NCBI GenBank assembly: GCA_015061185.1
Contig: SUWZ01000025.1
Span: 10,284 to 43,646 of the forward strand
Direction of reading: 5' to 3'
Origin: Bacteroidales bacterium
Lineage (GTDB): Bacteria > Bacteroidota > Bacteroidia > Bacteroidales > Paludibacteraceae
DNA: 33,363 bases
Of this stretch, positions 1-33,363 are shown piece by piece. Position 1 is the first letter of the stretch. The number at the start of each line of letters is the position of its first letter. Position numbers and translations under genes: made by a program. The notes under the pieces are model-generated. The model did no database searches. It worked only from the letters and a program-made list of their open reading frames with translations, and had not been told where the DNA came from.

Positions 1-756
1 TTTTCGTTCCATCTCAAGGTATCTGCTGAAGTAATATGCGATGCTACCGATGCGCTATAAATTGGATCACTCTCCTCAGACAACTTTTCGTTCCACCTCA
101 AGGTATCTGCTGAAGTAATATGCGATGCTACCGATGCGCTATAAATTGGATCTCTCTCCTCAGACAACTTTTCGTTCCATCTCAAGGTATCTGCTGAGGT
201 GATGTGCGATGCAACCGATGCGCTATAAATTGGATCTCTCTCCTCTGACAACTTTTCGTTCCATCTCAAGGTATCTGCTGAGGTGATGTGCGATGCAACC
301 GATGCGCTATAAATTGGATCACTCTCCTCTGACAACTTTTCGTTCCATCTCAAGGTATCTGCTGAGGTGATGTGCGACGCTACCGATGCGCTATAAATTG
401 GATCTCTCTCCTCAGACAACTTTTCATTCCATCTCAAGGTATCTGCTGGGGTGATGTGCGATGCAACCGATGCACTATAAATTGGATCACTCTCCTCAGA
501 TAACTTTTCGTTCCACCTCAAGGTATCTGCTGAGGTGATGTGCGATGCTACCGACTCGCTATAAATTGGATCACTCTCCTCTGACAACTTTTCGTTCCAT
601 CTCAAGGTATCTGCTGAGGTGATGTGCGACGCTACCGATGCGCTATAAATTGGATCTCTCTCCTCAGACAATTTTCTGTTCCATGACATGGTATCTTCCG
701 ATGAAATTTGATAGGCTACAGATTCATAAAAAGAAGAATCTTGCTTAGGAAGATCA
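1..756 (-). repeat. 84-bp in-frame tandem repeat, eight copies plus one degenerate copy
   Basis: The boundaries fall at 1, 85, 169, 253, 337, 421, 505 and 589, giving a period of exactly 84 bp or 28 codons. A ninth, clearly diverged unit occupies 673-756. Units 1-8 differ by only a few substitutions each. Most are silent or conservative, for example ESD/ERD, SAS/SES and TSAD/TPAD. Such near identity suggests recent expansion by slippage or unequal recombination. The array continues beyond base 1, so the copy number is a minimum. The DNA sense strand is minus. Confidence 0.95.
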
Positions 757-1283
757 CTTACTGTCAAAAAATTCACATCATCCTCTAACTCACTCAAGCG
801 AGAGGGAATGAATGGTTTATCATCAAGTTCATCGAAACTATAAGATGGTTTTTTCTCACTATAAACCCATGCAGGCAAAGCAGATGGTGAAACATTCTCA
901 GCATACAAAGCATAGGGAACACTTTGCATTGGAGAGCAAAATTTCAAGTCATAAAATCCATCTTTATTCAAATCAAATTGACATTGAATAAAATAAGTGC
1001 CACCTGACCAATTAATCTCAGAAAAAGAAGATTCTTTCCCAATAGTTAAAGATATTAATCCGTATTTGTTAGTTGTCACCACGTGTTCTTCTTGATAAAC
1101 AACATTAGATGTATCCTCTAAAAGAATAGAAATAGAAACACCTATAGATTTCTCTGTTATCAAATTACCACTCCCATCTCTAACTACAGCTTGATAACTC
1201 AACGTTTTAGGTATTGCAGCAAAAAGAGAACACACATATAAACAATTTAAAATAAAAAATGTAATAAATCGCCTCATTTCCAT
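1..1283 (-). CDS. Tail-fibre-like surface protein with 28-residue tandem repeats (partial, 3' end beyond window)
   Basis: Open reading frame of at least 427 codons on the minus strand, open at the window's left edge. A signal peptide (MRRFITFFILNCLYVCSLFA) is followed by a domain containing LSYQAVVRDGSGNLI, VVYQEEHVVTTNKYGLISL and PMQSVPYALYAENV. That pattern is the N-terminal domain found in many Bacteroidota tail-fibre/endosialidase-chaperone-type surface proteins. Residues about 155-185 (SFDELDDKPFIPSRLSELED) resemble phage tail-fibre repeats of the type NKP.IP..SEL. From about residue 195 the protein is built of 28-residue repeats (HITSADTLRWNEKLSEE, then SDPIYSASVAS). A C-terminal chaperone or anchor is expected outside the window but is not seen. 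The start at 1283 directly follows the stop of the upstream T9SS cargo gene (TAAATG); ATG at 1277 is an alternative two codons later. It is probably co-transcribed with that gene. Adhesion or fibre formation is an inference. Confidence 0.8.
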   Translation of the reverse strand, partial: MEMRRFITFFILNCLYVCSLFAAIPKTLSYQAVVRDGSGNLITEKSIGVSISILLEDTSNVVYQEEHVVTTNKYGLISLTIGKESSFSEINWSGGTYFIQCQFDLNKDGFYDLKFCSPMQSVPYALYAENVSPSALPAWVYSEKKPSYSFDELDDKPFIPSRLSELEDDVNFLTVSDLPKQDSSFYESVAYQISSEDTMSWNRKLSEERDPIYSASVASHITSADTLRWNEKLSEESDPIYSESVASHITSADTLRWNEKLSEESDPIYSASVASHITPADTLRWNEKLSEERDPIYSASVASHITSADTLRWNEKLSEESDPIYSASVASHITSADTLRWNEKLSEERDPIYSASVASHITSADTLRWNEKLSEERDPIYSASVASHITSADTLRWNEKLSEESDPIYSASVASHITSADTLRWNE

Positions 1284-1799
1284 TTATTCTTTAATAATTT
1301 TTTTTAGCATTGAAATTTTATTATCCTTAGCAGAAATAACTTGCAATAAATAAGTACCAGAAAGATAGTCTTGCAGAGACAATATCATACCATTAGTCAA
1401 CCGCCCCTCTTCAAATAATTTTCCATTCACATCTGTTAATACATATTGATATTCACCTTCTAAAAAAAAAGAAACAACAACATTATCCTTTGTCGGATTG
1501 GGCGTAACAGAGAAAACTGAACTAGGAATTTTCGAGTCTGGCAAAACGATTGTTGATTCCCCTATACATGCATAAGGTTGCTGCACACCGGCAGAAACAA
1601 TGGCATCTGACGATGAGAGTGAAAGATAATCTAATTGCCCCACAGAATATGAGACAAATCCTACACCTTGTTGGGTAATCTCCCCTCCACAAGAATTAAA
1701 TGAAACTTGTGAATGCCCACTTAAAGAAGTGAATAAAAAAATAAATAGAAATAAATCTTTCAAAAAATGCTCAAATTTAGTTTTCAAGAACCGAAACAT
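1284..1799 (-). CDS. Small secreted protein with T9SS type A sorting domain
   Basis: 171 residues. The N-terminal hydrophobic segment LFLFIFLFTSLSGHSQ is a signal peptide ending at about residue 31. The middle (VSFNSCGGEITQQGVGFVSYSVGQLDY, then AGVQQPYAC) matches a short Bacteroidota domain commonly found ahead of sorting tails. The last 75 or so residues form a type A Por/T9SS sorting domain: FSVTPNPTKDNVVVSF, VLTDVNGKLFEEG, LSGTYLLQV and a basic end. The protein should cross the outer membrane through the type IX system and be cleaved or anchored at the cell surface. Its stop codon directly abuts the start of the tail-fibre-like gene, so the two are probably one operon and may work together. 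No catalytic motif is visible. Confidence 0.8.
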   Translation of the reverse strand: MFRFLKTKFEHFLKDLFLFIFLFTSLSGHSQVSFNSCGGEITQQGVGFVSYSVGQLDYLSLSSSDAIVSAGVQQPYACIGESTIVLPDSKIPSSVFSVTPNPTKDNVVVSFFLEGEYQYVLTDVNGKLFEEGRLTNGMILSLQDYLSGTYLLQVISAKDNKISMLKKIIKE

Positions 1800-2010
1800 T
1801 TTACTTTTAGGCTATATCTAAACAATCTCAAACAGAATACTCAACACCAGTCCGAATAAAAATCCTCAAAAAAAATTGACCTATACGCAAAAAAATCAAA
1901 TTACATTTTTAGAAGTAACCTTCAACTCGTTTAGCAATGGCAAATATCAATATTGCAGTTGCAAAGATAAAAAAATAAGTTTAAATACAGCAATATTTTA
2001 TTATATATAT

Positions 2011-2042
2011 AAAAAAGAGGAGCATCACAAAAGACACTCCTC
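2011..2042 (-). terminator. Rho-independent terminator of the TPM-lemA operon
   Basis: On the minus strand GAGGAGTGTC pairs with GATGCTCCTC (10 pairs with two G-U wobbles, six-base loop) and is followed by six Ts. It lies about 20 bp beyond the lemA stop. Confidence 0.8.
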
Positions 2043-2064
2043 AATAATTTCTCAATATAGCAAT

Positions 2065-2646
2065 CTAAAATTGCACTTGGGGTGCTATTTCTGCACCTTC
2101 CTCAGCCTCGTAGTAATCATACATTTCAAATCCAAAAATCGAAGCAAAAAGATTGGTTGGGAATTTACGAACTGACGAATTAAAGGACTTACTTGCTTTA
2201 TTGTAATCTTCGCGCGCCACCTCAATACGATTTTCGGTTCCCTCTAATTGTGCCTGCAATTCCAAAAACTGTTGATTAGCTTTCAAATCCGGATAATTTT
2301 CTGCCACAGCCAATAACCTACCTAATGCACTTGTAACACCACTTTGAGCCTTCTGATACTCGGCAAATTGTTCCGGCGTAATATTACTAGGGTCAACTGT
2401 GATGGATGTAGCTTTACTTCGTGCTTCCATTACCGCCTCCAAAGTTTCTCTTTCATGCTGAACATATCCCTTTACAGTATTTACCAAATTAGGAATCAAA
2501 TCAGCTCTTCTTTGATATTGAGCTTCTAAATTACTCCACTTTAGTTTTACCTCTTCATCCTTATCAACTAAAGAATTATAAGTAGAAACTCCAAATATTA
2601 CCAATAAAACAGCAGCTCCAATAATTGCGATTAATTTTTTACTCAT
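2065..2646 (-). CDS. lemA: LemA family protein
   Basis: 193 residues from ATG at 2646; a TTG six bases upstream would add two residues but is less likely. A single N-terminal membrane helix (LIAIIGAAVLLVIFGVSTYN) precedes a long, mostly helical extracytoplasmic domain. It has the LemA signature: NSLV..DE.V...WSNLEAQYQRRADLIPNLV, then TVKGYVQHERETLEAV. The later stretch LLAVAENYPDLKANQQF and the end of the form FNSSVRKFPTNLFASIFGF are also diagnostic. Its biochemical role is not established. It lies 35 bp downstream of a TPM-domain gene, a pairing seen in many bacteria, which suggests the two act at the same membrane. Confidence 0.93.
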   Translation of the reverse strand: MSKKLIAIIGAAVLLVIFGVSTYNSLVDKDEEVKLKWSNLEAQYQRRADLIPNLVNTVKGYVQHERETLEAVMEARSKATSITVDPSNITPEQFAEYQKAQSGVTSALGRLLAVAENYPDLKANQQFLELQAQLEGTENRIEVAREDYNKASKSFNSSVRKFPTNLFASIFGFEMYDYYEAEEGAEIAPQVQF

Positions 2647-2681
2647 ATCCAAAAAAATTTAATATTTATATCTTTTTTTAT

Positions 2682-3584
2682 TTAAAACTTCCAACTACTT
2701 CCTCCTCCTCCAAAACTACCCCCTCCAAAACTACCTCTTGAAGGACCTCTACTAAAACCTCCCGGTCGACCACCATATCCGCCATAACCTCCTATATGGT
2801 AATCATTTCTTTTGCGAACCATTGTCTTGCGAGACAATTCATGCTGACAATTTTTACAAAGAAAAAAAGTTTCTGTCACACGCACTTTTTCATCATCTAC
2901 CAACAAAAGAGTATCCTTCTGCTCTAATTTAAATTTTTTACAATTAGGACACCTCCTCTGCTTATAATATGTCCAAATACTCATCAAAATAATAGGGGTA
3001 AATATTAAGAAAAACATAATCCAAAACTCCCTACTCTCAGAGCCACTCTTAACAGGTTCCGGCTCCATTGAACCATCCAAATAAGAAACAACCGTCTTTG
3101 CACACCTTAGCATTGCTTCATCATAGTTTCCATTTTTCAAGTGTTCATTCATTTGTTGAACTTGAATCCTTCGACATATAGCATCGGGTAGATAACCCTC
3201 CAAACCACGTCCTGTCAAAATTTGCGTACATCTGTCTGACGTAGAAAGAGCTATAACCAATCCGTTATTCCTATTTTCACTTCCTACCCCATACTTATTC
3301 CCCAACATCAAAGAAAAAGAATAACAATCCTCACCTCGCAACGAATCTACCACCACAACAACAGTTTCTATTCCCGTTGTTGCTTCCAAACGATAAAATA
3401 AGGAATCTAACTCTGCAACCGTCCCGAACGATAAAATATTTTCAGGATTACAGACATACTTGGTTTCATCTGTAAGATGAACCATATCAATATTATCTAT
3501 ATCATACTGCTTTGCATGAACACTCTCCACAAAACATATAATTAGAAATACCAAAGCCTTATATAAAATCATCATTCGCTTCAT
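2682..3584 (-). CDS. TPM-domain membrane protein with zinc ribbon and glycine-rich tail
   Basis: 300 residues. The order is signal peptide (to about residue 24, VHA), TPM domain (about 40-170, with DSLFYRLEATTGIETVVVVV and NNGLVIALSTSDR...ILTGRGLEGYLPD), membrane helix (about 187-206, FWIMFFLIFTPIILMSIWTY), then a cytoplasmic zinc ribbon with cysteine pairs CPNC and CKNC about 30 residues apart. The glycine/serine/arginine-rich tail ends GGGGSSWKF. TPM domains are described as phosphatase-like or as assisting membrane-complex biogenesis; which applies here is unknown. The promoter box at 3590-3597 leaves only five bases before the ATG at 3584, so translation may start at ATG 3575 or on a nearly leaderless transcript. 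Confidence 0.85.
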   Translation of the reverse strand: MKRMMILYKALVFLIICFVESVHAKQYDIDNIDMVHLTDETKYVCNPENILSFGTVAELDSLFYRLEATTGIETVVVVVDSLRGEDCYSFSLMLGNKYGVGSENRNNGLVIALSTSDRCTQILTGRGLEGYLPDAICRRIQVQQMNEHLKNGNYDEAMLRCAKTVVSYLDGSMEPEPVKSGSESREFWIMFFLIFTPIILMSIWTYYKQRRCPNCKKFKLEQKDTLLLVDDEKVRVTETFFLCKNCQHELSRKTMVRKRNDYHIGGYGGYGGRPGGFSRGPSRGSFGGGSFGGGGSSWKF

Positions 3585-3589
3585 AAAGA

Positions 3590-3597
3590 CAAATATA
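3590..3597 (-). promoter_or_regulatory. -7 promoter box (TATATTTG) for the TPM-lemA operon
   Basis: Exact match to the Bacteroidota -7 consensus TAnnTTTG on the minus strand, directly upstream of the TPM gene. No clear -33 TTTG is seen. Confidence 0.6.
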
Positions 3598-3700
3598 CGG
3601 AGAGTTATTTAAAATAGCACGAATTTTCAAATGATTTTACACGTTAATTCAAGAATTAAGCATAAACTGATTATTTTATAGTCATCTTTAGATTGATTAT

Positions 3701-3728
3701 AAAAAAAGGGAACAACAAAATTGTTCCC
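3701..3728 (-). terminator. Rho-independent terminator after secG
   Basis: A perfect 8-bp stem (GGGAACAA/TTGTTCCC) with a five-base loop is followed on the minus strand by seven Ts. It lies 27 bp beyond the secG stop and closes the sigma-54 activator/lptE/TPR/secG transcript. Confidence 0.9.
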
Positions 3729-3754
3729 TTCCTAACTCTTAATTTTCAATCCGC

Positions 3755-4060
3755 TTACTCTTGCAACCCTTCTGTTGTTGTAGTAGCTTCGTTTTGATAC
3801 ATATCTCTCAACTGCGAATCATAATTCTCTTGTTGACGAGGATAAAACGCAGCAGATGCAATACTTAAAACTACTACCACAGACACTAAAATCCACGTAG
3901 CTTTCTCAATTGTTTCTGTTGTCTTCTTAACTCCCATAATTTGATTTTGAGATTGAAAACTAGAAGCTAATCCTCCCCCTTTAGAATTTTGAATTAAAAC
4001 AACTCCAATCAAAAGGATGGACGCAATAACAACAACAATTGTAATAAATGTATAAACCAT
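3755..4060 (-). CDS. secG: Preprotein translocase subunit SecG
   Basis: 101 residues, close to the family's usual size. Two membrane helices (about 2-24 and 54-74) flank the conserved cytoplasmic stretch VVLIQNSKGGGLASSF. SecG is the small auxiliary subunit of SecYEG in the inner membrane and aids SecA-driven export. It is the last gene of a four-gene minus-strand cluster and ends at a strong terminator. Confidence 0.95.
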   Translation of the reverse strand: MVYTFITIVVVIASILLIGVVLIQNSKGGGLASSFQSQNQIMGVKKTTETIEKATWILVSVVVVLSIASAAFYPRQQENYDSQLRDMYQNEATTTTEGLQE

Positions 4061-4066
4061 GTCTTT

Positions 4067-4777
4067 TTAATTTATTATAAATTCTCTGTTTTCTAATACT
4101 TTTTCAAAGAATTTGATTTGGTCTGCAAAGTAAATACTTTTTTCTGGATTTTTCAAACTTAAACGACGAAATATTTCAATTGCCTTATCAAATTTTCTTT
4201 GTTTTATGTAAATTTTAGCCAAAGTTTCTGTGCAAAATTGAGTCGGCTCACTCTTTTCCACCTTATCTTCTTCTACTTGTGGTTGCTTATTTTTTATTGA
4301 TATCGCAATATCACCCTCCCTGCTTTTTTCTATAAAACTTTCTATTAAATCATCTTGTTCTTTTGCACTAATCTGTTTTTTTAACTCTTTTTTTTCTGAT
4401 TGAGAAACCTCTTTATTAGGCATTTTTTCTATATCTTCCAACAAATTAGCTAAAGAAATAAGTGGCTTTTGCTCTACAGATGATATTGGATTTGTGATTA
4501 TTGTCCTTGACATCTCTTTAGAAAACCTCATCTCTTTTTCTACAGGCAACTTACACATTAATTCGTACATCCGACTGCGATCGACTACATAAATCGAAGT
4601 TTTTTTCAATTCAGCATCGTACCTAAAATCTTTCTCATTTCTCAACAACTTCAAGTACAACAACCGAAAAGAAGATGAATAAGGATACTCCGATACCAGA
4701 TCTCGCAAGTCGGCAATATGCTCATGCTGCAATTCATTCGGATGCTTCACATAATATATCAATTCTTCTCGTGTCAT
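4067..4777 (-). CDS. TPR-like protein of the secG-lptE cluster
   Basis: 236 residues from ATG at 4777 (MTREELIYYVKHPNEL), four bases after the lptE stop. An ATG at 4804 would add nine residues and overlap lptE. The N-terminal third is helical (LRDLVSEYPYSSSFRLLYLKLL). A charged, low-complexity middle rich in Lys and Glu follows. The C-terminus looks like one or two TPR units (FCTETLAKIYIKQRKFDKAI, IFRRLSLKNPEKSIYFADQ). There is no signal peptide, so it is cytoplasmic. This arrangement next to secG is recurrent in Bacteroidota. Its function is unknown; TPRs suggest a protein-binding role. Confidence 0.7.
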   Translation of the reverse strand: MTREELIYYVKHPNELQHEHIADLRDLVSEYPYSSSFRLLYLKLLRNEKDFRYDAELKKTSIYVVDRSRMYELMCKLPVEKEMRFSKEMSRTIITNPISSVEQKPLISLANLLEDIEKMPNKEVSQSEKKELKKQISAKEQDDLIESFIEKSREGDIAISIKNKQPQVEEDKVEKSEPTQFCTETLAKIYIKQRKFDKAIEIFRRLSLKNPEKSIYFADQIKFFEKVLENREFIIN

Positions 4778-4781
4778 AACT

Positions 4782-5303
4782 CTACCAATTGGCAACTGTT
4801 GCATTAAAAATTTGACTGATTATATCATCTATCAATTCTTCATTCAACTCTGCTTGAACCTGATCTATTGTATATGTATTTGAAAAAACTTGATAAGAAG
4901 AAAAAGTCCTTTCAAAATCTTCTGTTGGATTAACCCTATTTACAAAAGATATATTTACACTCATTTGCAATCGAGAATCCATAGCATCTCCATCAGCATT
5001 AACTCCGGACGATATTACATTATACCCTACAATTGCTCCTGATATTTGTAAATCTCCATTTGACTCAACAAACTGTAAACTCGTTTTTTGCGAGAACTCA
5101 TCTCGTAATTGTTCTGTAAAGTCAGATGATAAGGAAGCATATACCAATGGAGCTCTATTAGGTATATCCGAGATGGATATCGTCTTAACTTTTGTATAGT
5201 CAATAGACGAACCATTGAATTTATATGAAATCTTACAGGATGTTATAATCAAAATCACTGCAAAAAAACTCAATATCGGAACTATTTTTTTATTCCAAAC
5301 CAT
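4782..5303 (-). CDS. lptE: LptE-family outer-membrane lipoprotein (LPS assembly)
   Basis: 173 residues. The lipoprotein signal peptide ends in IITSC, predicting an acylated Cys at residue 23. The mature part starts KISYKFNGSSIDYTKVKTI and contains LSSDFTEQLRDEFSQKTSLQ and a VGYNVIS segment, a pattern typical of Bacteroidota LptE. LptE plugs the LptD barrel that places lipopolysaccharide on the outer leaflet. The first codons overlap the end of the upstream sigma-54 activator gene by 14 bases, which implies translational coupling. Confidence 0.8.
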   Translation of the reverse strand: MVWNKKIVPILSFFAVILIITSCKISYKFNGSSIDYTKVKTISISDIPNRAPLVYASLSSDFTEQLRDEFSQKTSLQFVESNGDLQISGAIVGYNVISSGVNADGDAMDSRLQMSVNISFVNRVNPTEDFERTFSSYQVFSNTYTIDQVQAELNEELIDDIISQIFNATVANW

Positions 5304-6552
5304 ATTCTTTTATTTTTCTATATAATGTTCGCTCTGAAATTTTTAAATCTTGAGCTGCATATTTTCGCTTATTATTATGTCGTTCCAAAGCTTTTTTTAT
5401 CATCTCTTTTTCCACCTCTTCTAGTGAAAAGTTCTCTTCTTGATACTCTTCAGTATCCTCTATATCTTGCTGTTTACTAATCTTAGAGGTCGGGGACGAC
5501 GTGAAATTCGAAGATGTTGACACAACTGCTGTACCATCTTCAAATTTTTGGGTATATATTCCCCCTAAATCTACTCCGTCCGGAATATGAATCGCATCCA
5601 TATCAACTTTTCCGCTCTGAATAATATCATGCACCAACTTTTTCAAATCATTCATATCCTTTTTCATATCAAATAATACTTGATATAGGATTTCAACTTC
5701 GTTTGAAAAATTTTTCCCGGCATTAACCTGCGAAGAAAGAACCGGAACTTGTGAAGTAATATTTTCTGACGGCAAATAACGCCTCAAAACATCGACAGAG
5801 ACCTCCCTCGCCGTTTCTAACACCGAGATTTGCTCTGTTACATTTTTCAACTGACGAACATTACCCGGCCAGGTATATCTCAACAACAACTGTTGAGCTT
5901 CTGCTGTCAGTGTTATTGCCGGCATCTTATATTTATCCGAAAAGTCCCTTGCAAACTTTCTAAATAACAGATATATATCCATTCCCCGTTCTCTCAATGG
6001 AGGAACTACAATCGGAACTGAATTCAAACGATAATAAAGATCTTCCCTAAAACGCCCCTCTGCAATAGCTCTTCCCATATCCATATTCGTTGCTGCAACA
6101 ACACGAACATCGGTTTTTAATACTTTAGAAGACCCAACTTTCATAAACTCTCCTGTTTCCAACACTCTCAACAATCGGACTTGTGTTGTCAACGGAAGTT
6201 CTCCTACTTCATCTAAAAATATTGTCCCCTTATCTGCCGCCTCGAAGTAACCCTTCCGCTCTGATACAGCTCCGGTAAACGCCCCTTTCTCATGCCCAAA
6301 CAACTCTGAATCTATGGTTCCTTCCGGAATAGCTCCACAGTTTACGGCTATATATGGAGAATGTGTCCGTTTACTATATTGATGGATTATTTGAGGAAAC
6401 CGCTCTTTCCCTACTCCACTTTCTCCTGTTATCAATACAGACAAATCGGTAGATGCTACCTGAACTGCGACATCTATTGCGCGATTTAATATTGGATTAT
6501 CTCCAATAATCATAAATCTTTGCTTTACCGTTTGAATATCTATATTTGACAT
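5290..6552 (-). CDS. Sigma-54-dependent Fis-family transcriptional regulator
   Basis: 420 residues. The AAA+ sigma-54 interaction domain covers about 12-240: Walker A GESGVGKE (43-50), the sigma-54 contact loop GAFTGA (90-95), a Walker B stretch GTIFLDEVGELP and an arginine-rich segment VRLLRVLETGEF. It also has VRVVAATN and the sensor region YYRLNSVPIVVPPLRER. A Fis-type helix-turn-helix lies at the end (EMIKKALERHNNKRKYAAQ, then LKISERTLYRKIKEYGLE). There is no receiver or other N-terminal sensory domain, so it may be constitutively active or controlled by partners. It is the first gene of the cluster with lptE, the TPR gene and secG. Its target promoters cannot be told from this window. 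Confidence 0.92.
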   Translation of the reverse strand: MSNIDIQTVKQRFMIIGDNPILNRAIDVAVQVASTDLSVLITGESGVGKERFPQIIHQYSKRTHSPYIAVNCGAIPEGTIDSELFGHEKGAFTGAVSERKGYFEAADKGTIFLDEVGELPLTTQVRLLRVLETGEFMKVGSSKVLKTDVRVVAATNMDMGRAIAEGRFREDLYYRLNSVPIVVPPLRERGMDIYLLFRKFARDFSDKYKMPAITLTAEAQQLLLRYTWPGNVRQLKNVTEQISVLETAREVSVDVLRRYLPSENITSQVPVLSSQVNAGKNFSNEVEILYQVLFDMKKDMNDLKKLVHDIIQSGKVDMDAIHIPDGVDLGGIYTQKFEDGTAVVSTSSNFTSSPTSKISKQQDIEDTEEYQEENFSLEEVEKEMIKKALERHNNKRKYAAQDLKISERTLYRKIKEYGLE

Positions 6553-6581
6553 ATCCTTAATATTTAAGAGAAAATCACTGA

Positions 6582-6589
6582 CAAAATTA
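6582..6589 (-). promoter_or_regulatory. -7 promoter box (TAATTTTG) for the sigma-54 activator/lptE/secG cluster
   Basis: Exact match to TAnnTTTG on the minus strand, 30 bp upstream of the activator start. The -33 element is not obvious. The 6553-6786 spacer holds nothing else that I recognise. Confidence 0.55.
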
Positions 6590-6786
6590 CATATTTATAC
6601 TTAATTGCCCGAAATTTTAAACATCTTTTTATGACCTAATTATCATAATTTAAGAATCTTTCCCGTATTATACAAACGAGTTATATATGAATAAGATAAG
6701 ATATTGTTTAATAAAATTTACTTTCAAAAAGTTCAAAATAAAATTTAAATACGTTCTAAATTTATTCTTATAGTTCTTAATTTCTA

Positions 6787-7932
6787 CTAAAGTTTTTGTA
6801 AGTAAGTCTCCAATCTATCCATTCCTTTCTTGATATTATCTAAGGAATTGGCATAAGAAAATCTAACATACCCTTCTCCATTTTTACCAAAGTCCACACC
6901 AGGTGTAATTCCTACATGCGCATTCTCTAAAACATCAAATGCAAATCTGTACGAATCTGTAGTAAACTTTTTTGCATTACAAAAAATATAGAATGCCCCT
7001 TGTGGTTCTACCTCTACTTCAAAGCCCATATTTTTTAATCTGGACAACATATATCTTCTTCTTTCATCATAAATTGCTCTTCTTTCTGCCACTTCCGGCT
7101 CGGAATCTCGCAACGCAACGATTCCGGCTCTTTGTGAAATACTCGGAGCACAAATAAACAAATTTTGTTGAATCACCTGCAATTTTCTAACATACTCCTT
7201 CGGTGCTACCAAAAAACCTAATCGAAGTCCTGTCATCGCATATCGTTTGGAAAACCCATTCAAAACAAATGCATTATCTGTAAATTCCAAGGCGGACTTT
7301 GCCCGACCTTCATATACCAATCCATGATAAATCTCATCCGAAAGCAACGGAATTCCTAAACTTACCAACTCCTTATAAGTTGCATCTGAAACTAATGTAC
7401 CCGTTGGATTCATCGGTGAATTTACAAAAATAGCTCTTGTCTTAGGGGTAATTGCTTTTTTTATCTTCTCTATAGAGTACTGAAAACCATCTTCAGGAGA
7501 TAAATCCACACTTACCGGCTTTGCATTACATGCTAAAACAAAATTTTTATAACATGGATATCCGGGATCGGACAATATCACTTCGCTTCCAGGTTCACAT
7601 AAAACCATCAAAGCCATCAAAATGGCAGGTGAAGAACCTGAGGTCACAATTACCTGATCGGGGTCAATTGTCACTCCGTATTCTCTTTGATAAAATCTGG
7701 CTATCTCTAATCGCAATTCTTTGTCGCCTAACGAGTGGGTATAGTGCGTCCGTTTTTGAGCAAACGAAGCTTCTGCCGCTTCTCTCACTATTTCAGATAA
7801 ATCAAAATCGGGTTCTCCAACCTCTAAATGAACAATATCTTTGCCCTCCTTTTCTAATTCTTGTGCGCGCTCCAAAACATCCATTACAATAAATGATGTC
7901 ATCTGTTCTACCAATGGATTTATCTTTACCAT
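6787..7932 (-). CDS. Class I/II pyridoxal-phosphate-dependent aminotransferase
   Basis: 381 residues, full length for fold-type I aminotransferases. VHLEVGEPDFD near residue 35 is the substrate-loop motif. TSGSSPAILMALMVL begins the large domain and FVNSPMNPTGT holds the conserved Asn. LLSDEIYHGLVYEG carries the Asp and Tyr that contact the cofactor. NGFSKRYAMTGLRLGFLVAP carries the Schiff-base Lys in SFSK-like context. VRFSYANS near the end carries the Arg expected to bind the substrate carboxylate. It is most likely an aspartate- or aromatic-type enzyme of amino acid metabolism; the exact substrate cannot be told. It is a single gene, divergent from rsmG. Confidence 0.9.
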   Translation of the reverse strand: MVKINPLVEQMTSFIVMDVLERAQELEKEGKDIVHLEVGEPDFDLSEIVREAAEASFAQKRTHYTHSLGDKELRLEIARFYQREYGVTIDPDQVIVTSGSSPAILMALMVLCEPGSEVILSDPGYPCYKNFVLACNAKPVSVDLSPEDGFQYSIEKIKKAITPKTRAIFVNSPMNPTGTLVSDATYKELVSLGIPLLSDEIYHGLVYEGRAKSALEFTDNAFVLNGFSKRYAMTGLRLGFLVAPKEYVRKLQVIQQNLFICAPSISQRAGIVALRDSEPEVAERRAIYDERRRYMLSRLKNMGFEVEVEPQGAFYIFCNAKKFTTDSYRFAFDVLENAHVGITPGVDFGKNGEGYVRFSYANSLDNIKKGMDRLETYLQKL

Positions 7933-8037
7933 ATTCTCTATCTATTTTGACCGTTATTTTGCTTGCACAAAATTCGTAAATTTTCTTGACAACACAAACG
8001 AGAATTTTTATTTTTTCCAAAATTCATAAACTATGAT

Positions 8038-8045
8038 TAAATTTG
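8038..8045 (+). promoter_or_regulatory. -7 promoter box (TAAATTTG) for rsmG
   Basis: Exact TAnnTTTG match 45 bp upstream of the rsmG start, within the divergent spacer 7933-8090. The -33 region at about 8014 is T-rich rather than a clean TTTG. Confidence 0.55.
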
Positions 8046-8090
8046 CAGTCTAAAATGAGTGTATTTGAACTCTAACTAAATTTTACTTCA

Positions 8091-8714
8091 ATGGAAATAA
8101 TCAAAAAGTATTTTCCTAATTTAACGGAAAAACAGATCGAACAATTTTCGGCTTTATACGATCTTTATCTTGATTGGAACGGAAAAATTAACGTCATCTC
8201 AAGAAAGGACATAGAAAACCTTTATGAACATCACGTACTACATTCTCTTTCAATAGCCAAAGTATTATCATTTCGACCTAATACCTCGATTATGGATGTT
8301 GGTACAGGTGGCGGATTCCCTGCTATTCCATTGGCTATCCTCTTCCCTGAATGTCATTTCCACTTGGTTGATTCCATCGGAAAAAAGATAAAGGTTGCCA
8401 ATAGCGTGTCAGAGGCTATTGGACTATCCAATACATCATTTCAACATGCAAGGGTGGAAGATGTCAAAACAAAATTTGATTTTATAATAAGTCGCGCTGT
8501 CATGCCTTTAGATAATTTGGTTAAGTTAACAAAAAAGAATGTTGATATAAAAAATCAAAAAAACTCACTTCCAAACGGACTTGTATGTTTAAAAGGGGGC
8601 GAACTTCAACAAGAAATTCTTCCTTTTCGAAAAGAGGCTTCTCTATGGGATTTGAGTGACTTCTTTGAAGAGGAGTTTTTCTTAACAAAAAAACTTGTAT
8701 ATGTCTCTTATTGA
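8091..8714 (+). CDS. rsmG: 16S rRNA (guanine-527-N7)-methyltransferase RsmG
   Basis: 207 residues, normal for the family. The N-terminal helix-rich part contains LYLDWNGKINVISRKDIENLYEHHVLHSL. The SAM-binding motif I is MDVGTGGGFPAIPLAI (about 69-84), followed by the acidic residue in FHLVDSIGKKIKVAN. The segment VEDVKTKFDFIISRAV includes the catalytic-face Arg typical of RsmG. It methylates G527 of 16S rRNA in the decoding region using S-adenosylmethionine; loss is associated with low-level streptomycin resistance in other bacteria. It is transcribed alone. A copy of the dispersed intergenic repeat begins 16 bp after the stop. Confidence 0.93.
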   Translation: MEIIKKYFPNLTEKQIEQFSALYDLYLDWNGKINVISRKDIENLYEHHVLHSLSIAKVLSFRPNTSIMDVGTGGGFPAIPLAILFPECHFHLVDSIGKKIKVANSVSEAIGLSNTSFQHARVEDVKTKFDFIISRAVMPLDNLVKLTKKNVDIKNQKNSLPNGLVCLKGGELQQEILPFRKEASLWDLSDFFEEEFFLTKKLVYVSY

Positions 8715-8730
8715 ATAAGTGTGTTCTTTA

Positions 8731-8780
8731 GGTGAGTTATATAGATTCATTTTGCGTAAATTTTGAATCGATTTCGAGTG
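8731..8780 (+). repeat. Dispersed intergenic repeat, copy A
   Basis: Begins GGTGAGTTATATAGATTCAT and ends in ATTTCGAGTG. It aligns well with copy F read on the minus strand, and less closely with C and E. It lies between rsmG and the hydrolase gene. Confidence 0.65.
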
Positions 8781-8906
8781 GATTACTGAACAAAAGAAGG
8801 GAACAGTACAAACACTATAACAGACTATCAAATAGCAAGTTATCAAAAATAAATCAAAAAGTTTATCAACTCACATTTAATACTCTTAAAATTTAAAATA
8901 AATCTC

Positions 8907-9548
8907 ATGGGCATGCAGATCAAATTATTCTCATTTAACCCTTTTCAAGTAAACACCTATCTCCTAATAAACGAAAATAGAGAGTGTATATTGATTGATG
9001 CAGGTTGTCTTGACACTTGCGAGTGTACAAAACTGTCGTCTTACATTAAAGAAAATCAGTTGTCCCTTAAACGGGTTTTAAACACTCACCTTCACTTAGA
9101 TCATATTTTCGGAAATAAATTTTTATTCGAAGAATTTGGAATAAAACCTGAAGCGCATAAAGCTGATGAATTTTTAATAAATAGGTTCCCTCTAATGGCT
9201 AAAAATTTTGGAATCAACTCCAGTACTACCATTGAACCGGGGAGTTATCTAAATGATAATGATACAATAACTTTGGGAAATATAAAATTAACGGTATTAC
9301 ATACACCGGGGCATTCTCCGGGTGGAGTATCTTTTTATGCCGAAGATGACAACTGCCTCTTCTCCGGAGACTCTCTATTTTTAGGTTCTGTTGGTAGAAC
9401 TGATTTAGAAGGAGGTGATTTTGATATACTGAAGAGTAGCATCGTAACTAAATTATTTTCTCTTCCTAAAAATACTTTGGTATTTCCCGGACATGGTCCT
9501 AAAACTTCTATTGATTTTGAAAGAAACAATAACCCTTATTTGAGATAA
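8907..9548 (+). CDS. Metallo-beta-lactamase-fold hydrolase (glyoxalase II-like)
   Basis: 213 residues. Metal-binding motifs are in order: THLHLDH (HxHxDH, about 60-66), HTPGHSPGG (about 132-140), SGDSLF (bridging Asp) and FPGHGPKT (last His). The length and motif spacing fit the short glyoxalase II-like branch that hydrolyses thioesters such as acylglutathione-type substrates or persulfides; the real substrate is unknown. The start is ATG 8907 with an alternative at 8913. Its TAA stop shares a base with the ATG of the following ABC ATPase (TAATG), so the two are translationally coupled. Confidence 0.9.
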   Translation: MGMQIKLFSFNPFQVNTYLLINENRECILIDAGCLDTCECTKLSSYIKENQLSLKRVLNTHLHLDHIFGNKFLFEEFGIKPEAHKADEFLINRFPLMAKNFGINSSTTIEPGSYLNDNDTITLGNIKLTVLHTPGHSPGGVSFYAEDDNCLFSGDSLFLGSVGRTDLEGGDFDILKSSIVTKLFSLPKNTLVFPGHGPKTSIDFERNNNPYLR

Positions 9549-10300
9549 TGACTGAGATTTGCAAAATATCAGATTTATCTATCGGATATTCATCCGTTAA
9601 AGCTATTATTTCAGATATTAATTTGTCTGTCAAAAAAAATTGTCTGATTTCCCTAATTGGACCTAATGGGTGCGGGAAATCTACTTTGATTAAAAGTTTA
9701 TGCGGATTGCATCCTTTACTCGATGGAGAGATTTCTATCAACGGAAAATCGATAAATAAATACTCCTCGAAGGAGTTATCAATGCTTCTATCCTTTGTTT
9801 TGTCTGAAAAAATTGACTCAGGAAAATTAACTGTTTATGACATTATCTCCATTGGAAGACATAATTATTCTAATTGGTGGGGAACTTTGGATGATGGTGA
9901 TAAACAAATTATTGAGCGAGTATTAAAAATAATGAACTTGGAATCACTTGCCAATCGTTTTTATTTCGAGCTATCCGATGGAGAACGACAACGGGTAATG
10001 ATTGCAAAATCACTGGCTCAAGATACTCCGATTATCATTTTGGACGAACCTACTTCTCATCTTGATTTACCCAATAGAATAGATATATTCAGGTTACTGA
10101 AAGAGATTGTTTCTCAAGAAAATAAATCCATTATTCTTTCTACTCATGAGTTGGATTTAGCTCTAACGTATTCTGACAAACTTTGGATTATTAACACGCA
10201 ATCAAAGATTCAAGAATGTAGCCCGAATGACCCCAATATGAATCTGATACTTCAAGAATGTTTCAAATTGAATAATTTTCAATTCAAAACTTCTCTTTAA
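9548..10300 (+). CDS. ABC transporter ATP-binding protein, iron-siderophore/cobalamin type
   Basis: 250 residues. It carries Walker A GPNGCGKST (about 38-46), a signature loop LSDGERQRV, Walker B IIILDEPTSHLD and the switch His in ILSTHELD. The length and the close Walker A/DLP spacing match FecE/BtuD-type ATPases for metal chelates or cobalamin. It is translationally coupled to the hydrolase upstream. The likely partner permease and binding protein are encoded 0.7 kb away on the opposite strand (11003-13134), which is unusual because such systems are normally one operon. Confidence 0.88.
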   Translation: MTEICKISDLSIGYSSVKAIISDINLSVKKNCLISLIGPNGCGKSTLIKSLCGLHPLLDGEISINGKSINKYSSKELSMLLSFVLSEKIDSGKLTVYDIISIGRHNYSNWWGTLDDGDKQIIERVLKIMNLESLANRFYFELSDGERQRVMIAKSLAQDTPIIILDEPTSHLDLPNRIDIFRLLKEIVSQENKSIILSTHELDLALTYSDKLWIINTQSKIQECSPNDPNMNLILQECFKLNNFQFKTSL

Positions 10301-10364
10301 TCAAAAAAAATTAGTTCAAACTTTAAATTTTAGATAGATTCTATATTTACTAATCTCTAAATCC

Positions 10365-10733
10365 TTATTTCATAAACACAAAATAGACAGCCAATATCAA
10401 ACAAGCAAAGGCGGCAAGGTGATTCCATTGTAACACTTCCCCTTTAAAGAAAACGGTGACAATAACAGAAAATACCGTGATTGATATAACCTCTTGAATT
10501 ACTTTTAATTGGACTAAAGAGAAGGGGCCTCCCATAATTTGAGACCCGATTCTATTGGCTGGAATCATGAATGAATATTCAAATAATGCGACTCCCCAAC
10601 TACATAGAATAATCAAAAATAAAGGCCAATCTGTTGAAATTTTCATTTCTTGTAACTTCAAATTACCATACCATGCAAATGTCATAAAAACATTTGATAC
10701 AATAAGCAACAAAATTGTCAACCAAACTTTCAT
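10365..10733 (-). CDS. DUF486 / DMT-superfamily small membrane protein
   Basis: 122 residues from ATG 10733 (MKVWLTILLLIVSNVFMTFA). The upstream extension is discounted because the -7 promoter box lies inside it. Four hydrophobic segments fill the protein. Motifs such as TFAWYGNLK, EYSFMIPANRIGSQI and FSLVQLKVIQEVI are diagnostic of the DUF486 family, which is related to small multidrug-resistance-like transporters. Its substrate is unknown. It is a single gene converging on the ABC ATPase gene. Confidence 0.85.
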   Translation of the reverse strand: MKVWLTILLLIVSNVFMTFAWYGNLKLQEMKISTDWPLFLIILCSWGVALFEYSFMIPANRIGSQIMGGPFSLVQLKVIQEVISITVFSVIVTVFFKGEVLQWNHLAAFACLILAVYFVFMK

Positions 10734-10749
10734 ATCCTTATTTTTTTTG

Positions 10750-10757
10750 CAAAAATA
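10750..10757 (-). promoter_or_regulatory. -7 promoter box (TATTTTTG) for the DUF486 gene
   Basis: Exact TAnnTTTG match on the minus strand, 16 bp before ATG 10733. A purine-rich AAGGAT stretch sits directly before the start codon. Confidence 0.6.
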
Positions 10758-10880
10758 CAAAATTATCGGCAATTTCTATAAATTAGCTCTATATTTAAGC
10801 TTTATGCGCTACATTTCCTCAGCACACTATCAGTTTGGCTGCCAGTCATAAAGCTCGCACTACTGACGTCTTTCGACCAA

Positions 10881-10975
10881 CAACTCACTCAAAATAAATT
10901 CAAAAATTCCTCGAAATGAATTTATAGAACTCACCTAAAAGAGTCTCAAAGATGCCGAAAATGAGAGTAATATAG
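10881..10975 (-). repeat. Dispersed intergenic repeat, copy F
   Basis: Read on the minus strand it holds TTTCGGCATCTTTGA (10946-10960), shared with copies D and H. This is followed by GGTGAGTTCTATAAATTCAT and TTTATTTTGAGTGAGTTG, shared with copy A. It therefore joins the two sub-elements of the family. Confidence 0.7.
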
Positions 10976-11002
10976 AATATGCATTATGGTATTTTTATCG
11001 AC

Positions 11003-11998
11003 CTATACCACCATTTTATTGCGACCTAACAATATCCAGAGAACAATTGGAGCGCCGATTAACGCTGTAACAGCATTGATTGGTAAAATATACCCATTGG
11101 TAGGTAATTGAGATAATATATCGCACAACAACATAGTTATCATGCCAATCAAAATGGATGCGGGATATATTTTTGCATGTTTGGAGGTATTAAATAACAT
11201 CCTTGCAACATGAGGCACAATTATCCCAATAAAACCGATCGGACCGGTAAAAGCAGTCGTCACTCCGGTTAATACTGCCGTTAAAGCAATAACTATAAGT
11301 TTATGTTTTCTGACAGATACTCCAACTCCCTGCGCATAGGATTCACCCAACAAAAATGCATCCAATGACTTAATGCACCCCAATAGCAGAAGTATTACAA
11401 AAAACACAATTGGTATAAAAAGTTGTAATTGACTCCATGACACAACCTCTACATTTCCTAATGTCCAATTTACAAAGTGTTTAACAGACTCTGGATCACT
11501 TAGATTTTGAAGAACTGAGACAACAGACGAAGTGAGACTTCCCGTAATAACACCAACAATCAATAAAGTAACAGAATCTTTTACGACAAAAGAGACCAAT
11601 AATATTATCAATAACATGATGAAAGCTCCTAACATTGCACAAAGTACACTGCCAAAAATGGAGAGAGAGACAATTGAGAGTCCACTTACAGAAAAAAATA
11701 ACACATACAATGCTACTCCCAACGTCGCACCGGAACTAATCCCCAGAATAGATGGTCCGGCTAATGGATTTCGGAATAATGTTTGCATTAACAAGCCGGA
11801 AACACCTAAAGCAACTCCCACCAAAACAGATGTGATTGCTTTGGGCAACCTAATATCAAAAAAAATAGAAGAATAAATACCCTCTTTTGACAGTAGTAAA
11901 TCAAAAGGGATATCAACACTCCCGACTAAAAGATCTGCCACAAAAAGCAGTAAAGCAACTACAGCTAAGATTAAATACAACAAAACCTCTCGTTTCAT
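11003..11998 (-). CDS. FecCD-family ABC transporter permease
   Basis: 331 residues with about ten membrane helices. It carries the FecCD signatures LPKAITSVLVGVALGVSGLL, QTLFRNPLAGPSILGISSGA and GPIGFIGIIVPHVARMLF. This family forms the dimeric inner-membrane channel for ferric-siderophore, haem or cobalamin import. The start codon overlaps the stop of the binding-protein gene (ATGA, 11995-11998), so the pair is translationally coupled. The ATPase is not in this operon. Confidence 0.93.
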   Translation of the reverse strand: MKREVLLYLILAVVALLLFVADLLVGSVDIPFDLLLSKEGIYSSIFFDIRLPKAITSVLVGVALGVSGLLMQTLFRNPLAGPSILGISSGATLGVALYVLFFSVSGLSIVSLSIFGSVLCAMLGAFIMLLIILLVSFVVKDSVTLLIVGVITGSLTSSVVSVLQNLSDPESVKHFVNWTLGNVEVVSWSQLQLFIPIVFFVILLLLGCIKSLDAFLLGESYAQGVGVSVRKHKLIVIALTAVLTGVTTAFTGPIGFIGIIVPHVARMLFNTSKHAKIYPASILIGMITMLLCDILSQLPTNGYILPINAVTALIGAPIVLWILLGRNKMVV

Positions 11999-13134
11999 CT
12001 CTCTTCCTCCTCACATTTATCTGCATAAACACGCTCATAAGATGGCAGTAATTGCGGATGTATAATTGAAATAACGTCTGCTAATATAATGTCCGGATGT
12101 GCCACAGCACTTTCATAAAAATCAGAAATACCTATTCCTCCGTCTCTTTTAGAACGCTTCATAAAATGATATACATTACCATTTTGAACAGACTTCAGAT
12201 GCCTCAATCTATTATCCCAATTGTCCATTGAAAAATCCCCACAATTCAACCAATATTCTGATTCGGAAAATTTTGACAGCAACCACTCCAAACTACAAGA
12301 AATTGTCGTGATAGCACTATCTTTCAAAAGAAAATTAGCACCCGCATCTGCATACACTTCAGCCATAAATCCTTCTCCTCCGGTTAAGTACCACGTTCCG
12401 GAATAACTTCCTCCTGCAAATAATGTTGGTCTATTAGCAACTTGATTATCAACTAAATCTTTTAAAGCCATGTATCTTTTTTCTGTTGCTTGAAATAGAG
12501 AATCAGCAAGTGCACATTTATCATATAAAACGCCCCATAATTTAATCCATTCTGCTCTCGCCAAAGCATTTACTTCTTTCCATTCAAAGGAATATAACAT
12601 AGGTAAAGAGAGCCCCTTTGGAGTATCTGAATAATCCGACAATAAAAGCAAGTCTGGTGAAACAGACAACAAAATTTCTCTATTTAAATTATATGAATTA
12701 CCCAAGGATTGAATTTTTCCATCTCTCATCATGCGACAAATATCCGAAGAATAAATATACTCCTCTGCACAAGTTGCTTTTAACGTTGACAAACAGTCTA
12801 ACATACGAACAAATTCAAAAATGGTTGATGTATTCGTCGCTAAACGTGATATAGGTATATTGATTTTCACACCATCATTTGGCGTTTTCACTGTGTCATT
12901 TCTCACAAGATAATAACGTAAAAATTGCTGAGGTGAGTCATCATGAAAAATATGCAAAACATAACCATATTCCGACTCAAAAATAGAAAACTTTTTTGCA
13001 TATTTTAATTCTATTTTTCTCGCACACACTTTTTGCAAACTATTCTGAATTTCCTCATTTCTCGCATCTGTAACCTTTGCACAAGAAACAAAAATTAGAA
13101 AACTAAAATAACATATATAAAAAACTCTTTTCAT
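11995..13134 (-). CDS. Periplasmic binding lipoprotein of a metal-chelate/cobalamin ABC importer
   Basis: 379 residues. A lipoprotein signal peptide ends FVSCAK, predicting lipidation of Cys18. The two-lobed helical-backbone binding fold (PF01497 type) is supported by LNREILLSVSPDLLLLSDYSD, a lobe with GGEGFMAEVYADAGANFLL, and HPDIILADVISIIHPQLLP at the end. The ligand is not decidable from sequence; cobalamin or an iron chelate are the usual choices. It is the first gene of a two-gene operon with the permease and is divergent from a TetR regulator (60 bp between the -7 box region and this start), which is therefore a candidate local regulator. Confidence 0.85.
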   Translation of the reverse strand: MKRVFYICYFSFLIFVSCAKVTDARNEEIQNSLQKVCARKIELKYAKKFSIFESEYGYVLHIFHDDSPQQFLRYYLVRNDTVKTPNDGVKINIPISRLATNTSTIFEFVRMLDCLSTLKATCAEEYIYSSDICRMMRDGKIQSLGNSYNLNREILLSVSPDLLLLSDYSDTPKGLSLPMLYSFEWKEVNALARAEWIKLWGVLYDKCALADSLFQATEKRYMALKDLVDNQVANRPTLFAGGSYSGTWYLTGGEGFMAEVYADAGANFLLKDSAITTISCSLEWLLSKFSESEYWLNCGDFSMDNWDNRLRHLKSVQNGNVYHFMKRSKRDGGIGISDFYESAVAHPDIILADVISIIHPQLLPSYERVYADKCEEEER

Positions 13135-13189
13135 TCTACAATGATAAAAAAAATTCTTTTAAAAATTTCTTAATAAGCAATAAAAAATA

Positions 13190-13197
13190 TATTTTTG
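13190..13197 (+). promoter_or_regulatory. -7 promoter box (TATTTTTG) for the TetR gene
   Basis: Exact TAnnTTTG match 24 bp before ATG 13222. It overlaps the first codons of a possible TTG-initiated extension, which argues for the downstream ATG. Confidence 0.6.
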
Positions 13198-13221
13198 CGT
13201 TATAAAGTAAAATTTTTCAGT

Positions 13222-13827
13222 ATGGGTACAACAAAAACAAGAAACATACTCATTGACGTTGCAAGAGAACTTTTCGCTACACAAGGCGTTGAAAATACAA
13301 CAATTGGAGATATTGCTGTTGCCGCCAACAAAGGTCGCAGAACAATATACACCTACTTCAAAAATAAAGAAGATATATATTATGCGGTAATTGAAACAGA
13401 ATTATTTCAGTTAGCACACAAGTTACAGTCAGAAATGCAAAAGAATCTTAATCCTGCAGAAAAATTAATCAACTATATCTATGCAAGAATGGGGCTTTTT
13501 TCTGAAACCGTAACTAGAAATGGGAACTTAAAAGCAAGTTTCTTTAGTAACATTCACGTTGTAGAGAAAAGTCGCCACAGATTAGACATCAGAGAAAAAA
13601 AAATGTTGGAAAACATTCTAATCGAGGGAAATGAACAAGGCTTCTTCAATGTAAAAAATCCTAGAATGGCTGCGACATTAATTCATTGTTCTCTTAAAGG
13701 CTGGGAAGTTCCTTTCATCAGAGGGGATTTCAAAGATCTTGGATTCTTAAGTGCCGATAACAAGAAAAATTTTGTTGCGTTCTTAATTAGTGGTCTAAAA
13801 GAAAAGGAGACCTTAAATATTGTATAA
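13222..13827 (+). CDS. TetR/AcrR-family transcriptional regulator
   Basis: 201 residues from ATG 13222. The N-terminal helix-turn-helix runs from NILIDVARELFATQGVE through TTIGDIAVAANKGRRTIYTYF to KNKEDIYYAVIETE, the usual TetR pattern. The C-terminal ligand and dimer domain is poorly conserved, as expected. Divergent placement beside the binding protein/permease operon suggests it controls that operon, itself, or both. The effector is unknown. Confidence 0.9.
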   Translation: MGTTKTRNILIDVARELFATQGVENTTIGDIAVAANKGRRTIYTYFKNKEDIYYAVIETELFQLAHKLQSEMQKNLNPAEKLINYIYARMGLFSETVTRNGNLKASFFSNIHVVEKSRHRLDIREKKMLENILIEGNEQGFFNVKNPRMAATLIHCSLKGWEVPFIRGDFKDLGFLSADNKKNFVAFLISGLKEKETLNIV

Positions 13828-13829
13828 TG

Positions 13830-13895
13830 GTTAGTTCTATAAATTCACCGTTTTAAATTGTAGGCAGACTCTATAAATAGGTCGAGATGATTTTA
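13830..13895 (+). repeat. Dispersed intergenic repeat, copy B (degenerate)
   Basis: Starts GTTAGTTCTATAAATTCACC and contains CTATAAATAGGTCGAGATGATTTT, which matches copy G. It fills the convergent spacer between the TetR gene and rsmE. A hairpin TGAACTC/GAGTTCA at about 13898-13919 overlaps the rsmE end and might act as a weak terminator, though it has no T-run. Confidence 0.5.
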
Positions 13896-13904
13896 TTGAA
13901 CTCC

Positions 13905-14606
13905 CTATAAAGAGTTCAGCAATTGAATTGTATGACAAGCTACAATACCTGCTGTTTCTGTACGAAGTCTGCTTTCTCCCAACGTTATCGGAGAAAATCC
14001 ATTATTGAGAGCTGAGTCAACCTCTTCTTCACTAAAATCCCCTTCGGGTCCTATCACAATAGTAGCATCGTTACCTCTATGATACAACTGAGATAAACTC
14101 TGTTTATTTTGGTTATAACAATGAGCAATAAAACAATTATCCGACGGTTGCTTAGATTTAATAAATTTATCAAAAGAGATCATCTCATTTAAGATAGGAA
14201 GAGTAGCTTTCTTAGATTGCTTCATTGCCGAAATCAGTATCTTATTCAATCGTTCAAGTTTTATAACTTTTCGCTCAGAATAACGACATAACAGAGGGGT
14301 AATTTCTGATATACCAATTTCTGTTGCTTTCTCTACAAACCACTCTAATCTATCCATATTTTTTGTTGGAGCAATAGCTATATGCAAATGAAACGGGAAA
14401 GTATTAAAATTCTCATATTTATTTAAGATACGTACCTCACACCTTTTATGATGTGGGAAAATTATCTCTGCTTCATAAAAATTACCCAATCCATCCACCA
14501 ACTCAATCTTTTCTCCGCAATCCAAACGTAATACTCTGATTGCATGAGCTGATTCCTCTTCCGACAAAAAAGATGAATCATTAATATTAGGAGCATAAAA
14601 AATCAT
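13905..14606 (-). CDS. rsmE: 16S rRNA (uracil-1498-N3)-methyltransferase RsmE
   Basis: 233 residues. An N-terminal PUA-like part (HAIRVLRLDCGEKIELVDGLG) is followed by the SPOUT methyltransferase domain. Family motifs are WFVEKATEIGISEITPLLC, MKQSKKATLPILNE, VIGPEGDFSEEEV and TLGESRLRTETAGIVA, the last two forming the knotted SAM site. It methylates U1498 in the 16S rRNA decoding region. It stands alone, with no partner gene close upstream. Confidence 0.94.
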   Translation of the reverse strand: MIFYAPNINDSSFLSEEESAHAIRVLRLDCGEKIELVDGLGNFYEAEIIFPHHKRCEVRILNKYENFNTFPFHLHIAIAPTKNMDRLEWFVEKATEIGISEITPLLCRYSERKVIKLERLNKILISAMKQSKKATLPILNEMISFDKFIKSKQPSDNCFIAHCYNQNKQSLSQLYHRGNDATIVIGPEGDFSEEEVDSALNNGFSPITLGESRLRTETAGIVACHTIQLLNSL

Positions 14607-14750
14607 AAATGAGAGAATTTAGAAATTGATGATATAAATTAAAGTTAAGTTACTCTTGAATTCATTATGCTTATCTTACTCATATTCAATCGGTCACAAG
14701 AGTCGCATCGTTCTTAAATATAAACAATCAAAGCAAAATACTTTTCAAAA

Positions 14751-14810
14751 TCATTTCGACCTAAATTTATAGAAGTCACCTAAAAAATCGCTTCAAATCT
14801 ATTTCAAACT
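14751..14810 (-). repeat. Dispersed intergenic repeat, copy G
   Basis: On the minus strand it reads GGTGACTTCTATAAATTTAGG then TCGAAATGATTTT, matching copies B and F. Confidence 0.55.
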
Positions 14811-14834
14811 TATAAAAAAATAGGTCTTAACAAG

Positions 14835-14929
14835 AAAAAAATTCTACGCACTCCATTTTAGAAATAAAAATTAAACAACTTCTGAATGATACAAAAATTA
14901 TTCATGTAACTTCTAAAATAAAGTGCGTA
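14835..14929 (-). terminator. Long-armed hairpin terminator after folD
   Basis: The arms 14845-14863 and 14911-14929 are inverted copies (TACGCACT..ATTTTAGAA). As minus-strand RNA all 19 positions can pair, two of them as G-U wobbles. The loop is 47 bases and the hairpin is followed by seven Ts. It starts 15 bp beyond the folD stop. The unusually long loop holds GAAGTTGTTTAATTTTTAT, similar to the end of the dispersed repeat, so it may be a small inserted element serving as the terminator. Confidence 0.65.
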
Positions 14930-14943
14930 AGAACACTTTTCAA

Positions 14944-15828
14944 TTAGTCTTTATAAACCGCTTTCTTTCCGGCCAATAAAGTATTTTTCATCAATGAGCA
15001 AATGGTCATTGGTCCTACACCACCCGGAACAGGAGTAATGTAACTACATTTTGGTGCCACATTTTCAAAATCAACATCTCCCGTTAATTTAAATCCTGTT
15101 TTGGTATCAGGCGCAGGAACACGAGTAGTTCCAACATCAACGATCACAGCCCCTTCTTTCACCATATCTGCTTTCAAAAACTTAGGAGACCCCATAGCTG
15201 CAATAATAATGTCCGCTTGTAAAGTAATCTCTTTTAAATTTTTGGTTCGACTATGACAAATAGTCACTGTAGCATCTCCCGGATAGGCTTTTTGCATCAT
15301 TAAAGAAGTTACCGGTTTTCCAACGATATTACTTCTACCAATTACAACACAATGTTTTCCGGAAGTTTCTATTTCATATCTTTTCAACAACTCCATAATA
15401 CCTGCAGGCGTTGCAGAAACGAATGAAGGCAAACCTATTGAGGTACGCCCCACATTGATTGGATGGAATCCATCAACATCTTTTCTATAATCAATTGCCT
15501 CAATAACCTTTTGTTCTGAAATATGTTTAGGCAAAGGAAGTTGAACTATAAATCCATCAACGTCTGCATCCTTATTTAAAGCATCAATTTGCTCTAACAA
15601 AGTATCTTCCGTAACATCCGCTTCAAAACAAATCTTTGTTGATTTAAAACCCACTTGCTCGCAAGACTTAACCTTATGAGCCACATAGGTTTCACTACCT
15701 CCATCATGACCAACAATAATCACTGCCAAGTGAGGTATTTTACCTCCGGCAGCCTTAATGTCTGCCACTTCTGCTGCTATCTCTTGCTTAATCTGATCTG
15801 CAATTGCTTTTCCGTCTATTAATTTCAT
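14944..15828 (-). CDS. folD: Bifunctional methylenetetrahydrofolate dehydrogenase/cyclohydrolase FolD
   Basis: 294 residues, typical length. The catalytic region [14 protein letters not shown] contains the conserved Tyr and Lys. [14 protein letters not shown] and [13 protein letters not shown] line the folate site. The Rossmann part has [16 protein letters not shown], and [17 protein letters not shown] ends the protein. It converts 5,10-methylene-THF to 10-formyl-THF in the cytoplasm for purine and formyl-Met-tRNA synthesis. It lies five bases downstream of ffh and is probably co-transcribed with it. Confidence 0.96.
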
Positions 15829-15833
15829 ATCTT

Positions 15834-17168
15834 TTATCTTCTAAATCGTTTACCCAATTTCATTTTACCACCAAATCCCTGACCATTGGTAACCATTCTC
15901 ATCATCTTGCGTGTATCCTCAAACTGCTTTAACAAGCGGTTTACCTCTTGTAAATTCGTTCCACTGCCCTTGGCAATACGAGCACGTCTGCTTCCATCCA
16001 AAATGGCAGGATTCGACCGTTCTTCCGGCGTCATAGAATAAATAATCGCCTCAATTCCCTTAAAAGCATTATCGTCAATATCAATATCCTTCATTGCCTT
16101 TCCTACTCCGGGAATCATTGATGCTAAATCCTTCAAATTACCCATTTTTTTAATTTGATGGATTTGACCCAAAAAGTCATTGAAATCAAATTGATTTTTT
16201 GCAATTTTTTTCTGTAATTTTTTCGCTTCCTCTTCATCAAACTGCTCCTGAGCTCTCTCTACCAATGAGACAATATCTCCCATTCCAAGAATTCGGTCTG
16301 CCATTCGTTCAGGATGGAAAACATCAATCGCTTCCATCTTTTCACCGGTACCAACAAATTTTATTGGTTTATCTACGACAGAACGGATAGATAAAGCAGC
16401 TCCACCTCGAGTATCACCATCTAATTTAGTTAAAACAACACCATCAAAATCCAAACGATCATTAAACTCTTTTGCAGTATTCACCGCATCTTGTCCGGTC
16501 ATTGAATCTACAACAAACAAAATCTCTTGTGGCTTGATAGCATCCTTAATAGAAGCAATTTCAACCATCATCTGTTCATCAACAGCCAAACGACCGGCAG
16601 TATCTATAATCACCACATCGTTCCCATTTGCCTTAGCTTGTGCTATAGCTTCCTGTGCTATTGATACCGGATTTTTGCTTTCTTCATTAGAATAAACATC
16701 TACTCCAATCTGACCTGCTAAAACTTTTAATTGTTCTATCGCAGCCGGACGATAAACGTCGCAAGCAACCAACAATGGCTTCTTTCGTTTTTTCGTCTTC
16801 AACATATTGGCCAATTTCCCTGAGAAAGTTGTTTTTCCGGAACCTTGCAAACCAGACATCAAGATAACAGCCGGACGACCATCTAAATTTATGTCAACAC
16901 TTGTCCCACCCATCAATTGTGCCAATTCGTCATGAACAATTTTCACCATCAATTGACTTGGCTTCACTGATGTCAAAACATTTTGACCTAAAGCTTTCTC
17001 TTTTACTGTATCCGTAAAAGTTTTTGCCACTTTATAATTCACATCGGCATCTAATAACGCCTTACGAACATCCTTCAACGTCTCTGCAACGTTGATTTCT
17101 GTAATCTTCCCTTCTCCTTTTAAAATCTTAAACGAGCGTTCTAACCTTTCGCCTAAACTTTCAAACAT
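15834..17168 (-). CDS. ffh: Signal recognition particle GTPase Ffh
   Basis: 444 residues. An N-terminal helical bundle ([22 protein letters not shown]) precedes the GTPase domain: G1 [32 protein letters not shown] and [14 protein letters not shown]. The methionine-rich M domain starts at about residue 310, with [18 protein letters not shown] and the SRP-RNA-binding stretch [12 protein letters not shown]. It ends with [11 protein letters not shown]. It binds 4.5S RNA and signal sequences and delivers ribosomes to FtsY and SecYEG. It is followed by folD. Confidence 0.97.
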
Positions 17169-17174
17169 AGTATT

Positions 17175-17747
17175 TTATTTATTAATTTTTATTTCATTCA
17201 TATTGTATCGAAGAAATTCTTCAATCCACTCTTGTCGGTTCTTATCTATTAATTTTAGAAATTTAGACAACTCTTCTTTATAAACTCTTCGCTTTAACTG
17301 CATCATCAAAACTCTATTATCAATTATCTTAAACCGACAATAATTCCACTCTACAACAAATGGTCGTCCCCCTTGTACGTTGCTCTGTACATATTCAACA
17401 TGACTCTCTCCTATGGAATCTATTTCTACTTGACTGAAGTTATGTACAATACTTTCCTCTTTTTGATAGGCCAACTTTACTAAAAGTTTATTTATCTCCT
17501 CCTCGATACTTCTTCCAAGAGGTGCACACTCCAACACCAATTTACTGCTAAATTTTGACATAGACTCGCCTTGAACACAAAACTCCTCAAAAATGCGACC
17601 ATCACTCTTCCGCGCAGACCAACACAACCTATACTCACCTTCTTGAAAAGGAATAGTTGTTTGCTCCAAATAATTCTCTTGCGCCATTAGTAAAAAGGAA
17701 CCTGACAACGAGAACAAAAAAACGAAAAAACAAAGAACATGTCTCAT
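17175..17747 (-). CDS. Exported hypothetical protein upstream of ffh
   Basis: 190 residues from ATG 17747 (MRHVLCFFVFLFSLSGSFLLMAQ). The longer reading frame starts at a TTG and is less likely. The signal peptide ends at about residue 23, so the protein is periplasmic or surface-located. The mature part has EGEYRLCWSARKSDGRIFEEF, GGRPFVVEWNYCRFKI and a basic, amphipathic end. I do not recognise the family. It ends six bases before ffh and may share its transcript. Confidence 0.6.
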   Translation of the reverse strand: MRHVLCFFVFLFSLSGSFLLMAQENYLEQTTIPFQEGEYRLCWSARKSDGRIFEEFCVQGESMSKFSSKLVLECAPLGRSIEEEINKLLVKLAYQKEESIVHNFSQVEIDSIGESHVEYVQSNVQGGRPFVVEWNYCRFKIIDNRVLMMQLKRRVYKEELSKFLKLIDKNRQEWIEEFLRYNMNEIKINK

Positions 17748-17837
17748 AAAACTGCAATAAAATAACGGAATCAAATCTTTCTAAGCCCTCTTCATGCCGA
17801 TGTACATAAAAGCTATATCGCCATCGTACTACGTACT

Positions 17838-18749
17838 TTACGCTTGATGCACATGAACATCCATCTGCGGATAAGGAATATTCAAACCTTGCTTAGAGAA
17901 TTCTTTATATACAGCCTCATTCATATCAAAATATACACCCCAATAATTGGCTGCATCAACCCAAACTCTCACAACAATATCAACAGAACTGCTATTTAAT
18001 TTTGTTAAAGCTATAAACGGCTCTGCAACTTCCCCTCCTTGCAGGATTCTTGAATCCGCATTAATCAAATTCTGCAACACAACTTTTGCTTTATCATAAT
18101 CATCACCATAACCTATAGAAAATTCAAAATCAACTCTTCTGTACTTCTCCTTTGAATAATTAGTGACAATCCCTGTAGAAAGTCCTCCATTAGGAACAAT
18201 TATCACTTTGTTATCCGTGGTTGCAATCAGTGTGTTAAATATTTGAATCTCCTTTACAGTTCCAACAACCCCTTGTGCATCTAAAAAGTCACCAACTTTA
18301 AAAGGTTTAAATAACATAATCATAACACCTCCTGCGAAGTTTTGTAAAGTTCCACTAAGTGCCATACCAATGGCAACTCCGGCAGAAGCAAACAAAGCTA
18401 CAAAAGAAGATGTTTCTATACCCAAAATTCCTACGACAATAATTATCATCAGAAAATTTAGGGTGATATTAACTACACTTGATAAAAAAGAGGACAAAGA
18501 TGCTTCTGTATTCCTTTTTTCCATTGCCTTTCTCAATCCCTTATTGAGCTTCTTTATAACCCATTTAAGAATACAAAATACAATGATTGCCAAAACTACT
18601 CTTGAGGTAAAACTCATCAACATATCTACACCCGTCTCTATAACAGTACGAATAGCCTCTTCATAATCTCCATTGGCAATAGCTTCCTTGTTTATTAAAG
18701 ATGCTAATACTGAAATCGAATCTGTTTGTAAAGAATCTAACTCTCCCAT
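17838..18749 (-). CDS. mscS: MscS-family small-conductance mechanosensitive channel
   Basis: 303 residues. Three membrane helices lie between residues 35 and 150. The pore helix is SAGVAIGMALSGTLQNFAGGVMIM with the Gly/Ala pattern of MscS. It is followed by LFKPFKVGDFLDAQGVVGTV, the start of the beta domain, then NKVIIVPNGGL and the C-terminal alpha/beta part ending MNEAVYKEFSKQGLNIPYPQ. It releases small solutes on membrane tension in the inner membrane. It appears to be a single gene. Confidence 0.94.
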   Translation of the reverse strand: MGELDSLQTDSISVLASLINKEAIANGDYEEAIRTVIETGVDMLMSFTSRVVLAIIVFCILKWVIKKLNKGLRKAMEKRNTEASLSSFLSSVVNITLNFLMIIIVVGILGIETSSFVALFASAGVAIGMALSGTLQNFAGGVMIMLFKPFKVGDFLDAQGVVGTVKEIQIFNTLIATTDNKVIIVPNGGLSTGIVTNYSKEKYRRVDFEFSIGYGDDYDKAKVVLQNLINADSRILQGGEVAEPFIALTKLNSSSVDIVVRVWVDAANYWGVYFDMNEAVYKEFSKQGLNIPYPQMDVHVHQA

Positions 18750-18964
18750 AAGTTCTTAAAAATAAATTAAAATTACATACATATAAGTTGTCTAACTTCT
18801 CTTTCAGCCTTTTAAATAGGAATATCTTCTCGTAATTCTTTGATTAATCATAACGAACCTTAACCAATAATTCAAAAGCTCTAAGCTATATCAAAAACAA
18901 CAAAAACAGCTTCTTTACTTCCTATCTCAATAAACAAAAAAAACAACTTCTTATTTATCGACTA

Positions 18965-18972
18965 CAAAAGTA
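18965..18972 (-). promoter_or_regulatory. -7 promoter box (TACTTTTG), possible mscS promoter with long leader
   Basis: Exact TAnnTTTG match on the minus strand. If it serves mscS, the leader would be about 210 bases. Confidence 0.4.
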
Positions 18973-19274
18973 CGAAAAAAGTTAGGACTATAGCTAATAG
19001 TTCATGATTTTTTTATCGTTATTCTCACTCTCTCATCTAACTTCCATAAATTCTATTATCCTTCATTTTTTAGAGAATTTATACAACCACTTTTAAAATT
19101 ACAATTAAGAGTTTTATTCTTACCTCTGATTCTTAAAATTTCGATTAGAAGAGATTCTAAATAATCGTTTAGGATTGAAAAATTTCCTATTTTTACAAAA
19201 AATTAATGAAATACAATCATTAATAAAAAGATTATTCTTACATTCGCAAGATAAATAATAGGTGAGAACTAAGA

Positions 19275-19466
19275 AGCTGTTTAATTTTTATTATTAAACT
19301 GTTTTGGAGTTTTACTCTTTCTTTTTCGGCATCTTTGAGGCACTTTTTAACTTTTTTTTACTATTCTTTTTTGATAATAGTCCTCTATTAACTACATAAG
19401 AATAATAAAAACAATCTTAAAAATCACCCTCAAATAGGCTCGAAATAAATTTAAACAACTTCTAAA
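19275..19466 (+). repeat. Dispersed intergenic repeat, copy H (with internal insertion)
   Basis: The left end GCTGTTTAATTTTTATT and right end CTCGAAATAAATTTAAACAACTTCT form inverted ends like those of copy D. The core TTTCGGCATCTTTGA is at 19324-19338. Relative to D it carries roughly 90 bp of extra sequence between core and right end. Confidence 0.6.
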
Positions 19467-19665
19467 GATTCACCATTTAAAATTAGAGAAGTATCAATCA
19501 TGGAGGATAACCTTATGGTACTATTTGATTTCTTTCGGGAATTTACAGTTTGTTAATCGGTCACAGCTCTCGCTCTGCCACCATCATTCATTCTGCAATC
19601 CACACGAAATAGATTCAAAAAATTAGCAAATAAATTTATAGTTTCCTCCTTTATTTATTATCTTT

Positions 19666-20439
19666 ATGGTTACAATTACATTAACTGAGTTTAATATCTT
19701 TTTAGGCATAATGTGCATCATTGCCGCCATCGTTTTTATTGCGTTATACTTTGTGGATGCCGGATATGGGATAATGTATAATAAAAAATGGGGACCATCT
19801 GTAAACAATAGAACTGGATGGATTTTAATGGAAGCTCCCGTTTTTATTGTAATGTTAGTTTGTTGGTGGTTTTCTGATCGTAAATTTGAGATTACACCGT
19901 TGATAATATTCTTATTATTTCAGGCACACTACTTTCAACGTTCATTTATTTTCCCTTTTCTGTTCAAATCAAAAAGTAAAATGCCTCTTTCAATTATGAT
20001 GATGGGGGTAATTTTTAATACTTTAAATGGGCTGATTCAGGGTGGCTGGATATTCTATTTATCTCCGGAAAATCGTTACACTACCGAATGGCTACATACC
20101 CCTCAATTTATTTTGGGGACAATTATATTCCTTTGCGGAATGTTTATAAATATTCAATCTGATTACATTGTCAGACACCTGCGAAAACCGGGGGACACCA
20201 ACCATTATCTGCCCAAGGGCGGAATGTTCAACTACGTAACATCAGCCAATTACTTTGGCGAATTGGTAGAATGGATTGGATTTGCCATTTTGACATGGTC
20301 TTGGGCAGGTGCTGTATTTGCAATTTGGACATTTGCCAACTTGGTTCCAAGAGCCAATACCATTTATAAAAAATATCAAAAAATGTTCCCAGAAATGGAA
20401 CATTTAAAATTAAAACGAGTTATTCCATTTATTTATTAA
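19666..20439 (+). CDS. Steroid 5-alpha-reductase homologue (3-oxo-5-alpha-steroid 4-dehydrogenase family)
   Basis: 257 residues with six or seven membrane helices. The second half carries the family signature: INIQSDYIVRHLRKPGD (161-177), LPKGGMFNYVTSANYFGEL (182-200), then VEWIGFAILTWSWAGAVFA and a terminal RVIPFIY. This closely parallels vertebrate SRD5A enzymes. Glu56 (MEAPVF) and Tyr89 (QAHYF) sit where SRD5A2 has Glu57 and Tyr91, the pair that holds the 3-keto group. The expected reaction is NADPH-dependent reduction of the delta-4 double bond of a 3-oxo steroid or bile acid to the 5-alpha form, in the membrane. It is the first gene of a tight operon (four-base gap to the next gene). The actual substrate is inferred, not shown. 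Confidence 0.9.
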   Translation: MVTITLTEFNIFLGIMCIIAAIVFIALYFVDAGYGIMYNKKWGPSVNNRTGWILMEAPVFIVMLVCWWFSDRKFEITPLIIFLLFQAHYFQRSFIFPFLFKSKSKMPLSIMMMGVIFNTLNGLIQGGWIFYLSPENRYTTEWLHTPQFILGTIIFLCGMFINIQSDYIVRHLRKPGDTNHYLPKGGMFNYVTSANYFGELVEWIGFAILTWSWAGAVFAIWTFANLVPRANTIYKKYQKMFPEMEHLKLKRVIPFIY

Positions 20440-20443
20440 TAAC

Positions 20444-21676
20444 ATGAGTACACTATTTACACCGGGAAAAATCGGTCCTATCACATTAAGAAATCGCACA
20501 ATTCGCTCTGCAGCATTTGAAGGAATGTGTCTGGGGAATGCCCCATCAGAACAACTTCTAAAGTATCATCAATCTGTAGCTGCCGGTGGAATTGGCATGA
20601 CAACCATAGCCTACTCCGCAGTTCAGCAAAGCGGTTTATCTTTCCCTCGTCAGCTTTGGCTAAAAAAAGAGAACATCGAAGGGCTTAGAAAAGTAACTGA
20701 TGCAATTCACAAAGAAGGAGCAGCAGCAAGCATCCAAATTGGACATTGCGGAAATATGTCGCACAGAAACATCTGTGGTTGTACTCCAATTTCAGCCTCA
20801 ACAGGATTTAATCTTTACTCTCCCACCTTTGTTAGAGGAATGAGAAAAGATGAGATTGAAGAAACTGCAAAATCATTTGGAGAAGGTGTTAATTTAGCAA
20901 GAGAAGCGGGATTTGACGCAATCGAACTTCATGCAGGTCATGGATATTTAATCAGTCAATTTTTGTCGCCTTCCACCAATCATAGAAAAGACGAATTTGG
21001 AGGCTCATTGCAAAATAGGATGCGCTTTATGGAGATGTCGATGGACCATGTAATGAAAGCAGCCAAAGACGATATGGGCGTACTAGTAAAAATGAATATG
21101 AGAGATTGTTGCCGCAATGGAATGGAAATAGACGAAAGCATTGAAGTGGGTAAAACATTAGAAAAATGCGGAGCCCATGCGTTAGTTTTAAGTAGCGGCT
21201 TTGTCAGTAGTGCGCCAATGGACGTAATGCGTGGAGCTATGCCGTTTAAAACCATGACTCACTATATGGAGGGTTGGATGATGCCTCTATTAGTTAAGTT
21301 AGGAGGACGATTTATGGTTCCGGCACGACCTTTTAAAGAAGCATACTTCTTAGAGGATGCTCTTAAATTTAGAGAAGCACTAAATATGCCACTCTGCTAT
21401 ATTGGTGGTTTAATTTCGAGAGAAAAGATAGACGAGGTTTTAGATAAAGGGTTTGAATTTGTGGCCATGGCAAGAGCTCTCGTAAATGAGCCCGGATTTG
21501 TAAACAGAATGATGGCTGACGAAAAGGCTCGCTCGGCTTGCGACCATTCTAATTACTGCATTGGACGTATGTACACCATAGATATGGCATGTCACAAATG
21601 CCTTTTGGCTCAAGGAGAAAAAATTCCTCAAAAGTTATTGAACGAATTAGAAAATAACAGAAAAAAAGGATATTAA
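20444..21676 (+). CDS. Old Yellow Enzyme-type NADH:flavin oxidoreductase (candidate 5-beta-reductase)
   Basis: 410 residues, a single FMN-binding TIM barrel. Motifs are LFTPGKIGPITLRNRTIRSA at the N-terminus, IQIGHCGNMS, the catalytic segment ELHAGHGYLISQFLSPSTN with RKDEFGGS (161-188), YIGGLISREKIDEVL and FVAMARALVNEPGFV. Four cysteines follow (366, 372, 383, 386), recalling the iron-sulphur region of BaiCD and 2,4-dienoyl-CoA reductases, though the spacing is not the classical one. The C-terminal FAD/NADH domain of those enzymes is absent. Beside a 5-alpha-reductase, reduction of delta-4 3-oxo steroids, probably to the 5-beta form, is a reasonable inference. It is two bases from the next start. 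Confidence 0.85.
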   Translation: MSTLFTPGKIGPITLRNRTIRSAAFEGMCLGNAPSEQLLKYHQSVAAGGIGMTTIAYSAVQQSGLSFPRQLWLKKENIEGLRKVTDAIHKEGAAASIQIGHCGNMSHRNICGCTPISASTGFNLYSPTFVRGMRKDEIEETAKSFGEGVNLAREAGFDAIELHAGHGYLISQFLSPSTNHRKDEFGGSLQNRMRFMEMSMDHVMKAAKDDMGVLVKMNMRDCCRNGMEIDESIEVGKTLEKCGAHALVLSSGFVSSAPMDVMRGAMPFKTMTHYMEGWMMPLLVKLGGRFMVPARPFKEAYFLEDALKFREALNMPLCYIGGLISREKIDEVLDKGFEFVAMARALVNEPGFVNRMMADEKARSACDHSNYCIGRMYTIDMACHKCLLAQGEKIPQKLLNELENNRKKGY

Positions 21677-21677
21677 T

Positions 21678-22514
21678 ATGGCCAAAGCAATTATTACCGG
21701 TGCTTCCGGAGATATGGGGAAAGTAATTGCCCTTGAATTGAGCAAAAAAGGGTATGAAATAATTATGGCGTGTAGAAACATCACTAAATCTACCCCTATT
21801 AGAGAAGAGATAATTGCCAATTCCAATAATCCCAATGTCTCAATAAAACAATTGGATTTATGTTCATTAAAATCGGTTACAGATTTTGCTAAAGAGATTT
21901 TAAAAGAAGGAGATATATCCATTTTAGTTAATAACGCCGGAATCCTTTGCCATGAATATCAAACCACCAAAGAAGGTTATGAGATGAACATTGGAGTCAA
22001 CTATTTGGCTCCAATGTTGCTCTGCCAACTTTTGTTACCATCAATGAATAAAGGTGGTAGAATTATAAATGTGGTTTCTTGCACTACGCAAATAGGGAAA
22101 ATCAACAGAGATATTTTTCATCCTACCTCTAAATTCAGTCGTTTCCCCTTTTATTCTAATTCAAAGCTTGCTTTACTTTTAGGCACCATAGAATTAGCAG
22201 CAAAAGCCAAAGAGCATGGAATCACCATCAACGCAGCAGATCCGGGGATTGTCAGCACAGGAATGATAACAATGGATAAATGGTTTGACCCTATAGCAGA
22301 CCTACTCTTCCGACCGTTTATCCGCACGCCTGAAGAGGGTGCTGCAACAGCGTTACATATTGCTCTCACCGAGGATGGAATCAATAAGAATGGGGCTCTC
22401 TTTGCCTCTTGCAGAGAAAAAAACATATCATCTCGAATTCTTGAATCCGGCAACCGCGATTGGCTAAAATCTGAAACTGATAAAATACTTGACAAGTATT
22501 TGTCAACTCCTTAA
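21678..22514 (+). CDS. Short-chain dehydrogenase/reductase (candidate 3-hydroxysteroid dehydrogenase)
   Basis: 278 residues. The cofactor motif is TGASGDMG (7-14), where the usual TGxxxGIG has Met in place of Ile. An Arg at position 33 after the second strand (ACRNIT) favours NADP(H). NNAG lies at 85-88. The catalytic triad is Ser134 (NVVSC), Tyr159 and Lys163 (YSNSK). ADPGIVSTGM follows. It resembles retinol-dehydrogenase-like SDRs. As the third gene of the operon it would oxidise or reduce the 3-position of the steroid handled by the two preceding reductases. Stereochemistry (3-alpha or 3-beta) cannot be read from the sequence. Confidence 0.85.
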   Translation: MAKAIITGASGDMGKVIALELSKKGYEIIMACRNITKSTPIREEIIANSNNPNVSIKQLDLCSLKSVTDFAKEILKEGDISILVNNAGILCHEYQTTKEGYEMNIGVNYLAPMLLCQLLLPSMNKGGRIINVVSCTTQIGKINRDIFHPTSKFSRFPFYSNSKLALLLGTIELAAKAKEHGITINAADPGIVSTGMITMDKWFDPIADLLFRPFIRTPEEGAATALHIALTEDGINKNGALFASCREKNISSRILESGNRDWLKSETDKILDKYLSTP

Positions 22515-22568
22515 AATAACGTTTTCTTCATCTCAAGTCAAGCGAAAATTTAGTTCAAGAATAAAGGC

Positions 22569-23504
22569 TTACATAACAAATTCAATATTGTCAATCCACA
22601 AACAATCTCCTACTGCGCCCACGTAAGCCCCTCCATAACCAGAAGAAAACCGAATTATGATATGAGTCGGATTGTCATTTTCGTCCCCCCATCCTACTTC
22701 ATCAATTGGAACATTCTCACCCTTATCATTTAAACCATACAAAGGGTAACCTTGGTAATTTAAAGACATATACTCCTTGTAATAAGGCTCTTTCGTTATA
22801 TCTCCGTAATGTAATTTTAACTCGTAACCATTCACCCAATCAGTACTTTTTTCAATTCTAATATAAGCAGTTGCAATGCGTTTACTCTTCAGTTTACCAT
22901 CCTCGTTCCAACGTTTTTGAAGAAAAACACAAATTTCAGCGTTATTAGGACCTTCAACATCATCTTTTTTTAGGGCAGATGCTTTTATACGCTTTCCTCC
23001 TGTTTTAGCCTTATAATCAAATTTTAAGGCTTTAATTTTATGCGTAAAAGGCACACCTTGCACCATCTTAGCCATAGGAGAATTTATATTTCTAATCGGT
23101 TCGATAAGATGTCCAACAAAAAGACTCCCTGTTGCAAGAGCAGTAATATGAATAAACCCTAACGCATAAACCTCCTCTAATCGGGTTTCTAATCGAGCAC
23201 AATAACCATTCCCCCTTTTTTCAGGAAAAACGGTACTACTAACCTTACTTATCCCCACAACATTAGCATAAATACTAGATGTTTCCCATGGAGAATCACC
23301 CCTTACCCAAGGAGCTGCCTCTTTTGTAACACAAGGTTTACCTACTTCATAAAGAGTCTTTACTTCGCCTCCAATAATTCTACTCTCCTTGATATCTCTT
23401 TGTATCCAACTATCCATATTCATGTAGGGCAAAGAAACTTGTGAAAAAGAGACAAATGCAATACTTAGCAATGCAATTATAAAAATTAACTTTCTCATTA
23501 TCAT
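22569..23504 (-). CDS. Exported PCMD-domain protein
   Basis: 311 residues from ATG 23504; ATG 23498 (MRKLIFIIALL) is equally possible. The signal peptide ends at about residue 22 (VSFSQ). The remainder fits the PCMD (putative carbohydrate metabolism) domain of Bacteroidota: a beta-rich body with SPWETSSIYANVVG, NGYCARLETR, a FDYKAKTG-type strand and the typical end GGAYVGAVGDCLWIDNIEFV. No catalytic role is known for the domain. It is convergent with the steroid operon and lacks a T9SS tail. It is likely periplasmic or surface-associated. Confidence 0.75.
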   Translation of the reverse strand: MIMRKLIFIIALLSIAFVSFSQVSLPYMNMDSWIQRDIKESRIIGGEVKTLYEVGKPCVTKEAAPWVRGDSPWETSSIYANVVGISKVSSTVFPEKRGNGYCARLETRLEEVYALGFIHITALATGSLFVGHLIEPIRNINSPMAKMVQGVPFTHKIKALKFDYKAKTGGKRIKASALKKDDVEGPNNAEICVFLQKRWNEDGKLKSKRIATAYIRIEKSTDWVNGYELKLHYGDITKEPYYKEYMSLNYQGYPLYGLNDKGENVPIDEVGWGDENDNPTHIIIRFSSGYGGAYVGAVGDCLWIDNIEFVM

Positions 23505-23550
23505 AGTTTTATAATTTCGTCATTATAACCATACAATATTCACCACTTCA

Positions 23551-23558
23551 CAAAGATA
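23551..23558 (-). promoter_or_regulatory. -7 promoter box (TATCTTTG) for the PCMD gene
   Basis: Exact TAnnTTTG match on the minus strand, 46 bp before ATG 23504. Confidence 0.6.
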
Positions 23559-23620
23559 ATAAAAATTAAGGCAAATCATATAAATATGATTTTTTAAAAT
23601 CAACTCCAAGCATTATTATA

Positions 23621-23726
23621 GTGAGTTGTATAAGTTCATTTTGCAGAATTTTTAAGGATGAATCCTTAAATTAGGTCGAGACGCCCCCACTCAAATATGC
23701 TCAAAATAATTTGTAAACAAATTCTT
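23621..23726 (+). repeat. Dispersed intergenic repeat, copy C
   Basis: Starts GTGAGTTGTATAAGTTCATT and contains the perfect hairpin TTTAAGGAT-GA-ATCCTTAAA (23651-23670). It continues with TAGGTCGAGA and CTCAAATATGCTCAAAATAA. Confidence 0.6.
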
Positions 23727-23773
23727 AATGATAATATTTTCAACAATCACAAACAGTATAGAAAATTATTAAC

Positions 23774-23781
23774 TATCTTTG
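23774..23781 (+). promoter_or_regulatory. -7 promoter box (TATCTTTG), possible promoter of the second SDR gene
   Basis: Exact TAnnTTTG match on the plus strand. The SDR start is about 235 bp away, with repeat copy D between. Confidence 0.4.
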
Positions 23782-23799
23782 TCTCAAATAAAATAATTA

Positions 23800-23897
23800 G
23801 GCAATTTCTATAAATGCCGTTTAAATTTATTTTGAGTTTCACTCTCATATTTTCGGCATCATTGAATATGCTCGAAATAAAATTTAAACAACCTCTA
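23800..23897 (+). repeat. Dispersed intergenic repeat, copy D (most complete palindromic form)
   Basis: The ends GTTTAAATTTATTTTGAG (23819-23836) and CTCGAAATAAAATTTAAAC (23871-23889) are inverted repeats of about 18 bases. The core TTTCGGCATCATTGA is at 23851-23865. The element is under 100 bp and looks like a MITE- or REP-like unit. Confidence 0.7.
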
Positions 23898-24015
23898 AGT
23901 CGATTTTACTTTACAAGGTATTTTAGACTGCAAAAGAGGATAACAAAATCGAAGGCAAATATTGAAAACAGGATATAATTTATAGGAATCACCATTAATA
24001 ATTAATCATAGAGAT

Positions 24016-24792
24016 ATGTTAGCATTAGTCACAGGAGCAAGTTCGGGCATTGGATTACAATATGCTACAGAATTAGCAAAACAAAAACACGATTTAATAT
24101 TGGTAAGCAATCAAGAAAAAGAGATAGTAGAAGCTGCCCAAAAGTTGTCTCATGAATACGGAATAAAAGCCGTCGGGTTATATAGAAATTTAGCGACAAC
24201 AGAGGCAGCAGAGGAGCTACACTCTTATTGCAAAGAAAATAATTACGACATTGATATTTTGATAAATAATGCAGGAGTCTTTTTCTTCAACGAATTGGTA
24301 AGCACCGAGATGAAACGCATTGAAGTAATGTTGCAACTACATATCATTACGGTCACCAAAATGTGTCGTCTATTTGGAGAAGATATGAAGAAAAAAGGAA
24401 GTGGCTACATTCTAAATATGTCTTCGATGTCTGCTTGGATGACTATGCCGGGCATCAATGTTTATAATGCCAGCAAAGCATTCATTCTTAATTTTTCACG
24501 CTCTTTATGGTACGAATTACACCCACACAACGTAGGAGTTACAGCGATTTGTCCGGGAGCCGTGGATACCGGTCTATACGGACTTAGTGATTATTGGAGA
24601 AAAATAGCTGTAGGATTAGGAATATCAATGCGTCCGGAAAAATTGGCACAAAAAGCACTAAAAAAGATGTATAAAAAGAAAAAACAATACATTCCCGGAT
24701 GGATAAATCATCTATTTATTCCTTTAATTAAACATCTTCCGGATTGGTTTATCTTCTTAGTTATAAAGAAAATAAGTTGTTTCCAAAAATAA
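24016..24792 (+). CDS. Short-chain dehydrogenase/reductase (second SDR)
   Basis: 258 residues. It has the classical cofactor motif TGASSGIG (6-13), NNAG (84-87), Ser137, Tyr150 and Lys154 (YNASK), and ICPGAVDTG. The C-terminal extension (about 200-258) is basic and ends in a hydrophobic stretch (IKHLPDWFIFLVIKKIS), suggesting membrane association. That arrangement resembles DltE/YqjQ-like and 17-beta-HSD/ketoacyl-reductase-like SDRs. Its substrate is unknown. Lying 1.5 kb from the steroid operon, it could add another hydroxysteroid dehydrogenase activity; this rests only on proximity. Confidence 0.85.
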   Translation: MLALVTGASSGIGLQYATELAKQKHDLILVSNQEKEIVEAAQKLSHEYGIKAVGLYRNLATTEAAEELHSYCKENNYDIDILINNAGVFFFNELVSTEMKRIEVMLQLHIITVTKMCRLFGEDMKKKGSGYILNMSSMSAWMTMPGINVYNASKAFILNFSRSLWYELHPHNVGVTAICPGAVDTGLYGLSDYWRKIAVGLGISMRPEKLAQKALKKMYKKKKQYIPGWINHLFIPLIKHLPDWFIFLVIKKISCFQK

Positions 24793-24827
24793 CATTAAAA
24801 AAAATATGAAAAAAAACTGAAGAAAAA

Positions 24828-24859
24828 TTTGGTAAATTCAAAAATAGCACCTACTTTTG
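24828..24859 (+). promoter_or_regulatory. Promoter of the tRNA-Lys/tRNA-Ser transcript
   Basis: TTTG (24828-24831) and TACTTTTG (24852-24859) are separated by 20 bases. This is a full match to the Bacteroidota -33/-7 pattern, 46 bp before the first tRNA. Confidence 0.8.
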
Positions 24860-24905
24860 CACTCGTTAAATAAAACAAGTCAGGGGATGTACAGAGGTAC
24901 ATTTT

Positions 24906-24978
24906 GACTCAGTAGCTCAGCTGGTAGAGCAACAGACTCTTAATCTGTGGGTCCAGGGTTCGATCCCCTGCTGGGTCA
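24906..24978 (+). tRNA. tRNA-Lys (anticodon CTT)
   Basis: 73 bases. The acceptor arms GACTCAG/CTGGGTC pair with one G-U. The anticodon loop CTCTTAA sits between CAGA and TCTG, the T arm is GGTTCGATCCC-like, and A is the discriminator. CCA is not encoded. It reads AAG. Confidence 0.95.
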
Positions 24979-25018
24979 CTATTCAATAGGAAGCGTTCTG
25001 TGTAGAAAAGAAAATATT

Positions 25019-25103
25019 GGAGAGATGGTAGAGTGGTCGATTACAGCGGTCTTGAAAACCGCCGTACCGAGAGGTACCGGGGGTTCGAATCCCTCTCTCT
25101 CCG
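25019..25103 (+). tRNA. tRNA-Ser (anticodon TGA)
   Basis: 85 bases with a long variable arm (CGTACCGAGAGGTACCG), as in class II tRNAs. The acceptor arms GGAGAGA/TCTCTCC pair. The loop CTTGAAA between GCGGT and ACCGC gives anticodon TGA, and G is the discriminator. CCA is not encoded. Confidence 0.95.
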
Positions 25104-25108
25104 CAAAG

Positions 25109-25142
25109 AAAGTGTAGATCGTTTGGTTTACACTTTTTTTTT
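25109..25142 (+). terminator. Terminator of the tRNA transcript
   Basis: The stem AAAGTGTA/TACACTTT (8 bp, 12-base loop) is followed by a run of Ts, five bases after tRNA-Ser. Confidence 0.8.
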
Positions 25143-25236
25143 ACACTTTAAATCAAATTTTATTTGTATCTATTTACTAAAACTCGTATTAATACAGATT
25201 TTCTAACTACACCCATCAATTCTCAATAATTTATTT

Positions 25237-25244
25237 TACCTTTG
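25237..25244 (+). promoter_or_regulatory. -7 promoter box (TACCTTTG) for the GH9 gene
   Basis: Exact TAnnTTTG match, 26 bp before ATG 25271. The -33 region is not a clean TTTG. Confidence 0.6.
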
Positions 25245-25270
25245 TGGATAAATTATAACTAATTAATCTT

Positions 25271-27052
25271 ATGAAAAACAAATTACAAACTCTTTTATTA
25301 GGAACAATATTGTCTATTTCTAACATTAGTGCATTTGATTATTCCTCTTATTCTGCAGGATATGCTGATTCTGACTATAGAGAAGCCCTAAATATGGGAC
25401 TAAAATTCTTTGGAGGACAAAGATGTGGAAATACTCACAATTGGATGTTGCATGATAATTCCGGTGTTTCAAAGAAATATTGCCATACAAAGGATGGTCA
25501 AGGAAAAGTAAATGGTGGAGGAAATGGGAACTACGACCTCACCGGAGGGTGGCATGATTGCGGCGATCACATAAAAGTGGCAACTACCATGGGATATGCT
25601 GCAACTTCACTGCTTGTGGCTTACGACATCTGGCCGGAGGCTTTTCAAGATAACTATGACGGAGAATATGGTGCCCCCAATGGCATTCCTGACGTCTTGG
25701 ATGAAGCCAAAATTGCCACGGATTACTTCATCAAATCATTTGTTGATGACAATACCTTCGTTTATTATGTCGGAGATCATACAGATCATAATGAATGGAG
25801 AACATCTTCTGCTCAATCTGATTTAAGCGTGGATAAAGGAGGGGATCCTCGAGCAGTTTGGACTACGTCCGACAAGGGTGGTCCTCAAGCGGCAGGGTAC
25901 GCTGCTGCTTTAGCTATCATGGCTCGCAGATACCCCGACAAAGAATACCAAAACAAATGCAAAGAATATGCCATAAAGGCTTACAATTACGCAGTTAAAA
26001 ACAAATCTAACCATGCTACAATTCCAACATTCTATCCCTCTCCAAATTCGGAATGGACTGACGAGCTGAGTTTGGCTGCAATCCTTATATATCAAGCAAC
26101 AGAAGATGAGAAATATAAATCTGACGCTCTTGGTTATTTGCAAGGAAAATGGGAATCCAACTCCCCTCTTGCATGGGATACAATGTCGGATTTTGCCTAC
26201 TACTATATTGTGAAGAGTGATGCTACAGCAGGCAACGGTCAGGGCGGATTAATCGCCGACTTTCTGCGTAAAAATGTTAACGTTTTGCATATCCCAAGTG
26301 GAGAAAAAGATTCCAATGGATTTCCTTACTATAAAAACACTTGGGGAACAAATAAATTGGCATGCGGAGGAGCGGTTGCTGCCGCACTGTTCTTAAAATT
26401 AGTTGAGGATGAGGTAATAGATGCCGGCGATGCAAATTTGAACAAAATTAAAAACTTCAACCTTCGAATTATCGATTACGTATTGGGCAAAAATGAATTC
26501 AATCACACCTTTCTACATGGGTTTAAAGGGGATATGCATTTCAGAATTCACCATAGAAACGCAATGGGACGCAATGACAACCCTCCTACAAATGTGAAAA
26601 ACAGTTGCGACTTCCTATTTGCAAGCGGCGGGCTTATTGGAGGTCCATCTGCTCCGGGAGTTTTTCAAAACATCATCGAAGGAGGTGCATCCTACACAGA
26701 AACGGAGGGAGGATGCGATTATAACGCTCCGTTCGTTGCTGCAATTGCTTCTGTTGTTGCAGAAAAAGATCCTGTAGCGACAACTTCTCTCAATACAACC
26801 AATAATGATTTAAACTACAATGTTTATCCGACTTATTTTGACGACTACATTGTTGCAGATCCAATCGAAACAAACTGTGGAGAAGAAACCTCCATTCAAA
26901 TAATTTCAATAAATGGAACGATTGTAAAGTCTCAAAAGACAAACAAATTTCTTCCGGTAGTTTTCGATACAAGCGATTTACCTAGTGGTAATTACATTTT
27001 ACTTATTACCACTTCGTGTGGGAGTCAAAAAGCCTATAAGGTGGTAAAATAG
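25271..27052 (+). CDS. Glycoside hydrolase family 9 endoglucanase with T9SS sorting domain
   Basis: 593 residues. The signal peptide ends at about residue 21 (SNISA). The GH9 catalytic domain follows directly with no Ig-like module: GGQRCG (48-53), DLTGGWHDCGDHIK (catalytic base Asp96/Asp99; the usual DAGD reads DCGD), GIPDVLDEAK, FHIHHR-type motif FRIHHRNAMG (424-433) and YTETEGGCDYNAPFVAAIA (475-493), where Glu477 or Glu479 should be the acid. Residues about 515-593 are a type A T9SS sorting domain (NVYPTYFDDYIVAD, DLPSGNYILLIT, KAYKVVK). It should hydrolyse beta-1,4-glucan internally or processively after secretion, and may stay bound to the cell surface. It is a single gene with its own promoter and terminator. 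Confidence 0.94.
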   Translation: MKNKLQTLLLGTILSISNISAFDYSSYSAGYADSDYREALNMGLKFFGGQRCGNTHNWMLHDNSGVSKKYCHTKDGQGKVNGGGNGNYDLTGGWHDCGDHIKVATTMGYAATSLLVAYDIWPEAFQDNYDGEYGAPNGIPDVLDEAKIATDYFIKSFVDDNTFVYYVGDHTDHNEWRTSSAQSDLSVDKGGDPRAVWTTSDKGGPQAAGYAAALAIMARRYPDKEYQNKCKEYAIKAYNYAVKNKSNHATIPTFYPSPNSEWTDELSLAAILIYQATEDEKYKSDALGYLQGKWESNSPLAWDTMSDFAYYYIVKSDATAGNGQGGLIADFLRKNVNVLHIPSGEKDSNGFPYYKNTWGTNKLACGGAVAAALFLKLVEDEVIDAGDANLNKIKNFNLRIIDYVLGKNEFNHTFLHGFKGDMHFRIHHRNAMGRNDNPPTNVKNSCDFLFASGGLIGGPSAPGVFQNIIEGGASYTETEGGCDYNAPFVAAIASVVAEKDPVATTSLNTTNNDLNYNVYPTYFDDYIVADPIETNCGEETSIQIISINGTIVKSQKTNKFLPVVFDTSDLPSGNYILLITTSCGSQKAYKVVK

Positions 27053-27067
27053 TATAAATCAAGACAT

Positions 27068-27114
27068 AAAATATCCCCCAAAGGTTCTGATAAAAAACTT
27101 TTGGGGGATATTTT
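27068..27114 (+). terminator. Strong terminator after the GH9 gene (probably bidirectional)
   Basis: A 19-bp stem (AAAATATCCCCCAAAGGTT with its complement, one G-T pair) and a nine-base loop, ending in five Ts. The As on the other side would let it also stop minus-strand transcripts. Confidence 0.9.
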
Positions 27115-27115
27115 T

Positions 27116-27170
27116 AGGCGAGTTCTATAAATTTACTTCACAGAATTTTTGAACTTATAGAACACTTCTT
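27116..27170 (+). repeat. Dispersed intergenic repeat, copy E (short)
   Basis: GGCGAGTTCTATAAATTTAC then TTCACAGAATTTTTGAACTT matches the left part of copies A and C. Confidence 0.5.
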
Positions 27171-27195
27171 AATTTGTCATAAGAAAGATAGCATC

Positions 27196-28326
27196 TCATA
27201 ACTCCCAATATGAAATTGCTTTCTCCACAATCGGAGCCATATCATAGTACTTGTACTCAGCCAAACGACCACCGAAAATTACGTTAGTTTCTGCATCTGC
27301 CAACGCTTTGTATTTTGCATATAAGGCATTATTTTTATCGTCATTAACCGGATAATATGGCTCCATACCCTCTTTCCATTCTGTCGAAAACTCTTTAGAG
27401 ATAACAGTTTTCGGACAATCGTACACAGCCTGACCAAACATTTCAAAATGCTTATGCTCTATACTGCGAGTATAAGGCACGGATTTCTCTGTATAGTTCA
27501 CAACCGCATTTCCTTGTAAATTTGGACAATCATGAATTTCCTCCTCAAATCGGACGGTGCGATACTCCAATTTTCCAAACCGATAATCGTAAAATTCATC
27601 TATTTTACCTGTGAACACAACCTTATCAGCCAATCCGCTCCAATAAACTCTATCCTCAAAAAAATCAACCCCTATTTTAGTTTCAATACCAGCTAACAAA
27701 CCATCAATCAACTTATTATACCCTCCCATTGGAATTCCTTGGTAAGAATCATTGAAATAGTTATTATCAAACACGAAACGGACAGGCAGACGTTTTATTA
27801 TAAATGGAGGCAAATCCGTACATTTTCTGCCCCATTGCTTTTCTGTATAATCACGAATCAAAGCTTCATAAATGTCCTTACCTATCAACAACTGAGCTTG
27901 TTCTTCCAGATTTCGAGGTTCAGCAACGCCTTCCGCAGCCATTTTTGCAACTGCTTCTGCCTTTTGCTCTTCTATCTTTGCTTTTGCCTCTTCAGGGGTT
28001 GTCACTCCCCACATCTGATAAAAAGTGTTCATATTAAATGGTAGATTATAAAGCTTCCCCTTATAATTTGCTACCGGAGAATTAGTGTACCTATTAAACT
28101 CCACAATTGAGTTTACAAAATCCCACACTTTCTTGTTGGAAGTATGAAAAATATGCGCACCATATTTATGCACATTGATTCCTTCAATATTCTCACAATA
28201 AACATTTCCACCTAAATGCGGACGTTTATCAATAACCAAACAAGACTTTCCTGCCCTCTTTGCCATGTAAGCAAACGTTGCTCCAAACAATCCGGAGCCA
28301 ACGATTAAATAATCATATTTACACAT
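27196..28326 (-). CDS. glf: UDP-galactopyranose mutase
   Basis: 376 residues from ATG 28326 (MCKYDYLIVGSGLFGATFA); upstream in-frame codons belong to spacer sequence. The FAD-binding Rossmann motif is GSGLFGATFA (8-17). The family motifs are CLVIDKRPHLGGNVYCE, GINVHKYGAHIFHTS, NSPVANYKGKLYNLPFNMNTF, EKQWGRKCTDLPP, RLPVRF and GRLAEYKYYDMAPIV. It interconverts UDP-galactopyranose and UDP-galactofuranose, supplying galactofuranose for surface polysaccharide. It lies downstream of a glycosyltransferase-linked block on the same strand, consistent with an O-antigen or capsule locus. Confidence 0.96.
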   Translation of the reverse strand: MCKYDYLIVGSGLFGATFAYMAKRAGKSCLVIDKRPHLGGNVYCENIEGINVHKYGAHIFHTSNKKVWDFVNSIVEFNRYTNSPVANYKGKLYNLPFNMNTFYQMWGVTTPEEAKAKIEEQKAEAVAKMAAEGVAEPRNLEEQAQLLIGKDIYEALIRDYTEKQWGRKCTDLPPFIIKRLPVRFVFDNNYFNDSYQGIPMGGYNKLIDGLLAGIETKIGVDFFEDRVYWSGLADKVVFTGKIDEFYDYRFGKLEYRTVRFEEEIHDCPNLQGNAVVNYTEKSVPYTRSIEHKHFEMFGQAVYDCPKTVISKEFSTEWKEGMEPYYPVNDDKNNALYAKYKALADAETNVIFGGRLAEYKYYDMAPIVEKAISYWEL

Positions 28327-28417
28327 ATTGTCTTTTTTATTCCTTACAATTGTTATATTGAATGTAGCAAGATTAAAAACTCGCCCTATTCTTTTTACAC
28401 TTGGTTGACACCTATTC

Positions 28418-29980
28418 TTACAGGTCTTCAATCAAATACTTGCCTATATTCCTTGTCTCGCCACTGAAATTCGCACCAATCAAAATAATCTTCTTGCCGG
28501 TTGCCATAAATGGCTGAACATAGTTCTTCTTGATTTGCTCCATCGCCTCTTCTGCTGTGCCGTTATATTTAAACTCGAAAATATAGACATAATCAGCCGT
28601 CTCTATGGTCATATCTACTATGCCGTTGGATGTATGAAACTCTGCCTTGGTATAGAGACCACAAAGATTGCACAAGATGAAAAGCACATTCTGATAGTGA
28701 TTTTCGGTATCTTTGATGAGGTCATACGGAGTGTTGGCAAAGAATGATTCCAAACGGTTCATGAAAGCTTCCGCGTCTCCTGACCTCACCTCCTCTACAA
28801 AACACTTTATTTCAAAAGCAGCAGCACTTGGTCGGACTGATGTGTAATGCGGTATCAGATAGTACAGAAATCCGCGTTTAACCTCCTCATTAGGGAAATC
28901 CAACTTATACAACTTCATACGAGACTTGTATTCCTTGATTGTCAAATACCCACATTTATACAGCACCGGAACTGAATAAGCTGAAGTCAACCATGAATTC
29001 CCTTTCAGCGTATATGGGTCTATCACAGCTCCAATAGTTGTTTCTAAGTTACAATCATCCCTTTTTAGCAATTTTACAAGATAATTTGGAGAGCCTGACT
29101 GAAACCAATAACTATCGAAATCATTCTTGCTAAATGAATTGAGTAAACTCCATGGGTTATAAACACCTTGAGTGTTCTCCGAGAAATGGTAGCCATTATA
29201 AAATTTGTCTATTTTACTGTACGCATCTTCAATCGTAATTTTTTGTTTATCAGCTAATCTGTGTATATATGGGGCAAGCACTCCTTTCAGATCATCATCC
29301 AAAAAGGCGCAAATATCATTATATCGTCTGTCAATAGAAATGTCTGTCAAATTGTTTAAATCGCCAAAAACCGTCTCCGGTCTAAATCCGGTTATTCCAA
29401 CTAAAAGAGCAAATTTGAAGTAGCCATCCATGCTTTTTAAAGGACTAAAGAAACCCATTAAAATATCAAGATACTCTCTTTGCAAAGTTTCATTGCCAAT
29501 CGTCTCAAGCATCGGCTTGTCAACCTCATCTACAAGTACCACCACTCGCTGACCACACTTCTCGTATGCTCGTTTGATAACACCTTGAAACCTTGAATTG
29601 ATGGACGTCTCATCTTCACATCTTCCATACTGGTCTTCCCATTTCGACAAATAATAAGAGAGGTGTTTTTCTAACGCACTTCTGTCGTTGTAGAGACACG
29701 CATTAAAATCCAAGTGCAGCACCGGATGCACCGTCCATTTCTGCTCCAACTGTTCCACTGCCAAACCTTTGAACAACTCCTTCTTACCAAGAAAATAGGC
29801 TTTCAAAGTACTGATAAGCAAACTTTTACCGAATCGACGGGGGCGAGATAGGAAATAGTAACGACCAGTGGAGGCAAGACTATGCATCAAAGCCGTTTTA
29901 TCTACGTACAAGAAGTCTTCTTTACGTAATTTCTCAAAATCCTGAATACCGATTGGCAAGTTTTTTAACGTCTGCTCCAT
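28418..29980 (-). CDS. AAA-ATPase-like protein with C-terminal PD-(D/E)XK nuclease domain (first copy)
   Basis: 520 residues. The N-terminus LPIGIQDFEKLRKEDFLYVDKT is typical of the AAA-ATPase_like family (PF09820). The P-loop is variant, SRPRRFGKSLLI (about 44-55), and the Walker B region is VVVLVDEVDKPM. The C-terminal PDDEXK_9-type domain (PF08011) has GIVDMTIETAD then YIFEFKYNGT, giving the D...ExK core. The family is greatly expanded in Bacteroidota and its function is not established. It is about as long as known members, so it looks intact. It has its own promoter box. The gene reads as richer in G and C than its housekeeping neighbours, hinting at transfer. Confidence 0.88.
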   Translation of the reverse strand: MEQTLKNLPIGIQDFEKLRKEDFLYVDKTALMHSLASTGRYYFLSRPRRFGKSLLISTLKAYFLGKKELFKGLAVEQLEQKWTVHPVLHLDFNACLYNDRSALEKHLSYYLSKWEDQYGRCEDETSINSRFQGVIKRAYEKCGQRVVVLVDEVDKPMLETIGNETLQREYLDILMGFFSPLKSMDGYFKFALLVGITGFRPETVFGDLNNLTDISIDRRYNDICAFLDDDLKGVLAPYIHRLADKQKITIEDAYSKIDKFYNGYHFSENTQGVYNPWSLLNSFSKNDFDSYWFQSGSPNYLVKLLKRDDCNLETTIGAVIDPYTLKGNSWLTSAYSVPVLYKCGYLTIKEYKSRMKLYKLDFPNEEVKRGFLYYLIPHYTSVRPSAAAFEIKCFVEEVRSGDAEAFMNRLESFFANTPYDLIKDTENHYQNVLFILCNLCGLYTKAEFHTSNGIVDMTIETADYVYIFEFKYNGTAEEAMEQIKKNYVQPFMATGKKIILIGANFSGETRNIGKYLIEDL

Positions 29981-29998
29981 AAACTTTTGATTTTACCA

Positions 29999-30006
29999 CA
30001 AAGATA
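29999..30006 (-). promoter_or_regulatory. -7 promoter box (TATCTTTG) for the first AAA-ATPase gene
   Basis: Exact TAnnTTTG match on the minus strand, 18 bp before ATG 29980. Confidence 0.6.
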
Positions 30007-30087
30007 ATGGTTTCAATGTGATTTCATAAAGTTGAAACAAAATTCATACAATATCGTTTGTGTAAATCTTCAAAAATTCTTTAATAC

Positions 30088-30111
30088 AAAAAACGGCTCA
30101 AATTTGAGCCG
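30088..30111 (-). terminator. Terminator downstream of the glycosyltransferase fragment
   Basis: The perfect palindrome CGGCTCAAATTTGAGCCG is followed on the minus strand by six Ts, about 75 bp beyond the fragment's stop codon. It may be the original end of the glycosyltransferase transcript. Confidence 0.85.
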
Positions 30112-30184
30112 CATAATATTTTCAAAAGAAATAACAATTCTTCTTCAACTTCATAAATTAACATTTTATCCATACACTCTGGAG

Positions 30185-30355
30185 TTAGACTCCCAGTCTC
30201 TCATACACCTCCATCGTCTGCTCCGCAATAGTATCCCACTTATACTTAGTCATGTCGTATGCTATCCGCGGGTAAAGGGCAATCTCTTCCAACTTCCGCC
30301 TCAACACTTCTGAAAGATGATTGGCATCACCAACTTTAAAATAATGGGAACACGA
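30185..30355 (-). pseudogene. 3'-end fragment of a glycosyltransferase gene, copy 1
   Basis: On the minus strand it encodes HYFKVGDANHLSEVLRRKL and then, past a short link, YKWDTIAEQTMEVYERLGV before TAA at 30185-30187. This is the typical C-terminal helix region of a GT4-type glycosyltransferase. There is no start and the frame closes upstream near 30383. About 94 bases (30195-30288) align with copy 2 with eight differences by my count, and the last 26 before the end match copy 3 exactly. Confidence 0.8.
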
Positions 30356-30412
30356 CAATTTATAGATATAAACCTACAACAAACTCTAAAATGGATTATT
30401 GCATTTTAAAAG

Positions 30413-31015
30413 CTATGAAACTATATTTGCCAAGAAAACAGAAATAACTCCGGATGCAACGGCACTTAGAAACCACAAAAAAACATTTACACTTTTATGT
30501 ACTGTAAAATGTATCCTTGCCCAATGAACATCTGTACCTACCTCCTCTATCAATTCTTCCAATTCGACATAAATGTTGTAGGAATCTTGATATGCATCTA
30601 ACGCTAACTTTGTATTAGAAGATTCTAACAATTTAGCCTTTCGCACAGCATCAACCGCCTCCATACGCAAAGACTTATAATAAGGATAAAACATTCCATT
30701 TTTAAGAACTGTTAAATCCACATTTTTTGTTTGTCTTTCAAACAACAATAATGATTCGTGCAACGACAAATTCAAATACTTATAACAATCCAGTATAATA
30801 CGAACGATGTGACGTTCTGCTTTAATTATTTCTTGAGTAATTTGCTCTTCTTTTATTTCATCTAAATAGCACCTAGCAATATGATCATGCAACGCACGAA
30901 TTTCATTAAATAATGGTAACGGAAACTGCTCAATCCTTGCTTCTATCTCTGCTATTAAAGGTTTTATCACAGTGTTATAATCACTATACAACACTCTTAT
31001 TTTTTCTTCATTCAT
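30413..31015 (-). CDS. Unrecognised helical protein with C-terminal membrane helix
   Basis: 200 residues, no signal peptide. Residues 1-165 are predicted mostly helical and charged (IAEIEARIEQFPLPLFNEIR, RHIVRIILDCYKYLNLSLH, KLALDAYQDSYNIYVELEEL). The last 30 residues contain one hydrophobic helix (NVFLWFLSAVASGVISVFLA). I do not recognise the family. It lies seven bases downstream of an 80-residue gene, forming a two-gene unit between two glycosyltransferase fragments. The architecture (cytoplasmic helical domain plus a membrane anchor, with a small partner) would fit a membrane-acting effector and its regulator, but that is speculation. Confidence 0.75.
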   Translation of the reverse strand: MNEEKIRVLYSDYNTVIKPLIAEIEARIEQFPLPLFNEIRALHDHIARCYLDEIKEEQITQEIIKAERHIVRIILDCYKYLNLSLHESLLLFERQTKNVDLTVLKNGMFYPYYKSLRMEAVDAVRKAKLLESSNTKLALDAYQDSYNIYVELEELIEEVGTDVHWARIHFTVHKSVNVFLWFLSAVASGVISVFLANIVS

Positions 31016-31022
31016 TTACAGG

Positions 31023-31265
31023 TCAAATTTTCGATAGTCTCTTATCTACATCTGATATTGGCATTAATTTTTTAAAAAACAAATAAACAGAACCTCTATT
31101 TACAAAGTGTTTACGAAAAATAGAAGGAGTCAATTTTTTTTCAATACGCTCCTCTATGAATGCATCAATTTCCTCGGCACTCATACGTAACAACTGCTCA
31201 TACGTAAGACCAATCTTACGATGAAGAGATTTTCTTGTTTTTATATTTAACTCATGTACTGACAT
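31023..31265 (-). CDS. Unrecognised 80-residue basic protein
   Basis: 80 residues starting MSVHELNIKTRKSLHRKIGL. A helical part with YEQLLRMSAEEIDAFIEERI is followed by FVNRGSVYLFFKKLMP and a basic end VDKRLSKI. There is no signal peptide or recognisable domain. It has an exact promoter box 20 bp upstream, and it is followed after seven bases by the 200-residue membrane protein gene, so the pair is one transcript. Confidence 0.7.
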   Translation of the reverse strand: MSVHELNIKTRKSLHRKIGLTYEQLLRMSAEEIDAFIEERIEKKLTPSIFRKHFVNRGSVYLFFKKLMPISDVDKRLSKI

Positions 31266-31284
31266 CTCCAGAGTATCAACACCA

Positions 31285-31292
31285 CAAAAATA
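31285..31292 (-). promoter_or_regulatory. -7 promoter box (TATTTTTG) for the two-gene module
   Basis: Exact TAnnTTTG match on the minus strand. A TTTG lies 22 bases further upstream, a plausible -33 element. The box is 19 bp before ATG 31265. Confidence 0.65.
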
Positions 31293-31387
31293 GTAATAAT
31301 TTTTAAATTTATAACAAACAATGTATGGGAAAAAGTTCTATCAATCAAGGGAAGCGGTTTTGCGCTAAATCCTATATATAAACAATC

Positions 31388-31491
31388 TTACACCCTCAGT
31401 CTCTCATACACCTCCACCGTCTGCTCCGCAATAGTATCCCACTTATACTTGGTCATGTTGTATGCTATTCGAGGGTGAAGGGCAAGCTCTC
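31388..31491 (-). pseudogene. 3'-end fragment of a glycosyltransferase gene, copy 2
   Basis: On the minus strand it encodes ELALHPRIAYNMTKYKW and then DTIAEQTVEVYERLRV before TAA at 31388-31390. It is shorter than copy 1 and differs at several codons (Tyr to His, Asp to Asn, Met to Val), so it is not a recent perfect duplicate. The bases after its stop (GATTGTT) are shared with copy 3 but not copy 1. Confidence 0.8.
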
Positions 31492-31620
31492 ATAATCCCA
31501 ATCAAAGAAAAAAAAACGACCAAAATTAGTTTTCAACTTCAGATTTTCCTTTTTTGTTATTCACCATTGCTTCCCGTTTTCAGACTTAATGGATGCAAAT
31601 TCACAATGCACTTCACCTAT

Positions 31621-33207
31621 TTATTCGCCCTCCATCCGTTCGATCTTACAACTGTGTTCCTTTGTCTTTTCGTCATAACTGATACCAACGAAAAGCAGGT
31701 CGCCTTTGTAGTTGTTCAACGCTTGACAATAGTTTTTTTCCTTTATCTGCTGCAAGGCACTTCCCGCACTTTTGTTATGTTTTAATTCTATCACCATAGC
31801 GGGGATGTTGGGTAGATAGGGTATTAAAACCAAGTCTGCGTATCCTTTGCCCGTAGGAAGTTCCTTGACAAGCGTATAGCGCGTGTTTGCGTAAAAATAT
31901 GCCAAACAGATGGCACTTTGAAAACAATGCTCATCATTGTAGGTCAGTGGGTTGGTCACCTCTGTATGGGCTGCATCGAGGGCCTTTGCCACAACCTCCT
32001 CGTTGCCTGCAATAGTTGCGTCGAGGAGCTTTTTAGAAGAGTTGATAATCTCCATAATTGGAGCATAATTCTCCTCGTCGTCAATAGAATTTACCCACTC
32101 TTGACGCACCTCCTCATTCGGGATGCAGCAAGTTTTATCTTTTTTGTTGTATGAGAGGTAACCCAAATGTATCAAATAAGTGAATGCATTGTCCTTATTT
32201 GTAATAGATTGAAGCGTGTTCTGAAATTTCTTCACATTCACCGGAACACTTTCTCCGGAAATCATTTTGATGACATCCTGCTTGATGCCTTTGAAATCCA
32301 TCATGATATAGTCTTTCAGAGCCTCGAACGAACCTGTGGCAGACCAGTAACTTTCGAACTCATGATTCATCATGGAAGAGACAACTGACAACGGGTTGTA
32401 AATATCTATGGAATCAGTAAGTCTGTAACCATCGTACCAACGAGCGCACTCATCCTTATCCATGCCGTATTCATCGCACAAGGCTTCAACCTCCTCCCTT
32501 GTAAAACCGACATGACCTGACAAACTCCCGGACTGCAACATGGTGTATTCCGTAAATTCGTTCAGTTTCGACTGCACTTTGTCCCGTACGATTGGTATGA
32601 TGCCGGTAATGTACGCAAGAGCAATAGCAGGACGAATAGTCGTCCCTTTGAACAGAGCATTTAATAGACTTAAATAATTGTCGAACAATTTATGTGGCAC
32701 CTGCTCGCGAATCAGCACATCATATTCATCTATGATGATAACAAACTTCTCTCCTAATTGCTTATAAATTTGTAAAATACACGAAGATATTGAGTTGGTA
32801 TCAAGTTCAATATCCGGATACTGCTCCTTAAATTCGTCCGTCACAGCCTTTTGCATGAACGAAATCAAGTCCATTCCCCAATCCTCAGTTTTGCTTTTCT
32901 GATACAATTCATTCAAATCCAACTTAATAACATTGAACTTGTTCAAATATTTATCAAAACCTGCCGTCTGACCAAACTTCATTTGACTGAAGACCTCTCT
33001 GGTGTCGCAACCCTTTGAGTAGTAAGCAGAAATCATGTTGCCTGCCATGCTCTTTCCGAAACGGCGAGGACGAGAAAGGCAAACAAAATTCCCTTGACTG
33101 CTCACCAACTTATTAAGCTCTGCAAGAATCAAAGATTTGTCCACATAAATTTCTGAGTTCAAACCAATTTGGAACGCATCCGAGTTCGGATTAAGATATA
33201 GACCCAT
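31621..33207 (-). CDS. AAA-ATPase-like protein with C-terminal PD-(D/E)XK nuclease domain (second copy)
   Basis: 528 residues. It has the same architecture as the first copy but is strongly diverged. The N-terminus is FQIGLNSEIYVDKSLILAEL. The variant P-loop is SRPRRFGKSMAG (about 44-55) and Walker B is FVIIIDEYDVLI. The nuclease-like core is KGYADLVLIP then AMVIELKHNKSAG (D...ExK). The sequence supports an intact gene. A near-consensus -7 box (TATCTTTA) lies at 33233-33240. It sits between glycosyltransferase 3'-end copies 2 and 3. The family's function is unknown; roles in mobile elements or defence are possible. Confidence 0.88.
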   Translation of the reverse strand: MGLYLNPNSDAFQIGLNSEIYVDKSLILAELNKLVSSQGNFVCLSRPRRFGKSMAGNMISAYYSKGCDTREVFSQMKFGQTAGFDKYLNKFNVIKLDLNELYQKSKTEDWGMDLISFMQKAVTDEFKEQYPDIELDTNSISSCILQIYKQLGEKFVIIIDEYDVLIREQVPHKLFDNYLSLLNALFKGTTIRPAIALAYITGIIPIVRDKVQSKLNEFTEYTMLQSGSLSGHVGFTREEVEALCDEYGMDKDECARWYDGYRLTDSIDIYNPLSVVSSMMNHEFESYWSATGSFEALKDYIMMDFKGIKQDVIKMISGESVPVNVKKFQNTLQSITNKDNAFTYLIHLGYLSYNKKDKTCCIPNEEVRQEWVNSIDDEENYAPIMEIINSSKKLLDATIAGNEEVVAKALDAAHTEVTNPLTYNDEHCFQSAICLAYFYANTRYTLVKELPTGKGYADLVLIPYLPNIPAMVIELKHNKSAGSALQQIKEKNYCQALNNYKGDLLFVGISYDEKTKEHSCKIERMEGE

Positions 33208-33232
33208 AATTTCTACTTTATTATTGTTTGTA

Positions 33233-33240
33233 TAAAGATA
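33233..33240 (-). promoter_or_regulatory. Near-consensus -7 box (TATCTTTA) for the second AAA-ATPase gene
   Basis: Seven of eight positions match TAnnTTTG on the minus strand, 25 bp before ATG 33207. Confidence 0.4.
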
Positions 33241-33324
33241 GGAAAATTAATCTGCTCTCTGACTATTTATTGAATATTTTTAACAACGTATATTATTAAT
33301 TTGAATTCAGCTAAACCAACAATC

Positions 33325-33363
33325 TTACCCTCGCAACCTCTCATACACCTCCATCGTCTGCTC
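33325..33363 (-). CDS. Glycosyltransferase 3' end, copy 3 (partial, runs off the right edge)
   Basis: Only the last codons are visible: EQTMEVYERLRG then TAA at 33325-33327. The 26 bases 33338-33363 equal those of copy 1. It may be the end of the intact glycosyltransferase gene or a further fragment; the window does not tell. Confidence 0.6.
   Translation of the reverse strand, partial: EQTMEVYERLRG

Follow-up and report, generated by a model that had tools for sequence, protein, structure and literature searches.

The window, i.e., the whole 33,363-nucleotide stretch of Bacteroidales DNA that was analyzed, carries three plus-strand open reading frames in close succession, encoding a membrane steroid 5-alpha-reductase (5AR), an Old Yellow Enzyme (OYE) flavoprotein and an SDR (SDR3), and two further linked genes, encoding a second SDR (SDR4) and a PCMD-domain protein (PCMD). 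By their coordinates, the first three frames are separated by 4 bases (5AR-OYE) and 1 base (OYE-SDR3), which upholds the operon proposed in an earlier note on this DNA; that note had counted the gaps as four and two bases, and the first figure stands while the second is corrected. The three enzyme classes that it assigned to positions 19666-22514 were likewise borne out by matches to PF02544, PF00724 and PF00106, but it passed over the two downstream genes. The SRD5A-type gene directly adjoins the OYE-family gene, as in the cluster described below. A promoter pattern scan found no match ahead of 5AR, and one short match each ahead of SDR4 and PCMD, which were judged uninformative; Rfam gathering scores in the window were reached by two tRNAs only.

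Table 1. Genes of the steroid reductase locus and the family matches of their products.
Feature	Position	Strand	Remarks
Steroid 5-alpha-reductase (5AR, SRD5A-like), membrane	19666..20439	+	257 aa, ATG start; PF02544 Steroid_dh, E 2.6e-46
Old Yellow Enzyme (OYE) flavoprotein	20444..21676	+	410 aa, ATG start; PF00724 Oxidored_FMN, E 2e-50
SDR3, putative 3-beta-hydroxysteroid dehydrogenase	21678..22514	+	278 aa, ATG start; PF00106 adh_short, E 5.3e-28
PCMD-domain protein with likely leader peptide	22569..23504	-	PF13201, E 2.4e-22
SDR4, second SDR, putative 3-alpha- or second hydroxysteroid dehydrogenase	24016..24792	+	PF00106, E 7.8e-42

The 5AR protein scored 157.8 bits against PF02544 (cut-off 22.6), and among PDB structures it matched the bacterial 7c83 with 194 bits and the human 7bw1 with 145 bits. 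The solved SRD5A-type proteins are matched over nearly the full length with the key residues kept; the window protein differs in having operon partner genes and in sitting nearer the bacterial structure. In the alignment to 7bw1, human SRD5A2 has its E57 and Y91, the 3-keto-binding pair, at the places of E56 and Y89. E56, Y89, D166, R173 and E199 were identical in all 101 aligned rows, and N162 was conserved in 100 of them. Thus, the Glu and Tyr equivalents of the ‘vertebrate-like’ signature proposed earlier are indeed present, but the label itself is loose because 7c83 outscores 7bw1. Enoyl-CoA reductase 22of scored only 35 bits, far below the two steroid 5-alpha-reductases, so that the closer relationship to lipid or enoate reductases, named in the earlier note as contrary evidence, was not found for 5AR.

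In the OYE protein, H163, H166 and Y168, along with C366, C372 and C383, were identical in all 85 aligned rows. The AlphaFold model (pLDDT 90) matched OYE structures, with 2-naphthoyl-CoA reductase (6qkg) as the top Foldseek match, and the fold, the His/His pair and the Tyr together assign the protein to the OYE family (PF00724). Its closest solved sequences are general ene-reductases. The BaiCD equivalog (NF041087) was considered and ruled out, since the protein scored 173.6 bits against a cut-off of 825 and covered profile positions 3-258 of 642. It shares the catalytic domain and the His-His-Tyr motif with BaiCD and the Firmicutes OYE-type delta4-reductases (ci2350 and OsrB), but at 410 aa it leaves the C-terminal part of BaiCD unmatched, with a score far below cut-off, and carries C366-C372-C383 instead of the usual four-Cys cluster motif. 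Judged from the sequence, the three invariant cysteines constitute a candidate iron-sulphur site.

Both SDRs possess the Gly-rich cofactor motif and the Ser-Tyr-Lys residues of classical SDRs. In SDR3, the motif includes G8 and G14, and S134, Y159 and K163 were identical in 50 of 50 aligned rows; in SDR4, the same was true of G7, G11, G13, S137, Y150 and K154 in 68 of 68. SDR3 forms a clade with the SDRs from Parabacteroides and related clusters (9 rows, support 99/95, identity at most 50%), and only 2 of the 16 genomes in the genus yielded it (at E 1e-30). SDR4 is 72% identical to the SDR located immediately 3' of OYE in one other genome (G041, locus L047), and an SDR of its type comes after OYE in 49 of the 80 best named loci.

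The arrangement recurs widely. Among the 80 best named loci, 5AR is followed by OYE in 71, a few of these pairs lying 0.5-2.4 kb apart, whereas this succession was seen in none of the 27 remoter 5AR loci from Bacteroidales (L002-L028; flanks of at most 1.5 kb, two with weak SDR matches only), and it is therefore concluded that the pairing is not due to chance. The paired loci mostly contain SDR4 and/or SDR3, as exemplified by Parabacteroides massiliensis (L082), Coprobacter secundus (L080) and an Odoribacter MAG (L078). The two closest named relatives (L068 and L069) have the 5AR-OYE pair and neither SDR within the 5 kb covered, and no match to choloylglycine hydrolase was found in their genomes. 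Nor is the operon a rare version of the cluster, which is widespread in Bacteroidales. In one scan of viral contigs, 13 stretches fit the pattern, none of which coded for a relative.

The PCMD protein scored 80.3 bits against PF13201 (cut-off 28), and its leader was called from an N-terminal hydrophobic stretch judged by eye. Counting its own locus, 22 of 148 loci have the gene inside or close to the cluster, as do 18 of the 80 named loci, and Coprobacter secundus, a cultured relative, probably has both a homologue of it and the cluster; by raw genome counts, co-occurrence of its subfamily with 5AR was 77/87 versus 19/113 family genomes. Chance neighborhood of PCMD and the cluster was considered and rejected. 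One literature search on PF13201 turned up no paper on its link to the 5AR cluster. The protein shares with its family the domain and a beta-sandwich model, the nearest folds of which are 4het (BT3745), 3hbz (BT_2081), 4jrl (BACOVA_00087) and 3s30 (BVU_0247), with E values of 4.0e-8 to 3.3e-7 and TM scores of just 0.42-0.45; it differs in that its subfamily is tied to steroid reductases, while the solved members are titled merely putative glycoside hydrolases.

A cluster of the same three gene classes is known from Parabacteroides merdae and other Bacteroidota. According to PMC10382948, the set of 5AR, NADH:flavin oxidoreductase and 3-beta-HSDH makes isoallo bile acids, and disruption of 5AR in P. 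merdae abolished alloLCA derivatives; the same review terms the role of the flavoenzyme hypothesized. Two reviews (PMC10672800; PMC9645264) give the order as 5BR, 5AR and 3-beta-HSDH; 5BR is described there as converting the 5-beta form to 3-oxo-delta4, so that the two enzymes act in series. The likeness to this cluster drawn in the earlier note is upheld by the catalytic residues and the gene order; SDR3, as a putative 3-beta-HSDH, falls in one supported clade with the cluster SDRs of Parabacteroides. The intact catalytic residues and the widely conserved 5AR-OYE pair thus place the window cluster with the known one, and the three-gene core is not new, being already known from human gut relatives. 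P. merdae was absent from the loci compared, and the equivalence therefore rests on P. massiliensis, which has the window order 5AR>OYE>SDR3, and on the reviews. The window cluster differs in its host, a Paludibacteraceae-like genus, in the displacement of SDR4 behind the opposite-strand PCMD gene, and in that its 5AR and OYE group apart from those of other family members.

It is probable that the cassette remodels the steroid A ring in gut Bacteroidales by an OYE, 5AR and SDR series, for example converting a bile acid to its isoallo form. We infer the following direction, substrate and cofactor, along with the roles of SDR3, SDR4 and PCMD. OYE would interconvert the 3-oxo-5-beta and 3-oxo-delta4 forms of a steroid, 5AR in the membrane would reduce the delta4 bond with NADPH to a flat 5-alpha product, and SDR3 would turn the 3-ketone into a 3-beta-alcohol, such that a kinked 5-beta bile acid, e.g., 3-oxo-lithocholic acid, may become isoallo-lithocholic acid. 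SDR4 could feed this route by 3-alpha-oxidation, or act on another ketone, and PCMD probably acts outside the cytoplasm, where it would bind the substrate or handle it. The window genome has one choloylglycine hydrolase homologue (PF02275), which among PDB entries is nearest to the C. perfringens enzyme (2bjf, E 1.2e-49; the best-matching penicillin V acylase reached 1.9e-36).

A pathway unrelated to steroids, such as lipid enoyl reduction or the reduction of xenobiotic enoates, that is steroid-like in appearance alone, is very improbable: although the OYE and SDR superfamilies are promiscuous and the nearest solved OYE sequences are general ene-reductases, 5AR resembles steroid 5-alpha-reductases far more than 22of, its presumed steroid-contacting residues are invariant, and the published disruption in P. 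merdae (PMC10382948) already makes its turnover of steroids likely. The earlier note held that the organism could choose between 5-alpha and 5-beta products, with OYE and 5AR as parallel, alternative reductases of 3-oxo-delta4 steroids. Both reductase classes are indeed present, the OYE reaction may be reversible, and an OYE-family enzyme of Clostridium innocuum converts progesterone to the 5-beta form (PMC12238238); nonetheless, we regard such a choice as unlikely, considering that a short single operon with a presumed 3-beta-HSDH suits a series, that the reviews ascribe the Bacteroidota delta4 intermediate to 5BR and so fit a choice less well (PMC9645264; PMC10672800), and that OYE, at 410 aa, aligns with the BaiCD model no further than position 258.

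It is possible, though doubtful, that the natural substrates are not bile acids but plant sterols, steroidal sapogenins or further 3-oxo-delta4 steroids from the diet, for the forestomach relatives at least. Rumen, reticulum, omasum or abomasum appears in the record titles of 12 of the 80 named loci, so that at least 12 come from above the bile duct, but cecum, colon or rectum appears in 13 others, and the genome of the window itself has the hydrolase homologue. Strong, near full-length matches to choloylglycine hydrolase (E <=8.3e-37) occurred in 0 of 13 forestomach genomes (the 12 by title, and L084, which we take to be a rumen genome by its RUG prefix) versus 7 of 17 others (Fisher p 0.010), with a threshold chosen post hoc, weak partial matches in 6 of the 13, completeness not accounted for, and the 17 comparison genomes hand-picked, some being isolates with larger genomes. 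It is unlikely that bile acids are the substrate of the cassettes in rumen-type genomes. We know of no sapogenin enzyme of such type, and a literature search for one returned nothing relevant. Among sapogenins, tigogenin is a 5-alpha form. As reported in PMC5535167 and PMC10385484, rumen microbes convert diosgenin to epismilagenin, and sheep gut microbes also form smilagenone, smilagenin and tigogenin, products that span 5-beta and 5-alpha.

Returning to the A-ring series, isoallo bile acids are described in reviews, including PMC10382948, as curbing Gram-positives such as C. difficile and favoring regulatory T cells, and the cassette in herbivore-gut genera lengthens the list of likely isoallo producers. 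A dairy-cow survey (PMC9750977) detected isoalloLCA in the large intestine, with an annotation of cow MAGs that lacked 3-alpha- or 3-beta-HSDH; 5AR-OYE is found in two loci whose titles name dairy cattle, one with colon (L077) and one with rectum (L100, which ends partway through OYE). The cassettes in the forestomach pose a direct question of substrate. It is conceivable, but speculative, that the cluster is half of a wider steroid-handling system with an exported PCMD binding or release factor, which, in Bacteroidales of the forestomach that lack bile salt hydrolase, would take steroidal sapogenins and plant sterols as substrates and be the source of the rumen conversion of diosgenin to smilagenin and tigogenin that underlies saponin photosensitization of sheep. 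Overall, two further genes, SDR4 and PCMD, stand beside the known set and often accompany it in other species, and the linkage of PCMD offers a testable context for a family of no known function.

The window lies on contig C9 of its genome, G000 (2.9 Mb in 96 contigs, 99.98% complete). The earlier note had claimed a steroid or bile-acid operon of a 5-alpha-reductase (5AR), an Old Yellow Enzyme flavoprotein (OYE) and an SDR, and this core is indeed real, consisting of three plus-strand ORFs with the corresponding Pfam matches, separated by 4 bases (5AR-OYE) and 1 base (OYE-SDR3). Missed, however, were a PCMD-domain gene (PF13201) and a second SDR, SDR4, which is located 1.5 kb past SDR3, beyond the PCMD gene. 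Farther downstream, the C-terminal stretch of the GH9 protein resembles a secretion sorting domain (26.0 bits versus a cut-off of 27), and from its sequence this protein is probably an exported cellulase.

Features of the A-ring operon and its surroundings in the window
Feature	Position	Strand	Remarks
5AR	19666-20439	+	ATG start; Pfam Steroid_dh, E 2.6e-46
OYE	20444-21676	+	ATG start; Pfam Oxidored_FMN, E 2e-50
OYE residues 366-383	about 21539-21592		spacing C-x5-C-x10-C
SDR3	21678-22514	+	ATG start; Pfam adh_short, E 5.3e-28
PCMD-domain gene	22569-23504	-	downstream of the three-ORF operon
SDR4	24016-24792	+	second SDR, downstream of the operon
tRNA-Lys (ctt), tRNA-Ser (tga)	24906-25104	+	between SDR4 and the GH9 gene
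GH9 gene	25271-27052	+	Glycosyl hydrolase family 9, E 3.5e-71
Two further genes	28418-29980; 31621-33207	-	proteins that we take to resemble AAA-ATPase/PD-DEXK nuclease fusions common in Bacteroidales

In phmmer searches of the PDB, 5AR matched the bacterial structure 7c83 (E 2.4e-56) and human SRD5A2 (7bw1, E 2.7e-41), with the enoyl-CoA reductase 22of far behind (E 1.1e-7). The window protein was aligned with those of 100 of the 116 loci L032-L147, 16 having been removed by ORF or clustering filters. E56 and Y89, which align with the Glu and Tyr that hold the steroid 3-ketone, were invariant in all 101 rows (95 distinct), as were D166, R173, E199, E202, N225 and R229, while N162 (100/101), R170 (98/101) and N195 (96/101) were nearly so. 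In OYE, H163, H166 and Y168, together with three cysteines near the C-terminal end (C366, C372, C383), did not vary across the 85 rows (79 distinct; four short rows were left out); the three-Cys pattern may be a reduced Fe-S type motif. The AlphaFold model of OYE (pLDDT 90) retrieved 2-naphthoyl-CoA reductase as the top Foldseek match over 424 columns, followed by single-domain ene-reductases. The best NCBIfam model was mycofactocin OYE (177 of 793 bits). Membership in BaiCD was rejected, as the score was 173.6 of 825 bits and the match was confined to the first 258 positions of the model; judged by these scores, OYE is a relative of BaiCD.

Excerpts of the review PMC10382948 report that 3-oxo-delta4-lithocholic acid (LCA) is converted to isoalloLCA by P. 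merdae, O. laneus and B. dorei, that disruption of the P. merdae 5AR prevented alloLCA derivatives, and that the cluster around 5AR holds a predicted 3-beta-HSDH as well as an NADH:flavin oxidoreductase, the latter hypothesised to be a 5-beta-reductase (5BR). The order given in an excerpt of PMC10672800 is 3-oxoLCA to 3-oxo-delta4-LCA by 5BR, to 3-oxoalloLCA by 5AR, and to isoalloLCA by 3-beta-HSDH; a corresponding order of the three enzymes is found for DCA in part of PMC9645264. The window's core operon is therefore of a kind already described, and its enzymes most likely act one after another, inverting the 5-beta to the 5-alpha form. SDR3 has S134, Y159 and K163, which all 50 rows (45 distinct) share, and its sister group consists of eight SDRs from Parabacteroides and related clusters (support 99/95), with identities of no more than 50%; SDR3 would be the 3-beta enzyme, since it is the only SDR found beside OYE in P. 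massiliensis (L082). SDR4 (S137, Y150 and K154 in 68/68 rows), a homologue of which (72%) directly follows OYE in G041, a genome of the same family (L047), is the displaced fourth enzyme of the cassette, and the whole path would be redox-neutral if it supplied the 3-alpha oxidation.

The core cassette is common in gut Bacteroidales. PF02544 was present in 116 of 295 genomes of the order, and 35 of these, G000 included, carried a window-type 5AR (at least 118 bits and at least 50% identity to that of the window). Among the 36 such loci of the other 34 genomes, 29 had OYE within the stretch examined; the distant 5AR type (27 loci, L002-L028, 33-46% identical) had no OYE in flanks of up to 1.5 kb. 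A scan of genome contigs confirmed at least 578 relatives, and in the best 80, which were kept, the orders were 5AR>OYE>SDR4>SDR3 (26), 5AR>OYE>SDR4 (22), 5AR>OYE (11), 5AR alone (6), SDR4>5AR>OYE>SDR3 (6), 5AR>OYE>SDR3 (5) and single patterns (4). 5AR was followed by OYE in 71 and OYE by SDR4 in 49 of these 80, the gene absences being upper bounds because some loci stop at contig ends. Strain-named carriers in this set were Coprobacter secundus, Parabacteroides massiliensis, Sanguibacteroides sp. GM7 and Heminiphilus faecis. A contig titled Pseudoflavonifractor sp. (L125) also bears a Bacteroidales-like cassette, by either horizontal transfer or mis-binning. Among the matches listed, the nearest named relatives of the window 5AR were in two MAGs titled Paludibacteraceae, L068 (74%) and L069 (horse faeces, 77%), in which 5AR-OYE had no SDR within 5 kb.

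Of 148 loci, the window's own included, 22 had a PCMD homologue within the cluster or next to it: 18 of the best 80 of at least 578, and 3 of 36 in the order sample. The homologues were placed upstream on either strand, after SDR4, between SDR4 and SDR3, or between SDR4 and 5AR. Of the 16 genomes of genus g191 that have 5AR, 15 had PCMD at 21-279 bases from it. Since PCMD is mostly single copy (41 of 46 PCMD-bearing genomes of the order sample), only about 0.3 of 80 loci would be expected to have it within 5 kb by chance. In the order sample, PCMD at a cut-off of E 1e-30 occurred in 28/35 genomes with window-type 5AR versus 16/260 others (Fisher p 1.5e-21); this cut-off dropped two weaker rows, from G183 and G224, neither of which has window-type 5AR. 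In the 200-genome family sample, PCMD occurred in 77/87 with 5AR versus 19/113 without (p 9.4e-26); here, nine genomes whose 5AR matches were all weaker (E 2e-56 or worse) were counted as lacking 5AR and two 5AR with an in-frame stop as present. Genomes are not independent in either comparison. At the genus level of the family, counted by eye, the numbers were 12/14 versus 3/19 (p 9e-5). Against a partnership stand the occurrence of PCMD without 5AR, as in genus g201, its absence from 10 of the 87, and its seldom being close, within 2.4 kb of 5AR in 4/28 (order) and 17/77 (family) genomes with both. PCMD is a statistically firm partner of the cluster, and our literature search found no paper linking it to the steroid cluster. 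The PCMD model was a beta-sandwich with pLDDT 77, against 51-60 for the four others; the sole matches of this model under E 0.001 were six chains that bear the title putative glycoside hydrolase (TM 0.42-0.45), with weak carbohydrate-binding modules ranking after them. The N terminus of PCMD, read by eye, is hydrophobic and leader-like.

Of the 16 genomes in the window's genus, 8 have PCMD and SDR4 arranged as a divergent pair, with 0.2 to 5.2 kb between the two genes, and five of these eight have 5AR at a distance of 46-52 kb from PCMD; in the rest, PCMD and SDR4 are on separate contigs or one of them is absent. 5AR, SDR3, PCMD and SDR4 come together only in G000 and in G434, a sister genome whose proteins are 94-98% identical, and these are also the only two of the 16 with SDR3 at E 1e-30; a gap in G434 suggests that OYE is present as well. 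AU tests rejected a single clade uniting the window, L068 and L069 with the other Paludibacteraceae-titled loci and G041, for OYE (p 0.0025) and for 5AR (p 4.9e-5), the tested clade having been chosen after the OYE tree, with the OYE of G245 outside the set. This rejection argues that horizontal transfer probably brought in or replaced the 5AR-OYE pair, which later came to rest by the PCMD-SDR4 pair, and the cluster in the window would be mosaic in origin.

As to the substrate, a bile acid is favoured by the published cluster and by a choloylglycine hydrolase homologue elsewhere in G000 (C80:391-1314, L148), which has an N-terminal leader by eye and is nearest among solved structures to 2bjf, which we take to be the C. 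perfringens enzyme. Of 11 genomes searched with this homologue, two had a match, those of Coprobacter secundus and an Odoribacter MAG; L068 and L069 gave none. Forestomach titles (rumen, reticulum, omasum, abomasum) accounted for 12, and cecum, colon or rectum titles for 13, of the best 80 of at least 578 loci. In 30 genomes of unstated completeness, hand-picked from these 80, with L084 assumed to be forestomach from its name prefix, a strong, near full-length match to the choloylglycine hydrolase family (PF02275) was absent from all 13 forestomach genomes and present in 7 of 17 others (p 0.010, the threshold having been set afterwards); weak partial matches occurred in 6 of the 13. Both the forestomach titles and the lack of strong matches in these genomes speak against bile acids being the sole substrate in every carrier. 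According to excerpts of PMC5535167 and PMC10385484, rumen microbes saturate and epimerise diosgenin, and the cassette's set of reactions could, by analogy, suit this conversion. The forestomach carriers thus raise a substrate question for the cassette, which, together with the PCMD partner, the displaced SDR4 and the suggested mosaic origin, is what is added here beyond the known core.
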